From positions 124,001 to 188,000 of the forward strand of contig JAFGWL010000056.1 in NCBI GenBank assembly GCA_016937175.1: a stretch of DNA of 64,000 nt, written 5' to 3'. This document shows positions 1 through 64,000 of this stretch, piece by piece; position 1 is the stretch's first letter, and each line of letters opens with the position of its first letter. A program made the translations under genes and the position numbers. The notes under the pieces were generated by a model. That model saw only the letters and a program-made list of their open reading frames with translations. It ran no database searches and was not told where the DNA came from. The DNA comes from Candidatus Mcinerneyibacteriota bacterium. GTDB taxonomy: Bacteria; Macinerneyibacteriota; Macinerneyibacteria; Macinerneyibacteriales; DSCS01.

Positions 1-1666
1 TTTCCCTGCTATCGTAATAGACCAGGGCCATAGTCACGAAGATCTGGGCAGGAAGCTTGTTTTTGATATAATCATTCATATAAAGGATAATATCCTTCAG
101 ATTGAAATAGGTCATCCCCATATGAAGCAGGGTCCTGACCATGCTCATATACATGGCCCCATTGATCCCCTTCCCGCTCACATCGGCTATGACAAAGAGC
201 GTCTTCTCTCCGCCTTCTCTGAAGATGACATCGCAGTAGTCTCCACCGACTTTTATGGTAGGGTTATAGCGCCACCGGATATTGAGTTCTTCGTGGAGGA
301 TATCCCGGGGAGGAAGGAGGGAAAACTGGATCTTCCGGGCAAGGTTGATCTCTTTTTCCATGATCTTTTTCTCTGAAAGCTCCCGGCTTGCTTCGACAGT
401 ATGAAGCAGCATGGCTATCTGATTGGCTACCGAGGTGATCAACTGCATCTCTTTCGGCTTAAAGCGTGTCCTGGCTCTTTTGCTCCCGACGATAAGAAAA
501 CCGTAAAATCGGTTCTCAAAAAAGACCGGAAAGAAAAAAGTGGCCCACTTATAGGCTTGCCGGAACCGGTATCCCATGTCCAGAAATGTAAAATAGCGCC
601 GGCTCATATATTTCTCATCCCTGTCATCGCTCAAAACAAGGTCGGCTTCCTGGATGTTCAGCAGAGTCTTCAGCTCATTGATGACCATGTTCCTGATCTC
701 CCCGAAGGAATTAAGCCCTGAGACATTGACGAAAAAATCGCCTACTATATCTTCGTAGTTGATCTCGTCTTTGATAAAAAAGTAGTCCATAAGCCACTTC
801 ACCAGCTTATAGTAGGAGATGTAAAGGACAAAGCTGAGGACATAGACGGCAAAAAGAACTATTTCGTGGGCTTGCTGGAGTTTGACCAGTATAAAAGTAA
901 AAAGAAAAGCATAAGCCAGAATAAAGAAACTCCAAAAGAAGTAGTAGAGAAGGCTTCGTTCTTTGATCTCGATATTAAGAAACTTGTACTTGACCATGGA
1001 AAAAGAGAGAAGGATGGCATTGAGAAGGATCGCCAGCGTATACATCAACCGGATCCTCTCCAGGGTGAAGACTGCAGTAAAGAGATTCAGGTGGCCTGAC
1101 AGAAGGTCGATGACGAAGACAAAAGCAAAAGCCTCGATCCCTGTGATAATATAACCCACCTGTTTTCGCAGCAGCTGATTGTCAAAAAGCTTTCTTTTTT
1201 TCCTGAACATCCTGAAGGCCAGGACCAGATAGACTCCGTTGAGGATCAGCAGAAAGATATTATAGAGAGAGGAAATAAGCCGGGCCAGGCCCTGCCCGAT
1301 AAGCCCCCCGCTGAACATCTCGGGAAGCAGAGCCGTTTCCAGGAATTTAAGGATAAAGAGGGCCAGAAAATAGAGAAAATAAGGGATAAAGATCACATAT
1401 TTCAAACCCTTATAGCGCTTTGTATACTCCAGTTCGTAAGGGTAGATGATAGAGAAGAGGAGCAGGAAAGGGAAAAAGAGAATCCAGATCTCGAAAAAAT
1501 TCTCAAAAATATCGATTTTTTCGGTGATGATCCAGGAAAAAGGAGCCAGGCCAAGGGTAAAAAGCATGATCGCCGTAATGGTATTGATATTGGTCTTCTT
1601 GTTTTTGTAGATGTAGATACTCAGCATGAAGATGAGAAACGAGCTGATGGTATTGACCGCTTGCAT
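1..1666 (-). CDS. 7TM-GAF-SpoIIE (PP2C) serine phosphatase, partial at 3' end
   Basis: The frame is open from an ATG at 1666 to the left edge, so the C-terminus is missing. It begins with seven or so hydrophobic segments (about residues 1-260). A GAF-like domain follows (about 290-400). The first part of a SpoIIE/RsbU PP2C phosphatase domain comes last, with VGGDYCDV and FVIADVSGKG, which carry the metal-binding aspartates. Proteins of this type sense a membrane signal and dephosphorylate a STAS antagonist. The gene lies 6 bases after an RsbW-like kinase and a STAS gene, so it should complete a partner-switching module. A weak Shine-Dalgarno (AGGAT) precedes the ATG. The exact TM count and the ligand of the sensor part cannot be judged here. 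Confidence 0.88.
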   Translation of the reverse strand, partial: MQAVNTISSFLIFMLSIYIYKNKKTNINTITAIMLFTLGLAPFSWIITEKIDIFENFFEIWILFFPFLLLFSIIYPYELEYTKRYKGLKYVIFIPYFLYFLALFILKFLETALLPEMFSGGLIGQGLARLISSLYNIFLLILNGVYLVLAFRMFRKKRKLFDNQLLRKQVGYIITGIEAFAFVFVIDLLSGHLNLFTAVFTLERIRLMYTLAILLNAILLSFSMVKYKFLNIEIKERSLLYYFFWSFFILAYAFLFTFILVKLQQAHEIVLFAVYVLSFVLYISYYKLVKWLMDYFFIKDEINYEDIVGDFFVNVSGLNSFGEIRNMVINELKTLLNIQEADLVLSDDRDEKYMSRRYFTFLDMGYRFRQAYKWATFFFPVFFENRFYGFLIVGSKRARTRFKPKEMQLITSVANQIAMLLHTVEASRELSEKKIMEKEINLARKIQFSLLPPRDILHEELNIRWRYNPTIKVGGDYCDVIFREGGEKTLFVIADVSGKGINGAMYMSMVRTLLHMGMTYFNLKDIILYMNDYIKNKLPAQIFVTMALVYYDSRE

Positions 1667-1672
1667 ACTATC

Positions 1673-2128
1673 CTAAATCTTTTTCACGACAGTCAGTTCA
1701 TTTTTGTGATACGGGTCTATGGTGATAGTCAGTTTGTCAGCCAGCCTGTCTATCATGAAGAGGCCAAGGCCTCCTTTATGACGGTTTTTAACTTTACTTT
1801 TGATATCCTCAAAATTCAGTTCATGATACTTCTTCTCATCAAACCCTTTTCCATAATCAGTAATGGTCATGGTAAAGAGGTGAGGCTCAAGTTTAAGGCC
1901 GATCTCCACCACAGCTTTTTCTTCCGGCATATCCCGGTAGGCATGTTTTACCACGTTGGAGGCTGCTTCGCCGACAATATAGACCAGGTCTTCGGCCATC
2001 TCTTCATGAATATCATGAATAGTACAGATCTCACGCACAAACTCCCGCGCGATCTGCAAATATTTTTTTTGAGCCGGGAAGCTGATCAAAAAAGCCTTAG
2101 AATTTTTCAATGGCCTCTCCCTCTTCAT
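1673..2128 (-). CDS. RsbW/SpoIIAB-like anti-sigma-type serine kinase
   Basis: A 151-residue GHKL-fold ATPase. The N box is in the segment GEAASNVVKHAY (about residues 52-63), the G1 box is DYGKGFD, and the G2 region is GGLGLFMID. This is the architecture of RsbW-type kinases, which phosphorylate a STAS-domain antagonist and bind a sigma factor or other target. The start lies inside the end of the upstream STAS gene (32-base overlap), so the two are likely translationally coupled. The SpoIIE-type phosphatase follows 6 bases downstream. No sigma factor gene is adjacent, so the output partner is unknown. It has a second copy in the window at 49952-50401. Confidence 0.88.
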   Translation of the reverse strand: MKRERPLKNSKAFLISFPAQKKYLQIAREFVREICTIHDIHEEMAEDLVYIVGEAASNVVKHAYRDMPEEKAVVEIGLKLEPHLFTMTITDYGKGFDEKKYHELNFEDIKSKVKNRHKGGLGLFMIDRLADKLTITIDPYHKNELTVVKKI

Positions 2129-2441
2129 TGAAAATCTCGTAAATAGCCGTAAAACCTAAAATGGCAAAGATCTTGTAGATCTTATCCGGGACACGGACGA
2201 ACTTGATGTCACCCCCTTTTTCCCTGATATCCTCGATATATCCCATAAAGACCCCTAATCCCGTGGAAGAGATATAGTTGAGTTTATCCATATCAACGAT
2301 AAGCCGGACCTGGCCTTTTTCAATGAGGGATTTCAGCAACTCTTCGAACTGTGATGCCGTATGGGCGTCGAGAAACCCTTTGATGGTTATTTTAGAAACG
2401 TCATCTGTGATCTTTTGACAATCCGCCTGATAGTCCTCCAT
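2097..2441 (-). CDS. STAS-domain anti-sigma factor antagonist
   Basis: A 114-residue single STAS domain of the SpoIIAA/RsbV type. The phospho-acceptor region reads NYISSTGLGVF (about residues 56-66), where the conserved serine sits just before T-G-L-G. In the family, the unphosphorylated form binds the RsbW-like kinase and frees its target, and the SpoIIE phosphatase reactivates it. It is the first gene of the leftward module that continues into the kinase and phosphatase. A good sigma-70 promoter lies upstream (2489-2516), and GGGGGG just before the ATG may act as the ribosome site. Confidence 0.9.
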   Translation of the reverse strand: MEDYQADCQKITDDVSKITIKGFLDAHTASQFEELLKSLIEKGQVRLIVDMDKLNYISSTGLGVFMGYIEDIREKGGDIKFVRVPDKIYKIFAILGFTAIYEIFNEEGEAIEKF

Positions 2442-2488
2442 GGCCCCCCTTTCTTCATGGTGAAACGGCCTTTTTCTATATCAATCCC

Positions 2489-2516
2489 ATTATATCATGC
2501 CCCGGTAAAGTTGCAA
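2489..2516 (-). promoter_or_regulatory. sigma-70 promoter for the STAS/kinase/phosphatase module
   Basis: On the minus strand TTGCAA (2511-2516) is followed by a 16-base spacer and TATAAT (2489-2494). The predicted start, near 2482, leaves about 40 bases of leader before the STAS ATG. Confidence 0.65.
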
Positions 2517-2531
2517 TAAAAAGGTTCTCTC

Positions 2532-2559
2532 TTGACAAGAGGAGCGCTTCTGTTAGCAT
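2532..2559 (+). promoter_or_regulatory. sigma-70 promoter placed for a leaderless transcript of the first CNNM gene
   Basis: TTGACA (2532-2537), 16-base spacer, extended -10 TGTTAGCAT with hexamer 2554-2559. The expected start is about 7 bases downstream, essentially at the ATG at 2568. No Shine-Dalgarno is visible before that ATG. Confidence 0.6.
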
Positions 2560-2567
2560 AACGGCAT

Positions 2568-3779
2568 ATGGGGTCGTACGCCTTAAGTTTTCTTATTCTT
2601 CTTTTTCTTTCGGGTCTCTTCTCAGGTTCTGAAACGGCGCTATTTTCCTTTTCCGATTCGGAGATAGAAGCTCTTCCCAGGAAAAACCTTCGCAGAAAAC
2701 TGAAAAAACTACGCTCTAATCCAGGCCGGCTGCTGACATCCATCCTTCTGGGAAACCTTCTGGTCAATGTGGTGGCTGCTGCCCTGATCACCCAGGCTTT
2801 TTACACAGCTATGGGGCCCCGGGGAATCTCTTACGCCATCTTCTTCGGGACTACGGTCATCCTCATTTTCGGAGAGATCATTCCCAAGACCTTTGCCGCC
2901 CGCTTCAATACCGCTTATGCCCGCGTCACCTGTGCTTTTCTCCCCCTCTTTATCTCTATTTTAAAACCCTTCATCCTCTTGGCCGAGCTGATCACCCGCC
3001 CTATGATCAAAGCCGGGCTTCACTTCATCCCCGTGCAGGAAGAACAGCTGAAAAAGAGCGAAGTCATAACTATCCTGAAAAAAGGCAACTCTGCGATTTT
3101 AGACCCTGTAGAAGAGACTATTTTAGTGAACATGCTCAATATCCAGCTTTTTTCCTTAAAAAATGTCATGAATAACATCGATCACTCTCTCTTTATTCCC
3201 GAGGGTATGACCGTGGAAGAGATACGGGAGCGGTTTATAAGGACAAAGTCAAGCTATCTGGTGGTCTTTAACGGAAGTTATGAGCAGATCAAAGGGATTC
3301 TGACCCCCGGAGCGCTTCTGGACTCCGACGGCCGTGCCGACCCCAAACTGCTCTCCCCTCTCTTCGTCCCGTCTCTTAAAAAAGTCAAAGATATCATCCA
3401 TGCCCTGAAGACGACTCCTGTGGCCCTCATCGTCGACGAATACGGGACTGTTACGGGAAGCCTTACCTATGACGATATCATGCACTACATCCTTCAGAAT
3501 GTCACATCTCTGAACCCGGACATCTCTCATGAAAAGATCTCCCGGAACAGCATCATCGTCCATTCGGCCACCCCCGTTCCCCAGGTCAACCGCCTTCTGG
3601 GCCTCAAACTGGACGACAGCGAGACCAAGACCATCGGAGGATATATCGAGCACCTTTCCGGAGAGATCCCTAAAAAGGGGAGTGTGCTGAGTATCCCTGA
3701 AGCGACGTTTATCATCGTGGATGCAGCCAAGAATAAGATCAACACCATCAAGATCATCAGGAAAAAAGGAGAATCATGA
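2568..3779 (+). CDS. CNNM/CorC (HlyC/CorC-family) membrane transporter-like protein, first copy
   Basis: 403 residues. The N-terminal half is a CNNM (DUF21) membrane domain (about 1-180), with the signature SGLFSGSETALFSFS and the conserved IFGEIIPKTFA. A CBS pair follows (about 195-310), with VDEYGTVTGSLTYDDI. A CorC/HlyC C-terminal domain ends the protein (about 320-400). The family is linked to magnesium or cobalt efflux and divalent-cation homeostasis in the inner membrane. It overlaps the second copy by 4 bases (ATGA), so the two are one transcription unit and may form a heteromeric complex. No ribosome site precedes the ATG; the promoter position fits a leaderless message. Confidence 0.92.
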   Translation: MGSYALSFLILLFLSGLFSGSETALFSFSDSEIEALPRKNLRRKLKKLRSNPGRLLTSILLGNLLVNVVAAALITQAFYTAMGPRGISYAIFFGTTVILIFGEIIPKTFAARFNTAYARVTCAFLPLFISILKPFILLAELITRPMIKAGLHFIPVQEEQLKKSEVITILKKGNSAILDPVEETILVNMLNIQLFSLKNVMNNIDHSLFIPEGMTVEEIRERFIRTKSSYLVVFNGSYEQIKGILTPGALLDSDGRADPKLLSPLFVPSLKKVKDIIHALKTTPVALIVDEYGTVTGSLTYDDIMHYILQNVTSLNPDISHEKISRNSIIVHSATPVPQVNRLLGLKLDDSETKTIGGYIEHLSGEIPKKGSVLSIPEATFIIVDAAKNKINTIKIIRKKGES

Positions 3780-5017
3780 CGGAAAACCTGGTCCTTCTCC
3801 TTGCGGTCATCGGGACCGTCCTCCTGAGCGCCTTCTTTTCCGGGACTGAAAACGCCTTTCTCTCGCTGAATAAATTCAAAGTCAATACCCTGGCTTATAC
3901 AGGCTCCAAACGTGGAACCGCTATTAAATCCCTGTTGGCTGACATCGAAGGCTTTTACAGCACTATTCTCGTAGGAAACAATATCAGCAACTTTGTCTTT
4001 TCGTCTCTTCTGACCGTCCTCTTCCTCAAAACCTATCCCCGTCACGGAGCCCTGATCAGTTCTGTAGCCGGAACCACCATCATGGTCATCTTCGGTGAGA
4101 TCGTGCCCAAGAACATCCTCAGGGAAAGGGCCCATTACTTTGCTTACCGTCTCTATCCCCTTCTGGCCTTTTTCCGTTATCTGTTTCTCCCGATCAGCGC
4201 CATCCTCACCTCTCTTCTCAAAGGGATCTATGCTCTTCTCAAGATCCAGACAGAAAACCGGCTGGAAAGCATAAGCAGAAAAGAACTTTTTACCGTCATC
4301 AGCTCTTCCCAGATGGCCGGGATCATCCCGGAGCTGGATCCCTCCGTCATAGAACGGATCTTCTCATTCAAAGAAAAGAAGGTCCATCAGGCGGTAATCC
4401 CTGTAAACGAAACCCTGGCCCTTCCGGGGGATACTCCTGTAGGGGATATCAAACAGCGATTTGTCTCTTCTCACGACGAATTCCTCCTTCTCTACCATGG
4501 CAAACATACCCATCTGATCGGCTATACCGTCCCCGGCGACCTTGTCAATATCGATAACAACGACCTTCCCGTCTCAGAAGTCATGCGTGATATCGTCTTC
4601 ATCCCCGAGGTCATCCCCCTTCTCGATGCTGTCCCCTATTTTGAAGAAGAAACGTTGCTTGTGGTGGTGGATGAATACGGATCCATCGCCGGAGTCCTCA
4701 CCCTCGAAGAGGTTATCGATGAGATCCTGGGGGAGCGTGAGAACATCCTTACAGCCTCTCTGCAGAAAGAGATCGATATGATCGTAAGCGGCAAAACCTC
4801 TCTGGAGCAGCTGCGTATCGACTTCGGGATCTATATTGACGACCCCTATGTCAATACCATCGCCGGGCATATGATCAGAACGTTCAGAAGGATCCCCCGG
4901 CCGGGCGAATCCCTTGTCATAGGCCATTACCTTTTTACCGTGATAGACGCCTCTCCGGCTAAAGTCAAAAAAGTGAAGATCATGTTCAATGAAAAAAAGG
5001 ATGAAGGTGATGCCTAG
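3776..5017 (+). CDS. CNNM/CorC (HlyC/CorC-family) membrane transporter-like protein, second copy
   Basis: 413 residues with the same order as its neighbour: CNNM membrane domain (SAFFSGTENAFLSL near residue 18, IFGEIVPKN near 104), CBS pair with VDEYGSIAGVLTLEEV, and a C-terminal CorC domain. Divergence between the two copies is large, so the duplication is old. Translation is coupled to the first copy by the ATGA overlap. Its TAG stop (5015-5017) lies inside the acceptor stem of the convergent tRNA-Leu gene, so the 3' end of the message is antisense to that tRNA. Confidence 0.92.
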   Translation: MTENLVLLLAVIGTVLLSAFFSGTENAFLSLNKFKVNTLAYTGSKRGTAIKSLLADIEGFYSTILVGNNISNFVFSSLLTVLFLKTYPRHGALISSVAGTTIMVIFGEIVPKNILRERAHYFAYRLYPLLAFFRYLFLPISAILTSLLKGIYALLKIQTENRLESISRKELFTVISSSQMAGIIPELDPSVIERIFSFKEKKVHQAVIPVNETLALPGDTPVGDIKQRFVSSHDEFLLLYHGKHTHLIGYTVPGDLVNIDNNDLPVSEVMRDIVFIPEVIPLLDAVPYFEEETLLVVVDEYGSIAGVLTLEEVIDEILGERENILTASLQKEIDMIVSGKTSLEQLRIDFGIYIDDPYVNTIAGHMIRTFRRIPRPGESLVIGHYLFTVIDASPAKVKKVKIMFNEKKDEGDA

Positions 5018-5096
5018 GGTCGGGCTCGAACCGACACGGCAAAAAATTGCCACCGGATTTTAAGTCCGATGCGTCTACCAATTCCGCCACCCAGGC
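5011..5096 (-). tRNA. tRNA-Leu (anticodon TAA)
   Basis: An 86-base class II tRNA. The acceptor GCCTGGG pairs with CCTAGGC, with discriminator A. The anticodon loop is CTTAAAA with TAA, there is a long variable arm (TGGC...GCCG), and the T loop is GGTTCGAGCCC. No CCA is encoded. It is last in a three-tRNA cluster. Its 3' seven bases overlap the stop region of the convergent CNNM gene. Confidence 0.96.
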
Positions 5097-5098
5097 TA

Positions 5099-5170
5099 AG
5101 GCAACGACCGGATTCGAACCGGTGAATAGTGGTTTTGCAGACCACTGCCTTACCACTTGGCTACGTTGCC
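5099..5170 (-). tRNA. tRNA-Cys (anticodon GCA)
   Basis: 72 bases. The acceptor GGCAACG pairs with CGTTGCC, with discriminator T (U73, usual for cysteine). The anticodon stem-loop is GTGGTCTGCAAAACCAC and the T arm contains GGTTCGAATCC. No CCA is encoded. It sits between tRNA-Gly and tRNA-Leu with 2 bases to the latter. Confidence 0.97.
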
Positions 5171-5181
5171 ATAATGAAAAA

Positions 5182-5254
5182 AGCGGGTGACCGGACTCGA
5201 ACCGGCGACGACTACGTTGGCAACGTAGTGCTCTACCAACTGAGCTACACCCGC
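5182..5254 (-). tRNA. tRNA-Gly (anticodon GCC)
   Basis: 73 bases. The acceptor GCGGGTG pairs with CACCCGC, with discriminator T. The D arm is GTAGCTCAGTTGGTAGAGC, the anticodon loop is TTGCCAA with stem CTACG/CGTAG, and the T arm contains GGTTCGAGTCC. No CCA is encoded. It is first in the cluster, directly behind a consensus promoter. Confidence 0.97.
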
Positions 5255-5271
5255 TTTTACTTGACGGGGGG

Positions 5272-5300
5272 ATATTAGCATAGACCCTTTTTTTTGTCAA
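5272..5300 (-). promoter_or_regulatory. consensus sigma-70 promoter for the tRNA cluster
   Basis: Minus strand: TTGACA (5295-5300), spacer of 17, TAATAT (5272-5277). The predicted start is about 12 bases before the tRNA-Gly 5' end. Confidence 0.85.
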
Positions 5301-5367
5301 TACGATAAATTAGGGAGCAACTAAAAAAAACTCTCGTCCGGCTCCTCCTTTACACAAGAGTTCTCAA

Positions 5368-5395
5368 TTGACACTCCGGGGCTCCTCTCTATAAT
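5368..5395 (+). promoter_or_regulatory. consensus sigma-70 promoter placed for a leaderless histidine kinase transcript
   Basis: TTGACA (5368-5373), 16-base spacer, perfect TATAAT (5390-5395). The expected start, 6-8 bases downstream, coincides with the ATG at 5403, and no Shine-Dalgarno lies in between. Confidence 0.8.
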
Positions 5396-5402
5396 AGAGG
5401 TT

Positions 5403-6524
5403 ATGGATAAGGGCAGATTCTCGGAGTTCATCGATAAAAAGATCGATTCCCTCTCCGATGAAAACATCAGGCGGATCATCCGGGCCATGGAGACAGAATC
5501 AGACCGTTACCGTCACATGCTGGGACGGCTTAATGAAGGCCTTCTTATCCTGTCTGAGTCAGGGCACATCCTCTATGCCAATGAGAAAGGCAAAGACCTC
5601 CTGGCCCTTGACCCTCACCGGAAAAATATCTCTGGGCTGACCCTCTCAGACGGATCACGCCCCTTTAACCTGAATAAGGAGAAACCCTATACAGAAAGCC
5701 GCATCGTGGAGCATCACAGCTCTTATCTTCACCTGATCATCGAACCTGTCTCTTCAGATGGCATCGTCTTTATCTATATCCGTGATATTTCAGACCTCTA
5801 TCATACCCGGAGGCTTCTTCTGGAAAATATCCGATCCACGGGACAACTGATCACCCTGATCAATATCCATATCAATGACCCGCTAGCCCGATTCCGCCTT
5901 TTTCTGGATCTTCTTCCCGGCGATTCTGCTCTTTTTTCTTCAGAGCAGAAAAAGGTCCTTCAGGAGGACCTGGAACGTATCGACAGGACTTTACATGACC
6001 TGACTCTCTCCTTTACATCCAACCCTTATGTCTTTAAGAGGTTTATGCCTGAAGAGGCTCTTCGGAAGATCATCCGGTCCCGGCAATATCAACTTACAGT
6101 CAAAAATCTCAGCATCGAATGGGGCCTGTCAGACGAGGGGCGGACCCTCTACGGAAACCCTGAAAGTATTGAACAGGCTTTAGGCCATATCCTGGACAAT
6201 GTCATCGAAGAGAGTCCTGAAAAGGGGACAGTCCGAGTCACCACCAGGACAGAGAAAGACTATTTCCTCATGATCATCCGGGATGAAGGACCGGGGATCT
6301 CCCGGGATGGACTTCACACCATCTTCACCCCCTTTTCAGAGGAGAGCGGAGAACATCCCGGCCTGGGCCTTTCTGTCGCCGCCAGGATCATGGCCCATCA
6401 CCTGGGGTCCCTTAATATTAAATGCCGGCCCGGAGAAGGGCGCACATTCACCCTCCTCCTCCCACGCCGAGATGAAAACCAACCCTCTCTTCCCTATACA
6501 GGAGAAACCTTTCATGACAAATAG
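5403..6524 (+). CDS. PAS-domain histidine kinase
   Basis: 373 residues, no membrane segments, so probably cytoplasmic. A PAS domain (about 40-140) includes SESGHILYANEKGKDLL. The likely phospho-acceptor helix is NIHINDPLARFRLFLDLL (about 159-176), an H-x-N-D-P-L variant of the H box. The GHKL ATPase domain (about 250-360) has the N box LDNVIEES and the G1 box RDEGPGIS. Its stop overlaps the start of a sigma-54 activator by 11 bases, so the pair is a two-component system in one operon. It resembles the NtrB/AtoS group by layout (inference). Translation must begin almost at the 5' end of the mRNA. Confidence 0.9.
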   Translation: MDKGRFSEFIDKKIDSLSDENIRRIIRAMETESDRYRHMLGRLNEGLLILSESGHILYANEKGKDLLALDPHRKNISGLTLSDGSRPFNLNKEKPYTESRIVEHHSSYLHLIIEPVSSDGIVFIYIRDISDLYHTRRLLLENIRSTGQLITLINIHINDPLARFRLFLDLLPGDSALFSSEQKKVLQEDLERIDRTLHDLTLSFTSNPYVFKRFMPEEALRKIIRSRQYQLTVKNLSIEWGLSDEGRTLYGNPESIEQALGHILDNVIEESPEKGTVRVTTRTEKDYFLMIIRDEGPGISRDGLHTIFTPFSEESGEHPGLGLSVAARIMAHHLGSLNIKCRPGEGRTFTLLLPRRDENQPSLPYTGETFHDK

Positions 6525-7851
6525 GAGTAGAAGGATCCTGCTCATCACACGGACGGAAAATGACCTTCCCTTCCTCCGTCCCCTTCTGGAACGTGAAGGG
6601 TTTATCCTTCACCCTCTCTTTTCCCTTTCTGACCCCGGCCCTCTGCCCCGTACAGTCTCTCACATCATCATCGACATCAATTTCGATATCAACCGGCTGG
6701 AATCGGCTCTCCAGTGGTGCCGGGAACACTATCCCGGAGTCAACCCCCTCCTTCTGTCTCCTTTGCCGGCTGATTCACTGGCTCCTTTTCTCTCTCTCCA
6801 GCCCCCTGTCATCATCAAAAAGCCCTTCTCATCTGAAGAGCTGCTCATGTCGCTCGGAGATGGTTCATCTGCTTTTCCCGCCGATGAGAAGCCTGCTCTG
6901 ATCAGGGACGGGAGCTTTATGACCGCCTCACCGAAGATGGAAGCCGTCTACGAGCTGGTGAGACAAGTGGCTCCCACCGATGCTTTTGTCCTTGTGAGAG
7001 GAGAGACAGGAACAGGCAAGGAGGTCATCACCAGGCTGATCCACAGGATGAGTCTGCGGCGAAATGAAAAACTCGTCCCCATCAATTGCGCCGCCCTTCC
7101 TGAATCCCTTCTCGAATCGGAACTGTTCGGATTTGAGAAAGGGGCCTTTACAGGAGCTTCAGAAAGCAAACCCGGAAAATTTGAATACGCTCACAAGGGG
7201 ACGCTTTTTCTCGATGAGATCGGAGACATGGCCCTTCCCCTTCAGGCCAAAGTCCTCCGTGTCCTTCAAGATAAAGAAGTAGAGCGCCTGGGAAGCCATG
7301 AAAAAAGAAAAGCAGATGTCCGTGTGGTCTCAGCCACTCATCAACCCCTTGAGGACCTTATGGAGAAGGGCCTTTTCCGGGAAGATCTCTATTACCGCCT
7401 TAATGTCATCTCGGTCCGGCTTCCTCCTCTTCGGGAACGACCCGAGGATATCATACTCCTTTCCGCCTCTTTCCTCGAAGAGTTTAAAAACAAGTATTCC
7501 AAAGAGATCGAAGGGTTTTCCCGCGAAGTCCGCGATTTTTTTCTCCGCTACTCCTGGCCCGGCAATGTCCGTGAATTAAGGAATCTTGTGGAATCCATGG
7601 TCATTCTGACACGGAAAAGGGTCATCACCAATGAACTCCTGCCCGATTCTCTGAAAGAGAAAGGGCCCCGGCTTGCTGCCCCCTCGTTTCAACCCGGCGG
7701 CAAAGAGGCCTTTTCTCTGGAATCCGGAGAGAAGGAGCTTATCAGGCAGGCTCTGGAAACAACAGGAGGAAACCGGGCCCGAACTGCCCGCATCCTGGGA
7801 ATCGCCAGGAGTACTCTCTACAATAAGATGGAAAAATACGGTTTATCGTAA
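6514..7851 (+). CDS. sigma-54-dependent response regulator with degenerate receiver domain
   Basis: 445 residues from the ATG at 6514, chosen for its Shine-Dalgarno (AGGAG) and for being where similarity begins. The order is receiver-like domain (1-115), AAA+ domain (about 135-365) and Fis-type helix-turn-helix (about 405-445, NRARTARILGIARSTLYNKM). The AAA+ part has Walker A GETGTGKE, the sigma-54 contact GAFTGAS, Walker B GTLFLDEIGD and the R-finger region. The receiver keeps the lysine (IKKPF) and an aspartate (IIIDINF), but the usual acidic pair after strand 1 is replaced by R-T, so phosphorylation is uncertain. It forms an operon with the PAS kinase. It should activate sigma-54 promoters, none of which was identified. 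Its stop overlaps the convergent rlmB stop. Confidence 0.93.
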   Translation: MTNRSRRILLITRTENDLPFLRPLLEREGFILHPLFSLSDPGPLPRTVSHIIIDINFDINRLESALQWCREHYPGVNPLLLSPLPADSLAPFLSLQPPVIIKKPFSSEELLMSLGDGSSAFPADEKPALIRDGSFMTASPKMEAVYELVRQVAPTDAFVLVRGETGTGKEVITRLIHRMSLRRNEKLVPINCAALPESLLESELFGFEKGAFTGASESKPGKFEYAHKGTLFLDEIGDMALPLQAKVLRVLQDKEVERLGSHEKRKADVRVVSATHQPLEDLMEKGLFREDLYYRLNVISVRLPPLRERPEDIILLSASFLEEFKNKYSKEIEGFSREVRDFFLRYSWPGNVRELRNLVESMVILTRKRVITNELLPDSLKEKGPRLAAPSFQPGGKEAFSLESGEKELIRQALETTGGNRARTARILGIARSTLYNKMEKYGLS

Positions 7852-8544
7852 CCGGTTCAGTTCCCAAAGCAGAATGGCCGCAGCTACACTTACATTATAA
7901 GAATCAAATCCTTCTCTCTGCGGGATACGGACTGAGAAATCCGCTTCACTGATGAAGGTCCGGCGGACTCCGCTTCCCTCACTTCCCATGCAAAGAAGGA
8001 GAGGAAAAAGAGGCGAAAAAGAGGGGTCTCCCGCCTCCGTCTCCCCGTTCATATGGGCAGCAGCGACCCATACCCCGCTCTTTTTAAGCTGTTTGACGGT
8101 GTGGGCGGGGTTTTTCATCCGGACCAGGGGGACAGCTCCGGCGTATCCCGACGAAGCGGAAAAGACTGCCGGGGTCACATCAACTGTTCTGTCTGCTGTC
8201 AAGACGACTGCATCGATTCCCATGCCATAGGCCGTCCTGAGAATACTTCCCAGATTCATAGGATCCTGGATCCCGTCCAGAAGGAGAAAAAGGGAGGAAG
8301 GCCCCATCATCTCCTCAAGATAGCCTGGATCGTAAAGAGGAGGAGAGGCGATCTCAGCGGCTATCCCCTGATGGCGGAGATGGCTGAAAGAATGGTCGAA
8401 AAATTCCTTCTCCCTCTTTTCAGCCGGAACTCGGGATTCCCCGGGTATAAGGCCCTCTTTCCCCGGAAGGTAAAAGACTTTTTTGACTAGGTGAGGGGAA
8501 AGCCTGAGGACTTCACGGACGGTATTTTTTCCGTAGATCAGCAT
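7843..8544 (-). CDS. rlmB: 23S rRNA 2'-O-methyltransferase RlmB-like (TrmH/SpoU family)
   Basis: 233 residues from the ATG at 8544. The N-terminal part (about 1-65) is the RNA-binding region, starting YGKNTVREVL. A SPOUT methyltransferase domain follows with the three SpoU motifs: NLGSILRTA, LCMGSEGSGVRR and YNVSVAAAILLWE. It likely uses SAM to methylate a ribose in 23S rRNA (RlmB makes Gm2251 in E. coli); a tRNA target cannot be excluded. The ATG overlaps the end of the upstream cupin gene by 7 bases, suggesting coupling. A TTG at 8565 is an alternative start. The gene is convergent with the sigma-54 activator, overlapping by 9 bases. Confidence 0.85.
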   Translation of the reverse strand: MLIYGKNTVREVLRLSPHLVKKVFYLPGKEGLIPGESRVPAEKREKEFFDHSFSHLRHQGIAAEIASPPLYDPGYLEEMMGPSSLFLLLDGIQDPMNLGSILRTAYGMGIDAVVLTADRTVDVTPAVFSASSGYAGAVPLVRMKNPAHTVKQLKKSGVWVAAAHMNGETEAGDPSFSPLFPLLLCMGSEGSGVRRTFISEADFSVRIPQREGFDSYNVSVAAAILLWELNRLR

Positions 8545-8945
8545 GAAGAACTCTTTTTCTGACAATTCTCCTTTCCTGCCTCCTCTTTTGGCCCCGAAGA
8601 GCAGCGGCCGGGAAGAGGGATCATACAGAGGAAATGGAGTTCACCCTCGCCCAGGTTTTTAAACTGATGCTTTTCTCCCGGGGCAATGTACATAAAGACT
8701 CCCGGGGAAAGGGGTTTTTCGCCATCCTGTGAGATTGCGACACCCTTGCCCTCCAGGACATACATCTCATGTTCCCAGTCATGGGTATGGAGAGGAGTGT
8801 ACCCCCCTTTTTCAAGGCGAAACTGCCTCATGGCAAAACAGGGAGCTTTCTCTTTATCGGAGACCAGCCAACGGATCCAGGCCCCTTTTGCTCCTTCGGT
8901 CTCGATTTTTTCCTCGGGGACATCCTGATACTTTTTCACAAGCAT
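8538..8945 (-). CDS. cupin-domain protein
   Basis: 135 residues from the ATG at 8945, which follows AAGGAGG at good spacing. A single cupin barrel (about 35-115) has the metal-ligand pattern HTHDWEHEMYVLEGKG and, later, PGEKHQF. These supply three or four histidines and a glutamate typical of a metal-binding cupin. Substrate and reaction are not predictable. The last 25 residues after LPGR are polar and contain three cysteines, unusual for a small cupin. It is co-transcribed with rlmB. A minus-strand promoter sits at 8970-8998. Confidence 0.85.
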   Translation of the reverse strand: MLVKKYQDVPEEKIETEGAKGAWIRWLVSDKEKAPCFAMRQFRLEKGGYTPLHTHDWEHEMYVLEGKGVAISQDGEKPLSPGVFMYIAPGEKHQFKNLGEGELHFLCMIPLPGRCSSGPKEEAGKENCQKKSSSC

Positions 8946-8969
8946 AGAAACCTCCTTCATCTCTATGAA

Positions 8970-8998
8970 AGCCTATCATAGAAGAGGAACCGGGTCAA
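8970..8998 (-). promoter_or_regulatory. sigma-70-like promoter for cupin-rlmB
   Basis: Minus strand TTGACC (8993-8998), 17-base spacer, TAGGCT (8970-8975); the start is predicted near 8963, leaving an 18-base leader that holds AAGGAGG. Confidence 0.5.
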
Positions 8999-9034
8999 TC
9001 AGAGAGGCCGGCCCTTCTTTATTGTTAGTGTCCC

Positions 9035-9040
9035 TATAAT
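9035..9040 (+). promoter_or_regulatory. possible -10 element upstream of hydE
   Basis: A perfect TATAAT lies 57 bases before the hydE ATG, but no convincing -35 hexamer is found at 16-18 bases, so an activator or an alternative promoter may be needed. Confidence 0.3.
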
Positions 9041-9096
9041 AATACTCTTGCGTTTTTTCTCTCCTTCGGTTATGGTAATTCAAAAGGGAGGACAAG

Positions 9097-10182
9097 ATGG
9101 CCCGTTCCTACGACGCGATCCTTGAAAAAACAGCCTTACAGCCCACCCGCCAGGGTCTTCGAGATCTTCTTGAAAACGATGAACCCGAACTCTTACAGGC
9201 TCTGACCCGGCATGCCTATCACATCAAAACTTCTGAACTGGGACGCAATGTCTACTTCAGAGGGATCATCGAATTTTCTAATATCTGCACAAAAGATTGT
9301 TACTATTGCGGAATCCGCAAAAGCAATCATCTGGTGAACCGGTATGAACTCAGCGAGGAAGAGATCCTCCGCGAAGCCCGCTGGTGTTATGAGAACCATT
9401 ACGGCTCTCTTGTCCTTCAATCCGGAGAACGGCGCGACCCCGCCTTTGTGGATAAGATCGAATGGCTTCTCAAAGAGATCAAGAGTCTTTCTCAAGGATC
9501 CCTGGGAGTCACTCTCTCTGTGGGGGAACAGGACCTGAAGACTTACGAGCGATGGTTTCTGGCCGGGGCCCACCGTTATCTGCTTCGCATCGAGACCTCA
9601 AACCCCCGACTCTACTCCTCGCTCCATCCCAAAAGCCACTCCTGGGAAGAGCGGAGACGCTGTCTGGATTACCTGCGCCAAAGCGGATATCAGGTAGGAA
9701 CAGGCTTTCTCATCGGAGTTCCCGGCCAGACGTTCGACGACATGGCCGGTGATATCCTTTTTCTTAAGGAGATAGATATCGATATGGTCGGAATGGGGCC
9801 GTTTATCCCTCATGAAGAGACACCCCTTGGCTCCTCTGCGCCATTCGACCCGGTCAGACAACTGACTCTGGGTTTGAAAATGATCGCACTGGTCCGCATG
9901 GTCATGAAAGACGTCAACATAGCAGCCACCACGGCTCTTCAGGCCCTTTCTCCGACGGGGCGTGAATTGGGCCTCAGGGCCGGAGCAAATATTATAATGC
10001 CCAATGTCACCGATCTGGCTTACAGAAGAGGATATCAGCTTTATCAGAACAAACCCGGGTTGGATGAAAACGCCGTGGAACAGCGGATCAACCTCGAACA
10101 GAGCGTAGAAGCTTTAGGGGAAAAAGTCTGCTATGGAGAGTGGGGAGACAGCCTCCATTTTAAAAAAAGACAGAAAGGGTGA
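9097..10182 (+). CDS. hydE: [FeFe]-hydrogenase maturase HydE (radical SAM)
   Basis: 361 residues, the usual HydE length. The radical SAM cluster motif CX3CX2C is CTKDCYYC near residue 64. SAM-binding features follow, such as SGERRDP and GFLIGVPGQT. The family acts with HydG and HydF to build the 2Fe subcluster of the H-cluster and supplies the dithiomethylamine bridge or its precursor. The second, non-essential C-terminal cysteine motif seen in some HydE proteins is not present. The start has GGGAGG five bases upstream. It stands alone, 8 kb from hydG and 10 kb from the hydrogenase genes, so maturation genes are scattered here. BioB-like alternatives are less likely given the HydG and HydA neighbours. 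Confidence 0.93.
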   Translation: MARSYDAILEKTALQPTRQGLRDLLENDEPELLQALTRHAYHIKTSELGRNVYFRGIIEFSNICTKDCYYCGIRKSNHLVNRYELSEEEILREARWCYENHYGSLVLQSGERRDPAFVDKIEWLLKEIKSLSQGSLGVTLSVGEQDLKTYERWFLAGAHRYLLRIETSNPRLYSSLHPKSHSWEERRRCLDYLRQSGYQVGTGFLIGVPGQTFDDMAGDILFLKEIDIDMVGMGPFIPHEETPLGSSAPFDPVRQLTLGLKMIALVRMVMKDVNIAATTALQALSPTGRELGLRAGANIIMPNVTDLAYRRGYQLYQNKPGLDENAVEQRINLEQSVEALGEKVCYGEWGDSLHFKKRQKG

Positions 10183-10204
10183 CCTTCCTCCCCTCACGGC
10201 CCTC

Positions 10205-10717
10205 TTACCGCTCGATCCCATCTCTGGCTAATATTCCTTTCTGGTAATAGTGTTTCACTTCCCGCATTTCAGTGACAAGGTCGGCCGCATCGACAAGGCC
10301 TTGAGGAGCCCCCCTCCCTGTCAGGGCCACTTCCGTAGACATTTCCCGCGATGAGAGGGCTTCAAGAAGTTCTTCCAATGTAAAAAAGGCATACTCCAGG
10401 GGAAAGGTCACCTCATCTAGAATCACCAGGCCATAATCCCCCGATTTGAGGATTTCTGAAGCAATTTCGAGTCCCTCCCGGGCTGCCTGCCTGTCTGCAG
10501 GCCCCGGTGGCCGCTGCAGAAAACAACCTTTCCCGAAAAGCCCTGCCGTAAACCCATCCAGGGATCGGAGCAGGGCGATTTCATGGTACTCCCTGTCTTT
10601 GATAAACTGTCCCATGAAGACCCTTAAGCCGGCCCCAAGGGCTCTGACCGCCAAACCTACCGCAGCGGTGGTCTTTCCTTTTCCGTCTCCCGTATAGAGG
10701 TGGATCATCCCCTGCAT
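10205..10717 (-). CDS. cob(I)alamin adenosyltransferase (CobA/BtuR/CobO type)
   Basis: 170 residues from the ATG at 10717 (AGGAG upstream). The ATP-binding P-loop is GDGKGKTTAAVG near residue 9, and VILDEVTF is the Walker B-like strand. Further on, TGRGAP is typical of CobA/BtuR. The enzyme transfers adenosyl from ATP to cobalt to make adenosylcobalamin. An in-frame extension upstream to 10807 is rich in charged residues and lacks a ribosome site, so it was not used. The gene is convergent with hydE, 22 bases apart. The 210 bases upstream hold no recognisable cobalamin riboswitch. Confidence 0.9.
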   Translation of the reverse strand: MQGMIHLYTGDGKGKTTAAVGLAVRALGAGLRVFMGQFIKDREYHEIALLRSLDGFTAGLFGKGCFLQRPPGPADRQAAREGLEIASEILKSGDYGLVILDEVTFPLEYAFFTLEELLEALSSREMSTEVALTGRGAPQGLVDAADLVTEMREVKHYYQKGILARDGIER

Positions 10718-10927
10718 TGTTTCTCCTCTCTCCTTTTTTTCCTTATCTTCGTCTGATTTAACAGCCCGTCCCTCTTCATGTTCCGTCCCACACTGAAAAA
10801 AAATCATAGATGATCTCTTGCTTCAAAAGTGAGAAAATATTCTGCCCTCGCCAGTTGAAAAGGGATGAATCCTATCCCTGTCATAGAAAGCGTAAGCTTA
10901 AGGAAGGTACGATTTGCAAAGGGCTTT

Positions 10928-13579
10928 TTACTCTTTTTCGCCTCTGAGACTGCTCAACACCCTGCTTAAGTCTTCCAATGTAAAGGGTTTAAAGAGCCCG
11001 GCGGTAAAACCGTATTTCTGAGGATCGTTGAGAATGGGATCCTCTGAATAGCCCGTAGAGACGATGACAGGGATACCGGGATGTATTTTCCTGATATCAG
11101 CGATGATATCTTTTCCGCTCTTTCCTGCGGGAATAGTCAGATCGGCAATGACCAGAGTATAGGGAGATCCCGCCTGTGCAGCTGAAGCGATCTTTTTCAG
11201 GGCCTGCGCCCCTTCTTTGGCTTCATCGACACTGAAGCCCAGTCTTCGGAGCATTTCGCCGGTCACTTCCCGGATAGACGGTTCGTCGTCCAGGACCAGA
11301 GCCCGCCCTTCTCCACGGAAAAGCTGCCCTTCTCCCTCTGATAGCGAAGGCTTTACTCCTCCCGAAGCAGGCAGAAAGATCGTAAACAGGCTCCCTTCTC
11401 CCAGGGTGGAGCGTACTGTGATAGCACCACCGTGACGCTTGACAATAGAATCGCTTGAGGTCAATCCCAACCCGCTTCCCGTCTTCCGGGTAGTAAAGAA
11501 GGGGTCAAAGACCTTTTTAAGGTATTGGGCCGGGATCCCCTCGCCGTCATCTTCCACTTCCACGATGATATAAGGTCCGGCAGGCAGAGAGGGGGGAGGG
11601 GACAGCCCCGTACCCAGATTATACGCCCGGATATAAAGTCTCCCCTCCTCCTTCATGGATTGAAGGGCATTGTTAAAGAGGTTTATAAAGACCTGGCTCA
11701 TCTGCCCTTCGTCAAACTCAGCCGACCACAGGGACTCGTCCAACTCAGCCTTGGCTGAAACCTTAGACCCCGTCAGGGCCATCTCCATGGCCTTTCTGAT
11801 CACCGGCCGGAGATCTCCTCTCTTTCTGACCGGGCTTCCTCCTTTGGAAAAGGTAAGGAACCGCCCTGTGAGAGAACGGATACGCTCATAGATCGATCGG
11901 GCTTTATCCAGATATTCGATTCCCCTTTCAGAGTCCTTCTCCAGAAAGTGCTGCCTGGCAATATCGATATACCCGAAGAGCCCGCCCAGAAGGTTATTGA
12001 AATCATGAGCGATACGGCCAGCCAGAAGTCCCAGGGATTCCAGCCTCTGGGACCGGATAAGATGGTCCTGGGAAGCCCGTTTCTCAGAAATATCCCTGAA
12101 GACCACGACAATCCCGGCAGGATCATCCTCTTCCGTCAAGATGGGAAAAGCCGAGGTCTCTATCAGCGTCTCCCTCCCCTCCTTTCCAATGAGAAGGGAT
12201 GCCGGATAATATACACTTTTTTCTCCTTGGCTGAGAATCAGGGTAGCGGGGTTTTCAAGGGATTCACGTTTTTCTTCATCTACTGTGAAAAAGATATCGT
12301 CCAGCGGGAGCCCCTCTGCCTCCTTCGACTCGATCCCCAGGATCTGTTCGGCAACAGGATTCATCAGAGTCACTTTGCCCCGGGCATCCGTGGCAATGAC
12401 AGCATCTCCGATACTGTAAAGAGTCACCTCAAAACGTTTTTTTTCGTTATTGAGCCTTTGAACCATCTCCATCCGTTCGGTGACATCCCGGGCAATGCCC
12501 TCGATGGCAGTCAAGCGCCCTTTAGTGTCATAGAGGGGGACATTGTGCTGCTCAGTCCAGATGACCTTTCCCGCTTTTGTTATCCATCGGAGTCGTATAG
12601 GCCGGTTAAAGAAACTCTTCTCTTTCCATCCCTCTTCCAAAAGAGGACGGTCTTCAGGATGGACAAGTTTTACACCGAGGTCCGGGTCATCATAATGCTC
12701 CCGGGGTGTATATCCCGTCACTCTTTCTACAGCCTTGTTGATAAAAGTAAATCTTTTTTCGGGGAAGAGTTCTATCCTGTAGATGATATCATCGGCATTT
12801 TCCGCCAGGCGCCTGTAGCGCTCCTCACTCTCTTCCAGGGACTTCTCCCATTTATACTTTTCAGTGATGTCCATGACGATCCCGAGATAGTAAGAGGAGC
12901 CTTCCCGCTTTAAATATTGCAGATGGACTTCCGCCGGATAATTGGAACCGTCCTTTCTGTAATGGTCTGTCAGAAAGAGTATTTTCTTCTCGGTGTCCTT
13001 TCTCAAATCTTTGAAATGGTTTTCAAGGACTCTTCTCTGCCGGGGGCTGTTGATCTCATAAGGGGTCATGGAAGTGAGCTCTTCCTCGCTGTATCCCAGG
13101 TTTTTCTGGGCTCCGGCGCTTACAAAGGTAAAGAGGAGAGAGTCGGCATCTACGATATAGATCTCATTGAGGCTGTTATTCATCACATCGCGGAACCGCT
13201 CCAGTTCCTGTTTGGAACTGATATGCCAGGTGATATCCCGGGCCGCTGCATAGATAAGCCCTTGTTTGGGAAAAGAGCGCCATTCCAGCCACCGGAAAGT
13301 CCCGTCACGGCAGCGGTATCGGTTGACAAAGGAGAGGACCTCTTGTCCTCCGGCCAGGCTTTTCAAAGCCTCCTCTGTCTTTTCAAGGTCCTCTTCGTGG
13401 ACGAATTCCATAAAAGGACGGCCCAAAAGATCTTTGAGCGGATATCCTAATGTCCTCTCCCACTCTTTGTTCAAAAGGACAAAGTGTCCCGTGTCATCGG
13501 CGATACAAAGTAGCTCGAGAGCCATAGAAAAAAATTGTTCATATGAAAAAGAGCGGTTCTCCTTTTCTTTTGCATCCAT
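10928..13579 (-). CDS. multi-PAS hybrid histidine kinase with C-terminal receiver
   Basis: 883 residues, no membrane segments. Four PAS/PAC units (about 10-125, 130-245, 250-370, 380-500) precede the HisKA H box AGRIAHDFNNLLG (near 515). The GHKL ATPase follows (EDDGEGIP, GSGLGLTSS), and then a receiver domain (about 755-880) with the acidic pair LDDEPS, phospho-acceptor VIADLTIP and lysine LFKPFT. The repeated PAS units suggest redox, oxygen or small-ligand sensing, but no heme or flavin ligands can be assigned. No partner regulator is next to it. The ATG lies about 7 bases from a -10 element and has no Shine-Dalgarno, so its transcript may be leaderless. Confidence 0.92.
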   Translation of the reverse strand: MDAKEKENRSFSYEQFFSMALELLCIADDTGHFVLLNKEWERTLGYPLKDLLGRPFMEFVHEEDLEKTEEALKSLAGGQEVLSFVNRYRCRDGTFRWLEWRSFPKQGLIYAAARDITWHISSKQELERFRDVMNNSLNEIYIVDADSLLFTFVSAGAQKNLGYSEEELTSMTPYEINSPRQRRVLENHFKDLRKDTEKKILFLTDHYRKDGSNYPAEVHLQYLKREGSSYYLGIVMDITEKYKWEKSLEESEERYRRLAENADDIIYRIELFPEKRFTFINKAVERVTGYTPREHYDDPDLGVKLVHPEDRPLLEEGWKEKSFFNRPIRLRWITKAGKVIWTEQHNVPLYDTKGRLTAIEGIARDVTERMEMVQRLNNEKKRFEVTLYSIGDAVIATDARGKVTLMNPVAEQILGIESKEAEGLPLDDIFFTVDEEKRESLENPATLILSQGEKSVYYPASLLIGKEGRETLIETSAFPILTEEDDPAGIVVVFRDISEKRASQDHLIRSQRLESLGLLAGRIAHDFNNLLGGLFGYIDIARQHFLEKDSERGIEYLDKARSIYERIRSLTGRFLTFSKGGSPVRKRGDLRPVIRKAMEMALTGSKVSAKAELDESLWSAEFDEGQMSQVFINLFNNALQSMKEEGRLYIRAYNLGTGLSPPPSLPAGPYIIVEVEDDGEGIPAQYLKKVFDPFFTTRKTGSGLGLTSSDSIVKRHGGAITVRSTLGEGSLFTIFLPASGGVKPSLSEGEGQLFRGEGRALVLDDEPSIREVTGEMLRRLGFSVDEAKEGAQALKKIASAAQAGSPYTLVIADLTIPAGKSGKDIIADIRKIHPGIPVIVSTGYSEDPILNDPQKYGFTAGLFKPFTLEDLSRVLSSLRGEKE

Positions 13580-13585
13580 ATTATC

Positions 13586-13614
13586 AATATATCAAAAAAA
13601 TGAAAGGGGGACAA
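13586..13614 (-). promoter_or_regulatory. promoter placed for a leaderless hybrid-kinase transcript
   Basis: Minus strand TTGTCC (13609-13614), 17-base spacer, TATATT (13586-13591). The predicted transcription start falls on the ATG at 13579. Confidence 0.55.
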
Positions 13615-13621
13615 GATTAAA

Positions 13622-13738
13622 TCAAACGAAGAAATCCCCTGTCTCATCGACAAGGATCTTAAAGAGATGCAGGTAGTCTCTTTCCGCTTCTTCCCCGGGG
13701 CGATAAAAAGTGACATCTCCTTCTTTTTTTGTTGACAT
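13622..13738 (-). CDS. possible 38-residue small protein
   Basis: An ORF from an ATG at 13738 encodes a small, acidic, probably helical peptide (core RPGEEAERDYLHLFKILVDE, then TGDFFV). Its codon use resembles that of the real genes around it, unlike the antisense shadows. It ends 42 bases before the hybrid kinase and would share its orientation. Only a weak ribosome site (GGA) precedes the ATG, and the start overlaps the -35 of the divergent decarboxylase promoter. It could instead be the 3' remnant of a lost gene. No function can be assigned. Confidence 0.35.
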   Translation of the reverse strand: MSTKKEGDVTFYRPGEEAERDYLHLFKILVDETGDFFV

Positions 13739-13759
13739 TTGTCCAGTCTGTGATATTCA
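13732..13759 (+). promoter_or_regulatory. sigma-70 promoter for the decarboxylase
   Basis: TTGACA (13732-13737), 16-base spacer, TATTCA (13754-13759), giving a leader of about 45 bases with GGAGG before the ATG at 13812. Confidence 0.55.
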
Positions 13760-13811
13760 TACCGAGTTATGCTGTTGATTTGTCCCCGTCCCAAGGAAAT
13801 GGAGGTATGGC

Positions 13812-14996
13812 ATGAAAAGAGAACCCTATTCTTTCCCGTTATCCGATTATATCGCCCGGGATAAATTCGAACTGATCAAAAAGATGGCCCAGGAGAAGAA
13901 GACACCTTTTCTCGTCATCGACCTGGATATCATTAAACAAAAATTCTTAGAACTCAAAAACCACCTTCCCTTTGCAAAGATCCATTATGCCGTCAAAGCC
14001 AATCCTCATGATGAAGTTTTGAAATTGCTCTACAGTCTGGGTTCTAATTTTGATGTAGCATCTGTGTACGAACTGGATCAGCTCCTCCGCCTGGGCGTCA
14101 CCCCTGACCGGATGCTTTACGGCAACACCATAAAAAAGAAGGAGAATATTCAATACTTCTACGAAAAAGGCGTTCGCCTTTTTGCCACAGACTGTGAAAC
14201 CGATCTTAAAAACATCGCTCGATACGCTCCGGGTTCACGGGTCTTCTTCAGGCTCCTCACCGACGGACAGGGCGCAGACTGGCCTCTCTCACGAAAATTC
14301 GGGACCCATCCTGATATCGTCTTTGACCTGCTCAAACTGGCCAAAAAACTGGATGTGACTCCCTACGGGATCTCTTTTCATGTGGGTTCCCAGCAACGAG
14401 ACATCGGCCAGTGGGACAATGCCATCAGCCAGTGCTACTATCTCTTTTCCTCTGCCAGGGAGATCGGGATCGAGCTCAAGATGATCAATCTCGGAGGCGG
14501 TTTCCCGGCCCATTACAACGAGCCTACAGCGGAGACAAATATCTACGCTTCCGAAATCGAGCGATTCCTGAGGGAAGATTTCGGGGACAATATGCCTGAG
14601 ATCATCGTAGAGCCGGGCCGTTCTCTTGCAGGAGACGCCGGTGTCATCGTAGCCGAGATCATTATGACCGAAAAAAAGGCAAAACATAACCCCTACAAAT
14701 GGATGTTTCTGGATATCGGGATGTTCGGCGGCATGATCGAGACTCTGAACGAGTCCATCAAGTATCCCATCTACATCGAAAAAGAGGGCCTGGAAGAGGA
14801 GTATATTATTGCAGGGCCTACCTGTGACAGTATGGATATCCTTTATGAGGATTATAAATACCGATTCCCCGAGACCACTGTCCCGGGGGACAAGGTCTAT
14901 ATCTTCTCGACAGGGGCTTATACCCAAAGCTACAGCGCGGTCTATTTCAACGGGTTCCCACCGCTGGATGCCGTCGTCATCGGGGATGATAATTAA
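13812..14996 (+). CDS. ornithine/lysine (diaminopimelate-fold) decarboxylase
   Basis: 394 residues of the fold-type III PLP decarboxylase family (alanine racemase-like barrel plus beta domain). The PLP lysine is in HYAVKANPH (near residue 58). The phosphate-binding glycines are NLGGGFP and EPGRSLAG, and the catalytic cysteine region is GPTCDSMDIL, followed by GAYTQSY. This arrangement fits ornithine or bifunctional lysine/ornithine decarboxylases making putrescine or cadaverine; diaminopimelate and carboxynorspermidine enzymes differ around the C-x-S-x-D loop. The start is fixed by GGAGG 7 bases upstream. It is a single-gene unit with its own promoter and a strong terminator downstream. Confidence 0.88.
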   Translation: MKREPYSFPLSDYIARDKFELIKKMAQEKKTPFLVIDLDIIKQKFLELKNHLPFAKIHYAVKANPHDEVLKLLYSLGSNFDVASVYELDQLLRLGVTPDRMLYGNTIKKKENIQYFYEKGVRLFATDCETDLKNIARYAPGSRVFFRLLTDGQGADWPLSRKFGTHPDIVFDLLKLAKKLDVTPYGISFHVGSQQRDIGQWDNAISQCYYLFSSAREIGIELKMINLGGGFPAHYNEPTAETNIYASEIERFLREDFGDNMPEIIVEPGRSLAGDAGVIVAEIIMTEKKAKHNPYKWMFLDIGMFGGMIETLNESIKYPIYIEKEGLEEEYIIAGPTCDSMDILYEDYKYRFPETTVPGDKVYIFSTGAYTQSYSAVYFNGFPPLDAVVIGDDN

Positions 14997-15012
14997 ATAA
15001 TTAAACTCATTC

Positions 15013-15064
15013 GCGGAAGAAGAGGTTTTTTTAAAGTAAATCCCTTCTTCCGCCTTTTTCTTTT
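15013..15064 (+). terminator. intrinsic terminator after the decarboxylase
   Basis: A perfect 10-base stem, GCGGAAGAAG (15013-15022) with CTTCTTCCGC (15044-15053), is followed by a T-rich tract. Confidence 0.85.
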
Positions 15065-15075
15065 CGGTTTTCTGG

Positions 15076-15104
15076 TGGACAACCCCCGAGATATCTTCTA
15101 TATT
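15076..15104 (+). promoter_or_regulatory. promoter for the HEAT-repeat protein
   Basis: TGGACA (15076-15081), 17-base spacer, TATATT (15099-15104), 44 bases before the ATG at 15148. Confidence 0.5.
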
Positions 15105-15147
15105 AAAGACAGAGACTTCGTGACATTTTCAAAGGAGGATTTACGCC

Positions 15148-17199
15148 ATGGCATTTCGTTCCATTTCTATCCTGTTTATCGCCCTTCTCCTGCTTTCGGC
15201 CTATGCGCCGCCCGAGACACCCCTTGCCTCTCTCCCTGCAGGGACCCCGGCGAGTGTCAAGACAGCCGTGACAAACCTCTTTTCCCAGGATCCGGATATC
15301 CTGGCCGAAGCTCTCATCGCCCTTCAGGATGCTGGGCCTAAAGCCCTCAACGCTGTCCCCTATCTGGCTGATATCCTTGATGATACCACAAACCTGACTG
15401 TCCAGGGCCTCCAGAGTGTTTCACAGGAAGCAGCAGCGGCAATCACTGCCGTGGGACCGGCAGCGGAAAAGAGTGTCATTCCTCTTCTCTCCTCTCCCAA
15501 ACCTCTGGTCAGGGGACAGGCAGCCTTTATCCTGGGCCGATGGAGAAGTGCAGCAGCTATAGACAGACTTAACAACATGGCCACGACAGAAAGTAACACC
15601 GAAGCCCGCGTAAAGGTCATCTCCGCGCTTGGAGAGATCAAAAACCGCTCCAGCATCATCCCCCTTCTCTCCCTCCTTGCAGCTGAGAATGAGTCTGTCG
15701 AAAGGGCTGTCGTCCAGGCCCTGGCCTCCATCGGTTATCCCGCGATCAAACCCCTTTCCTATAACCTGGCCTCACCCGAACCTTTGAAACGGGCTAATGC
15801 CGCCCGGGCCTTGGGGCTGATCGGAGACACGCTCTGCCTTAACGACCTCAAATCCCTGGTCAACGACCAGGACACCCGTGTCCGTGTCGCCGTCGCTGAA
15901 GCTTTGGGTTCCATCAACCTCAATGATGCCATAGATATCCTCATCGGCCTTCTGAACGCCCCCGAACCCCAGGTGAGCCGACAGGCTGTCCTTTCATTGG
16001 GGAGATACCCTGACAACCGGATCATTAATTCCCTCGTAGAGGGCCTGGCCACCTTCGATGACGCTACAGCTGCAGAAGCAGGCACCCTGATTAAAAAAAT
16101 GGATCTCTCCGTTTCGCGGCCTGTAATCCTCCGGGGACTCTCTTCTCAGAATCCCCGCCTCATAGGCCATCTTCTCGACTACATCGAAGAAAAAAAATGG
16201 GAAGGATTTTCTCAAGCCATCATCCCTATCATCTCTTCGGGACTACCCACAGAGATAAAACTGAAAGCCATGGAGACTCTCATTGCCCTGAAAGCCAAAG
16301 AAGCTCTCGCAGTCATGGAGACAACGGTAACATCCTCAGATAAACGCCTTTCCACCAGAGCCCTTTCAGCTCTTTTAAACTACAATGAAGTCAGCCGCGA
16401 TACGGCGGACCTGGTGGCCGCACGTCTCGGGGATCCCGATAAGGAGATCCGGCTCATGGTGGCCGAAGCCCTCCCCGCCACCGATTCCTATCGACTGACT
16501 CCCGTCATTACAGATGCTCTGATTCAAAACCCCTATAGCGAAGTCAAAGTCTATTGCCTTAAGGCCCTGGGAAAACTGAAATATGCTAAAGCACTACCGC
16601 AGATCACCCCTCTGATAAACGATCCCGACGAAAGTGTCCGTATAGCTGCAGCTGAAGCTTTGGTCATTATCGGCGATTCTTCTACAGCAGATCTGTTCCG
16701 TACCTATATCACAGATAAAAATCCCAAGATCAGAGGCCTCTGTGCCCGAGGACTGGCTGTGATCAATGACTCGTCGAGCAGCGCTCTTCTTATCAATGCA
16801 CTCTCTGACAAAGCGGCTTCTGTCAGGACACAGGCCATATCAGCTTTGGGCCGCCTGAAGATCAAAGAGGCCCTCAATCCGATTATTCAGATCTTTTATG
16901 ACGATCCTGATTTGGAACCCCGGGTCGCCGCTGTAGAAGCTATCAGTCTTATCGATACGACCTTTACTTCGACCTTCATCCTCGACGGGATGAAGAGCAA
17001 AAATATCGTTTTGAAAAAGGCTGCCCTTTCTGCTGCTGCACGCTACTCAAAGAACAAGGACGTCATGACAGCCCTGGTATCTCTTTTGGATGACAAAGAC
17101 ACTGGCATTAGAACCCTCGCCCTGGAAAGCCTGCAAAATGCCTCAGGGAAAAAATACAAGACCCCGGAAGACTGGTCCAAATGGGCCTCTTCACTCTGA
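15148..17199 (+). CDS. exported HEAT-repeat protein
   Basis: 683 residues. A signal peptide (hydrophobic core IALLLLSAYA, about residues 10-20) is followed by about 18 HEAT/PBS-lyase-type repeats of 30-35 residues. Recurring patterns are DP-x-x-x-VR-x-x-A-x-x-AL-x-x-I and A-x-x-AL-x-x-L. The repeats form a long superhelical scaffold for protein-protein contacts, probably in the periplasm or on the inner face of the outer membrane. No catalytic motif is seen. AAAGGAGG precedes the ATG. It stands alone between the decarboxylase and hydG, with a terminator on each side. A function in envelope organisation is only a guess. Confidence 0.85.
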   Translation: MAFRSISILFIALLLLSAYAPPETPLASLPAGTPASVKTAVTNLFSQDPDILAEALIALQDAGPKALNAVPYLADILDDTTNLTVQGLQSVSQEAAAAITAVGPAAEKSVIPLLSSPKPLVRGQAAFILGRWRSAAAIDRLNNMATTESNTEARVKVISALGEIKNRSSIIPLLSLLAAENESVERAVVQALASIGYPAIKPLSYNLASPEPLKRANAARALGLIGDTLCLNDLKSLVNDQDTRVRVAVAEALGSINLNDAIDILIGLLNAPEPQVSRQAVLSLGRYPDNRIINSLVEGLATFDDATAAEAGTLIKKMDLSVSRPVILRGLSSQNPRLIGHLLDYIEEKKWEGFSQAIIPIISSGLPTEIKLKAMETLIALKAKEALAVMETTVTSSDKRLSTRALSALLNYNEVSRDTADLVAARLGDPDKEIRLMVAEALPATDSYRLTPVITDALIQNPYSEVKVYCLKALGKLKYAKALPQITPLINDPDESVRIAAAEALVIIGDSSTADLFRTYITDKNPKIRGLCARGLAVINDSSSSALLINALSDKAASVRTQAISALGRLKIKEALNPIIQIFYDDPDLEPRVAAVEAISLIDTTFTSTFILDGMKSKNIVLKKAALSAAARYSKNKDVMTALVSLLDDKDTGIRTLALESLQNASGKKYKTPEDWSKWASSL

Positions 17200-17227
17200 A
17201 AAAGACTTCATCACCCTAATCCCCGAA

Positions 17228-17253
17228 AAGCCTCCTTCGGGAGGCTTTTTTTT
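17228..17253 (+). terminator. intrinsic terminator after the HEAT-repeat gene
   Basis: The stem AAGCCTCC/GGAGGCTT is closed by a TTCG tetraloop and followed by an unbroken run of T. Confidence 0.92.
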
Positions 17254-17263
17254 CCTTTTCCCG

Positions 17264-17291
17264 TTGACAAGAGGAATAAAAGTCCTATCAT
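17264..17291 (+). promoter_or_regulatory. sigma-70 promoter for hydG
   Basis: TTGACA (17264-17269), 16-base spacer, TATCAT (17286-17291), with a leader of about 40 bases. Confidence 0.7.
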
Positions 17292-17337
17292 TTATTTGGA
17301 AGCAACTTACTTACAATTCAAAACAAGGAGGGCCCTC

Positions 17338-18837
17338 ATGGGAAAAATGAGTGTCAAAGATTGGGCAGATAATGTCGTCAAGGAAGAGGAGATCGACCGC
17401 TATTTAGAAAACGGAAAAGATTTTATCGACCATGACGCTATAGAACGTCATCTGGACAATAACAAGAAACCGGATAAGATCAAGGTCCGTGATATCATAC
17501 AGAAATCCCTCTCCATCGAACGTCTGGATCCCGATGAGACCGCCGCCCTCCTCCATGTCGAAGACCCGGAACTCTGGCAGGAGATGGCTGCCGCCGGCCT
17601 GGAAGTCAAAAGAAAGGTCTATGACAATCGCATCGTCATCTTCGCCCCTCTCTATTGCAGCAACCTCTGTGTTAACAACTGCCTCTATTGCGGGTTCCGT
17701 AAAGACAATACCCATGAGATCCGCAGGGTCCTCACTCCGGACGAGGTCCGTATGGAAGCTGAAAGCCTGGTCAAGATGGGCCATAAACGTCTTATCGTCG
17801 TCTACGGGGAGCACCCCTCTTCTGATGCCGACTATATGGCCGAAACCATCAAGGCGATCTATGAAGTCCGGGAAAAGACAAGAAAGGGAACAGGGACCAT
17901 CCGCCGGGTAAATATAAATGCCGCTCCTCTTTCGGTAGACGATTTCAAAAAACTCTGGAAAGCCGGAATCGGTACCTATCAGGTCTTCCAGGAGACTTAT
18001 CACCGCCCGACTTATAAGAAAATGCATCCGGTAGGCCCGAAATCGGATTACCGGTGGCGCCTCTATACCCATCATCGGGCCATGGAAGCCGGCATAGACG
18101 ATGTGGCCATCGGAGCTCTCTTCGGCCTTTATCATTGGCGTTATGATGTCATGGGCCTTCTCTATCATGCCATGGAGCTGGAAAAGAGGTTCGACGGGAT
18201 CGGGCCCCACACCGTCTCATTTCCCCGTCTCATGCCTGCCGACAACGCCCCCTACTCAGAGCATACAGACCATCTTGTCTCTGACGAAGAGTTTAAAAAA
18301 CTGGTCACGGTCCTCCGCCTGGCGATTCCCTATACAGGCATGATCGTCACAGCCAGGGAGAAGCCCGATCTGCGTAAAGAAGTAATCAAGCTGGGATGCA
18401 CCCAGACAGACGCCTCCACCCGTATCGGATTGGGAGCCTATTCTGAACAGTATGACAGGCAGGACAAAGAGCGCCAGCAGTTTGTCCTGGGCGATACCCG
18501 TGAACTGGATGATGTAGTGAGAGAGTTGGCTCAGATGGGGATGATCTCCTCCTTCTGTACTGCGGGCTATCGCTGCGGACGGACAGGAGATAAGATCATG
18601 GGCCTTTTGAAATGCGGGACTGAAGGTAAATTCTGCAAACTGAATGCTGTCTTAACCTTCCGGGAATGGCTGGATGATTTTTCTTCTCCGGAGACCCAGA
18701 AAATCGGCGAAGAACTGATCCGCAAAGAGATCGGAGAGATCCGAAAGGATGCCTTCTTCCGGAACAATCCGCTTCTGAAGGAATTCGAAGATTATTATCA
18801 GCGTGTATCGGAGGGGGAACGTGACCTCTTTTTATAA
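17338..18837 (+). CDS. hydG: [FeFe]-hydrogenase maturase HydG (radical SAM tyrosine lyase)
   Basis: 499 residues from the ATG at 17338 (AAGGAGG upstream); an upstream in-frame start at 17296 lacks a ribosome site. The radical SAM motif CX3CX2C is at C111, C115 and C118. HydG cleaves tyrosine to give CO and cyanide and assembles an Fe(CO)2CN unit on an auxiliary cluster. In described enzymes the auxiliary cluster is held by a C-terminal CX2CX22C motif. Here that stretch reads CTAGYRCGRTG: C407 and C433 are in place, but the middle position 410 is glycine, and extra cysteines occur at 413 and 426. It may therefore be a variant subgroup or bind the auxiliary cluster differently. ThiH is the related alternative but lacks this C-terminal region. 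A small ORF overlaps its end. Confidence 0.9.
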   Translation: MGKMSVKDWADNVVKEEEIDRYLENGKDFIDHDAIERHLDNNKKPDKIKVRDIIQKSLSIERLDPDETAALLHVEDPELWQEMAAAGLEVKRKVYDNRIVIFAPLYCSNLCVNNCLYCGFRKDNTHEIRRVLTPDEVRMEAESLVKMGHKRLIVVYGEHPSSDADYMAETIKAIYEVREKTRKGTGTIRRVNINAAPLSVDDFKKLWKAGIGTYQVFQETYHRPTYKKMHPVGPKSDYRWRLYTHHRAMEAGIDDVAIGALFGLYHWRYDVMGLLYHAMELEKRFDGIGPHTVSFPRLMPADNAPYSEHTDHLVSDEEFKKLVTVLRLAIPYTGMIVTAREKPDLRKEVIKLGCTQTDASTRIGLGAYSEQYDRQDKERQQFVLGDTRELDDVVRELAQMGMISSFCTAGYRCGRTGDKIMGLLKCGTEGKFCKLNAVLTFREWLDDFSSPETQKIGEELIRKEIGEIRKDAFFRNNPLLKEFEDYYQRVSEGERDLFL

Positions 18838-19132
18838 AAAACTGGAAGGCCTGTCTCATGGATCAGGAAATGAGACAGATTATGCCGAAAAGGTTGCCGA
18901 GCTCCTCTCTGACAAGTTCGGAGTCTCGGTGACCCTTTGCGAGATCTTCTCAAAACGCTGGTCATTTCTTGGAGGTGCCGGCCTGTCTCATGCCGGAGCA
19001 GCCCGCCGAGAGGTCTTTGACGCAGGCTCCCGCTGTTACGGCCTTCTGCTTTACCCCGATCCGGGGAACTCTTTCCCCTGGGTCCGGCTCAAGCCCCTTC
19101 TTATTAAGGGTTTTTCCTCGTTTCTTGCCTGA
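18821..19132 (+). CDS. small protein of unknown function coupled to hydG
   Basis: 103 residues from a GTG at 18821, preceded by GGAGGGGG inside the last codons of hydG and overlapping it by 17 bases. The coupling argues for a real gene in the hydG operon. The sequence begins with a helix-rich part (FYKKLEGLSHGSG, then AEKVAELLSDKFGVSV). It continues with a segment that looks like the core of a short GAF-type fold (YGLLLYPDPG, WVRLKPLLIKGF). It has two cysteines, no signal peptide and no catalytic motif I recognise. It could help hydrogenase maturation or sense a ligand; neither can be shown. A terminator follows it. Confidence 0.6.
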   Translation: MTSFYKKLEGLSHGSGNETDYAEKVAELLSDKFGVSVTLCEIFSKRWSFLGGAGLSHAGAARREVFDAGSRCYGLLLYPDPGNSFPWVRLKPLLIKGFSSFLA

Positions 19133-19148
19133 ATTCTTCGAACGTGTC

Positions 19149-19186
19149 AAAAAAAAGGGCGGCCCGTAAACCGCCCTTTTCTTTTT
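19149..19186. terminator. bidirectional intrinsic terminator between the hydG unit and hydA
   Basis: The stem AAAAGGGCGG/CCGCCCTTTT with loop CCCGTAAA has T-rich flanks on both strands. It serves the plus-strand hydG unit and the minus-strand hydrogenase operon that ends at 19202. Confidence 0.88.
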
Positions 19187-19201
19187 ATCTTATTGTTCTG
19201 C

Positions 19202-20983
19202 TCAGTGTTTGTGGGTGATCTCCCTGACAGCATCTCCTGAGACGACACTTCTCTCCACATAGTTGGTATGGAGAAGTTTGTGCGCCTTTTTGGAGCCGGG
19301 TTCGCCCAGAAACTCTTTATAGAGGTTCAGGATCGCTTCATTGTGATGAGAGCAGCGTTTTGGCAGAGAAGAATCCTCTTGATAGAGGCCTTCACCGCGG
19401 CGGGCTCTCATGGCGATGGAACTGCCGTAGGGCTGTCCGCCGCCGCCTACGCAACCTCCGGGGCAGGCCATGATCTCAATGAATGCATACTCGCTCTTTC
19501 CTGTCTCTTCCAGCTGTTTCGAGACTTTGGTCAGAAGCTCCCTGGCATTGCCCAGTCCATGAGCCACGGCAACTTTTACTTTCCCGACACCGGGGATCTC
19601 CAGCTCAGCTTCCTTGATCCCTTCCATCCCGCGGACAGGTTTGATGTCCACGTTGGGCATGTCCTTTTTGGTGAGCAGATAGTAGGCTGAGCGCACAGCC
19701 GCTTCCATGACTCCGCCGGTTGCGCCGAAGATCGTAGCAGCCCCAGTATAATCGGCCAGAGCATGGTAGGGTTCTTCTTCGGGAAGGTTTTTAAAGTCCA
19801 GTCCCGCTTCACGGATCATACGGACAAATTCCCGTGTGGTAAGGACATAATCCACATCCTGATAACCGCTGTCACGCATTTCAGGACGCTGGGCTTCGAA
19901 TTTCTTCGCTGTACAGGGCATGATGGAGACAGAGACGATTTTTTCCGGGTCGATCCCGCTCTTTTCTGCATAATAGGTCTTGGTCAAAGCTCCCATCATC
20001 TGCTGAGGCGATTTGGCTGTTGAGGTATTCTCTCCAAGATTGGGGAAGAAGGTCTCCATAAACTTGACCCATCCCGGAGAACAGGAGGTGATCAGAGGCA
20101 GTTTCCCGCCGTTGTTGATCCTCTGGACCAGCTCTGTCCCCTCTTCCATAATGGTCAGGTCAGCAGAGAAATTGGTATCGAAGATCGCGTCAAACCCTAT
20201 TCTTTTCAAAGCGGCATACATCTTGCCCACGGTGACAGATCCGATCTCCATGCCGAACTCTTCGCCGATGGAGGCGCGGATAGCCGGAGCTTCCTGGACG
20301 ACAACATGCTTTTCGGGATCCAGAATCGCATCCCAGACCGCTTCCAGATGACTCTGTTCGCGCAGAGCGCCTGTGGGACAGTAGACAATACACTGGCCAC
20401 AGTTAACACAGGGGCTCGCGCCCATCCCCGCTGAAAAGGCAGTATCCACATGGGCTTCAAAGCCCCGGTCTGTGATCTCGATGGCATGGACGGTCTGGAT
20501 CTCGTCACACACAGTGACACAGCGCCCGCAGAGGATACACTTGTCAGGGTCGCGGACGATAGCGACGCTGGTCTTGTCTTCGGGGCGATGATCCAGGATC
20601 TTTTCATACATATGCATGTCCACACCCAGGTCGTTGGCCAGCTTCTGAAGCTCGCACTTTTCGTTGGCGGCGCAGGAAGGACAGTCCACGTTATGGTTGG
20701 AGAGGACAAGTCCCACGACAGCTTTACGCCGCTCTCTCAGTAACTTTGAATTAGTGATGACCTTCATTCCGGGGGCGACAGGGGTACAGCAGGCTCTCTG
20801 CATCCCGGGGCGTCCTTCATACTCGATGACGCAGACACCACAGGCCGCTGTGGGCGGCAGGTCTTCATGGTAACATAATGTGGGAATACTCTTCCCGGCC
20901 TTTTTGGCTGCATTTAAGATGGTCGTCCCTTCGGGTACTTCCACTTCAATGCCGTCAATATACAATTTGACCATTTCAGCCAT
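19202..20983 (-). CDS. hydA: [FeFe]-hydrogenase catalytic subunit HydA (NAD-linked, bifurcating type)
   Basis: 593 residues. The N-terminal [2Fe-2S] domain has ligands C37, C48, C51 and C65. A His-Cys3 [4Fe-4S] site follows (HNVDCPSC...KC, about 97-110), then two ferredoxin clusters (about 149-202). The H-cluster domain has L1 TSCSPGW (C301), L2 MPCTAKK (C357) and L3 MACPGGC (C507, C511). The position after the L1 cysteine is serine rather than the proton-relay cysteine common in Clostridium CpI. A small-subunit-like tail ends the protein; there is no extra C-terminal [2Fe-2S] domain. It is the last gene of a six-gene operon with NuoE- and NuoF-like subunits, so it probably couples NADH and ferredoxin oxidation to H2. 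AAGGAGG precedes the ATG. Confidence 0.95.
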   Translation of the reverse strand: MAEMVKLYIDGIEVEVPEGTTILNAAKKAGKSIPTLCYHEDLPPTAACGVCVIEYEGRPGMQRACCTPVAPGMKVITNSKLLRERRKAVVGLVLSNHNVDCPSCAANEKCELQKLANDLGVDMHMYEKILDHRPEDKTSVAIVRDPDKCILCGRCVTVCDEIQTVHAIEITDRGFEAHVDTAFSAGMGASPCVNCGQCIVYCPTGALREQSHLEAVWDAILDPEKHVVVQEAPAIRASIGEEFGMEIGSVTVGKMYAALKRIGFDAIFDTNFSADLTIMEEGTELVQRINNGGKLPLITSCSPGWVKFMETFFPNLGENTSTAKSPQQMMGALTKTYYAEKSGIDPEKIVSVSIMPCTAKKFEAQRPEMRDSGYQDVDYVLTTREFVRMIREAGLDFKNLPEEEPYHALADYTGAATIFGATGGVMEAAVRSAYYLLTKKDMPNVDIKPVRGMEGIKEAELEIPGVGKVKVAVAHGLGNARELLTKVSKQLEETGKSEYAFIEIMACPGGCVGGGGQPYGSSIAMRARRGEGLYQEDSSLPKRCSHHNEAILNLYKEFLGEPGSKKAHKLLHTNYVERSVVSGDAVREITHKH

Positions 20984-21034
20984 AATAAAACCCTCCTTAG
21001 CGTAAATTCCTATTTATAACCACAGAACAGCCTG

Positions 21035-22666
21035 TCACCGGCGTTCCGCTCCATTCATCCTGCAAATATCCTTCATACAGACCTTTCGCCGGATGTGCTC
21101 CTCTATCTCATCCTGAAAGAATCGCACAGCCGTATGGATCACCAGATAGGGTGATTGTCCCAGGGCACACAAAGCTGTGGTGCTCATGGCTTCGGAAAGC
21201 GTGAGCATCTGTTCCAGGTCTTCATCACTCCCCTTACCGGAATAGATCTTATCCGCCAGGGAATAGAGCTGGGCAGTCCCGATCCGGCAAGGAGAACACT
21301 TCCCGCAGGATTCATGTTTGAAGAAGAAGAGGATATTTCGAAGCATATCCACAATACAACTCTCTTCGTTCATGACAAGGATGGCGCCTGAACCCAGGAC
21401 AGCCTTGTATTCACCCAGATGGTCATAATCCATACGGACATCAAGCATCTCTTCGTTGAGGAAAGCCCCTGCGGCACCGCCGACCAGGGCACACTTGAAT
21501 TTTCCGCCTTTTACGCCTCCTGCATATTTATAGATAATGTCGCGAAGAGTAGTCCCCATTTCCACTTCGATAAGCCCCGGGTTGTTCACATGCCCCAGGA
21601 TCGTGTATACTTTGGTCCCGGTGGACTTTTCAGTCCCTATGGATTTAAACCATTCGGGCCCATTGAGGATGATGGACGGTATATTGGACAATGTCTCCAC
21701 ATTATTGACTACAGTAGGCTGCTGCCAGAGTCCTTTGACGCCCGGGAAAGGCGGTTTGACACGGGGATTTCCCCGGCCGCCTTCCAGTGAGTTGATCAAA
21801 GCAGTCTCTTCGCCGCAAACATACGCTCCGGCACCCTTTTTGATCTCAAGGTCAAAAGAGAAGGATGTCCCGAAAATATTTTTCCCTAAAAGTCCATAGG
21901 CACGGGCATCTTCAATGGCTTTCTGCGTCCGGCTGATAGAGAGAGCATACTCTCCGCGGATGTAGATAAAGCCCTTTTCAGCACCGATGGCGTAGGCTGC
22001 GATAGCCATGCCTTCGATGAGCTTATGAGGATCCCCTTCCATAATGAGACGGTCTTTGAATGTACCGGGTTCACCTTCGTCGGCGTTACAGACGATATAC
22101 TTCGGTGTATTCTTCAGAGGGGCTGTAAAAGACCACTTTAATCCAGTGGGGAATCCGGCCCCGCCGCGTCCCCGAAGGCCGCTGGTTTTGACCATGTCGA
22201 TGATCTCTTCAGGCTTGTGGGCCGTCAGGGCCTTCCCAAGAGCTTCATATCCGTTGACAGCGATATACTCGTCGATGCTTTCGGGGTCGATCAAACCGGA
22301 ATTGGCCAGGACCACCCTATTCTGCTTTTTGAGTTCCTGAGCCGTCTCCCTGAAAGAGATAACGCTCTGATCGACTTTTCCGGTAAACTGGAGCCGTTTC
22401 ACAGGGCGTCCTTTCAGAAGATGCTCACTGACTATCTCACGGACGTCTTCCGGTGTGACATTGACATAGGTGACATCGTCTGGCTGGATCAGCATGACGA
22501 CGCCTTTCCCCATGATTCCCATGGTACCTGTCTCTACTACCATGATCTCGCTGGAAAGGCCCTGCTCAGCCAGTATCCTGTTCAGTTCGCTTTCGACCTT
22601 CCGGGCGCCGGCGATGAGTGTATCTTCATCAATACTTATTAAGACATACTTGGTAATCAAGCTCAT
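21035..22666 (-). CDS. second NuoF-like flavoprotein subunit, shortened and lacking the N-terminal iron-sulfur ligands
   Basis: 543 residues. The N-terminal thioredoxin-like domain (about 1-75) has lost its cluster: where the upstream copy has ETGCMGPC this one has ETGTMGIM, and the first cysteine pair is absent. The FMN/NADH core is intact, with GRGGAGFPTGLKW, NADEGEPGTF and CGEETALINS. The N3-type [4Fe-4S] site is also kept (SCGKCSPC, then LCALGQ). The C-terminal tandem ferredoxin domain found in the other copy is missing. It sits between its own NuoE-like partner (4-base overlap) and hydA. It may provide a second flavin site, for NADPH or another acceptor, or it may be structural. Confidence 0.9.
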   Translation of the reverse strand: MSLITKYVLISIDEDTLIAGARKVESELNRILAEQGLSSEIMVVETGTMGIMGKGVVMLIQPDDVTYVNVTPEDVREIVSEHLLKGRPVKRLQFTGKVDQSVISFRETAQELKKQNRVVLANSGLIDPESIDEYIAVNGYEALGKALTAHKPEEIIDMVKTSGLRGRGGAGFPTGLKWSFTAPLKNTPKYIVCNADEGEPGTFKDRLIMEGDPHKLIEGMAIAAYAIGAEKGFIYIRGEYALSISRTQKAIEDARAYGLLGKNIFGTSFSFDLEIKKGAGAYVCGEETALINSLEGGRGNPRVKPPFPGVKGLWQQPTVVNNVETLSNIPSIILNGPEWFKSIGTEKSTGTKVYTILGHVNNPGLIEVEMGTTLRDIIYKYAGGVKGGKFKCALVGGAAGAFLNEEMLDVRMDYDHLGEYKAVLGSGAILVMNEESCIVDMLRNILFFFKHESCGKCSPCRIGTAQLYSLADKIYSGKGSDEDLEQMLTLSEAMSTTALCALGQSPYLVIHTAVRFFQDEIEEHIRRKVCMKDICRMNGAERR

Positions 22667-23124
22667 ACATTCCCCTCCCTGTAATCCTTAATGATCTTGC
22701 GAAGTTTCTTGGGAGTCAAATTTCCGAAGACCTCTTCGTCAATCATCATGGCCGGAGCCACACCGCATACTCCCAGGCAGGAAGTGATCTCCAGAGTAAA
22801 GAGCATGTCGGGAGTCGTCTGTCCCACATCAATACCAAGCTCTTCTTTCAGGATATCCAGAATACTCTCCGATCCCATGAGGTGGCACGGAGGAGAATCA
22901 CAGAGCCGGATGACATGTTTCCCACGAGGTTTCTGCGAGATCATGGAGTAGAATGTGGCTGTCCCGTAGACCTTGGAGTAGGGCAGCCCAAGAAAATCAG
23001 CGATCTCCTCCATGTCTTCCTCAGTTACATAGTTATACGGGCTTGCGTCCTGAATATCGTGCAGAATATAGAGCAGATTATCAGGCTTCGCCTCGTATTT
23101 TCTGAGTATTTCCTTTCGTTTCAT
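22663..23124 (-). CDS. NuoE/HydC-like [2Fe-2S] subunit, second copy
   Basis: 153 residues of the 24-kDa NuoE family: an N-terminal four-helix bundle and a C-terminal thioredoxin-like [2Fe-2S] domain. The four ligands are visible in LCDSPPC and SCLGVCG. It passes electrons from the NuoF flavin to the other clusters. It overlaps the start of the second NuoF-like gene by 4 bases, so the two were probably duplicated or acquired as a pair. A stem-loop separates it from the upstream HydB gene. Confidence 0.92.
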   Translation of the reverse strand: MKRKEILRKYEAKPDNLLYILHDIQDASPYNYVTEEDMEEIADFLGLPYSKVYGTATFYSMISQKPRGKHVIRLCDSPPCHLMGSESILDILKEELGIDVGQTTPDMLFTLEITSCLGVCGVAPAMMIDEEVFGNLTPKKLRKIIKDYREGNV

Positions 23125-23152
23125 ACCATCTCCCCTTTCAATCTAATGTCCC

Positions 23153-23177
23153 GGGAAAGAGTGGCAGGCTCTTTCCC
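23153..23177 (-). other. intercistronic stem-loop in the hydrogenase operon
   Basis: A perfect 9-base stem, GGGAAAGAG (23153-23161) with CTCTTTCCC (23169-23177), has a 7-base loop and no T tract on either strand. It is therefore not a standard terminator and could mark an mRNA processing or stability site between the two NuoEF sets. Confidence 0.5.
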
Positions 23178-23190
23178 TCTACGATTACGG

Positions 23191-24993
23191 TCAATTTTCT
23201 CCCGAAAGGCGCTGTACGGCACCAAAGGGGCAGACATCATAACAGCTGCCGCAGGAGACGCACTTCTCCTGTTCGATTACATGGATCACACCGCGCTGGC
23301 CGCGGATAGCATCCACAGGGCATTTCTGAGCACAAAGGGTACAGGCTTTACACTTTTCGGCGTCTATCTCATAGGAGATCAGGTCTTTACAGACAAGAGC
23401 ACGGCATTTTTTATCGTGTATATGTTCTTCATACTCATGCCTGAAATATTTGATGGTGGAGAGGACCGGGTTGGGAGCAGTCTGTCCCAGGCCGCAAAGA
23501 GCTGTGGTCTTGATCGTATTTCCCAGTTTTTCCAGCGCTTCGATATCTCCCTCTTCGCCTTCGCCTTTGGTGATCTTATCCAGAAGTCCGTACATCTGCT
23601 TCAATCCCACACGGCATGGAGTACACTTACCGCAGGACTCAAAGCAGGTGAAATCCAAAAAGAATTTCGCTGTATTGACCATACAGGCTGTCTCGTCCAT
23701 GGCGATAACCCCGCCGGAACCCATCATGGCTCCCAATTGTGTCAGAGATTCATAATCGATGGGGGTGTCAAAGTATTCAGGAGTCACACATCCCCCTGAG
23801 GGGCCGCCAAGCTGAACAGCTTTGATCTCATGGCCTTCGGGAGCTCCGCCGCCGATATCGTAGATCAGCTCGCGGATGGTGGTTCCCATGGGGACTTCAG
23901 CAAGCCCGGTGTTCTTAATAGTTCCTGACAAGGCGAAGACCTTTGTCCCTTTGCTTGTCTCCGTCCCTATTTTGGCCATCCAGGCTCCGCCGTTAAGGAT
24001 AATATGACGGACGTTGGCATAAGTCTCCACATTATTGAGGACTGTGGGTTTTCCCCAGACTCCTGATGCAGAGGGATAGGGCGGACGAGGACGGGGAGTC
24101 CCCCGTTTTCCTTCGATGGAATGGATCAGGGCTGTCTCTTCTCCGCAGACAAAGGCTCCGGCCCCGACTCTGACTTCCAGGTCGAAAGAAAAATCAGACT
24201 GAAAGATCTTTTCGCCGAGAAAACCTACATCTTTAGCCTGGCTGATAGCCTTCTGGAGCCGTTCGATGGCCAGAGGATATTCAGCACGCACATAGACATA
24301 ACCCTTAGAGGCCCCCACCACATAACCTGCGATCGCCATCCCTTCGATGAGAGTATGGGGATCTCCTTCGATGACAGAGCGGTCCATGAAGGCTCCGGGA
24401 TCTCCTTCGTCAGCATTACAGATGACATATTTCTCGTCGCTCTTCTCGTTTTTTGTGAACATCCACTTCATATGAGTGGGAAAACCGCCCCCCCCGCGTC
24501 CGCGGAGCCCGCTGATCTTGATCTCGTTCAAAACCGTATCCGGGGTCATCTCTGTGACCGCTTTGCCTAGAGCTTCGTATCCGCCTACAGCGATATACTC
24601 TTCGATGCTTTCGGGGTCGATGTTTCCGCAATTCGCCAGGACGATCTTCACCTGCTTCTGAAAATAATCCACCTCGCTGCTTTTGTGAACAAGCTCGTCT
24701 GTGAGGGGTGATTTATACATGAGGCGCTCTACTGGGCGCCCTTTGAGAAAATGCTGTTCAACGATTTCCCTGACATCCTCGACTTGAACTTTTTTATACA
24801 GGGTTTCGTCGGGGTAGACCAGGATGACCGGTCCCAGCTGACAAGGGCCCATACACCCGGTTTCGATTACCTTGATCTCCTTATTGAGTCCCAGCCTGTC
24901 GATCTCGGCCAGCATGGCTTCCTTGACCTTGAGGCTGTCGTTTGATATGCAGGATGCGCCGCTGCACACCAGCACATTCAATCTGTGAGCCAT
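23191..24993 (-). CDS. hydB: HydB/NuoF-like flavoprotein subunit of the hydrogenase
   Basis: 600 residues. It starts with a thioredoxin-like [2Fe-2S] domain with all four ligands (VCSGASC, GCMGPC; about 10-50). The FMN/NADH core follows, with GRGGGGFPTHMKW, NADEGDPGAF and CGEETALIHS. Next are an N3-type [4Fe-4S] motif (SCGKCTPC) and a C-terminal pair of ferredoxin motifs (CKACTLCAQKCP and CVSCGSCYDVCP). This is the domain order of HydB in trimeric electron-bifurcating hydrogenases, where FMN exchanges electrons between NAD(H), ferredoxin and HydA. It follows a small thioredoxin-like gene and a NuoE-like gene in the operon. Confidence 0.94.
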   Translation of the reverse strand: MAHRLNVLVCSGASCISNDSLKVKEAMLAEIDRLGLNKEIKVIETGCMGPCQLGPVILVYPDETLYKKVQVEDVREIVEQHFLKGRPVERLMYKSPLTDELVHKSSEVDYFQKQVKIVLANCGNIDPESIEEYIAVGGYEALGKAVTEMTPDTVLNEIKISGLRGRGGGGFPTHMKWMFTKNEKSDEKYVICNADEGDPGAFMDRSVIEGDPHTLIEGMAIAGYVVGASKGYVYVRAEYPLAIERLQKAISQAKDVGFLGEKIFQSDFSFDLEVRVGAGAFVCGEETALIHSIEGKRGTPRPRPPYPSASGVWGKPTVLNNVETYANVRHIILNGGAWMAKIGTETSKGTKVFALSGTIKNTGLAEVPMGTTIRELIYDIGGGAPEGHEIKAVQLGGPSGGCVTPEYFDTPIDYESLTQLGAMMGSGGVIAMDETACMVNTAKFFLDFTCFESCGKCTPCRVGLKQMYGLLDKITKGEGEEGDIEALEKLGNTIKTTALCGLGQTAPNPVLSTIKYFRHEYEEHIHDKKCRALVCKDLISYEIDAEKCKACTLCAQKCPVDAIRGQRGVIHVIEQEKCVSCGSCYDVCPFGAVQRLSGEN

Positions 24994-25014
24994 AGTCTTT
25001 TCCTCCTCGTTCCC

Positions 25015-25383
25015 CTACTTTTCCTCCATGGAAATCAGGTAGTCTTCCACGACTTTACCGTTGACAATATGCTCTTCGACAACTTTTTTCACCTTCGAAG
25101 GATTCATGTCCCCGTAGATGATTACAGGTTTTTTCTCTTCGTGGATCTCGACGATAGGTTCCATAGAGCTCATGCCCTTCTCCCCGGTCTGGGTCACCAT
25201 GACATCTGTGAGGTTTTTCTGGTTGATCTCTGTTATAAAGGCCTTAAGGACTTCACGGGCCCCTGCAGCGATTCCGGATGTCCCCATCCCCACGACGACT
25301 TTGATCTTGGCATCTTTGGAACGAAGCTGGATCTCTTTCTGTGCTTTCTCTCTTAATTTTCTCAGTTCTTCAAGATTTTTCAT
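25015..25383 (-). CDS. thioredoxin-like [2Fe-2S]-ferredoxin-family small subunit without cysteines
   Basis: 122 residues. It aligns with the small NuoE-C-terminal-like ferredoxin proteins often encoded between HydC and HydB, sharing a core such as GTSGIAAGAREVLKAF and VTQTGEKG. As I recall the family, its members carry cysteines in the GT-C-G and TG-C-x-G-x-C positions. This protein contains no cysteine at all, so it cannot bind a cluster in the usual way. The gene position is conserved in type and tightly packed in the operon, so it is probably kept for a structural role in the complex. Confidence 0.85.
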   Translation of the reverse strand: MKNLEELRKLREKAQKEIQLRSKDAKIKVVVGMGTSGIAAGAREVLKAFITEINQKNLTDVMVTQTGEKGMSSMEPIVEIHEEKKPVIIYGDMNPSKVKKVVEEHIVNGKVVEDYLISMEEK

Positions 25384-25402
25384 AAAAATACCTCCCGCCT
25401 TT

Positions 25403-25897
25403 TTAGCCTAAAGTGCGATATTTCTTAATGATCTCAACCACTTTTTTTCGGTCTACGTGCCCGTAGACATCTTCATTGACCATAAGGACAGGGGCCAGTC
25501 CGCAGGCTCCGAAACAACGAGCTGTGGTCAATGTAAAAAGATTATCTTCCGTGGTCTCACCCTCGCCGATCCCCAGTTCATCTTTAAAGATATCGACGAT
25601 TTTGGAGGCCCCTTTGACATAACAGGCCGTTCCCATACAGATATTGACCACATACTTTCCCCGTGGTGTCATACTGAAGAAGTTGTAAAATGTCACAACA
25701 CCGTAGACGGTACTCAGGGGGATGTCCAGTTCTCTGGAGATAAAAGTCTGTACTTCCATGGGCAGATACCCGAAGATCCCCTGTGCCCTGTGCAGGACAT
25801 TGATCAACGGGCCGGGCATATTCCGGACTGATTCAATATAGGCTCCGAGCTCCCGATATTGCTCATTGTCAGGAATATGGATTTTTAACGCTTCCAT
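25403..25897 (-). CDS. hydC: HydC/NuoE-like [2Fe-2S] subunit, first copy
   Basis: 164 residues of the NuoE family. An N-terminal helical bundle includes GYLPMEVQTFI. The thioredoxin-like [2Fe-2S] domain has its ligands in ICMGTACY and RCFGACG. It is the first gene of the hydrogenase operon and should form a HydBC electron-input module with the 600-residue HydB. AAGGAGG lies 8 bases before the ATG. The 217-base upstream region carries several inverted repeats and a candidate promoter. Confidence 0.93.
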   Translation of the reverse strand: MEALKIHIPDNEQYRELGAYIESVRNMPGPLINVLHRAQGIFGYLPMEVQTFISRELDIPLSTVYGVVTFYNFFSMTPRGKYVVNICMGTACYVKGASKIVDIFKDELGIGEGETTEDNLFTLTTARCFGACGLAPVLMVNEDVYGHVDRKKVVEIIKKYRTLG

Positions 25898-25925
25898 AAA
25901 AAAATCCTCCTTCCGGTGAAAAGAA

Positions 25926-25966
25926 ATAACCCAAAATGTTATATAAAGCTAACATAAGCGCTTTCA
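25926..25966 (-). promoter_or_regulatory. candidate operator region in the hydrogenase operon leader
   Basis: Two symmetric elements lie between the candidate promoter and hydC. One is ATAAC-N7-GTTAT (25926-25942). The other, centred on the palindrome AAGCGCTT (25956-25963), reads TGAAAGCGCTTATG on the minus strand and matches 12 of 14 positions of the catabolite-responsive (CcpA/LacI-family) consensus. Binding proteins are unknown. Confidence 0.4.
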
Positions 25967-25982
25967 TATTGTTACCAAAATC

Positions 25983-26010
25983 ACTATACTGATGCCGCTT
26001 ATAAAAGCAA
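25983..26010 (-). promoter_or_regulatory. candidate sigma-70 promoter for the hydrogenase operon
   Basis: Minus strand TTGCTT (26005-26010), 16-base spacer, TATAGT (25983-25988). It would give a leader of about 80 bases containing the symmetric elements at 25926-25966. Confidence 0.45.
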
Positions 26011-26041
26011 CAATTTTTTTCAGAAAGTTCAAAAAAGAGAA

Positions 26042-26076
26042 GATATATCGATATATCGAGATTTATCGATTATATA
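26042..26076. repeat. AT-rich palindromes with three ATCGA units
   Basis: A perfect 16-base palindrome, GATATATCGATATATC (26042-26057), is followed by further ATCGA units at 26055 and 26065. The whole is an AT-rich tract between the end of the beta-barrel gene and the hydrogenase promoter. It could be an operator array or a DNA-bending element. Confidence 0.5.
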
Positions 26077-26114
26077 GGGGGTCCAGGGGGAAGATTTCCC
26101 CCCTTTAACGCTGC

Positions 26115-27437
26115 TTAAAAAGAATATTCCATAGAAGTGGTGACCGTCCACTTCCGGTTGTCATTTTCACTGAAGGAGGGATACTGAATAGATGTGTAGG
26201 CCCCTTCCAGCGAGAAAATATACTTAAAAAAGAGGTTATAGCGAAGTCCCAGGGAGAGATCGTATTGGGTATAGTCAGCATTCATCTCGTCTTCGATGAA
26301 ATACTGCTTCCACTCATAAGAGAAGTCGCTGCTGATAGTCAGAGCCCGTCCCAGGCTTCGGGAGACCTCGCCGTAAAGATTATTGATAAAGTTGCTGTTT
26401 TTGGCTTCGGGATAAGTCGTCGAGGCAAGGTCTTCGATCTTCTGTAGTTCCCAGTTATTTCCCACGTAGAAAGTCCACGGGCCCGCCCAGACAGACCAGG
26501 AGCCTTCGGCCATATAATAGGAGTAGGAGAGGCGGCTCTCCGATTCCCGCTCAAAAGACTTGTTCCCTGTCTTGATTATCAGTGTCAGGGGATTCTCAAA
26601 GAAATTGAGCTCGATCCCCCCTTCCCATTGGAGATAATCCCCCAGGCCGAGGTCTTCCCGATAGAGAGAGAGATCCCCCAGCAGAAACGGGGTGAATGAA
26701 GGCGCCGTTTTGTAACCCAGACGGAGAGAAAGGTCTCCCCTGTTGTAGTCGTCCATCTCTTCGGTGGAAAATGCATAGGTCCGGTGTGAAATAGAGGCCG
26801 TCGAATTGATGACCCACAGGCCCGGATAAAAATATCCGCTGGCCATGAGGTCGGCTCCTGTATAATCAGGGGTGACCTCCCCCTTGTAGTCTCGCCGCTC
26901 TCCCCGTAAAGAGAGATAGATATCTCCCAGTCCCGCAGCGATATTCCCTGCAAATCCGGTGTAATCGGAAAGGCCCGTCTCTTCCCGGCTGTACCCGGTC
27001 TGCTCAAAAGTCAGGTCCCCGCTCCAGTATCCCCCGTTCGGGCGGTAATGGACAGAGGAAAGATATAAAGATAGGGTGGAACTGTTGTTGTCCGTCTCCG
27101 TGATATCATCACGGTCGATATAATTGAGGGCCCCATAGAAGTTCCCCCAGAAAGAATGTGTCCCGGTATAAGAGAGACGTCCCTCTTTTTCATCGTAGAA
27201 GTCATCCCGACTCATGTCGGCATAGAGCCCCCACTGGCTCTCTCCCTGGAGCAGGGTAAGGGAGAGGGAGCCCTGGGCATATCCGCTCTCTTCACGTATC
27301 TCCGACCCGTCGATCTCTTTCCTGAAAGAGGAGTCATATCCCCCGCCTAAGGAGACGGTACCGTCCAGAGCTGCCAGAGGTTCACAGGCAGCCAGGAAAA
27401 GCAGGCATAAAAAGAGGTTCACGATACCCGTTTTCAT
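26115..27437 (-). CDS. outer-membrane beta-barrel protein
   Basis: 440 residues from the ATG at 27437, which overlaps the FecR gene stop (ATGA) and has AAGGAG upstream. An N-terminal export signal contains CLLFLAAC, so either lipidation at that cysteine or cleavage after PLAAL is possible. The rest alternates polar and aromatic/hydrophobic residues in many short strands and ends in MEYSF, the terminal-phenylalanine signature of outer-membrane barrels. Roughly 18-20 strands are suggested by eye. No transport family is recognised. It is the last gene of an operon encoding a lipoprotein, an FG-GAP protein and a FecR-domain protein. Confidence 0.75.
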   Translation of the reverse strand: MKTGIVNLFLCLLFLAACEPLAALDGTVSLGGGYDSSFRKEIDGSEIREESGYAQGSLSLTLLQGESQWGLYADMSRDDFYDEKEGRLSYTGTHSFWGNFYGALNYIDRDDITETDNNSSTLSLYLSSVHYRPNGGYWSGDLTFEQTGYSREETGLSDYTGFAGNIAAGLGDIYLSLRGERRDYKGEVTPDYTGADLMASGYFYPGLWVINSTASISHRTYAFSTEEMDDYNRGDLSLRLGYKTAPSFTPFLLGDLSLYREDLGLGDYLQWEGGIELNFFENPLTLIIKTGNKSFERESESRLSYSYYMAEGSWSVWAGPWTFYVGNNWELQKIEDLASTTYPEAKNSNFINNLYGEVSRSLGRALTISSDFSYEWKQYFIEDEMNADYTQYDLSLGLRYNLFFKYIFSLEGAYTSIQYPSFSENDNRKWTVTTSMEYSF

Positions 27438-29374
27438 GACAGCAGGCTCCTTCCCTCCGCTGTAAGCAGAAAATTCTTGATCAGGATCAGCTCTTTTCGG
27501 ATCTGTCCGAAGTTCATAGTGACCAGGCAGCATCCCTTTTTGATCCTAAAGTTGTTAAGTAGCCGGTCCATCTCATCGTATTCCCGAATAATGCGTGGTG
27601 ACGTATAGAATACGCCTTTTTGACGGGCTTCTCTGACGATCTTCTCATAGAGTGAAAAATCACTCCTGAGCGCTTCATATTCACGGATAAAACGGTCCCA
27701 AATCCTTGCTTCAGCCTTATATTTCAACAGATTCTCCCCGGTCAGGGCAGCGCTGACAGCCTGTTCTATCCAGAGGGCTGCCGAATCGGTCTGGGCCGAG
27801 AAGGCTTCCAGAGTCTGCTTGAAGACGAAGATCCGGTTTCTGACCTGTGTCATCTGCTCATAGGTCCTTTTTTCAAAAGCTATGACCTCTTGAAGATGGG
27901 GAAGAGCATCATAAAGCCGCTCCAGGCGCTTCATAAGGCCTTCTGCTGCCAGAGCCGTCTGCCGGCTCACAGAAGATGAGCCGATGGCCTTTACCTCAGC
28001 CAGCAGGGCTTTATAGCGTTCGGTGAACCTGTTCACATTCAGGCTCAACCGGGTAAAATCCACTGCAGACCCGGAGATATTGAGAAGTTCCTCCCATTTG
28101 GAGACCTCCTGGTCCAGAAGAGAGAGCGAGAAGTCATCATTCTGCACATCGGTTTCGCTGACAATCTTCGCCTCGAGAAGAGAGACTCTTTTCATAAAAG
28201 ATTCATACTCTTCCCAGGGGAAATTCCATTCTGAGACAAACCGGCTGATGAGAGCGGCTTTTTTCTTTAAAACAAGGAAATCTTCTTCGTTGAAGCGGCT
28301 TTCAAGAAGCGTAAGTAGCTTCAGGCTTTCATCCGTCAGTCGTTCAAACTCACCTCTCATCTTCTGAAACAACGTAACCCACTCGGCGAGCTGGTCGATA
28401 TCCATTACCGCATCCTCAAAGCCCAGAGCAGCTGTCTTTGTCTTAAACAGATTGAAATCGCGCAGGAAGAAGGCGATCTTCACTCCGTCGGGGGAGCGGA
28501 TAAGGGACTGTGCGCTCAGGGTCAGACGCTTGTATTCTTCAATGATTTCGGCGGGGATCCCGTCTCTTGCACCGGGACCGAACTCGTCAAAACCGCCCTC
28601 TTCCCCTCGCGGCTCGGGGTCTGAAATAACACCGTCACTTCCCAGTGAACGTCTGTACCCCGCTTTGACCCCGACTTCGGTCCCTTCGGGATTTCTCAGA
28701 TAGACTTCGCCCTCTTCACACTCCACGTTCATGCCTCTTTGGGCATCAAGGCTTACGCCAAAAGAGGTCCCCCTGACCCCCGCTGTCCCGAACCGGGTAT
28801 CCACTTCAAACTTTTCGGCGACCAGCTTTTTGGCTTTCACCCACAACCGGCCGAGAGTCTGGCGTATCCCCTTGCTCTTTTCTTCGAACTCCTTTATCTC
28901 CAGTGTGGTATTCTGGTCCATCTTCATCAATATCTTATCTCCGACGCTGATCTCAGCGTAACTGTTGTCTCCGGTCCGTATCCGGTCGCCAACAGAGAGA
29001 CCGTCTCCGGCACTCAGGATAGTCTCATCCTCGTCTGTGACAAGATAGAGTCTCCCCAAAATATATTCTACTCGGGCCTTCTCTTCTGAGGCCCCCTTTT
29101 CACGGAAGAGGTCGGCCAATGTAAAGGCCCTGGGGCCTTCTACTGTTACACGGCCCGCAGCCAACCGTATTACCGCCTTTGCTCCATCCGCAAGAGTCAG
29201 CCGCTCCTCTTCCCAGAGGATATCACCTGCGTTCAAAGTCTCTTCTCCTGAAGAGGTGCTCCGGGTGAAGGTTCCCTGCACCGACTCCACACGTCCGAAA
29301 AGAGTCGCCGGAAGAGCAGAAAGCACAGCTGTCATCAAAAGAACGGATAAGAGAATAAATCTTTTCTTACTCAT
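27434..29374 (-). CDS. exported FecR-domain protein with long helical C-terminus
   Basis: 646 residues from the ATG at 29374 (GGAGG upstream). A signal peptide (LLSVLLMTAVLSALPATLFG) is followed by what look like two FecR-type beta domains. The first is degenerate (about 30-115). The second (about 118-235) has GDRIRTGDNSYAEI, FEVDTRFGTAGVRGTSFGV and VECEEGEVYLRN. From about residue 270 the protein is helical and charged. FecR domains of this type occur in envelope proteins that sense or scaffold, and often accompany outer-membrane assemblies. No iron-uptake genes are nearby, so a role as a classical FecR anti-sigma factor is unlikely. Confidence 0.82.
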   Translation of the reverse strand: MSKKRFILLSVLLMTAVLSALPATLFGRVESVQGTFTRSTSSGEETLNAGDILWEEERLTLADGAKAVIRLAAGRVTVEGPRAFTLADLFREKGASEEKARVEYILGRLYLVTDEDETILSAGDGLSVGDRIRTGDNSYAEISVGDKILMKMDQNTTLEIKEFEEKSKGIRQTLGRLWVKAKKLVAEKFEVDTRFGTAGVRGTSFGVSLDAQRGMNVECEEGEVYLRNPEGTEVGVKAGYRRSLGSDGVISDPEPRGEEGGFDEFGPGARDGIPAEIIEEYKRLTLSAQSLIRSPDGVKIAFFLRDFNLFKTKTAALGFEDAVMDIDQLAEWVTLFQKMRGEFERLTDESLKLLTLLESRFNEEDFLVLKKKAALISRFVSEWNFPWEEYESFMKRVSLLEAKIVSETDVQNDDFSLSLLDQEVSKWEELLNISGSAVDFTRLSLNVNRFTERYKALLAEVKAIGSSSVSRQTALAAEGLMKRLERLYDALPHLQEVIAFEKRTYEQMTQVRNRIFVFKQTLEAFSAQTDSAALWIEQAVSAALTGENLLKYKAEARIWDRFIREYEALRSDFSLYEKIVREARQKGVFYTSPRIIREYDEMDRLLNNFRIKKGCCLVTMNFGQIRKELILIKNFLLTAEGRSLLS

Positions 29375-29382
29375 AAGGCCTC

Positions 29383-32300
29383 CTATTTCACAAGGACCAT
29401 TTTCTGGATCATTGTCCGCCTCTCTCCTTTGAAGAGGGCATAATAGAGTCCGCTGGGACACATCTGCCCCTTTTCATCCCGGCCATCCCAGGTAAACTCC
29501 CGGATCCCCGCTTCAAAAAGACCCGATTCGATAAACCGGACCTGTTGTTTACGGGCATTGAGGATATAGATCGCTCCCCGTTCTGGAGCCTCAAAGCGGA
29601 TTCCTATCACCGTCGTCGGATTGAAGGGGTTGGGATAATTGATGATCTTTTTGGATCCCGACGCCAGGGGATGCGGAATCCCCACAGTCAGGACCATATC
29701 CCGGGACTGACGGTTCCCCATGCCGTCTGTAACGGTGACAATCAGGGGATTATCCCCTTCCTTCAGGAATGAGGCTATAAAAGAGCCCGTCTCCGAAGTC
29801 AGGGGTTCTCCTTCAGGCGGCTGGATGGTATAGCTGGCGATCCCGCTCAGTTCATCAGCTGCCGTGATCACGATATTCCCCTGGCTGTAGGCCACAGATT
29901 CGATTACGGGAGGAGTCACATCTTCCAAGAGGAGATAATGTCCTGATGCGCTGATCCTCCCTCTCTCCCGGCCGACAAACTCATACGAGTCAGCCCCGAT
30001 CTTTCTGAAAATGCCAAACCCGCTCTTCTCCTCCTTTTGCATAAGCCAGACATCCCCGGGATCCGATTCGGCGCAAACGAGAGTTATACTCCCGTCCTCC
30101 TGCTCTGTCAGCATCGCCTTAAAGGGAATATCCTTTTTGTTCTCCAGAAGGAATGCCCCCACGCCTACTAAGGACTGGGGAACAAACATATCCACACTGA
30201 GGGCCAGCTCCACAGAGGGGACATCGGTGATCTGTGTCCCGTCTCTGTAATATTCGAAGGTGAGCAGGTAATTGTTGGGTTCAGCTTCGGTAAGAAAATT
30301 GAAACGGGTGAAATCCATCCCCGGAGCCAGGGCCCGGTCGTCTTCGAAATCATTATAATCTGGATTGAAGAGTTTATTATAGAGAAGGAAGGTCTCTCCA
30401 GGAGGGATCGCAGGGGTAACGCGCATGAGAAAATAGTTCCCTTCGGGAATGACAGGGACAAAGGGGATAAAGACATTGACTTTCCCCCTGTCAATGAAGT
30501 TGTAGGCCAGGAAAGCATCATTCAGGTCCACCAAAAAGATCGACGTAGCAATCTCGATGACCTTGGCCGGGGTCCCCTCCTCAAAAGCGGGATAATTGAT
30601 GTAGGGGCCATCCAGGGGCCCGAATTCGAACCTGTAGGGGATCCAGGCATCGGGTTCAGGGATCCCTGTGACCATGGAGAGGTCGAAGGTGGCTGTATAA
30701 AGTTTTCCGTCCCCCACATTAGTGTCCAGTTGGTCTGTCTCATTCATGGTTATGGGATATTCCAGAGAGGTCCCTGTCGTCTTATCATGCACATAGAGAT
30801 AGAGCTGCGTCATAACCGGAAGGAGCGAAGGCGATGTTTCATCCACATAGCGGATCAGAAATGTGAACGTCTCACCGGGAGCGCCCATGTGCGGGCTCAC
30901 GGCTGTCTTTTCATAATCGGGAAGGGCCGGCCCGATGAATTCGAGACGGACAGGATCCGTGGGCAGAGGGTGCTCATAATCGGGATAAAGGGAAAAGGGA
31001 AGATAGAATTCAAGGGGCCCGTTTGTCTGATTGGGTTCTCCTCCGTCCAAATACTCACAGAGGGTGATCTCATAGAGAACAGAGATAGGGTCGAGTCCGG
31101 GATCAGCCCGGAGTGTGTCAAAGATACTGCTATAGACATCCTGCGATACATTCAGGAAATATTCTTTGGGGATCTCCGTTGTGGTCTGTCCGGTATCGGC
31201 ATCGACGAAGAAGTACTCCTCCTGGAAAGCTGCATCCACAAGGCCGTTGTCATTCCAATCGATCCAGCAGCTGTTCACCTGGGGAAGCTGTCCGTCGGGA
31301 TCCTGATAAAGAAGCCGGAACTCCAGGTCCTCTCCCTCATTGACGATGGATTCGTTGCGTCCCTCAGGGAATTCTGTGAGAAAAATGATCTGGGGGGGAC
31401 GGTTCTCCATGGTGATCCAGTTGCTGTTGTAAAAGGAGGACTCCAGGGACTGGCCCGTCACCGTATCGATCACATCGAAATTCATCTGAAAGGAAGAAGA
31501 TCCCATGGGAAGGGTACTGATGTCGATCGACTCGGTCCAGGAGATGATATTATCCAGGCGGGGATTGAAATCCGCCGGCAGGTCCTGTGGAAGGTCGAGC
31601 CTCCAGTCTATCCCCGTTACCATGAGGCTCAGCTGCACAATATCCAAAACAGAGTTGATCCGTCCGTAATCTCTCCAAAAGACTTGAAACTGAAACGTCG
31701 TGTCGGAATTCCCGCTGTCAGGCTCCACAGCCTGTCCTCCGGGGGTGACATCCGGTTCAAAACCGGTCTCGTTTACATATTTCAGCCCGTCCATATTCAT
31801 AAAAAATCCGTAGATCTTTCCCATATACTCTGTGCTTGTGGGCGGGTTAAGGTCATCATAAGAGGGGCAGAAGCGGGGCGCGGCGCAGTAGAGTTCAGAA
31901 TAAGTGTCTTCATTGAAGTCGGCGGCCCAGATCCCGTTTCCGAAACGGCTGGCGGCATGTTCCCCGTAAAGGGTCAGAGAGGCGGGAGAGACCGTCCCGT
32001 TGAGGTCCACGGCCGTTCCGAGTGTCTGGAGATCGTCATGGAAAAAGAGATAAACGGCCCCGGTCCTGAACTCTCCTGCAATGGTAAGGTTCCCCCGGTT
32101 GACGGCATTGTAGACTCCCAGGGCCAAATCATTCAGGCCGTCGGCGTCCCAGTCGGCGATGCAGACAGAGAGGAGATCCTCCAGGCCGTCCGTAGCATCA
32201 GGATAGAGGCCTGTATCCAATACTCTTTTCCGGACGTCTGCTGCCGGAACGACACCGTAATAAGAGGTGAACCCCGGATAAAGGGTGACCTCATGGAATT

Positions 32301-33489
32301 TTCCCGTGGTGACAAGGCCCACGTTTCCCCTCTCGCCGATGATAAGATCCGGAATACTGTCGCCGTCGCTGTCGCCGAAGGCCAGGGTCTGTCCCATATA
32401 AGTCAGCCCGGTCAAAGCTGTGTCCTGGGTAATAAAGGTATAAATCGTACTGTGGGAGGCCTCATAATCGACTTCTGGATACCCGATGGTGGACTCCAGG
32501 GTCCACCCCAGATAATCCACAGAATCAAAAAGGGTGAAAAGATGTACCCCGCTCAACTGGACATCAGTCCTTTCATAAGCGTCGAAGACAGCCAGAAGAT
32601 CCATATCGGGGTCAAAGGCAAGGGTCCAGCCAAACCGCTGCTCACTTGTGAGGCTCCCTCCCATCATATAGGGGCGGCGGATGATGCACTTGACTCCTGC
32701 AGGAATATACTGATGGCCCGGGATAGTGTCCGTGGCGTCCAGGGTATGAAAGACGGACCCGTCTACCCAGTTCCCTCCCCGGATGATGTAGAGGGCGGCT
32801 CCCTTTTGGGTCCCTGTCCCGCTGTCATATTGGCCTGAATCGGCGATGAGAAGGTCAGCGATGTTGTCATCATCAAGGTCCAAGAGCTCGACATTGTAGT
32901 AAAGGGAAGGGCCGATACCGCTGTACTCAGGATAGATGACATGGTCGAAGGCAGTCTCATCGGTGACGTTGTTCTCCCCGGACCATGTTGTGAAATAAGC
33001 GCCGCTGAAGATCCCGATCCTCGAAGAAACGGTCCCCTCTTCAGAACGGTAGATCACAGCAATGTCGTCGAGCCCGTCTCCGTTGAAATCTCCCACGGAG
33101 ATATCTTCGAAACGGTTTATCCCGTCATTGCTGTAAAAGGAGGCGTCATAGTCAGCGCTATTTCCGAAGTTCAGAGCTGTATCCGGTAGAGCTCCCACAT
33201 TGAATTTAATAAAAAAGCGTCCTGTGGCCCTCTCGAAGACGACGATATCTTTAAGCCCGCCGTCCCACTGGGATACAAAGAGGGACCCGACTTTGTTTTT
33301 GGCCGGATCGATGCTGGGACTCCCGATGAGAGACCAGTCGTAGCCGTGCCACCAGCTTAAAAGATAGAGAGGTTCCGATTCGTTTTTGTTCTTTTCCAGA
33401 TTAATGTAGGGAAAGGAGACCTGAGGAGCCGAAAGGAGGAAACCTGAAAAGAGAAATCCCCATAAGAGAAGAAAAACAAGCTTTTTCAT
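29383..33489 (-). CDS. giant secreted FG-GAP (integrin-like) repeat protein with C-terminal sorting-like domain
   Basis: 1368 residues. A signal peptide (about 1-21) is followed by a first half rich in FG-GAP repeats with calcium loops, such as DFNGDGLDD, DLDDDNIAD, DSDGDSIPD and DWDADGLND. These should form an integrin-alpha-like propeller. The middle contains Ig-like or cadherin-like stretches with DPDGQLP. The C-terminus has NYPNPFNPTT and then WDGRDEKG and SGLYYALF, typical of FlgD-Ig/type IX-sorting-like terminal domains. A surface or extracellular role in adhesion or matrix binding is likely. It follows a TPR lipoprotein gene by 9 bases and precedes the FecR gene by 8. A 702-residue antisense frame inside it is a composition artefact. 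Confidence 0.85.
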   Translation of the reverse strand: MKKLVFLLLWGFLFSGFLLSAPQVSFPYINLEKNKNESEPLYLLSWWHGYDWSLIGSPSIDPAKNKVGSLFVSQWDGGLKDIVVFERATGRFFIKFNVGALPDTALNFGNSADYDASFYSNDGINRFEDISVGDFNGDGLDDIAVIYRSEEGTVSSRIGIFSGAYFTTWSGENNVTDETAFDHVIYPEYSGIGPSLYYNVELLDLDDDNIADLLIADSGQYDSGTGTQKGAALYIIRGGNWVDGSVFHTLDATDTIPGHQYIPAGVKCIIRRPYMMGGSLTSEQRFGWTLAFDPDMDLLAVFDAYERTDVQLSGVHLFTLFDSVDYLGWTLESTIGYPEVDYEASHSTIYTFITQDTALTGLTYMGQTLAFGDSDGDSIPDLIIGERGNVGLVTTGKFHEVTLYPGFTSYYGVVPAADVRKRVLDTGLYPDATDGLEDLLSVCIADWDADGLNDLALGVYNAVNRGNLTIAGEFRTGAVYLFFHDDLQTLGTAVDLNGTVSPASLTLYGEHAASRFGNGIWAADFNEDTYSELYCAAPRFCPSYDDLNPPTSTEYMGKIYGFFMNMDGLKYVNETGFEPDVTPGGQAVEPDSGNSDTTFQFQVFWRDYGRINSVLDIVQLSLMVTGIDWRLDLPQDLPADFNPRLDNIISWTESIDISTLPMGSSSFQMNFDVIDTVTGQSLESSFYNSNWITMENRPPQIIFLTEFPEGRNESIVNEGEDLEFRLLYQDPDGQLPQVNSCWIDWNDNGLVDAAFQEEYFFVDADTGQTTTEIPKEYFLNVSQDVYSSIFDTLRADPGLDPISVLYEITLCEYLDGGEPNQTNGPLEFYLPFSLYPDYEHPLPTDPVRLEFIGPALPDYEKTAVSPHMGAPGETFTFLIRYVDETSPSLLPVMTQLYLYVHDKTTGTSLEYPITMNETDQLDTNVGDGKLYTATFDLSMVTGIPEPDAWIPYRFEFGPLDGPYINYPAFEEGTPAKVIEIATSIFLVDLNDAFLAYNFIDRGKVNVFIPFVPVIPEGNYFLMRVTPAIPPGETFLLYNKLFNPDYNDFEDDRALAPGMDFTRFNFLTEAEPNNYLLTFEYYRDGTQITDVPSVELALSVDMFVPQSLVGVGAFLLENKKDIPFKAMLTEQEDGSITLVCAESDPGDVWLMQKEEKSGFGIFRKIGADSYEFVGRERGRISASGHYLLLEDVTPPVIESVAYSQGNIVITAADELSGIASYTIQPPEGEPLTSETGSFIASFLKEGDNPLIVTVTDGMGNRQSRDMVLTVGIPHPLASGSKKIINYPNPFNPTTVIGIRFEAPERGAIYILNARKQQVRFIESGLFEAGIREFTWDGRDEKGQMCPSGLYYALFKGERRTMIQKMVLVK

Positions 33490-33498
33490 ATGTCCCTC

Positions 33499-34203
33499 CT
33501 ATATATCCTGGATCTGGATGAGAATGTTATAGACACTTGTCACACGGGGGTCGGAAGTGCCCAGAAGAATCTCCCCCTGATAATATTGTCCCCAGGCTGT
33601 ATCGGTATTGGGCATGTCGTCGCTTGTCCCCAGCACGGCCACCGGTTCGGGGGAGTTCCGGTGGATGAAGATATAGGCCAGAGAAAGGTTGAGATGAACA
33701 TCTCCCGCTGTGATCGCGGGATCGTGGGGAAAAGTCCACATGGGCGTCAGAGAGTCGATGGGAGGGAAAGAGGCCTCTCCGAATACCGCTGTCCGCAGGA
33801 GCAGAGCCCCGGTTTCCGCTTTATCCAGGCTGCTCTCCTGCAGAAGGGTCGAACCCAGGCCGATGGCGATCTCTCTTTTCACTTCTCCCGATGAACGGGA
33901 AAGTCCCCGGTAAAAGTTCAGGATCGCATCCGCCTCCAGGCTGATCCTCATATACGACCATCCGAGGCCGTTATAGGCATCCCCCATCTGCGGATCCATA
34001 TAGATGGCCAGTTCGAACTTTTCAATGGCTTTACAGAAAAGGCTTTCCTGATCCACAGGATAGGCATAGACAGCATTTTCAAAAAATTCCCATCCCTCGT
34101 CTGTCAGGGTTCGGGGATCCAGGTCTTCAGTCGTGGGGTCTTCAAGACAGCCCCACACCAGAAAGAGAGAAAGAAACAGGATAAAAAGAGTTTTTCGTCC
34201 CAT
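33499..34203 (-). CDS. TPR-like lipoprotein
   Basis: 234 residues from the ATG at 34203 (GGAGG upstream). A lipoprotein signal reads FLVWGCLEDP, with the lipid-modified cysteine near residue 19. The mature part has TPR-like helices (IEKFELAIYMDPQMGDAYNGLGWSY and a following unit with tyrosine and leucine spacing). It is first in the exported four-gene operon and may anchor or assemble the FG-GAP protein (inference). An extended -10 promoter lies 20 bases upstream. Confidence 0.8.
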   Translation of the reverse strand: MGRKTLFILFLSLFLVWGCLEDPTTEDLDPRTLTDEGWEFFENAVYAYPVDQESLFCKAIEKFELAIYMDPQMGDAYNGLGWSYMRISLEADAILNFYRGLSRSSGEVKREIAIGLGSTLLQESSLDKAETGALLLRTAVFGEASFPPIDSLTPMWTFPHDPAITAGDVHLNLSLAYIFIHRNSPEPVAVLGTSDDMPNTDTAWGQYYQGEILLGTSDPRVTSVYNILIQIQDI

Positions 34204-34221
34204 AGAAACCTCCATTCTGGA

Positions 34222-34229
34222 AGTATACC
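34222..34229 (-). promoter_or_regulatory. extended -10 promoter for the exported four-gene operon
   Basis: Minus strand TGG followed by TATACT (hexamer 34222-34227). The -35 region is only TTTTGA-like, so the promoter probably relies on the extended -10. Confidence 0.5.
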
Positions 34230-34275
34230 ACAAATCCCTTCTCTCAAAAAGTTTTTCTTCATTTTTTTCAAATTA

Positions 34276-34284
34276 TGTTATACT
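34276..34284 (+). promoter_or_regulatory. extended -10 promoter for ddl
   Basis: TGTTATACT with hexamer at 34279-34284; the -35 is poor. It is divergent from the lipoprotein operon promoter, about 50 bases away. Confidence 0.5.
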
Positions 34285-34304
34285 TTTTGAAAAAAGGAGG
34301 GCTC

Positions 34305-35255
34305 ATGAAGCTGGCCATGTTGTGCGGCGGGCACTCGTCTGAGCGCCCCATCTCATTTAAAAGCGCCCGCAGTATCGTTGAAGCGCTGGGGAAAGGCTTC
34401 CCCCTTCTCCTTATTGATTCCGGGCGCAGTGAAGTCTTTACCGATTTCGAGGCTCAGATGCAAAAAGAGCCCCTGCCCCCTTCACCGTCTCTGGTGAAAG
34501 GGCTTCTGTCCCACTTGGAGAATAACGGTATCGAAAAAGTCTGTATCATGCTTCATGGCGGCGAAGGTGAAGACGGACATATCCAGGCCCTCCTTGATCT
34601 CTGCCGGCTTCCGTATACCGGGTCGGGAATGGGGGCTTCTTTCCTGGGAATGGACAAAGGTCTCTCCAAGATGGTCATGAAGTATTATCAAGTCCCTACC
34701 CCCCCCTGGACGATTCTGACTAAAAGTAAACCTCTTCCGTCCTCTCCGCCGCTTCCCCTCCCTCTCATCGTCAAGCCAGTCCATGAAGGCTCAACAGTGG
34801 GGCTGACCAAGACCGAGACCGGAGAGCAGTGGGAGAAGGCACTCCATGAAGCCTTTAAGGCCGATGACAGTATCCTCATCGAACAGTTCATCCCGGGCAG
34901 GGAACTTACTCTGACTGTTGACGAGACAGGCGCTTGGCCTCCGGTGGAGATCCGGCCCAAAAAAGGGCTCTATGATTATGAAAGCAAATACAGCAAGGGG
35001 ATGAGTCAATATATCTGTCCCGCTGAGATAGCGCCCCCTCTTTTGGACAGGATGAACCGGGATGCTCTCCTTCTCTATGAAAAAATGGGCCTGAAGGGCG
35101 TCGTCCGCTTCGATATCCGCCTGGACGATGAGAAGTACTTCTTTCTTGAGGTCAATACCCTTCCCGGCATGACCTCCCTGAGCCTGGTCCCCATGTCGTT
35201 CAAGGCGGGAGGCCTCTCTTACCGGGACCTGATCGAAAGGATCTTTCATGGATGA
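34305..35255 (+). CDS. ddl: D-alanine--D-alanine ligase
   Basis: 316 residues from the ATG at 34305 (AGGAGGG upstream). It is an ATP-grasp ligase: the N-terminal substrate domain has LCGGHSSERPIS and MLHGGEGEDG, and TGSGMGASFLGMDK leads into the ATP-binding lobe (IVKPVHEGSTVG). The C-terminal metal site is FLEVNTLPGMT. It makes the D-Ala-D-Ala dipeptide for peptidoglycan in the cytoplasm. It is slightly short for the family (usually 300-370) but has all key motifs. It overlaps the downstream tRNA methyltransferase gene by 8 bases. Confidence 0.93.
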   Translation: MKLAMLCGGHSSERPISFKSARSIVEALGKGFPLLLIDSGRSEVFTDFEAQMQKEPLPPSPSLVKGLLSHLENNGIEKVCIMLHGGEGEDGHIQALLDLCRLPYTGSGMGASFLGMDKGLSKMVMKYYQVPTPPWTILTKSKPLPSSPPLPLPLIVKPVHEGSTVGLTKTETGEQWEKALHEAFKADDSILIEQFIPGRELTLTVDETGAWPPVEIRPKKGLYDYESKYSKGMSQYICPAEIAPPLLDRMNRDALLLYEKMGLKGVVRFDIRLDDEKYFFLEVNTLPGMTSLSLVPMSFKAGGLSYRDLIERIFHG

Positions 35256-35712
35256 CCCCTTTCTCCGTATTGTCCTGGTGGAACCTGAGATCCCTCCCAA
35301 TACCGGTACCATAGGCCGTCTCTGCGTCGCGTTGAATATCCCCCTTCTTCTTGTGGAGCCCCTCGGCTTCAGCCTGGAGGACAAATATTTGAAAAGGGCC
35401 GGCCTGGATTACTGGGAAGAGCTTGATTACTCACTCTTCTCTTCTTTTGAGAAAGTCAAAGAGGCCTTTCCCTTGGGAAATTTCTGGTTTTTTACCAAAA
35501 AGAGCCCCCGCACCTTTTTTGAGGCCCGTTTCTCCCATGGAGACTTCCTTGTCTTCGGCAAAGAAACAACCGGACTTCCCGATGCTCTTCTGGAAAGCGA
35601 TCCTGAACACTGCCTTTCCCTGCCCATGCCCGGGAAAACCCGTTCCATCAACCTTTCCAACGCTGTCTCAGCAGCATCTTACGAGGCCTACCGCCAGATC
35701 TTCTTCAGATAA
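35248..35712 (+). CDS. trmL: tRNA (cytidine/uridine-34 2'-O)-methyltransferase TrmL-like
   Basis: 154 residues, a minimal SPOUT methyltransferase. The three motifs are EIPPNTGTIGRLC, FGKETTGLP and RSINLSNAVSAASYE. TrmL methylates the wobble ribose of certain tRNA-Leu species using SAM. The length matches the family closely. It is coupled to ddl by overlap. Other SPOUT rRNA enzymes are longer, so this is the best call. Confidence 0.9.
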   Translation: MDDPFLRIVLVEPEIPPNTGTIGRLCVALNIPLLLVEPLGFSLEDKYLKRAGLDYWEELDYSLFSSFEKVKEAFPLGNFWFFTKKSPRTFFEARFSHGDFLVFGKETTGLPDALLESDPEHCLSLPMPGKTRSINLSNAVSAASYEAYRQIFFR

Positions 35713-35743
35713 AAAAAAAGGCGCACCTCTTTCGAGATACGCC
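35711..35743 (-). terminator. intrinsic terminator for the minus-strand lipoprotein gene
   Basis: Read on the minus strand, GGCGTATCTC-GAAA-GAGGTGCGCC forms a 10-base stem with two G-U pairs, followed by nine T. It lies directly behind the plus-strand trmL stop. Confidence 0.85.
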
Positions 35744-35765
35744 CTCAAAGCGATCCGTTACACCA

Positions 35766-36176
35766 TTACATCATGGATTGAAACGCTTTTCCCATACGCT
35801 GGGCAGCTTCCAAAACCTTTTCATCGGAAATAAACTCATTGAACTTATCCTGTGAAAGGTTCTGCATCCTGGTCTGAAGGGCTTTTCCCCTCTCATCCAG
35901 GTCTTTCAGGGCTTCAGGCATCTCGTTTTCTTTCATGATCTCAGGATACTTTTCAGTCATCTCTTTCATCTTGGGGCCGATCTTTTCGATAGCATCCGCG
36001 AAATTATTCATGGTCGCTGCCAGATCCTCAGCGGTCTGGACACTTTCCATCCCCTCTACATACGCTTCCTGCGCTGTGAGGAACTCTTCCATGACGCCTC
36101 TGAGATCCTGATAGCTTCCCTTGCCACAAGCCGCTATAAACACAACAACGAGCAAAAACAGAGCAACTTTCTTCAT
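35766..36176 (-). CDS. small helical lipoprotein A
   Basis: 136 residues. A lipoprotein signal ends in IAACGKG, so the lipidated cysteine is near residue 17. The mature part is almost wholly helical and charged (MESVQTAEDLAATMNNFADAI, then EKYPEI). It shares the AACGK start and the M-E-S-x-x-x-x-E spacing with the next lipoprotein, so they look like old tandem paralogues. Each has its own promoter; a terminator follows this one. Function unknown. Confidence 0.8.
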   Translation of the reverse strand: MKKVALFLLVVVFIAACGKGSYQDLRGVMEEFLTAQEAYVEGMESVQTAEDLAATMNNFADAIEKIGPKMKEMTEKYPEIMKENEMPEALKDLDERGKALQTRMQNLSQDKFNEFISDEKVLEAAQRMGKAFQSMM

Positions 36177-36197
36177 TGAATACCTCCTATTCGCTCC

Positions 36198-36226
36198 ACA
36201 TTACGCTATTTTTTAAAAAATGACAA
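36198..36226 (-). promoter_or_regulatory. promoter for lipoprotein A
   Basis: Minus strand TTGTCA (36221-36226), 17-base spacer, TAATGT (36198-36203). Confidence 0.55.
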
Positions 36227-36242
36227 GGAGAAAATAAAAAAA

Positions 36243-36695
36243 CTACTCTGTTTTTTCATCTTCATCGCGGAACCATCTGGCCAGTGTATTGTCCAGCTTC
36301 TCCACGGCGGCGTTCAAAGCAGCATCCTCAGGATAGTCTTCCAGAGCGGAGTGGACCTTTTCCCAGACCGTCAGCTGAGAGACCATATATTCCCCGGCTG
36401 CGATCATAAGTTTTCCCCCGTCCACTTTTGCTTTCAGGCTTGTCTCCCCTTCCAGGGAATCCAGCTGGGCTGATACGCTTTCCCATTGGGGGCCCAGGGC
36501 CTCAAGCTCCTGAGTATAGTCTTCCATGGCCTTAACGATCTTCTCAGGGTTGTCTGCACTTTCCATCTTTTCCAGGAAAACCTTATCGATTCCTGCAGCT
36601 TTTTTGACCACTTCCGTCGTCTCCGTAAAAGCATTCTTTCCGCAGGCGGCCAGCATGAAAAGGGAGACAAGCACCACAACTACAACTCGACGCAT
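36243..36695 (-). CDS. small helical lipoprotein B
   Basis: 150 residues from the ATG at 36695 (AAGGAGG upstream). The signal is VVVVVLVSLFMLAACGK with lipidation near residue 18. The mature part is helical and acidic (KMESADNPEKIVKAMEDYTQEL). It resembles lipoprotein A in the first 80 residues of the mature part. The further upstream in-frame start at 36746 would place a charged tail before the signal and is unlikely. No known family recognised. Confidence 0.8.
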   Translation of the reverse strand: MRRVVVVVLVSLFMLAACGKNAFTETTEVVKKAAGIDKVFLEKMESADNPEKIVKAMEDYTQELEALGPQWESVSAQLDSLEGETSLKAKVDGGKLMIAAGEYMVSQLTVWEKVHSALEDYPEDAALNAAVEKLDNTLARWFRDEDEKTE

Positions 36696-36725
36696 ACACA
36701 ACCTCCTTATGTTTTTAATATTCTT

Positions 36726-36753
36726 AATATAACGCTCTTTTCCCAAAAGACAA
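36726..36753 (-). promoter_or_regulatory. promoter for lipoprotein B
   Basis: Minus strand TTGTCT (36748-36753), 16-base spacer, TATATT (36726-36731); it overlaps the end of the upstream LOG-like gene region. Confidence 0.5.
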
Positions 36754-36762
36754 GGGAGGCCT

Positions 36763-37302
36763 CTACAAGTAGTCTTTTAAATGTTTTTGCAGGAGAGATA
36801 CCGCTTCTCCGGCCGTGTCAAAGCCGAAAATACGGTCTTCCTCCAGCCCCGGGAAACGCTCCCGGCCATCCAGAGGTTTATCAGCCAAACGGGCACCCCA
36901 TCCAGAGCCTTCCCCCCTCCAGGCCAGAAGAAGGCGTCTCATCTGCCAGGCGAGCGCTGCTTCCGATAAGGTCCCCGCACCACCCCCGATGATGATGACA
37001 GCGTCTGAGGCGGCTACGATCATATTCCGTGCAATCCCCAGCCCCGTGGGCAGGATAAGGTCCAGATAGGGGTTTCCCTCCTTTTTCTCACTTCCGGGCA
37101 GAATCCCCACCACATCCCCCTCCTGATGGCGGGAAGCACTTTGCGCTCCCCGTGAAGCAGCTTCCATGACTCCCTTCAGGCCCCCTGTGACCAGCCGGTA
37201 TCCTGATTCGATCAGAGTAAACCCGATCTTTTCGGCTATCTCATAATCGGGACTCCCCTGAAAGGCATCACCCTTTCCGATGACAGCTACACTTCTTTTC
37301 AT
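36763..37302 (-). CDS. LOG/TIGR00725-family Rossmann-fold protein
   Basis: 179 residues from the ATG at 37302 (AAGGAG upstream). It has the Rossmann-like pattern of lysine-decarboxylase-like (LOG) proteins: VAVIGKGDAF at the start, TGGLKGVMEAASRGA, GLGIARNMIVAASDAVIIIGGGAGTLSE. The last stretch corresponds to the PGGxGTxxE nucleotide-binding signature, with G-G-G-A-G-T-L-S-E here. LOG enzymes hydrolyse nucleoside 5'-monophosphates of cytokinin type; this shorter subgroup has no defined substrate. It is transcribed away from thiW. Confidence 0.8.
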   Translation of the reverse strand: MKRSVAVIGKGDAFQGSPDYEIAEKIGFTLIESGYRLVTGGLKGVMEAASRGAQSASRHQEGDVVGILPGSEKKEGNPYLDLILPTGLGIARNMIVAASDAVIIIGGGAGTLSEAALAWQMRRLLLAWRGEGSGWGARLADKPLDGRERFPGLEEDRIFGFDTAGEAVSLLQKHLKDYL

Positions 37303-37323
37303 AACCACTCCTTTCTCACTTTC

Positions 37324-37352
37324 AGTATATCAAATATTTCCCGCCTTTGCAT
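37324..37352 (-). promoter_or_regulatory. possible promoter for the LOG-like gene
   Basis: Minus strand ATGCAA (37347-37352), 17-base spacer, TATACT (37324-37329). Confidence 0.4.
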
Positions 37353-37357
37353 CCCTC

Positions 37358-37386
37358 TTGACAGCGTAGGGAAACTTCTTTAAAAT
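37358..37386 (+). promoter_or_regulatory. sigma-70 promoter for the thi operon
   Basis: TTGACA (37358-37363), 17-base spacer, TAAAAT (37381-37386). The predicted start, near 37393, is the first base of the riboswitch. Confidence 0.75.
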
Positions 37387-37391
37387 GACCC

Positions 37392-37484
<93 letters not shown>

Positions 37485-37506
37485 TCTTACGTCCATCGTT
37501 CCCGGT

Positions 37507-37544
37507 CGTCCCCTGCAAATGATCTGTCAGTCAGAAAGGGGACG
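37507..37544 (+). promoter_or_regulatory. hairpin that can mask the thiW ribosome site
   Basis: CGTCCCC (37507-37513) is complementary to GGGGACG (37538-37544), which contains the thiW Shine-Dalgarno. There is no T tract, so control is probably translational. Confidence 0.55.
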
Positions 37545-37549
37545 GTCCA

Positions 37550-38047
37550 ATGCCTTTAAAAAAAATGCTCTATGCGGCTCTCTTCGTCGCCGCCGGGGTC
37601 CTGACAGGGCCCATTGTCTCGATACCTGTGGGAGTATCCCGCTGTTTTCCTGTTCAGCACACCATCAATGTCCTTTCTGCGGTGCTTCTCGGGCCGGCTT
37701 ATGCCCTACTCAATGCCTTTTCCATTTCTCTTCTGAGGAACCTTCTGGGAACAGGGACTCTTCTGGCTTTTCCCGGGAGTCTCTTCGGGGCGGTTCTGGC
37801 CGGGCTCTTTTACCGCCTCTTCAGACGTAATATCGCTGCAGCAGCAGGAGAAGTCCTGGGGACAGGCTTTCTGGGCGGTCTGGCTGCTTTCCCCACTGCT
37901 CTTCTTCTTATGGGAAAGACAACCGGCGCCTTCTTTTTCATCCCGCCCTTTCTTATCAGCACCGCCGGGGGAAGCCTTCTGGCTCTTTTGCTCCTTCCTC
38001 TTCTTCAAAGGGCTCTCCCCTCAAAAGATCCCGGGGGTAGGTTGTGA
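37550..38047 (+). CDS. thiW: ThiW, energy-coupling-factor thiazole-precursor transporter subunit
   Basis: 165 residues with five or six membrane segments. [22 protein letters not shown] and [12 protein letters not shown] are typical of ThiW, an S-component-like protein predicted to import the hydroxyethylthiazole precursor with a shared ECF module. No ECF ATPase is in the window. It is the first gene behind the TPP riboswitch and overlaps thiD by 4 bases. Confidence 0.9.
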
Positions 38048-38862
38048 GAACGGCCCTCACCATCGCCGGAGCCGATTCGGGAGGCGGAGCCGGCATCCAG
38101 GCCGATCTGAAGACCTTTTTTTCCTACGGCGTTTACGGGATGAGCGTCATCACAGCGATAACTGCCCAAAATACCACAGGAGTCTTCGCCATCTCCGAGG
38201 TCGAACCTTCGGTGATCACAGCTCAATGTCAGGCAGTCTTCGAAGATTTCCCGGTGCACGCTGTAAAAATCGGCATGCTCTCCTCGAAAGAGTCTGTCAA
38301 AGCGGTGGGAGATGCCCTGCGCCGTATCAAACCCCCCTCTCTTGTCCTGGATCCTGTCATGGTCGCCAAAAGCGGAGCTTCTCTCCTGAAAAGAGATGCT
38401 GTCTCTCTCATGACAGAGGAGCTTTTTCCCCTGGCCCTGCTGGTCACACCGAATATCCCCGAAGCAGAATCCCTTACCGGCCTCTCTGTCACGGATAAAG
38501 AGAGCATGAAAGAGGCAGCCCGCCGGCTTTCGGATCTCGGCCCCCGTAATGTCCTGGTCAAGGGAGGACATCTGAACGGAAGCAGCGAATGCACAGATCT
38601 TCTTTACGACGGGACAGAATTTCATTTTCTCTCCGCTCCCCGCTTTTCAACACGCCACACCCACGGAACCGGATGCACCCTCTCTTCGGCTGTGGCTGCA
38701 GGCCTGGCTTTGGGGTTTTCCCTCTTTGAGGCCGTGAAGACCGCCAAACATTATATTACAGAAGCCATCGGACAGGCCCCGGGATTGGGCCGGGGAGCCG
38801 GTCCTGTCAATCACTTCGTCTCTCCCTTCGACGTGGGAGGATCAGACAGAAAGAAAGGATAA
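38044..38862 (+). CDS. thiD: hydroxymethylpyrimidine (phosphate) kinase ThiD
   Basis: 272 residues from a GTG overlapping the thiW stop. It is a ribokinase-fold enzyme: [17 protein letters not shown] near the start, DPVMVAKSG in the middle and the anion-hole motif [12 protein letters not shown] near residue 208. It phosphorylates HMP to HMP-P and HMP-PP for thiamin synthesis and salvage. It is full length and part of the thiWDME operon. Confidence 0.95.
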
Positions 38863-38866
38863 GACT

Positions 38867-39679
38867 GTGAACGCTGAAGAGCTCCTCCGCCGCGCCGCCC
38901 TTCTGGTCGATTCTGTTCCCGGAAAACGCCCGCTGATCTATCACATCACCAATGATGTGACGATCCACCTTTCGGCTAATGCTACCCTCGCTTTGGGGGG
39001 AGCTCCCGTGATGTCCTCCTCTCCCCGGGAGTCGGCGGATATCACTTCCCTGTCAGATGCCCTGGTCATCAATATCGGGACCCCCGGCGGCAATTCCGTC
39101 AAAGCCATGACACGGGCCTGCCGCCGGGCTTCTGCAGAAGGAATCCCCGCTGTCCTGGATCCGGTAGGAGCAGGGTTTACCGCTTACAGAAACAGGATCG
39201 TCCGATCACTTATCTCCACAGGAGCCTTTTCCATTATCAAGGGGAATGCTTCGGAAATGGCTTGGCTGGCCGGCCTCGGAGAGGGAGCAAGAGGGGTAGA
39301 TGCCCGGCCTGAAAAACATCCTCCCCAGGATATCGCCTCCCGTTGTGCCATAAGTTACAGAACAGTCTGTGTCGTCACCGGCCCGGCTGACTTTATCTCC
39401 GACGGAGAATTACTCTTTCGCGTGGAAGGAGGCTCTCCCCTGGCCGGCTCCATGACCGGATCCGGCTGCCTTGCCGCAACCCTCTGCGGCCTCTACCTGG
39501 CTTGCGCCCCGTCCCCGCTGGAAGCAGCGGCCGCGGCCCTTCTGACTCTGCGGAGAGGAGCTGCCTTGGGGGAAAAGTCTGCTGAAGGGACAGCCTCATT
39601 TCAGGCCGGCCTGCTGGATGCTTTTACACGGATAAAGGGAGAAGAGATCCTCCGTGAGGGAATCCTCCATGAGGCCTGA
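38867..39679 (+). CDS. thiM: hydroxyethylthiazole kinase ThiM
   Basis: 270 residues from a GTG start 4 bases after thiD. Motifs include YHITNDVTIHLSANATLALG (substrate site), DPVGAGFTAYR and TGSGCLAA with the catalytic cysteine. It phosphorylates the thiazole alcohol, which fits the thiazole importer ThiW upstream. It overlaps thiE by 11 bases. Confidence 0.95.
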   Translation: MNAEELLRRAALLVDSVPGKRPLIYHITNDVTIHLSANATLALGGAPVMSSSPRESADITSLSDALVINIGTPGGNSVKAMTRACRRASAEGIPAVLDPVGAGFTAYRNRIVRSLISTGAFSIIKGNASEMAWLAGLGEGARGVDARPEKHPPQDIASRCAISYRTVCVVTGPADFISDGELLFRVEGGSPLAGSMTGSGCLAATLCGLYLACAPSPLEAAAAALLTLRRGAALGEKSAEGTASFQAGLLDAFTRIKGEEILREGILHEA

Positions 39680-40295
39680 ACTTAAGGCCATCCGGCTCTA
39701 TCTCATCGCCTCGTCGGACCCTTTTTCCGCCGACCCTCTGGGGCGGGTCATGGAAGCGGTGGAAAACGGTGTGGGAATGGTCCAGCTCCGTGAAAAGAGC
39801 CTCTCGTCGCGCCGCTATTACCAACTCGCCCTGGAACTGAAAAGGAAGCTTTCAGTAAAAAATATTCCTCTTATCATCAACGACCGGGTAGATATCGCTC
39901 TGGCTGTAGACGCCCATGGGGTCCATCTGGGGCCCGGCGACCTTCCTGTAAGGATAGCCCGCACCCTTTTAGGCCCCGAAAAGATCATCGGTTTTTCGGC
40001 ATCCAACCTTAAAGACGCCCTTACGGGTTTCCGGGAAGGGGCCGACTATATCGGAGCAGGGGCCCTCTTTCCCACGGAGACGAAAAAAGATGTCCTCCCT
40101 CTCTCTCTGGATGTCTTTGAAGAGATCGCCCGGAGCACTCCTCTCCCCGTGGTGGCCATCGGAGGGATCACTCCCGGAAAAGCCTCCCTCCTCTTTTCCA
40201 GGGGCGCAGCCGGCCTGGCTGTCTCTTCGGCCATATTAAAAGCAAGATCTGTGCCTGCCGCGGTGAAACTTTTTCTCGAACAAATCGAAGATTAA
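39669..40295 (+). CDS. thiE: thiamin-phosphate synthase ThiE
   Basis: 208 residues from the ATG at 39669, which overlaps the thiM stop and has GAGGG upstream; a GTG at 39654 is an alternative. It is a TIM barrel with VQLREKSL, IINDRVDIALAVDAHGVHLG and GAGALFPTETKKD. It joins HMP-PP and thiazole phosphate to thiamin phosphate. No thiC, thiG or thiH is present, so this operon is for salvage. The stop interleaves with that of the convergent lipoprotein. Confidence 0.94.
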   Translation: MRPELKAIRLYLIASSDPFSADPLGRVMEAVENGVGMVQLREKSLSSRRYYQLALELKRKLSVKNIPLIINDRVDIALAVDAHGVHLGPGDLPVRIARTLLGPEKIIGFSASNLKDALTGFREGADYIGAGALFPTETKKDVLPLSLDVFEEIARSTPLPVVAIGGITPGKASLLFSRGAAGLAVSSAILKARSVPAAVKLFLEQIED

Positions 40296-40930
40296 CGGGT
40301 AAAAAAGATCCGGGGGGACTCTTTCGTTTCCCCTTTCAGGTAGAAGAGATAATGACGAAAGGCGTCCGCAAGCCCTGAAAAGGCAGCCTCTTCATCCCAC
40401 CGTCCCGCTTCCTCCAGATCAAAGATCGGGGCTGTTTCAAAGGTACGGGAATAGTCTTTCTCCTCGATCAGGGCCAAAGTCTTCATATTATAGAGACGGA
40501 TGGTCAAGGAAAGAGAAAGAAGACGGTAATACCCTCTCTGCCGTGTCGTCCCCGAATAATCGGGAAAGCTGCCGGCCGTGGATGTCATGTTCTTTCCCGA
40601 GTATTCGCCGGTCACCACAAGAGCATAGTGTCCGCCTACCTGACGGGACAAGCGAGAAAGGGTAGAGAGAGAAGGAAGAGCTTCCCCTGCCCTGGCGTCA
40701 AAGGGTGCCTTTTGAAAACGGCCCGGCAGGATCCCCTGTCCAAGGGACGCCAGGAGGTCATGACATTTTTTGGAGTCCAGCCCCTGGATGACAGGCTGGA
40801 TCAGGGCGACCCGCTCTCCCTCCATAAAGAGGGAATGGGCCGGTACCTTGACAAAGACCGTCTCCCTGTCCATATGGACACAGGCTGTTAATAGAATTAA
40901 AAGAACAAGAGCTGTTCCTCCCCTTTTCAC
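40292..40930 (-). CDS. lipoprotein of unknown function
   Basis: 212 residues. The signal is VLLILLTACVH with the lipidated cysteine near residue 17. The mature part mixes strands and helices (VFVKVPAHSLFMEGERVALIQP, YALVVTGEYSG, LSLTIRLYNMKTLALIEEKDYSR). This pattern resembles CsgG- or LpoB-like assembly lipoproteins, which respond with YxVVxGxY-type strands, but the match is loose. Its start overlaps the end of the TPR lipoprotein gene by 4 bases. The stop is shared, antisense, with thiE. Confidence 0.7.
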   Translation of the reverse strand: MKRGGTALVLLILLTACVHMDRETVFVKVPAHSLFMEGERVALIQPVIQGLDSKKCHDLLASLGQGILPGRFQKAPFDARAGEALPSLSTLSRLSRQVGGHYALVVTGEYSGKNMTSTAGSFPDYSGTTRQRGYYRLLSLSLTIRLYNMKTLALIEEKDYSRTFETAPIFDLEEAGRWDEEAAFSGLADAFRHYLFYLKGETKESPRIFFTR

Positions 40931-41259
40931 AATCCCCCCATAAACTTTTTGTAATTCTCATAGATGTCGCCGTTGGAGTCGGTCTCCAGAGCCTCTCTGT
41001 ACATCTCCCTAGCTTTCAGATATTCCTCCTTCATCTCAAAGATCACAGCCAGATTATTGAGGATCCTGGCCTTTTCCTCAGCGGTAAGGTCTTTGTTTCG
41101 GAGCATCATCCTGTAATGAAAATCCGCTTCATCATAAAGTCCCAGGGAGAAGAGGCGATAGCCATAGCTGACAGATGTCTTCTTCACCTCTCTTGCAGGC
41201 CCTGCACAGGAGAAGAGAACCAGGAGAAGGAGAAGAGAGGAAATGGTTCTAAATATCAT
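40927..41259 (-). CDS. small TPR lipoprotein
   Basis: 110 residues. The signal ends LLVLFSCAGP (cysteine near 17). Two TPR units follow: FSLGLYDEADFHYRMMLRNK and LAVIFEMKEEYLKAREMYREAL. It probably partners the next lipoprotein, to which it is translationally coupled (4-base overlap). It may serve in an envelope protein complex. Confidence 0.8.
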   Translation of the reverse strand: MIFRTISSLLLLLVLFSCAGPAREVKKTSVSYGYRLFSLGLYDEADFHYRMMLRNKDLTAEEKARILNNLAVIFEMKEEYLKAREMYREALETDSNGDIYENYKKFMGGL

Positions 41260-41304
41260 AGGGATATGATACAGGATTCCCGGAGCTTTTGCAAAGAAAT
41301 AGTC

Positions 41305-42429
41305 TTATAAGAGCCAGGAGACAAGCAGGTAGGCATAATGGGCAAAGACCCCTGCTGCAATCCCGCCCACTGTATGGGCAAACAGGGCTTTGGAAGTGAG
41401 TTCGCGGTGTTTCAACGCATCCAGCATGGCGGTATGAGTGCTTAGATATCCACTCCAGCACATACCCATGGCGGTAAAGACGGCGATCTCGTTGCCGCCG
41501 GCCATTCCCTTGGCCATAAAGGTAGGGATAAGGGAAAGGGCCGCTCCCACAGCTCCCAGCGACGTCATAGGGAAGGCGATGGCCTCGGGGGAGTGAAACC
41601 CGAAAAGAGCTTTGAAAAGCCAGCCGAAAAGATTCGCGATCCGGGGAAGGAGAGGAACCCCTTCAAAGGCTGCTCCGGTATAGCCTCCTGCCGGCTGGCC
41701 GAAGGTGACCATCATGATCAGGGTGGAGATGATAAGGACACCGGGGATAATGGCCAGCCCCAGGTCCACTCCGCTCTTCCCGCCGTCCAGTATGGAATTG
41801 ATAAAGCGCAAAAAAACACTGCCCCGCGAACGGAAAGAGATCCGCTCTTCATCTCCCCGGGCTGGAACCGTCTCATCCTCCTCCACTTTGCCTTTGATCA
41901 TCTTCTGCATGATCCTCGTGGAGACCATGGCTCCGAAGACCGCCCCCAAAAATCCCACCAGGGCAGCAGTGACAAAGCCTTTACCGATCATAAAGCTGAT
42001 GACCACAAGCCCCATGCCGAATGCGGTCCCGAAATTGGTCAGGGAGATCAACTGGTATTTTTTGAAATAAGAGCTGAAATTCCGGTCATTCACAAGGCTG
42101 ATAATCGCCGGATTGTCTGAAAAAAAGGTCATAAGCCCTCCGAGAGAGGCCACGCCGGGGAGATTGAAAAGAGGTTTCATAAAAGGTGCCAGGACCCCTT
42201 CCAGAAGACGTACGACACCGAATTCGATAAGAAGACGTCCCAGAGCCCCGGCTAAAACTGAGACAGCCATGATATAGAGGACCGTATCGATGAGAAGGGC
42301 ATAGGCGGTCTTCATCATGGTGGAGATCATATTCTGGATTCCCATGAAATGCCCGAGGATACCGAAAAAAGAAAAAAAGAAAAGGAGAAAGAGAACCGCT
42401 TCCACTCTCCGCCGGTCAAGTCTTTTCAA
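41305..42429 (-). CDS. nucleoside-recognition (Gate domain) membrane protein, YjiH/SpmA-like
   Basis: 374 residues with about ten membrane segments and two Gate-type stretches. The first is around GALGRLLIEFGVVRLLEGVLAPFMKPLFNLPG (the residues here span about 62-93). The second is around IANLFGWLFKALFGFHSPEAIAFP. Conserved features include FFSDNPAI and MAGGNEIAVFTAMGMCWSGY. The family is annotated as nucleoside-recognition or CD0519-type transporters, with no proven substrate. It lies 61 bases after gltX on the same strand and may be co-transcribed. Confidence 0.75.
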   Translation of the reverse strand: MKRLDRRRVEAVLFLLFFFSFFGILGHFMGIQNMISTMMKTAYALLIDTVLYIMAVSVLAGALGRLLIEFGVVRLLEGVLAPFMKPLFNLPGVASLGGLMTFFSDNPAIISLVNDRNFSSYFKKYQLISLTNFGTAFGMGLVVISFMIGKGFVTAALVGFLGAVFGAMVSTRIMQKMIKGKVEEDETVPARGDEERISFRSRGSVFLRFINSILDGGKSGVDLGLAIIPGVLIISTLIMMVTFGQPAGGYTGAAFEGVPLLPRIANLFGWLFKALFGFHSPEAIAFPMTSLGAVGAALSLIPTFMAKGMAGGNEIAVFTAMGMCWSGYLSTHTAMLDALKHRELTSKALFAHTVGGIAAGVFAHYAYLLVSWLL

Positions 42430-42490
42430 GATCCCTCCTGCTCTGCAGGCATCACGTTACAAAACCTGCAAACGATACGGCTTCTTTGAG

Positions 42491-43897
42491 TCAAAGCCGG
42501 GACAGAAAGGCCCGTACCCGGGCCAGGGTCTCATTCTTTCCCAGGAGCGCCAGGACATCGTGGATACCCGGGCTCACCGTCGACCCTGTCACTGCCAGGC
42601 GAAGAGGCTGTGCCAGGCTTCCCATATTAAGGTCCCGCTCTTCACAGTAGGCCCTCATATGCTCTTCAAGATGCTGAAGAGAAAAGTCATCGACTTTTTC
42701 CAGGGCAGCTGCATAATCTTCGACAAGTTCGGGAGATGATTTCTTCATGGCTTTGGCCACATCCTTCTCAGCCCACTCTTCGGGAGGGAAAAAGTAGTAG
42801 AGGAGCTTCTCCGCCATCTCCTCAAGAGTCTTCACGCGTCCCCGCAGGGTCTCCAGGGCATGGCTGAACCATTCCCGGGAACGGCTGGCGGGATCGATCC
42901 CCTTCTTTTCCAGAAAGGGTTTCAGATAAGGGGCGATCATATCGTAGGAGAGCATCTTTATATGTTCCTGGTTGACCCAGAGAAGCTTTTCAGGGCTGAA
43001 GACAGCCGGCGCCTTATTAACCCCTTCAAGGGAAAAGGCCCGGATAAGTTCCTCTTTGGTGAAGAGTTCCGTATCGCCATGTCCCCAACCCAGTTTGGCC
43101 AGATAGTTCAGCAGGGCTGAAGGCAGGTATCCGTTGTGTCTGTATTCACTCACCGAAGTAGCCCCGTGCCTTTTGGAGAGCCGCGACTTATCGCTTCCCA
43201 GGATCATGGAAAAATGTCCGAACCCGGGTGTCTCATATCCCAGGGCCCTGTAGATAGCGATCTGTTTCGGTGTATTGATAATATGGTCATCTCCGCGGAG
43301 GACATGGGTGATCCCCATAGCGTGATCGTCAACGACCACGGCGAAGTTGTACGTGGGAAACCCGTCGGAGCGGATGAGGATAAAGTCATCGATCTCTTTG
43401 GAATCGAAATTGATCTCTCCCCTTATCAGGTCCGTATAGGAGAGGTCCTCGCCATTATCCACTTTCAAACGGATCACCATGTGAGAAGCATCTCCCTTTT
43501 TGAGCCCCCGCTCTCGACAGCGTCCGTCATAACCTACAAAGACACCCCTGGATTCCAGCTCTTTTTTACGGATGTCCAGCTCTTCTTTTGTGCAGTCACA
43601 GTAATAGGCCTTCCCCCGGGACACGAGCTCTTCGGCAAGGGTGCGATAGAGATCCAGTCGTTGGGATTGATAAGTGAGTTCTCCGTCCCATTCCAGGCCC
43701 AACCACTCCATGGCTTCAAGGATCTGGTCCAGCGATTCCTGTGTGGACCTTTCCCGGTCTGTGTCTTCAATACGCAGCAGAAACTCTCCCCCCATCTTCC
43801 GGGCATAGAGATAGTTATAAAGGGCTGTCCGGACACCACCGATATGCAAATACCCCGTGGGAGACGGGGCAAAACGAACACGGATCTTCTCTTTCAC
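42491..43897 (-). CDS. gltX: glutamyl-tRNA synthetase
   Basis: 468 residues from a GTG at 43897 preceded by GGGAGG; a TTG at 43921 is a weaker option. Class I signatures are APSPTGYLHIGGVRTAL and SRLSKRHGA, as in bacterial GluRS. A zinc-like segment (CDCTKEELD...) sits at about 113-135. The C-terminal helical anticodon domain is present. It attaches glutamate to tRNA-Glu, and perhaps to tRNA-Gln if the organism uses the amidotransferase route. The leader contains a GC-rich hairpin that might attenuate transcription. Confidence 0.94.
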   Translation of the reverse strand: MKEKIRVRFAPSPTGYLHIGGVRTALYNYLYARKMGGEFLLRIEDTDRERSTQESLDQILEAMEWLGLEWDGELTYQSQRLDLYRTLAEELVSRGKAYYCDCTKEELDIRKKELESRGVFVGYDGRCRERGLKKGDASHMVIRLKVDNGEDLSYTDLIRGEINFDSKEIDDFILIRSDGFPTYNFAVVVDDHAMGITHVLRGDDHIINTPKQIAIYRALGYETPGFGHFSMILGSDKSRLSKRHGATSVSEYRHNGYLPSALLNYLAKLGWGHGDTELFTKEELIRAFSLEGVNKAPAVFSPEKLLWVNQEHIKMLSYDMIAPYLKPFLEKKGIDPASRSREWFSHALETLRGRVKTLEEMAEKLLYYFFPPEEWAEKDVAKAMKKSSPELVEDYAAALEKVDDFSLQHLEEHMRAYCEERDLNMGSLAQPLRLAVTGSTVSPGIHDVLALLGKNETLARVRAFLSRL

Positions 43898-43926
43898 ATC
43901 ATCCTCCCGTACTTCTTTCAAAGAAA

Positions 43927-43960
43927 GCCGGCCCGGGTCTTCACTTCTCCCGCTCCGGCC
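43927..43960 (-). promoter_or_regulatory. GC-rich leader hairpin upstream of gltX
   Basis: On the minus strand GCCGG-AG-CGGG pairs with CCCG-GG-CCGGC around an 11-base loop and is followed by TTTCTTT. It is 30 bases before the gltX start and could act as an attenuator. The stem has a two-base internal mismatch. Confidence 0.4.
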
Positions 43961-43987
43961 TTCGGTATGTCTTTGTCTGACACGGGT

Positions 43988-44015
43988 ACTATACCCTTTC
44001 TGCTCTCCTTTTCAA
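43988..44015 (-). promoter_or_regulatory. sigma-70 promoter for gltX
   Basis: Minus strand TTGAAA (44010-44015), 16-base spacer, TATAGT (43988-43993); leader of about 85 bases. Confidence 0.65.
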
Positions 44016-44056
44016 GTCATATCTCTTGGTGAATCAACAGAAGAACTTCTTCTCCC

Positions 44057-44085
44057 TTGATTTTGCCTCCTCTTCTCACTATTCT
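44057..44085 (+). promoter_or_regulatory. promoter for the GNAT gene
   Basis: TTGATT (44057-44062), 17-base spacer, TATTCT (44080-44085). Confidence 0.5.
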
Positions 44086-44119
44086 GGAGGCACAGCTTAA
44101 TGGTCACAAAGGAGGCCTC

Positions 44120-44728
44120 ATGGAGATCACACTTCGACGCGAAGAACCTGCTGACTACTTTCAGACAGAAAACCTTACCCGGGAAGCCTTCTGGGATGTC
44201 TACCAGCCCGGATGCGATGAACATCTCATCGTCCATCAGATCCGGTCGGTTCCTGAATTTGTTCCCGAACTCGCCTTTATAGCCCTTGTCCAGGGGAAAC
44301 TGTCGGGCCATATCATGTTTACAAAAGCCTATGTCCTAACCGATAAGGGAAAGAAAGAAGAGCTTCTCTGCCTGGGGCCTGTCAGTGTCCTTCCCTCTCT
44401 TCAAAAGCAGGGGATCGGGGCAAAGCTCATCCGGCATTCTTTACAGGAAGCCGCTTCACTGGGTTACAGAGGAGTCCTTCTCTTCGGAGACCCGGCCTAT
44501 TACTCCCGTTTCGGTTTTGTCAATGCCGCTTATTACAGCATTACCACGGCAGATGGACAGAATTTCGACGCTTTTATGGCTCTTGAACTTCGTGATCAGG
44601 GCCTTGAAGGCATCAGGGGGAGATATCTGGAAAACCCGGTCTTTCAGGTAGATCCCAAAGAGCTGGAAGCCTTCGAAAAGCTCTTCCCGCCCAAAGAGAA
44701 GCATAAGAGAGAGGGGCAGTTCCGCTGA
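44120..44728 (+). CDS. GNAT-family N-acetyltransferase (YhbS-like)
   Basis: 202 residues from the ATG at 44120 (AAAGGAGG upstream). The acetyl-CoA site is PSLQKQGIGAKLIRHSL, and LFGDPAYYSRFGF is the YhbS-type beta-bulge region. The N-terminus ITLRREEPADYFQTENLTREAFW is also typical. Substrate unknown; the YhbS group acts on small amines or proteins. It is a single gene convergent with mfd. Confidence 0.85.
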   Translation: MEITLRREEPADYFQTENLTREAFWDVYQPGCDEHLIVHQIRSVPEFVPELAFIALVQGKLSGHIMFTKAYVLTDKGKKEELLCLGPVSVLPSLQKQGIGAKLIRHSLQEAASLGYRGVLLFGDPAYYSRFGFVNAAYYSITTADGQNFDAFMALELRDQGLEGIRGRYLENPVFQVDPKELEAFEKLFPPKEKHKREGQFR

Positions 44729-44750
44729 GGGGAAATTTAATCACACCGCC

Positions 44751-47700
44751 CTACTCCTGTGCACGCCCCTTCTCCAACGCTTCGATGAGAGACTCGGTGA
44801 AAGAGAGGCTGTCGGTTCCCACAGCAGTGATCTGAGCTTTGATACGGGCTGTGGAAGCATCGAAGGAGATCTGGCGGCCCCACTTCTCGACAAGGGAAAA
44901 GATGTCTCCCGGGTCGGCATCGGGAGTAAAGAGGATCCTGGCTTTGTTGTCTCTTACTTCGACTGTATGGAGAAAACACTTTTCCGCCCGCAGCCTGAGA
45001 GAGGCCAGGCGGAAAAGGTCGGCTGCTTCGTCCGGAAGTTTTCCGTAGCGGTCCTCCAACTCAGCCTTGATCAGGCTCAGTTCTTCCTCACTCCGGGCTC
45101 CATAGATCTTTTTGTAAAACTCGATCTTCCGGGCCCCCTCTTCTACATAATCGTCTGGGAGGTAGGCGGCGATATCCAGATCGAGGGTCACCTTGACAGG
45201 CTCGGTGAGTTCCCGGCCCTGGAGTTCGGCGATGATTTCCTCAAGAAGCCGCCGATAGAGGTCATAGCCGATCATATTCATATATCCGCTCTGCTCTTTA
45301 CCGATGATATTCCCCGCTCCGCGAAGCTCCAGATCCCTCATGGCGATCTCAAACCCGGCTCCGAGATAATCGAAATTGAGCAGGGCGTTGACCCGCTCTT
45401 TGGCAATGGTATTCATCTGGGGAGGGACGATAAGATAGGCATAGGCCTGGGTCTCCCGCCGTCCCACACGCCCCCTGATCTGATAGAGCTGAGACAAACC
45501 GAACTTATCGGCTTCATTGATGATGACAGTATTGACGTTGGGGATGTCGATGCCGTTTTCGATGATGGTGGTGGAAAGAAGGATATCCGTCTCTCTGTTC
45601 ATAAAGCGCAGGATCCGCGATTCTATCTCCCGGGCGGGCATCTGTCCGTGAACGAAATCGGTCTTGAGCTGTTTCATGGTGATCTCATCGATCTTCTGTT
45701 TGATCGACTCGATGTCCTTGATGCGGTTATGGATAAAAAAGACCTGTCCCTTTCTCCGGACTTCTCTGAAGATGATCTCCCGTAGCAGAGCTTCATCAAA
45801 GGGAATAGCCCTGGTCCGGATAGGATGGCGGTTTTTCGGCGGCGTCTCCAGCCGGCTGAGGTCCATGATCCCCGTAAGAGACATATACAATGTTCTGGGA
45901 ATGGGAGTGGCGGAAAGGACAAGTGTATCGATATTCTTTTTTTCATATTTCAGCTTCTCTTTATGGAGGACGCCAAAACGCTGCTCCTCATCGATGATAA
46001 GCAGCCCCAGGTCTTTAAAACGCATGTTCCCCATAAGGATCTTATGGGTTCCGATGATAATATCCACTCCTCCTGTTTCTGCTTCTTTTTTGATCTCCCT
46101 GGCCCGGGCCGGAGCCACAAGACGGGAGAGCATAGCTATGGAGACAGGATATTCAGCCATCCTTTCCCGGAAGGTCCGGTAGTGCTGGATCGCCAGGACC
46201 GTGGTGGGGCAGAGGAGAGCCACCTGTTTTCCGTCCTGAACGGCTTTGAAGGCCGCCCGGACAGCCACTTCCGTCTTTCCGAACCCCACATCGCCGCAAA
46301 GCAGCCGTTCCATGACTTTTTCAGACTCCATATCTCCTTTGATCTCCCTGAGAGCGATATCCTGGTCGGGAGTCGCCTTATAGATAAAACTCTCTTCAAA
46401 ATCTTTCTGCCATGAGGTGTCGGGTGAAAACCGTATGCCTGAGATCATCTGCCGCTCCGCCTGAAGAGAGAGAAGGTCCAGGGCAAACTCTCTGATCTTG
46501 TTTTTGACGATGGATTTTGTCTTCTTCCAGGCTGTATCGTTCAGGGCGTTGATATGGACACTCTTCTGGTCTCCGATATATTTTTCGATCTTGTCCAGAT
46601 GGTCGATGGGCACGTAGATCCGTCCGTTATCCTTATAGGTGATGACGACATAGTCTCCCTGCCGGCCGGCGATGGTCTCATTGACCACTCCGCCGTAGAT
46701 CCCGATACCGTAATCGACATGGACGATAAAGTCCCCTTCCCTCAGTTCTCCCATGAGGTTTTCTTTTTTCTTCACCCCCGCAGCATATTCGATGTTCTTA
46801 TGCTCCAGGTAACGGCCCAGGATCTCATCTTCCGATAGATGGGCCGCCTTTGTCTTCCGGTCCAGGTAACTCCCGCTGAAGGGCTCCACATGAAGTGTCA
46901 AAGAGCCAAGATAGTCGGTGAAATTATCTTTGAACCTCTTGAGCTGTCCCGGATTATCCATGTAAAAATGGATATCAAAACCCTCTTTCTGCCAGAGTGT
47001 GATTTTCTGGATAAGCTCCTTGTCACTCAGAGGCCCGGGGATCACTTCGGCTCCCATAGTCTTTTCCTGCATAGTGACTGGGAGAAAGGTCTTTGTCTCG
47101 GCTTTTTTTCGATAGAATGAAAGAAGCCCGGAGATATCCTCTTCCACCTTTTCCATAAGTGAGACCTTTTCCCGAAAAACCACCTCAGGATCCGGAGGCC
47201 CCACTAAAAAGGCCTCCCAGCTCTCATCTAAAAAATCTGTTATTACGGAATAGTCTTCATAGATCAGGGGGAAATCACGCTCCATACCGTCATAGGTTTC
47301 GCGGTTCATAAACTCAAGGACAGGGATACGCTCTTTAAGCCGCTCAAACGCAAGGGATTCATCATACAGGATCTCCCGCAAAGGGTAGATGACAGCCTCC
47401 CGGCAGGGAGACGCCGTCATCTGGGTATCGGGATTATAGAAGCGTAAGTTCTCTATCTCTTCATCCCAGAAGAGACAGCGGACAGGGAGAGTCTCAACGG
47501 GCGAAAAGACATCGATGATCTCACCCCGAACGGCAAACTGTCCCGGATAGCGGGCTTCGTAGACGCGATCATACCCCATCCGGGTCAATTTCCGGATAAG
47601 CTCCTCATGGCCGGGGCGCAGTCCCCTGGAAAGAGTTAGGGTATATTTGGAAAGGAGGGAGGCCGGAGGCATCTTCTGGTAGAGACCCATGACAGAGGTT

Positions 47701-47945
47701 ATCACCGTCACGGAAGGACGGGTCAGCATGGCATGGACGACCTTGTAACGGGAGGCACACTTCTCTTTGTCCCCGATGAGGGGCTCGAAGGGCAGGATCT
47801 CCCAGGGATAGAAGAGAAGAGCATCCTCCTGAAGCTCTTCGAAGGCCATGGCTTCATCGATGGTCTCGAAGACGATAAGTCTCCTGGATGAGGGCCGGGA
47901 CCTGAGGATATGGTGAAGGTGGCCCCGGGATACACTCTCTATCAT
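44751..47945 (-). CDS. mfd: transcription-repair coupling factor Mfd
   Basis: 1064 residues, slightly short at the N-terminus compared with about 1150 in E. coli. The order is UvrB-homology region, RNA polymerase-interacting CarD-like domain (GDFIVHVDYGIGIYGG, about 400-470), RecG-type translocase and C-terminal autoinhibitory domain. The translocase has the Walker A variant GDVGFGKTEVA, DEEQRFG, SATPIPRTL and QLYQIRGRVGRR. It removes RNA polymerase stalled at lesions and recruits UvrA. It is the last gene of the 16-gene minus-strand run. Confidence 0.96.
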   Translation of the reverse strand: MIESVSRGHLHHILRSRPSSRRLIVFETIDEAMAFEELQEDALLFYPWEILPFEPLIGDKEKCASRYKVVHAMLTRPSVTVITSVMGLYQKMPPASLLSKYTLTLSRGLRPGHEELIRKLTRMGYDRVYEARYPGQFAVRGEIIDVFSPVETLPVRCLFWDEEIENLRFYNPDTQMTASPCREAVIYPLREILYDESLAFERLKERIPVLEFMNRETYDGMERDFPLIYEDYSVITDFLDESWEAFLVGPPDPEVVFREKVSLMEKVEEDISGLLSFYRKKAETKTFLPVTMQEKTMGAEVIPGPLSDKELIQKITLWQKEGFDIHFYMDNPGQLKRFKDNFTDYLGSLTLHVEPFSGSYLDRKTKAAHLSEDEILGRYLEHKNIEYAAGVKKKENLMGELREGDFIVHVDYGIGIYGGVVNETIAGRQGDYVVITYKDNGRIYVPIDHLDKIEKYIGDQKSVHINALNDTAWKKTKSIVKNKIREFALDLLSLQAERQMISGIRFSPDTSWQKDFEESFIYKATPDQDIALREIKGDMESEKVMERLLCGDVGFGKTEVAVRAAFKAVQDGKQVALLCPTTVLAIQHYRTFRERMAEYPVSIAMLSRLVAPARAREIKKEAETGGVDIIIGTHKILMGNMRFKDLGLLIIDEEQRFGVLHKEKLKYEKKNIDTLVLSATPIPRTLYMSLTGIMDLSRLETPPKNRHPIRTRAIPFDEALLREIIFREVRRKGQVFFIHNRIKDIESIKQKIDEITMKQLKTDFVHGQMPAREIESRILRFMNRETDILLSTTIIENGIDIPNVNTVIINEADKFGLSQLYQIRGRVGRRETQAYAYLIVPPQMNTIAKERVNALLNFDYLGAGFEIAMRDLELRGAGNIIGKEQSGYMNMIGYDLYRRLLEEIIAELQGRELTEPVKVTLDLDIAAYLPDDYVEEGARKIEFYKKIYGARSEEELSLIKAELEDRYGKLPDEAADLFRLASLRLRAEKCFLHTVEVRDNKARILFTPDADPGDIFSLVEKWGRQISFDASTARIKAQITAVGTDSLSFTESLIEALEKGRAQE

Positions 47946-47968
47946 GGCCTCTCCTGTCCGGAATCTCT

Positions 47969-49642
47969 CTATTCTTCGCTGCCGGCAGAGTCTCCCATGA
48001 ACAGATACCTTTTGATCTTCCGGGTGGAAGTCTTAGGAAACTCTTCATGGCGAAGAGTGATCTTTCTCACCCGTTTATACTGAGCCAGGTGATTGTTCAA
48101 TTTTTCAATCTCATGTTTCAAAAGTTCTTTCATCTTTTCGTCATCAAGCTCCTTGATATTGTGCTCACCGGCCCACTCCTCCATCTTTTCGTAGTTGGGG
48201 AAGATAATAGCTTCAGGATGGTCCTGACCCACCACGAGGACCTCTTCAATATAGGGGCACTGGATCAGGATCTCCTCTATCTCTTCGGGGTAGATGTTTT
48301 TACCCCCGCTGGAGACGATGACGTTTTTCAGGCGCCCTTTGATATTGATCCGTCCCTTCTTATCGATAAAACCATAATCCCCGGTATAAAACCATCCCTG
48401 TTTGAGGACTTCAGCTGTCTTACCGGGTTCTTTATAGTATCCTTTCATGATATTATCCCCCCGGACGACGATCTCTCCCACGCCGGTCTCATCGGGGTTG
48501 TAGATCCGCACTTTGACTCCTTCAAGAGGACGGCCCACCGAGTAGAAATCGATATCCCGGAAGTCTACGGCTGAAAGGACCGGAGAGGTCTCGGTCAGTC
48601 CATACCCCTGTATGATGGGGATCCCCAAAAGGAAGAAGAACTTATTGATATGGGGCGGAAGAGCGGCTCCCCCGGCGACGAAAAAATCGATATTCTGAAA
48701 CCCTGCCTTTTCAAGAAGGGGTTTGAAGATCCCCTTTGTCCCGTTAAGGCTCTTATCAAAGAGACGTCTGATCCTTGCTGCCAGGAAAAGGGTTTTCACA
48801 AGGGCCTTCCGTACCGGCGGGAGTTTGCTGATATTCGCCTGGATGGAGTTATACATCTTCTCAAAGACCAGGGGGACTCCCACCATCTTGGTGACCTTCG
48901 TCTCCGCCATAGCCTTGACGATGTCACGGTTCGCCAGAGAAGGCGAGAAGGTAATAAGCGACCCGCTGAAGATAGGGGTCAGAAATCCCGCTGTTCCCTC
49001 ATAAGCATGGTGGAGGGGCAGAATCGAAAGAAGATTGTCTTCGGGCTGGATCTGAAGCCGTTCCCGGATGGCCAGCAGGTTAGAGACAAGGTTTTTATGA
49101 GTGAGGATGACTCCTTTGGTCTTCCCGGTGGTTCCCGATGTATAGAGGAAGACAGCGGGATCTTCGGGGTCGATATCGGGGAGCGGAGGGATCTCCCGGG
49201 TCTTTTCAAAGAGTGAATAAAAACCGGTTTCCCCCATGGGGTTTAACTCGTAGAGATCTTTGAGGGCAGGCATCTCCTTTTTGGCCCCTGCGACATCTTC
49301 ATAGAATTTCCCTTCGGCAAAAATACCCCTCATATCTGAATCGTTGATGATATGGACGATCTCACGGATTCCCAAAAGGCGGTCGATGGGGACGGCGATA
49401 AAACCCTGAAGCATACAGGCAGCATAGACCATGGCCCATTCGGGAGTATTGTTCCCAAGTATCCCGACTTTTTCCCCCTTCTCATACCCCAGCCCTCTTA
49501 AAAAAGAGCCCAGCTTCAGGGCATAATCTAGATATTGTCCGTAGGTATAGGATTGATAGGCTCCGTCCCGAAAGATCTGAAGAGCTTTCCTGTTTTCAAA
49601 TGATTTCCCGTTTTGCAGAAAAAGATCCTGTAATGTCTTCAT
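47969..49642 (-). CDS. AMP-binding long-chain fatty acid--CoA ligase
   Basis: 557 residues of the ANL superfamily. The AMP signature is YTSGTTGKTKGVILTHKN (about 170-187). The adenylate loop is GYGLTETSPV and the C-domain hinge is YTGDYGFIDKKGRI with the catalytic lysine region TRKIKRYL. The FadD/FACL-like length and N-terminus suggest an acyl-CoA or acyl-ACP substrate. It overlaps the STAS gene by 4 bases, an unusual partner, so acyl activation and partner-switching may be linked. Confidence 0.9.
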   Translation of the reverse strand: MKTLQDLFLQNGKSFENRKALQIFRDGAYQSYTYGQYLDYALKLGSFLRGLGYEKGEKVGILGNNTPEWAMVYAACMLQGFIAVPIDRLLGIREIVHIINDSDMRGIFAEGKFYEDVAGAKKEMPALKDLYELNPMGETGFYSLFEKTREIPPLPDIDPEDPAVFLYTSGTTGKTKGVILTHKNLVSNLLAIRERLQIQPEDNLLSILPLHHAYEGTAGFLTPIFSGSLITFSPSLANRDIVKAMAETKVTKMVGVPLVFEKMYNSIQANISKLPPVRKALVKTLFLAARIRRLFDKSLNGTKGIFKPLLEKAGFQNIDFFVAGGAALPPHINKFFFLLGIPIIQGYGLTETSPVLSAVDFRDIDFYSVGRPLEGVKVRIYNPDETGVGEIVVRGDNIMKGYYKEPGKTAEVLKQGWFYTGDYGFIDKKGRINIKGRLKNVIVSSGGKNIYPEEIEEILIQCPYIEEVLVVGQDHPEAIIFPNYEKMEEWAGEHNIKELDDEKMKELLKHEIEKLNNHLAQYKRVRKITLRHEEFPKTSTRKIKRYLFMGDSAGSEE

Positions 49643-49983
49643 ACGGCGACCTTTCTTTTGGCTTCCTCGACACTGCCAAAAATCTTGAATATCTTGTTGA
49701 ACCCGGCAAGACTCAAAATCTTTTCGATCTTATGAGAGGGAGCGGCCAAAGCCAGCTCTCCGCTGCTCTTATTCAAGACAGACCGTGCTGCCAGAAACGA
49801 TCCCATTCCGGCACTGTCCACATACTCTACTCCGTTCAGATCAAAAATGACAAAGATAAACCCCTTAGGTAAGAGAACATTCCTCACAAGCTCAATGACA
49901 GCGGGTTCATCATTGACGTTGATATTCCCTGAAAAGGAAACCACCGCTGTTTTACCAAGCTCCTCTGTCACCCTCCATTCCAT
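49639..49983 (-). CDS. STAS-domain anti-sigma factor antagonist, second module
   Basis: 114 residues. A single STAS domain with the phospho-acceptor region VEYVDSAGMGSFLAA (serine near residue 58). GAGGAGG precedes the ATG. The start overlaps the RsbW-like kinase by 32 bases. It should be phosphorylated by that kinase and dephosphorylated by the GAF-PP2C protein next door. It is distinct from the first antagonist at 2097-2441, so signalling lines are probably insulated. Confidence 0.9.
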   Translation of the reverse strand: MEWRVTEELGKTAVVSFSGNINVNDEPAVIELVRNVLLPKGFIFVIFDLNGVEYVDSAGMGSFLAARSVLNKSSGELALAAPSHKIEKILSLAGFNKIFKIFGSVEEAKRKVAV

Positions 49984-50401
49984 GACATCCTCCTCTGCAT
50001 GCTATTTTCATCTCCAGGACAGTCTGCCCGGGAGAGAAATGGTATTCGACGCTGTCCATCAGCCTTTTCATCAAAAAGATCCCTCGCCCTCCGGGAAGCG
50101 TGATGTTATCCGGATGAGTGGGATCAGCCAGGGTTTCCGGGCAAAACCCTTTCCCCAGGTCCTTTATGGTAATATGAAGAGCCTCTTCTGTCAAAAGAAG
50201 TTCAACATCGACATTTTTCTCAGGATCTTCACCGTTTCCGTGTTTTACCGCATTGACGACTCCTTCCACCACAGCCAGAAATATCTCATCGGGACATAGG
50301 CCGCTTTCTGCGGCGAAATCAGACATGAACTGCCTGTATAGAGCTTCGATACCCGGCAGAAATGAGGTCCGGCTGGGAAAACTGAAGTGGATGCGGACCA
50401 T
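49952..50401 (-). CDS. RsbW/SpoIIAB-like serine kinase, second module
   Basis: 149 residues. GHKL motifs are VVEGVVNAVKHGN (N box), KDLGKGF (G1) and GGRGIFLMKRLMD (G2). The C-terminal tail ends in a short cysteine-containing stretch (IACRGGCHGM). GGAGAG precedes the ATG, which lies one base from the phosphatase stop. Its target is not encoded nearby; with the ValRS-like and AMMECR1 genes upstream, a non-sigma target is possible. Confidence 0.88.
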   Translation of the reverse strand: MVRIHFSFPSRTSFLPGIEALYRQFMSDFAAESGLCPDEIFLAVVEGVVNAVKHGNGEDPEKNVDVELLLTEEALHITIKDLGKGFCPETLADPTHPDNITLPGGRGIFLMKRLMDSVEYHFSPGQTVLEMKIACRGGCHGMEGDRGAW

Positions 50402-50402
50402 A

Positions 50403-51647
50403 TCACTCTCTCCGGAAAAGCAGAAGAGTCATGTCGTCTGTCTGTTTTCCCCGGGCAAAATCGAAGGCCCTGTCGAAAAGATTCTGGCTGAACGCCTCAA
50501 GGCTCTCCCTCGGGCCCTTCTCCAGATCCTTCACAAAGGCCTTCTCCCCATAGAGGTTCTCTTCGCTGTCCATGGATTCAGTGATCCCGTCGGTGTAAAG
50601 GATCAGGGTCTCTTTCCGGTCGAGGGGAAGTGTATGAAGGCTGAAGTCATACTCTTCCAGGATACCCAGTGGAATGTCATTACTCTCAAGAAAACGGACA
50701 GAACCCTCCTCGGAAAGAAGAGCCGGATAATTATGGCCGGCATTGACGTATTCGATGGCATGTCTCTTTTTGTCCAGTTTACCTAAAACAAGAGTCACAA
50801 AGCGCTGAGCTTCCGTATCCCGGAAGATGGAACTGTTCAGCTGATTCACGATATCGGCGAGATTCATTTTAAATCGGACAGCCGAATGAAGATAGGCACG
50901 CAATGTGCTCATGACCAGGGCAGCAGGGGCCCCTTTCCCGGAGACATCTGCGATGACGAACAACACCTGGTCTTCTCCATAGGGAAGAACATCATAATAA
51001 TCGCCCCCGACACTCCGGCAGGCCCGGTACCGGGCCACATACTGATATCCCTCGATGGAGATATCATCGCGGGGAAGAAGCCTCTCCTGGATCTCTCCTG
51101 CGATCCTCAGGTCAGCTTCCATCCGTTCCTTTTCCAGAGTATCTTTATGCCACATGGCGTTTTTCAGATTTAAGGCAGCCAGATCTGCAAATGTCTGGAG
51201 GAGTTTCAAGTCCCGGGAATTAAAGGCTCCGCCGTCTTCCTTGTTCAGGACTTCTATCAGACCGATGACCTTACCGTTGATCCATACGGGAACACCGATG
51301 ATGGATTTAGTAACAAATTCGCTTTTTTTGTCCACCCCCTGAAAAAACCTCGGATCGGCCGAAACATCTTTGACCAGAAGCGGCTTTTCATTCTGAATGA
51401 TCCATCCGGCGATACCCTTGTCGGCGGGGAAGCGGATCTCTTTGATCTTCTCCCCTTTTTCTCCCGTGGCCACATCAAAATAGAGCTCATTTTTTTCTGT
51501 ATCCAGGAAGATCAAAGAACTGGCTTCCGCTTTAAAGACCACTTTAGCCTGTTCCATGATGACAGCTTTTGTCTTGTCAAAATCCAAAGAAGCATTGAGC
51601 ATTTTGACGACATCAAGGAGTTTTCTGTACCGGCTTTGTTCCGCCAT
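50403..51647 (-). CDS. GAF-PP2C (RsbU/SpoIIE-type) serine phosphatase
   Basis: 414 residues, cytoplasmic. A GAF domain (about 20-165) is followed by a PP2C phosphatase domain (about 200-410). The latter has VGGDYYDVL, FVIADVSGKGAPAAL, YVNAGHNYP and LILYTDGITE, covering the metal-binding aspartates. It dephosphorylates the STAS antagonist when its GAF domain binds a signal. A strong GGGAGGG lies before the ATG. The first 35 bases overlap the end of the ValRS-like gene, so it is translationally coupled to it. Confidence 0.92.
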   Translation of the reverse strand: MAEQSRYRKLLDVVKMLNASLDFDKTKAVIMEQAKVVFKAEASSLIFLDTEKNELYFDVATGEKGEKIKEIRFPADKGIAGWIIQNEKPLLVKDVSADPRFFQGVDKKSEFVTKSIIGVPVWINGKVIGLIEVLNKEDGGAFNSRDLKLLQTFADLAALNLKNAMWHKDTLEKERMEADLRIAGEIQERLLPRDDISIEGYQYVARYRACRSVGGDYYDVLPYGEDQVLFVIADVSGKGAPAALVMSTLRAYLHSAVRFKMNLADIVNQLNSSIFRDTEAQRFVTLVLGKLDKKRHAIEYVNAGHNYPALLSEEGSVRFLESNDIPLGILEEYDFSLHTLPLDRKETLILYTDGITESMDSEENLYGEKAFVKDLEKGPRESLEAFSQNLFDRAFDFARGKQTDDMTLLLFRRE

Positions 51648-53826
51648 CGCGTCCCTCCCTTTCCAATTGAGCTAACAGTTTAATATACCCTTTCATCTTC
51701 TCTTTGGCAACCAGAAGGGCTCTCAGGTTCTCCTCTTCCGCTTCGATGACCTGGGGGGAGGCTTTATTCAAAAATTCAAAATCAAACAGGCGGCTCCTTT
51801 TTTCGAGGATGCGTCTGTTTATCTCTTCCTTCTGCTGCTGCAACTCCTCCATCCGCAGACTCACTCTTGATTTATCATAGACCGGGATATAGAGGCTGAT
51901 CTTATCCAGCTTCATTTTCAAGCTTTTTTTGGGCATCTCCTTGGGAGTGATGTATTTGAGCTCTGTAAGACTTAAAAAACGGGTTATATAAAACATATTC
52001 CGGTTGAGGGTATCCTCCAGCCCGCCGCCGGGATTGGTTATCCATATCTCCAGGGGTTCATCGGGCCCGATATTCAATATTGACTTTCCGTCCATGACCG
52101 TATCGATAAGATCCAGGATAAAATGGTCCCGTTCGAGTTCTTCGCTGAAGTGATAGTCCTCCCTGTAGGCCGGGATCCTTCCGGATTCCGAGATATCAGG
52201 ATAAAAGGGAGCCAGACAGGTCTTAACAGCCCGGAAAACATAAAGAGAATTCCTGAAGACAGCGGGGTCCTCTTCTGCCTGAATCTTTTTGACAAAGGGA
52301 TAGACACGGTGATCCAGAAGGCCCATGAGAGCTTCCAGATGCCCCAGAAAACTAAACAGGTCGCCTACTTCAAGGGATCCGGTCGCTTTCAGGATAAAAT
52401 CTTCCAAGGCCGTGAGAAGCAATTTGTCGATATAAAAATCAGTCCTTATGTCCACTTCGTCCATGGCCCCTTTGATCCGTCTGGAAAAGAGCCTTTCCCA
52501 CCTGTTGAGAAATGAAAGAACCTTCCTGTCGCTGAGATGGATATCCCTGTGAAGAGCTCCATCAAGATAGGCCAGGGGAGATACTTCGGGGAAAGATTCC
52601 GGCAGGACTCCTTCTCCGGATCCCTCTCTGTATTCCAGCCCGATGACCTTCCGGTTGTCCCCCTTTTGCCGGGGGGCGAGGATCTTTTGAAAAAAGGACA
52701 ACCGGTCGGAGACGAAATCTTTTTCCTCCTCATGCAGGAGCAAAAACCTGACCGGTTGACGCCAGAGAAAGGGAAGGAGAAGATTTCGCATCCGGTCATT
52801 AAAGAGCGCCTCCTCCTTATGCGTAACTTTTGAACATGCCGGGCAGGACTTTTCATCATAAAAAAGTGTTTTACATTGCGGGCATATGCGGTATTCGATC
52901 CTGACCGGCCCCGGATGAGAGTCCGGCCAGCCTTTATGCGAAGTAAGGATCAGCGGCCCGCTTCTGGGCCGTTCAGAGGTCACTTGTTCTACTCCTTCCT
53001 CGGAGATAAAGAGATGCTCCGCCAGAAGGTTATCAGCCACTTCATTGCAATGACGGCAGCGGGGGACTTCTATCTCCTGATCCAGAGATTGGGACAAAGC
53101 CCCGTACATACTGAGGTCTCCCAAAAGCCTCTCGGGGTCATTCCTGTAAAGGGAAAGGAGACGTGTCCGGCTTTCAGATTCTTCATCCTCTTTGTCCTCT
53201 TTCTGAAGAGTAATAAATCTTGTATAGTACTCCGGGCGTGAGACATCCTCTACTTTCAGGATAGGGACATGATGCCCCAGGATAGGGACGATTCCTTTTT
53301 TGTCAGCATACTTTTCCATATTCCGGACGCCGATGGCTTTGACATTCAAAAGAGCCAGGGGATCTGTGACTGAAAAGGTCAGAGGGTCGGCAAGGGCGGT
53401 GACATTCATCCTCAATGAATAGACATGATGTCTTTCCCGGGTAATGCGGACCTCATACCCTTCCAGGACCCTTCCGCATCCGGGGCAGAAATACCCTTTG
53501 ATCAGGCCTTTACGGGGAAGCCGCCTCTTGAAGAGCTCTTTCATGAGGCGGTTTACGAAATCATGCCGGGTCTCTTTGTCAAGGGGAAGATGAAGCTCTT
53601 CGAAGCGGATGCCGAGAAGAGTATAAAGTTTTTTTTTCAATATTTCTTTCTGATTGTTTTTGCAGAGGATAAGATCATAATAGGCCGGCTTTTCCTCCCC
53701 GAGAGAAGCAAACGCCTTGTGGAGAAAATTTCCATAGACCAGGGGATAAAGGTCACGGGCCGTGAGCCGCCTGTGGGTGACAGGCGTGTAATAGATCATG
53801 CCTTCTTTTTTGCTCTTATCAGCCAT
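51613..53826 (-). CDS. catalytically degenerate valyl-tRNA synthetase paralogue
   Basis: 737 residues, recognisable along its length as a relative of ValRS. PVTHRRLTARDLY (about 15-27) stands where ValRS has P-N-V-T-G-x-L-H-I-G-H, so the HIGH motif is lost. YFCPGCGRVLEGYEV (112-126) matches the first zinc knuckle. The editing domain outline is visible at about 148-200 (FSVTDPLALL in place of the T-T-R-P-E-T motif). A second zinc pair set is C257/C260, C315/C318 and C328/C331. No KMSKS is seen between 380 and 440. The anticodon-domain region (about 430-600) and the C-terminal coiled coil (about 655-720, FLNKASPQVIEAEEENLRAL) remain. It should not activate valine. It may bind tRNA or sense charging and relay to the overlapping phosphatase. 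AAGGA precedes the ATG. Confidence 0.8.
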   Translation of the reverse strand: MADKSKKEGMIYYTPVTHRRLTARDLYPLVYGNFLHKAFASLGEEKPAYYDLILCKNNQKEILKKKLYTLLGIRFEELHLPLDKETRHDFVNRLMKELFKRRLPRKGLIKGYFCPGCGRVLEGYEVRITRERHHVYSLRMNVTALADPLTFSVTDPLALLNVKAIGVRNMEKYADKKGIVPILGHHVPILKVEDVSRPEYYTRFITLQKEDKEDEESESRTRLLSLYRNDPERLLGDLSMYGALSQSLDQEIEVPRCRHCNEVADNLLAEHLFISEEGVEQVTSERPRSGPLILTSHKGWPDSHPGPVRIEYRICPQCKTLFYDEKSCPACSKVTHKEEALFNDRMRNLLLPFLWRQPVRFLLLHEEEKDFVSDRLSFFQKILAPRQKGDNRKVIGLEYREGSGEGVLPESFPEVSPLAYLDGALHRDIHLSDRKVLSFLNRWERLFSRRIKGAMDEVDIRTDFYIDKLLLTALEDFILKATGSLEVGDLFSFLGHLEALMGLLDHRVYPFVKKIQAEEDPAVFRNSLYVFRAVKTCLAPFYPDISESGRIPAYREDYHFSEELERDHFILDLIDTVMDGKSILNIGPDEPLEIWITNPGGGLEDTLNRNMFYITRFLSLTELKYITPKEMPKKSLKMKLDKISLYIPVYDKSRVSLRMEELQQQKEEINRRILEKRSRLFDFEFLNKASPQVIEAEEENLRALLVAKEKMKGYIKLLAQLEREGRDGGTKPVQKTP

Positions 53827-54376
53827 CCCGATCCTTTTCAGAAAAGATCTCGGCTGTAAAGGAGTAGATCTCAGTCTCGGGCCAGGAAGCAGCCTCGGGG
53901 GGGAGCCCCGCCTTCCGGCAGGTATGTCCGATAAACTCCTCCCGCCCCCAATGATACTCGACGGCTACCTGGGGCAGAAGGAGCCCTGATCTTGACCCGT
54001 TTCTGACAACGAGCCCGTCCCGTCCGGTACGTATCCCGCTCAGGTCCGTGATACGCTTCAGTGGCGACAGAAGAGAGATTTCAATGGCAACATCGTCAAG
54101 TTCCTCACGCCTGAGAGGTTCAAAACGGGGGTCGTGAAAAGCGGCTTCACGGGCTAAATGGATAACGGCGTCTTTCAACGGCTCCACTCCGGTTATAAAG
54201 CCGATGCATCCCTTTAGCTCACCGCTGAGAGTCAGAGTGACGAAAAGGCCTCTCTTTTGACTAAAAAGAGGATCTTCCAGAGGTTCGATAAAGATTCCGG
54301 GATCGAAGACAGATGCAATGCTCTGCCTTGCTCGTCTAAGAAGGGCTTGTCTCTGACCGTCCTTCAGTGTCAGCAT
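53819..54376 (-). CDS. AMMECR1-domain protein
   Basis: 185 residues. The hallmark LKGCIGF is near residue 55, with the conserved AFHDPRF and EISLLSPLKRI following. The family belongs to the AmmeMemoRadiSam group, and its biochemical role is unknown. A Memo-family protein is encoded 7.5 kb away (61901-62740), but no radical SAM partner is in the window. GAGGGGGG lies before the ATG although the start is 41 bases inside the upstream gene. It overlaps the ValRS-like gene by 8 bases, so these two proteins are likely made together. Confidence 0.9.
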   Translation of the reverse strand: MLTLKDGQRQALLRRARQSIASVFDPGIFIEPLEDPLFSQKRGLFVTLTLSGELKGCIGFITGVEPLKDAVIHLAREAAFHDPRFEPLRREELDDVAIEISLLSPLKRITDLSGIRTGRDGLVVRNGSRSGLLLPQVAVEYHWGREEFIGHTCRKAGLPPEAASWPETEIYSFTAEIFSEKDRDG

Positions 54377-55337
54377 GCCCGGCCCCCCTCTTTGATTTCC
54401 GATGTATGAAAAAAACCACCAGGGCCCACAGGAAAAGAGCGATGATGACGAAATTCATGATAACGCCCAGGTAGAGGTATTTCTTTTTATAGTCAAACTG
54501 CCGCTCATGTTCTTTCTTGAAGGCTTCGTCGCCGAAGCGGCACATATATTTATGATCGGGAGCAAAGACATCAACGATGCCCTTGGCATTGTCACTCACG
54601 AAAAAATAACCGTTGTACGACGCAAGAGAGGCAGGAATATAATATTTAGACTGAGCAGTCAAAAGAACTTCCTCAACCGGGTCATAGACATAATACCTGG
54701 CCGAGAAAAAATCCTTATCCGCGTAGAGAAAATGAAGGGCTCCCCCGTCATCTACTCCCCGGATGACGGTCCCCTCTTCAGGCAAACGGTCGAAAACTCT
54801 CTCCTCCGCCCCGCCAAGCTGACGGATGATATTACGGCCTCTCTCCGAGTAATAGATACCGCCTCTCCACTGAAAGAGGGCATAGGGCCTGACAGGTGTC
54901 TTTTGAGTCTCCAGGAGAGCCCCTTCAGAATCCAATATCTCAATATACTTCTCTTTAGCGGATACGCCGTAGATCTTTTTGCCGATGGCCGTGACTGTCG
55001 TGTAACGTCCGGCGGAAAAACTCTTCTGCGGGTTGAACCAGGAGTCATAGACGATAAACCGGCCATTCTCTCTGCGATAGGTCACCGGCACTCCTTCCAG
55101 AAAGAAGAAGGCATCGGGCTTGCTGCGGAATTGAAATCCCATGGATTTCTCTCCGTTCAGTGTATACGCCTCGATGACACTTCCCTCAAGAAGATAGAGT
55201 TTATCTCCGTTGAACGCCAGGGCATCGATGCCGGGAGCTTTCAGGAAACGGTCTTTGGCGATAAAGTTGACGATAACGGCGAGGATGATAAGAGCGATGA
55301 TGAGTATAGCCTGGGTGTTAAGCCTCTTCTCATTCAT
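54336..55337 (-). CDS. membrane-anchored beta-propeller-like protein
   Basis: 333 residues from the ATG at 55337, which overlaps the upstream ORF by 8 bases. One membrane segment near the N-terminus (AILIIALIILAVIVNFIA) and one near the C-terminus (LGVIMNFVIIALFLWALVVF) flank a region of repeated four-strand units. These contain phrases such as IDALAFNGDKLYLLEG and GYFFVSDNAKGIVDVFAPD, typical of NHL or six-bladed propellers. The propeller probably lies in the periplasm. The tail is short and charged. No ligand or partner is known. Confidence 0.7.
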   Translation of the reverse strand: MNEKRLNTQAILIIALIILAVIVNFIAKDRFLKAPGIDALAFNGDKLYLLEGSVIEAYTLNGEKSMGFQFRSKPDAFFFLEGVPVTYRRENGRFIVYDSWFNPQKSFSAGRYTTVTAIGKKIYGVSAKEKYIEILDSEGALLETQKTPVRPYALFQWRGGIYYSERGRNIIRQLGGAEERVFDRLPEEGTVIRGVDDGGALHFLYADKDFFSARYYVYDPVEEVLLTAQSKYYIPASLASYNGYFFVSDNAKGIVDVFAPDHKYMCRFGDEAFKKEHERQFDYKKKYLYLGVIMNFVIIALFLWALVVFFIHRKSKRGAGHADTEGRSETSPS

Positions 55338-55665
55338 CCCCGACACCGAATACTTCTTTAAGAAAATCATTCATAAGGTCTTCACTGTTATCCGAAGGAA
55401 CGACCTGAGCCAATTCATCTTTTTCAGCATTTTTAATCGTGGACATCACCTCTTTGTGCTGTTCCACAAGCTTCTCCTCTATCTTCTTCTCGATCTTGTC
55501 CGGGTCTCCGTTAATGATCAACTTTTTTTTCTTGCTGCCGATGATGGCCCCGTTATCGAAGATCAGGGTGACGATGGTGCTGTTGGACGGCATAAATTCC
55601 GTCTGAACATGGACCTTTCGGTTTTTAAATTCGACATCGCTGTTTCTCCCCTGAATCATGCTCAT
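55330..55665 (-). CDS. conserved-looking small protein of unknown function
   Basis: 111 residues. The N-terminal half is beta-rich (VEFKNRKVHVQTEFMP, STIVTLIFDNGAII). The second half is a charged helix (INGDPDKIEKKIEEKLVEQHKEVM) with an acidic tail. It overlaps rimI by 4 bases and the propeller gene by 8, so it is well embedded in the operon. No family is recognised; the strand-helix form could be a small cytoplasmic adaptor. Confidence 0.7.
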   Translation of the reverse strand: MSMIQGRNSDVEFKNRKVHVQTEFMPSNSTIVTLIFDNGAIIGSKKKKLIINGDPDKIEKKIEEKLVEQHKEVMSTIKNAEKDELAQVVPSDNSEDLMNDFLKEVFGVGDE

Positions 55666-56147
55666 TCCTCCTTGGCATGTTGGATTATATCATTTTTGCA
55701 GCCCTTTTCAAGAGTTAGTTGCATCACTAGGGCATCCTCTCCGTTATCCGTATAGTAGTTCTTGCGCAGGCCTGCGGGGACAAATCCTCTTGAGCGGTAG
55801 AGAGCCTGAGCTGCCCGGTTGCCGAGGCGGACCTCCAGCCAGATGTTCCGTCCCCCCCGCTTTGCCATCTCTTCCAGAGCAGCATCCAGAAGTCCTCCTC
55901 CGACACCCTTTCTGCGGAAACTGGGATGAACGGCAAAATCCGCAATATGCCCTTCATCGAACAGGACCCAGCTCAGGCAAAACCCTGCCAGGATATCCCC
56001 TTTAAACGACCCGATAAAAAAGGCGTAATCCTTTTCGAATTCAGCAGCCATCATCTCTTTGGTCCATGGGAGAGTGAAAGAGGCGGATTCGATGGCTAAG
56101 ACTGCGGCCAGGTCACGTCTGTCAAGAAGACGGATTTTTCTTCTCAT
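55662..56147 (-). CDS. rimI: ribosomal-protein/N-terminal acetyltransferase RimI
   Basis: 161 residues from the ATG at 56147, chosen because the GNAT fold begins right after it (IRLLDRRDLAAVLAIE); ATGs at 56162 and 56222 are alternatives. The acetyl-CoA site is VHPSFRRKGVGGGLLDAAL, with WLEVRLGNRAAQALYRSRGF following, the RimI signature. It acetylates protein N-termini, classically S18. The tsaE-tsaB-rimI order is common in bacteria. Confidence 0.92.
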   Translation of the reverse strand: MRRKIRLLDRRDLAAVLAIESASFTLPWTKEMMAAEFEKDYAFFIGSFKGDILAGFCLSWVLFDEGHIADFAVHPSFRRKGVGGGLLDAALEEMAKRGGRNIWLEVRLGNRAAQALYRSRGFVPAGLRKNYYTDNGEDALVMQLTLEKGCKNDIIQHAKEE

Positions 56148-56823
56148 AATTGATCTCGGCATCAGAAAGCCTGCAATAATCCGGCTCCAGGGAAAGAAGA
56201 TCGGACGGGCCCTCTTTTTCAAACTTCTCCAGCCCGATCCTGCCGACAGCGAAAGGATCCGTGCGCGTAAACCGACCGAGGCCTTTCACTGCACCGGGGA
56301 AAATGGAGAGAAGGGTCTCCCGGAAGGCTTCTCCCTCACCGAGAAAGGCCGGCTCCCGGGCTTTCTCCAGGACAAGCCTGAAAAAAGGCTCCGGCTCATA
56401 AGACCCTGAGGGAATGATCTCTTTAAGTTCCGCTCCGCTTTTTTCGTAGAGAGCTCCGAACACCTGGCCCTTTCTGGCGTCAAAAAGAGGGAGATAAAAA
56501 CCGTCTCTGACGGCATAACTGGCGGCCAGAGCTTCAAGGGTGTTGACTCCCGTGATAGGGATTCCCAAGGCATAGGAGAGACTTTTACAAAGGGTCATCC
56601 CGATCCTGAGGCCTGTAAAAGATCCGGGTCCCCGGGCTACAGCCAGGAGCCCCACATCTTCGAGTCGGAGGCCGCTTTGGGCCAGGAGAAAATGAATCAT
56701 GGGAAGAAGCTTTTCTGAATAGGTGGCTTTTACGTTAAAAGAGATGCTCATCAGGGGGGTTCGATCGAGCAGAAGGCCTGCACTACCTAAAAAACGTGAG
56801 CTGTCGACAGCAAGAGTATACAT
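56122..56823 (-). CDS. tsaB: tRNA threonylcarbamoyladenosine synthesis protein TsaB
   Basis: 233 residues of the ASKHA fold. The start MYTLAVDSSRFLGSAGLL and the motif ARGPGSFTGLRIG are typical. TsaB works with TsaD and TsaE to make t6A37 in ANN-decoding tRNAs. It is complete. TsaD and TsaC are outside the window. It lies 3 bases after tsaE and overlaps rimI. Confidence 0.94.
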   Translation of the reverse strand: MYTLAVDSSRFLGSAGLLLDRTPLMSISFNVKATYSEKLLPMIHFLLAQSGLRLEDVGLLAVARGPGSFTGLRIGMTLCKSLSYALGIPITGVNTLEALAASYAVRDGFYLPLFDARKGQVFGALYEKSGAELKEIIPSGSYEPEPFFRLVLEKAREPAFLGEGEAFRETLLSIFPGAVKGLGRFTRTDPFAVGRIGLEKFEKEGPSDLLSLEPDYCRLSDAEINYEKKNPSS

Positions 56824-56826
56824 CGT

Positions 56827-57249
56827 TCACCTTTCAATCGTGATCTCACGAGTCGTTTCATCGACCAGTTTAATAATGACCATGGCTTTATCTGTCCCCG
56901 GAGGGATCTCCGCCTTTTCGGCCCACTCGATAATGGATACAACCCCCTCTTCGAGATGCTCATCGAAACCCAGTTGAAAGAGCTCCTCAGAATCTTCGAT
57001 CCGGTAGAGGTCGAAGTGGTTCACCGCTCCCCGGGAAGAGGGATAGATGTTGAGAAGCGTAAAAGTGGGAGACCGGACTTCTTTTTCCGGGATTCCGTAA
57101 AAACGTGCCATTCCCCTGGCAAAGACGCTCTTCCCAGCTCCCAAATCCCCATACAGGAGGACAACGGCACCCCGGGCCAGTTCACCTGCAAGCTTTTCCC
57201 CCAGGGACAGGGTATCTTCAGGAGAGCCGGATAAGAAGACTTCTTTCAT
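56827..57249 (-). CDS. tsaE: tRNA threonylcarbamoyladenosine synthesis ATPase TsaE
   Basis: 140 residues. The P-loop is YGDLGAGKSVFARG (about 34-47). SPTFTLLN and FDLYRIEDSEEL are family motifs, and VVSIIEWAEKAE carries the conserved E-W. TsaE is an ATPase that resets the TsaBD complex during t6A formation. It overlaps the upstream propeller gene by 4 bases. Confidence 0.95.
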   Translation of the reverse strand: MKEVFLSGSPEDTLSLGEKLAGELARGAVVLLYGDLGAGKSVFARGMARFYGIPEKEVRSPTFTLLNIYPSSRGAVNHFDLYRIEDSEELFQLGFDEHLEEGVVSIIEWAEKAEIPPGTDKAMVIIKLVDETTREITIER

Positions 57250-58685
57250 GGGATAAGATTCATTCCTTTTGATGTGACAGCCAGGACATAACCGTTATAG
57301 GCAAACAGCTTCTCTGTTCGGGAAGAGCACAGCCCGTCTTCTACTGTCAGGACTTTAAACCGTTCAGTTTCCAGGTCGATAATATAGAGGCCTGTCTCTG
57401 TGGCGGCATAAAGCTTGCCTTCCCTTACGAGCATGTCAGAGACCCCTTCCCGCAGGGATTTGACGACCCCCGATTCGTGAGTATCGATGTCGTACCACAT
57501 GATCCCCATATTCCCGCCCACATAGAGCCGGGTGCCGGCCCGGGCCATGGTATTGAGGAAATCACTGTGTAAAGAAGAGGCTGTCAGCCTTTGAAGGACC
57601 GTTCCGTCTTTTGCGGCCAGGATCAGGCGGTCTCTGTGCAGAAGGATCAGAGTCCCTTCCGTCACATCGAATTGGTCGACATTGAAAAAATCTATTCCTC
57701 GGATCTCTCTGACCTTACGGGGTTGACGGACATTGAAGGAATTGATCCCGTATTTTGTCAGGAGATAAAGCTCTTCTCCCTCTGCCCGAAGGGAGATAAT
57801 ATTGTTATCCAGAAGGCCGGCATCCATCTTTACGGCTGAGCGGAAGGAAGTGCCGGCATAGACCCCGACTCCGTTGCTTCTTGTGGCCAACCAGAGACGC
57901 CCGGCAGCCCGGACAGCATCATTCAGGTTATCGTCCAGTTCAGGGACTCGGTCAAAAGAGAAAGCTCCATTTTTCAAATGGTTGATAAAAGTCCCCACAA
58001 ACCAGTAACCGCCCTCTTCATCAGGCAGCACTGCTTTCAGGCCGGAGCCAAAGAGAGCTCCGTTCTCTTTTTTGACTACGGGAGAGGAGGATGAGAAGGC
58101 TGCAAGATAACCTTCTCGGGTGATGAGGACACCGTCCCCCCCCGGAAGTCCGGCATAGTCGATGACTTCCAGAGGATTTCCCGTATCGGGGTCAAGAGGC
58201 GGGAAGTCGGGTGCTTTACGATGTATGGGATGAACAGGTACCTGCAGTCCCCGGACCAGTTCGAACCGGGTCAAAAGCCATGTATAGTCACCGCCCTTCG
58301 CCCTCACAGAGATCCGCCGGTTGTCATATCCCCACTCCAGGACAGGGCCTACGGACTTCCCGATCTTCTCCCAGGAGTCATCAGCCAGGCGCCTGTAGAT
58401 ACCCCGGTCGGTGAAGGCCAGGACCTCACCCAGCTCTTCTGCAGCCGCTATCATATAGATATGGTGTCTTTCCAAAAGGTCTCCCGGATTCCCCGAATAC
58501 TGAAAAGAACCTTCAGCTCCCCGATAGATAATAAGGCCTTTGTCGGTCCCGCAATAGACGTTAAAACTGTCAGAGGCCACATCGGTAGCCTTCTCATAAG
58601 AGATGAAAGAGAGGGCTTCCCGGGCTGCTGATGTCAGAGAAGCCGACAAGAACAGAAGGAGGAAAACCAACCATCTTCGTATCAT
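57246..58685 (-). CDS. exported two-component-regulator-type beta-propeller protein
   Basis: 479 residues. A signal peptide (VFLLLFLSASLTSAA) is followed by about ten propeller-like units with recurrent phrases such as GLIIYRGAEGSF, LWLATRSNGVGVY and KLYAATETGLYIIDLE. They resemble the sensor propellers of hybrid two-component systems (W-x-A-T/G-T-x-x-G-L-x-x-Y/F), here without a membrane helix or kinase domain. It is likely periplasmic. Overlaps mntP by one base and tsaE by four. Confidence 0.75.
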   Translation of the reverse strand: MIRRWLVFLLLFLSASLTSAAREALSFISYEKATDVASDSFNVYCGTDKGLIIYRGAEGSFQYSGNPGDLLERHHIYMIAAAEELGEVLAFTDRGIYRRLADDSWEKIGKSVGPVLEWGYDNRRISVRAKGGDYTWLLTRFELVRGLQVPVHPIHRKAPDFPPLDPDTGNPLEVIDYAGLPGGDGVLITREGYLAAFSSSSPVVKKENGALFGSGLKAVLPDEEGGYWFVGTFINHLKNGAFSFDRVPELDDNLNDAVRAAGRLWLATRSNGVGVYAGTSFRSAVKMDAGLLDNNIISLRAEGEELYLLTKYGINSFNVRQPRKVREIRGIDFFNVDQFDVTEGTLILLHRDRLILAAKDGTVLQRLTASSLHSDFLNTMARAGTRLYVGGNMGIMWYDIDTHESGVVKSLREGVSDMLVREGKLYAATETGLYIIDLETERFKVLTVEDGLCSSRTEKLFAYNGYVLAVTSKGMNLIP

Positions 58686-59248
58686 CAGAAACCTCCTGTA
58701 AAATGCTCCACACAGATTTTTAAACCGATCCCGATAAGGATCAATCCTCCGGCGATATTGATCTTCGTCCCGAAGACCAGCCCGAAGACACGCCCGATGT
58801 AAACGGCGACCCAGCTTGTGAGGAAAGTGATTCCTCCGATTATGACCACGGGCCAGAGAATAGAGACGTCCAGCAGAGCGAAGGTCAGCCCCAAAGCCAG
58901 GGCATCGATACTAGTGGCCACTCCCAGAGCCAGAAGGATCCCCGGTGTCAGCGAAGTCCGTTTTACGGCCTCTTCGGAAGCAAATCCTTCCCTGATCATA
59001 TGCAGGCCGACTAAAAGAAGAAGGGCAAGGACGATCCAATGGTCTACAGGCTTGATCACCGGAGCCAGACTCTGCCCCGCCATCCATCCGGCTACGGGCA
59101 TGGCGGCCTGAAAGAATCCGAATGTCGCAGCAATGATAAGAGGATGCCGGAAATTGAAGAATTCCAGGCTGAAGCCATAAGCCAGGGCTACGGCAAAGGC
59201 GTCCAGGGCCAGCGAAAAAGCAATAAGGACAATATGGATGATGCTCAT
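58685..59248 (-). CDS. mntP: manganese efflux pump MntP
   Basis: 187 residues with six membrane segments. Two pseudo-repeats carry the family's acidic motifs: SLALDAFAVALAYG in the first half and ATSIDALALGLTFALL in the second. MntP exports Mn(II). No Mn-responsive yybP-ykoY riboswitch is visible; the gene sits 7 bases behind prfB and must be read through. Confidence 0.93.
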   Translation of the reverse strand: MSIIHIVLIAFSLALDAFAVALAYGFSLEFFNFRHPLIIAATFGFFQAAMPVAGWMAGQSLAPVIKPVDHWIVLALLLLVGLHMIREGFASEEAVKRTSLTPGILLALGVATSIDALALGLTFALLDVSILWPVVIIGGITFLTSWVAVYIGRVFGLVFGTKINIAGGLILIGIGLKICVEHFTGGF

Positions 59249-59255
59249 AACCCTG

Positions 59256-60365
59256 CTATCCCTTTTCCCTTTGCAGATACTCGAGATATCCGAAGATAAA
59301 CTGGTCGATATCGCCGTTTAGGACTGCATCGACATTCCCTGTCTCTACGCCGGTCCGGTGATCCTTGATCATCTTATAGGGATGAAGAACATAAGAGCGT
59401 ATCTGGCTGCCCCAGGCATTTTCTTTTTTGGAGTTTTCTAATTTACTCTTCTCCGCTTCCAATTTCTCCATTTCCAGCTGATAGAGCCGCGCTTTCAGCA
59501 TCTTCATAGCCTGCTCTCTGTTCTGAATCTGGGAACGCTCATTTTGACACTGAACGACGATATTGGTAGGAAGGTGAGTAATACGGACCGCTGAATCGGT
59601 CATGTTGACATGCTGCCCTCCGGCTCCGGAAGCACGGAAGGTGTCGATACGCAGATCCTTTTCATTGATCTCCACCTCGATCTCTTCATCCACTTCGGGA
59701 TAGACGAAGACAGAAGCAAAGGATGTGTGACGCCTCTTGTTGGAATCAAATGGACTGATCCGGACAAGGCGATGGACACCGTTTTCAGTTTTAAGATATC
59801 CGTGTGCATAAGAGCCCTTGATATAAAGAGTCACGCTTTTGATGCCCGCTTCTTCTCCATCCTGATAGTCGATTATTTCCACACCGTATTTACGGTAATC
59901 GGCCCAATGCTGATACATCCTCATCAGCAATGAAGCCCAATCCTGGGATTCTGTCCCTCCTGCGCCGGGATGGATCTCCAGATAGGCATTGTTGGGGTCG
60001 TTTTTCCCGTTGAGCAGGCTCTGCAGCTCAGCGGCCTTCAATTCTCTTTGAAAGGTATAGATATTCTCTTCCAGCTCCCGGTTCATCCCCTCATCGGGCT
60101 CTTCTTCAAGCAAGTCGGCAAGAAGGATGATCTCTTCAAGAGCTTCTCTTATCCCAGAAAAAAGTTCCATCCTGTCTTCCAGGAGCCTCAGTTCCCGCCC
60201 CAGTTCCTTTGTCTTCTTCTGATCCGACCAGACCTCTTCCCGGGTCATCATCTCCCGGATCTCCCCGGCTCTTTTCGAGGCTGATTCAATTTTTAAGAAC
60301 TCCTTCAATTTGGCCAATCTGGGAAGGGCCTCTTCTATGACACTCCTGGCTTCAAAGATCTCCAT
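59256..60365 (-). CDS. prfB: peptide chain release factor 2
   Basis: 369 residues. The stop-codon recognition motif S-P-F is in RISPFDSNKRRHTSF, and the peptidyl-transferase motif is SGAGGQHVN (GGQ). It releases proteins at UAA and UGA. The first 30 codons read straight through KEFLKIESA: there is no in-frame UGA and no CUU-UGA shift site, so the programmed +1 frameshift common in bacterial prfB is absent. It lies between the TPR gene (3-base gap) and mntP. Confidence 0.95.
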   Translation of the reverse strand: MEIFEARSVIEEALPRLAKLKEFLKIESASKRAGEIREMMTREEVWSDQKKTKELGRELRLLEDRMELFSGIREALEEIILLADLLEEEPDEGMNRELEENIYTFQRELKAAELQSLLNGKNDPNNAYLEIHPGAGGTESQDWASLLMRMYQHWADYRKYGVEIIDYQDGEEAGIKSVTLYIKGSYAHGYLKTENGVHRLVRISPFDSNKRRHTSFASVFVYPEVDEEIEVEINEKDLRIDTFRASGAGGQHVNMTDSAVRITHLPTNIVVQCQNERSQIQNREQAMKMLKARLYQLEMEKLEAEKSKLENSKKENAWGSQIRSYVLHPYKMIKDHRTGVETGNVDAVLNGDIDQFIFGYLEYLQREKG

Positions 60366-60368
60366 GTC

Positions 60369-61049
60369 CTACTCCTTCGCCCCTTGGCGCATCTCTTTTT
60401 GAAGATGGTTCAGCACCGTGCTGTAGTTTTTGTTTTCCGGTTCACACTCTACCGCCATAGAGACTTCTCTGATCCCTTGCTCCCGTTCCCCCGATTGATA
60501 AAGGAGCATCCCGTAGAGATAGTGGGCCAGGGCATTTTTCTGATTGACGCCCACCGCTTCCTTATAAGCTTTTCTGGCCTTTTCCGTCTCGCCATTGCGG
60601 GCTGCTTCAGCGCCCTTTTCAGTCAGTTCCAGGGACCTGACATAGGCCGTCCTCCATTCTTTATTGAAGACTTTGTCCCGCCTTTTCTGAATAAAATAGT
60701 TAAAGGGCTCCACTTCAAGAGCCAGGCTGACCGCCTCTTCAGCCTTTTTCCAGGCCTTCTGCCGCAAATAGACTTCTGAAAGAAGGGAAAAACTGGCGAT
60801 GCTTTTGGGATTCATACGGGTAGCCTTGAGAAAATACTCTTCAGCTTTCTCCAGGTTTTTCTCTTCGAAATAGATCGTTGCAATATTATGAAAGATCATA
60901 TAGTTGACCAGCCTGTTCTCTTCAAGCTGAAGGTAAAGGGCCTTTGCCCGGCTGTGATCTCCCTTACGAAGCGCTTCATTGGCTTTGCCCGTCAGGCGTC
61001 TGGCTTTGAGCAGCTTGGGATACAAAGCCAGTTTTTTTATAAATTTCAT
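60369..61049 (-). CDS. TPR-repeat protein
   Basis: 226 residues, no signal peptide. Four to five TPR units span about 20-215, for example ANEALRKGDHSRAKALYLQL, TIYFEEKNLEKAEEYFLKAT and LYGMLLYQSGEREQGIREV. It is the first gene of the long minus-strand run, with its own promoter and GGGAGGG at the ATG. A general scaffold role in the cytoplasm is all that can be said. Confidence 0.85.
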   Translation of the reverse strand: MKFIKKLALYPKLLKARRLTGKANEALRKGDHSRAKALYLQLEENRLVNYMIFHNIATIYFEEKNLEKAEEYFLKATRMNPKSIASFSLLSEVYLRQKAWKKAEEAVSLALEVEPFNYFIQKRRDKVFNKEWRTAYVRSLELTEKGAEAARNGETEKARKAYKEAVGVNQKNALAHYLYGMLLYQSGEREQGIREVSMAVECEPENKNYSTVLNHLQKEMRQGAKE

Positions 61050-61076
61050 GGTCCCTCCCTTATTTGGTCTAAAAGG

Positions 61077-61104
61077 ATGATACCCTTTTAAGGCTCTTTT
61101 TCAA
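61077..61104 (-). promoter_or_regulatory. sigma-70 promoter for the 16-gene minus-strand run
   Basis: Minus strand TTGAAA (61099-61104), 16-base spacer, TATCAT (61077-61082); the ATG of the TPR gene follows about 25 bases after the predicted start. Confidence 0.65.
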
Positions 61105-61195
61105 GTTATTTCATCACATTGCGGCCGTAAAAGGAGCAGGAGTTGCCGTTTTTGCAACAAAGTCAGGATTCATGAGTATACACAAGAGAGCGCCC

Positions 61196-61912
61196 ATGAT
61201 TGAAAAAGAAGCCTTGATCGTCTCGTCACAAAGACACCTGGCCTCACGCCTTCAGACAGAGCTGGCCCGTATCCCCGGAATATCTGTCCGCCCCCGGATC
61301 TATGAAGAGGGGCGGCTCTCCTTCAACCTCCGCCGGCGCAGCCCCGACCTTATCTTCATGTCCCTTAAAAACGAGCCTTCTCTCTGGGTCGACCTCTTCC
61401 TCCATAGGCCCCCATTTTCGCAGGTCATCGCAATCACGCCCGACCCTGCCCTGGCTCCCCGGGCTTTCCTTTATAACTGTGCCGATGTCCTGACATCCCC
61501 CTTCCGCGTTCAGGACCTGCGCAGGGCTGTCGCCAGGGCCCTGACACGGCGTTTTCTTTGGCTCCGAAGACAGGAGAGGCACTTCTCCCCCCTGGCAGCC
61601 CGTAAAAAAGATGTGATCCGCTTTTTCAACCCTGAAGAAATCCTCTTTTTTAAAGCAGAAGATAAAGTCGTCTTTCTGTATACAGACAAAGAGCGCTATT
61701 TCTCACGTTTCAGCCTGAGCCAGCTGGAAGCTCGCCTAAACCCCCTCCAATTCTGTCGTGTCCGGCGTAATGTGATCGTAGCGCTTCATGCGATCCGCGA
61801 AGTGGAAATCAAAGGCTCACGCGGGCTTTTCCTCTCTCTCAGAGGAAGCGGGATGAAGATCCGCGCCGGACGGAGATATATCCCTTATCTTAAAGAAAAG
61901 CTACTCCTTTAA
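61196..61912 (+). CDS. LytTR-domain response-regulator-like transcription factor
   Basis: 238 residues from the ATG at 61196 (AAGAGAG upstream); an ATG at 61172 lacks a ribosome site. The N-terminal 115 residues have the alternation of a receiver (EALIVSSQRHLASRLQTEL, PDLIFMSLKN, VLTSPFRVQDLRRAV). However, the phospho-acceptor aspartate position is not clear and the lysine is replaced, so it looks like a pseudo-receiver. The C-terminal LytTR DNA-binding domain (about 135-238) has ILFFKAEDKVVFLYTDKERYFSRFSL, CRVRRNVIVAL and GRRYIPYLKEKL. LytTR proteins bind paired 9-base direct repeats. No kinase is adjacent. The stop overlaps the convergent memo gene by 12 bases. Confidence 0.85.
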   Translation: MIEKEALIVSSQRHLASRLQTELARIPGISVRPRIYEEGRLSFNLRRRSPDLIFMSLKNEPSLWVDLFLHRPPFSQVIAITPDPALAPRAFLYNCADVLTSPFRVQDLRRAVARALTRRFLWLRRQERHFSPLAARKKDVIRFFNPEEILFFKAEDKVVFLYTDKERYFSRFSLSQLEARLNPLQFCRVRRNVIVALHAIREVEIKGSRGLFLSLRGSGMKIRAGRRYIPYLKEKLLL

Positions 61913-62740
61913 TCCCCAGGATCCGTATGTCACAAAAGAGTGAAGCCCCCCTGCGGGCATTTTGTCGTAGCTGGTCGTATATTCGAGAAGCTGGATGACA
62001 CCTTGCCGGAAAAGCCCGCAGATCAGGGCCACACCTCCAGGGCCGCAGGCGGACTGATGCTCCAGGGCATATGGAATGATCTCCTTCCATTCTCCCTTGC
62101 TCACCTTTTTAATGAACTCAGGGTCTTTTTGCCGGGTCACATATTCATATCCCGCAGCTCCTGTCCCCAGGGAAGAGTCTCCGTAACGGAACCCGTAGTG
62201 AGTCAAATCGGTACTGGCCACAAAGATCACTTCCGGATGATCCTCTTTTAGTTTTTCAAGGATATTGACATAATCCGTAAGGCTTTTCTGGATCCCCGGA
62301 GGAACTGAGACGGGAATGATCCGGCTCCGGGGATAGAGGTACTTTAAAAAAGGAAGCTGGACCTCGATGGAATGTTCCCCTTCATGGGCCCGGGCTGAAT
62401 GGAGAAAGAGCGATTCATCGAAATAGTCTCTGATAAGCCCATGGGCAACGGGCATATCTCCCAAAGGAGTCTCCCAGGCACCTTCCGGAAAGACAGCAGG
62501 ACGCTCCACTCCGTAGGTATGGACGGCCCCCAGGAGGAGGAAGACGGCATCGGGGCAGGCATTCAAAGCTGCCAAGGCTCTGAGAGCGATTCCTCCTGAG
62601 AAGGCCCAGCCTGCATGGGGAACGATGCCCCCCCGGTATTCCCTCAGCCCTGTCTCTGACAGCTCGCATTTGATAAAAGCTTCGATCTCAGCGGCCCGGG
62701 CAGGATAAAACTGTCCGGACACGACAGCATTTCGTCTCAT
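61901..62740 (-). CDS. Memo-family protein (AmmeMemoRadiSam group)
   Basis: 279 residues. Residues matching the Memo metal-like site are in IVPHAGWAFSGG (near 40), LLGAVHTYG, STDLTHYGF and HQSACGPGGV, the last with the conserved cysteine. In bacteria the family travels with AMMECR1 and a radical SAM enzyme. Here AMMECR1 is 7.5 kb away and no radical SAM partner is present. It is 8 bases after the SNF2 helicase gene on the minus strand, so they are likely co-transcribed. Chemistry of the bacterial family is unproven. Confidence 0.92.
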   Translation of the reverse strand: MRRNAVVSGQFYPARAAEIEAFIKCELSETGLREYRGGIVPHAGWAFSGGIALRALAALNACPDAVFLLLGAVHTYGVERPAVFPEGAWETPLGDMPVAHGLIRDYFDESLFLHSARAHEGEHSIEVQLPFLKYLYPRSRIIPVSVPPGIQKSLTDYVNILEKLKEDHPEVIFVASTDLTHYGFRYGDSSLGTGAAGYEYVTRQKDPEFIKKVSKGEWKEIIPYALEHQSACGPGGVALICGLFRQGVIQLLEYTTSYDKMPAGGLHSFVTYGSWGLKE

Positions 62741-62748
62741 TCCGCCTC

Positions 62749-64000
62749 CTATTCAAACAATATTTTAAGATCCTCCCACGACATCGTTTTCATGAAAGCG
62801 GTATCGGTAAAGTCGAGAGAGTGGAACATCTCGCTCTTCTCTTCCTGCATTCTGATGATCTTTTCCTCGATAGTCCCTTCGGTGATCAGCTTATAGACAT
62901 TGACAGTCCGGGTCTGCCCCATTCTGTAAGCCCGGTCCGTGGCCTGTCTTTCCACCATGGGATTCCACCAGGGATCAAAGTGGACCACGACATCCGCCCC
63001 TGTGATATTCAGGCCGGTGCCTCCGGCTTTGAGACTGACCAGGATGATGGGGGTTTCTCTGTTTTCATTGAAACGGTCGACGATCTCCACCCGGTTCGGG
63101 GTCTTTCCGTCGATATATTCAAAAGGGATCTTATCTTTTCTCAGCTCATCACGGATGATATGAAGCATTTTTACAAACTGGCTGAAGAGAAGGATCCGGT
63201 GTCCGCCGTCCATGGATTCTGCGAGGATCTCTCTGAGCAGATCCATTTTTGCTGAGATATCTTCATTCTCAGTGAGCTCAGGATAGATCATCCCCGGATG
63301 GTTACAGATCTGGCGCAGCCTGATCAGCGCGCTGAGGATATGCATACGGCTCTTGACAAATCCCTCTTTTTCCACAAGCCCGAAGATCTCGTTTCTGATC
63401 TCCCCGAGAAATCGCTGATAAAGGGCCTTCTGCCCGTCTGTGAGAGGGACGACAGAGACCTGTTCGATCTTGGGAGGAAGCTCTGTGAGGACCTCTTCTT
63501 TTGTCCTTCTGAGGATAAACGGCTTGATCTTCATATTCAGCTCGTTGAGGACTTCTTCATTCTTTTCTTTGACGATCTCTTTGTCGTAATAATCGACGAA
63601 ATGCCTTCTTGTCCCCAGGTATCCGGGCATGATAAAGTCAAAGATCGACCAGAGCTCGCGAATGGAATTCTCCATAGGGGTCCCTGTCAGTACCAGTTTA
63701 AACATGGCGTCGAGTTTTTTAACGCTCCTGGCTACTTTGGTCTGATAATTCTTGATATGCTGGGCTTCATCCAGGATGACATAGTGGTAGACCCGATCCT
63801 CGTAGAGGTCGATATCGTTGCGGAGGAGGGAGTAGGAGGTGATGAGCAAGTCCGCTTTCTCCGACCCGGCGATGATCTCTTCTCTCTGAGCCCGGTTACC
63901 CTCCACCACGGCACATTTCATATGCGGTGTGAATTTCTTCACTTCCTTGACCCAGTTATGCATCAGGGATTTGGGGCATACAACCATGGAGGGCAGCGCG
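62749..64000 (-). CDS. SNF2-family helicase (partial, N-terminus outside the window)
   Basis: The frame runs off the right edge; 417 residues of the C-terminal part are present. Motif Ia is close to the edge (VVCPKSLMHNW), then the Walker B-like DEAQHIKN, LTGTPMENS, and the C-terminal RecA lobe with LLFSQFVKML, SLKAGGTGLN and QATDRAYRMGQ. These are all SNF2 motifs. Bacterial members are often long, with an N-terminal zinc-type SWIM domain that cannot be checked here. They translocate on double-stranded DNA and probably remodel RNA polymerase or DNA-protein complexes. The gene precedes memo. Confidence 0.93.
   Translation of the reverse strand, partial: ALPSMVVCPKSLMHNWVKEVKKFTPHMKCAVVEGNRAQREEIIAGSEKADLLITSYSLLRNDIDLYEDRVYHYVILDEAQHIKNYQTKVARSVKKLDAMFKLVLTGTPMENSIRELWSIFDFIMPGYLGTRRHFVDYYDKEIVKEKNEEVLNELNMKIKPFILRRTKEEVLTELPPKIEQVSVVPLTDGQKALYQRFLGEIRNEIFGLVEKEGFVKSRMHILSALIRLRQICNHPGMIYPELTENEDISAKMDLLREILAESMDGGHRILLFSQFVKMLHIIRDELRKDKIPFEYIDGKTPNRVEIVDRFNENRETPIILVSLKAGGTGLNITGADVVVHFDPWWNPMVERQATDRAYRMGQTRTVNVYKLITEGTIEEKIIRMQEEKSEMFHSLDFTDTAFMKTMSWEDLKILFE

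Follow-up and report, generated by a model that had tools for sequence, protein, structure and literature searches.

The window analyzed here, a 64,000-nucleotide stretch of a Candidatus Mcinerneyibacteriota contig, encodes a valyl-tRNA synthetase (ValRS) relative whose gene has stayed intact while its catalytic sites have gone. The open reading frame at 51613-53826 (reverse strand, as are all features below unless stated) encodes 737 aa. From its alignments, this pseudo-ValRS is a descendant of bacterial-type ValRS; judged by its sequence, it is catalytically dead; and the pattern of change among its orthologues shows that it has been retained under constraint.

Searched as a single sequence against NCBIfam, pseudo-ValRS matched PRK05729 (E 6e-14) and TIGR00422 (E 6e-10), mainly through its last 150 residues and far under the curated ValRS cut-offs (51 bits against 704, and 38 against 612). 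Its sole Pfam match, to Val_tRNA-synt_C (the ValRS tRNA-binding arm), was weak and sub-threshold, and PDB sequence searches with the single sequence and with the family profile returned only zinc-ribbon noise and no ValRS. When the three-member family was compared with 18 bacterial ValRSs in hhalign, residues 76-725 aligned with ValRS residues 151-891 in one co-linear alignment (probability 99.9, E 4.1e-31). Reversed and column-shuffled decoy profiles reached a probability of about 13% or less, and profiles of archaeal-type ValRS, IleRS, LeuRS, and MetRS were likewise not significant against the family (about 13% or less). A first-pass annotation, made from the letters alone, had described the protein as a complete, near full-length ValRS relative. 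The profile match bears out the extent of homology, but "complete" is too strong because the Rossmann fold is eroded and the editing site has gone as well. In a tree, pseudo-ValRS clusters with the bacterial ValRSs (100/100) at the end of a very long branch, and the data do not discriminate between a nested and a sister position (p-AU 0.40). The PxYREDY motif, shared with clostridial ValRS, may hint at a clostridial origin within the bacterial enzymes.

The order of ValRS parts is preserved. As the annotation had read from zinc knuckles, an editing-domain outline, an anticodon region, and a coiled coil, the alignment runs in sequence through four CxxC pairs, a CP1/editing-type domain, the C-terminal tRNA-binding domains, and the coiled-coil arm; the pairs at residues 114, 257, 315, and 328 correspond, with similar spacing, to ValRS 180, 345, 418, and 434. 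Four segments are significant in hhalign when taken alone. These are the CP1/editing-type domain with the first zinc-knuckle half, C114 and C117 (residues 106-250, 53077-53511; E 1e-8 for 105-250); the stretch with zinc knuckles C257/C260, C315/C318, and C328/C331, spaced as in ValRS (residues 250-345, 52792-53079; E 1e-5); the C-terminal junction domain that includes PxYREDY (residues 546-650, 51877-52191; E 1e-10 for 545-650); and the coiled-coil tRNA-binding arm (residues 651-737, 51613-51876; E 6e-11 for 640-737), with its FDFLNKASP motif, which reads FEFLNKASP in the window protein. The anticodon-binding helical bundle (residues 431-545, 52192-52536) consists of predicted helices with pLDDT 55-90. 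Within it, the alignment places RTDFYI, an invariant family signature (residues 461-466, 52429-52446), at the DKWILSRL region of ValRS.

Each half of the aminoacylation fold has been cut down, relative to ValRS, to the point of being unrecognizable. The remnant of the first half (residues 1-105, 53512-53826; pLDDT mostly below 50) lacks HIGH, and that of the second half (residues 346-430, 52537-52791; pLDDT about 30) lacks KMSKS; segments 1-110 and 345-460, taken alone, had no ValRS similarity detectable by hhalign. Motifs resembling HIGH or KMSKS are absent from all three family members. The double loss first read from the window protein is thus clade-wide across the genomes of the phylum examined (3 of 3). 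The reported replacement of HIGH by TARD stands in part: HIGH is absent, and the aligned position reads TARD, TTGS, or NENI across the members, but the alignment has no statistical support there. The Rossmann fold is both eroded and mutated: of 74 conserved columns in the N-half, 32 are deleted. The VTGxDIxFFW stretch is deleted or unrecognizable, and the SRQxWWGHRIP segment of the 250-345 region is missing as well. In the editing domain, the pocket motif TTRPET reads TDPLAL and the GTG..TPAHDxND stretch has been deleted. Synthetase paralogues with altered chemistry are known from natural-product and amino-acid metabolism (PMC9437257), and an AMP-forming acyl-CoA ligase, encoded in the same gene cluster, could partner a protein that activates an amino acid or other acid through a rebuilt active site. 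With both nucleotide-binding-fold halves shortened and unrecognizable, and HIGH and KMSKS missing from every member, we regard such an activity as highly improbable.

What has been kept is unevenly distributed. With ValRS-conserved positions defined by conservation of 85% or more across 36 bacterial ValRSs, all three members retain 7 of the 40 that fall in the C-terminal third and 10 of the 212 that fall in the catalytic and CP1 regions (Fisher p 0.009). Only 4 of 28 strongly conserved positions of the anticodon bundle survive in every member, making specificity for tRNA-Val doubtful, and the net charge of the C-terminal domains is near 0, with no basic excess. Most ValRS-conserved residues are lost, and new invariant patches (RTDFYI and PILGxxxP) have appeared, as might be expected if only the fold were in use, for protein-protein contacts with no tRNA role, for example in an allosteric subunit like HisZ for HisG. 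We consider this unlikely, as the parts best conserved relative to ValRS are the C-terminal tRNA-binding domains.

An AlphaFold model built from the three-member alignment alone was poor (pLDDT 41) and was set aside as a basis for comparison. With bacterial ValRSs added to the alignment, the model was of moderate quality (mean pLDDT 63): the CP1-like domain, helical bundle, C-terminal domain, and coiled coil were predicted at pLDDT of about 70-90, and residues 1-88 and 343-430 poorly. As the annotation's ValRS assignment would predict, the best Foldseek match of this second model was the T. thermophilus ValRS-tRNAVal complex (1gax, E 2.5e-20), a partly circular result, as are the other structural matches to ValRS, since the alignment used for folding included ValRS sequences. 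VIA-align matched 219 residues (within 431-652) to the C-terminal domain of P. aeruginosa ValRS (4xkz, Z 19.3) and the CP1-type domain to the ValRS editing domain (1wk9, Z 10.5).

Intact orthologues are present in all three Mcinerneyibacteriota-type genomes examined. The two outside the window are 56% and about 27% identical to the window protein; they come from DSCS01000057 (a hot-spring-type MAG record labelled Bacillota) and VSIX01000058 (Candidatus Mcinerneyibacterium aminivorans). Patterns taken from the single protein matched nothing in genome contigs; those derived from the alignment recovered the two orthologues together with ordinary clostridial ValRSs that share YREDY. Overlapping samples of 386, 389, and 385 genomes contained no full-length family member outside the phylum. 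Pseudo-ValRS is among the fastest-evolving proteins of its gene cluster, and a fast rate compared with the neighbors is what a functionless relic, a pseudogene in progress, would show. That reading is barely credible here: down to 27% identity there is no frameshift or stop, the three proteins have the same length and eight invariant cysteines, and differences among the genes are biased to the third codon position (0.35/0.25/0.59).

Aminoacylation with valine is served by another enzyme. In each of the three genomes, the only full ValRS is of archaeal type (1038-1055 bits against PRK13208, whose cut-off is 738); it carries GH and KISKS motifs and lacks the coiled coil. No bacterial-type valS scores above cut-off in any of them. 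In the genome of the window, the separate canonical valS that an inactive paralogue presupposes is thus present, as an 811-aa enzyme with HIGH and KISKS intact that ends without a coiled coil. Of 241 bacterial genomes sampled, 21 have an archaeal-type ValRS; they belong to many families and include the three of this phylum. Cross-domain replacement of valS has therefore probably occurred repeatedly. In the other 18 bacteria, searches with the family profile and with the bacterial ValRS model detected no C-terminal relic, and the generalization that archaeal ValRS replacement always leaves one was rejected.

The simplest history, though not a proven one, is displacement. In the ancestor of the phylum, an archaeal-type ValRS would have taken over aminoacylation and the old bacterial ValRS would have stayed as a pseudoenzyme, losing its aminoacylation and editing sites and keeping the zinc-knuckle scaffold, the anticodon-bundle and C-terminal domains, and the coiled-coil arm that in ValRS cradle the tRNA. 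The archaeal-type working valS in all three genomes suggests how an essential enzyme could become available for a new function. That the working enzyme lacks a coiled coil and pseudo-ValRS has one, with both together in 3/3 genomes, could alternatively point to a trans-acting accessory subunit that holds tRNA-Val and passes it to the archaeal-type ValRS. This is distinctly unlikely, given that the 18 other sampled bacteria with archaeal-type ValRS do without such a partner, that the two genes do not share a contig in any of the three genomes, and that tRNA-contacting residues are poorly preserved. Archaea are likewise not known to have such a partner.

The genomic setting may point to a different role. 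The gene overlaps by 8 nt that of an AMMECR1/AmmeMemoRadiSam protein A (53819-54376), its upstream neighbor in 3/3 genomes, and its end is overlapped by 35 nt by the start of a gene for a GAF and SpoIIE/PP2C phosphatase resembling RsbU (50403-51647); the latter overlap is 35 and 20 nt in the other two genomes. Coupled translation is likely on account of these overlaps. Next come an RsbW-like anti-sigma/serine kinase (49952-50401) and an RsbV-like STAS anti-sigma-factor antagonist (49639-49983) with a DSAGMG phospho-site motif. The retained phosphorylation motif of the STAS protein (DSAGMG/DSSGLG) and the DVSGKG and DDMT motifs of the phosphatase make the partner switch look functional, as far as motifs can tell. 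The gene order shared by the three genomes is MntP, a propeller protein, TsaE, TsaB, RimI, a RomY-domain protein, a membrane propeller-like protein, AMMECR1, pseudo-ValRS, the GAF-PP2C phosphatase, the RsbW-like protein, STAS, the acyl-CoA ligase, and Mfd; from AMMECR1 to Mfd, starts and stops overlap and the order is identical. Because the whole 14-gene neighborhood is conserved, TsaE/TsaB/RimI and Mfd included, adjacency to RsbU is not specific evidence. A regulatory role gains plausibility, but no proof, from the overlap with the RsbU-type phosphatase operon.

We tentatively propose, with less than even confidence, that pseudo-ValRS is a tRNA-binding regulator that feeds the partner switch. 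Its ligand would be a tRNA (charged or uncharged, and possibly other than tRNA-Val) or a component of the translation machinery that resembles tRNA, and the probably co-translated GAF-PP2C phosphatase would be the route by which it adjusts the RsbU-RsbW-RsbV switch; the tRNA binding, the contact with the phosphatase, and the direction of the signal are all putative. A more ambitious version, in which the displaced ValRS would be a phylum-wide sensor of tRNA charging that feeds a partner-switching phosphatase independently of RelA/ppGpp, T-boxes, and Gcn2, is rather doubtful. The same cluster also accommodates a role with no signal transduction, as a tRNA-presenting scaffold in the maturation or quality control of tRNA or ribosomes together with TsaB/TsaE (t6A37), RimI, and AMMECR1, whose genes share this conserved, partly overlapping cluster in 3/3 genomes. 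The tsaE-tsaB-rimI cluster is, however, widespread in bacteria that have no pseudo-ValRS gene, tRNA-Val is no usual t6A substrate, and the pseudo-ValRS gene overlaps those for AMMECR1 and RsbU rather than the tsa genes, so that a maturation scaffold is improbable.

Relative to bacterial ValRS (PRK05729/TIGR00422; 1gax), pseudo-ValRS shares the domain order, the four CxxC pairs, the CP1-type domain, the bundle, the C-terminal junction, and the coiled coil, but lacks HIGH, KMSKS, most of the Rossmann fold, and the editing site. Synthetase pseudoenzymes and duplicates already known, namely HisZ, LeuRS-I, and SLIMP (PMC9437257), are the right class for it. HisZ is a regulatory HisRS paralogue, a synthetase-derived pseudoenzyme without adenylation activity (PMC9437257, PMC7373986). 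In pseudo-ValRS, likewise a synthetase-derived pseudoenzyme, the catalytic core is instead the eroded part. HisZ derives from a class II synthetase, HisRS, and what it has retained, as an allosteric subunit, is chiefly the fold of the catalytic core. LeuRS-I of Sulfolobaceae is a duplicated class Ia synthetase that does not aminoacylate and has a disrupted CP1, yet makes leucyl-adenylate and binds tRNA-Leu (PMC9437257); pseudo-ValRS is also synthetase-derived with a disrupted CP1 but is of ValRS origin and lacks the catalytic signatures. SLIMP, the SerRS-like insect mitochondrial protein (PMC9437257), is similarly a lineage-restricted, repurposed synthetase paralogue, although class, origin, and context differ. 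A partial literature search found no ValRS-derived pseudoenzyme, and the synthetase duplication review PMC9437257 makes no mention of ValRS; within that literature, a pseudoenzyme derived from ValRS, nearly full length, with both active sites gone and the outer tRNA-binding frame kept, appears to be new. The neighboring genes resemble the RsbU-RsbW-RsbV system of B. subtilis in encoding a PP2C phosphatase, a kinase/anti-sigma protein, and a STAS antagonist, but here a ValRS-like protein together with a GAF domain would take the place of RsbT, the upstream input in the B. subtilis general stress response. If pseudo-ValRS does sense tRNA and act on the adjacent phosphatase, it would represent a new link from translation status to stress signaling.

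Several further observations concern the surrounding genes. The best promoter-like site of the region (55684-55711: TTGAAA, 16 nt, TATAAT, with a preceding TG; 11/12) lies upstream of the RomY-domain gene, the first in the run of overlapping genes; the overall count of such sites is not above that in shuffles. The RomY N-terminal domain protein itself (55330-55665, 111 aa) matches NF053858 above cut-off (E 1e-15) and is the best conserved of the cluster between two congeners (89%). In Myxococcus, RomY regulates the polarity of MglA. A propeller-like protein of 479 aa (57246-58685), in place in 3/3 genomes, has weak similarity to PorZ (E 1e-9). Memo (AmmeMemoRadiSam B; 61901-62740) is encoded about 7.5 kb upstream of AMMECR1 on the same strand, and pseudo-ValRS thus adjoins part of the uncharacterized AmmeMemoRadiSam system, the radical SAM partner of which is on another contig. 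Adjoining Memo, on the opposite (forward) strand, is a gene read from its sequence as a divergent LytTR-like response regulator (61172-61912).
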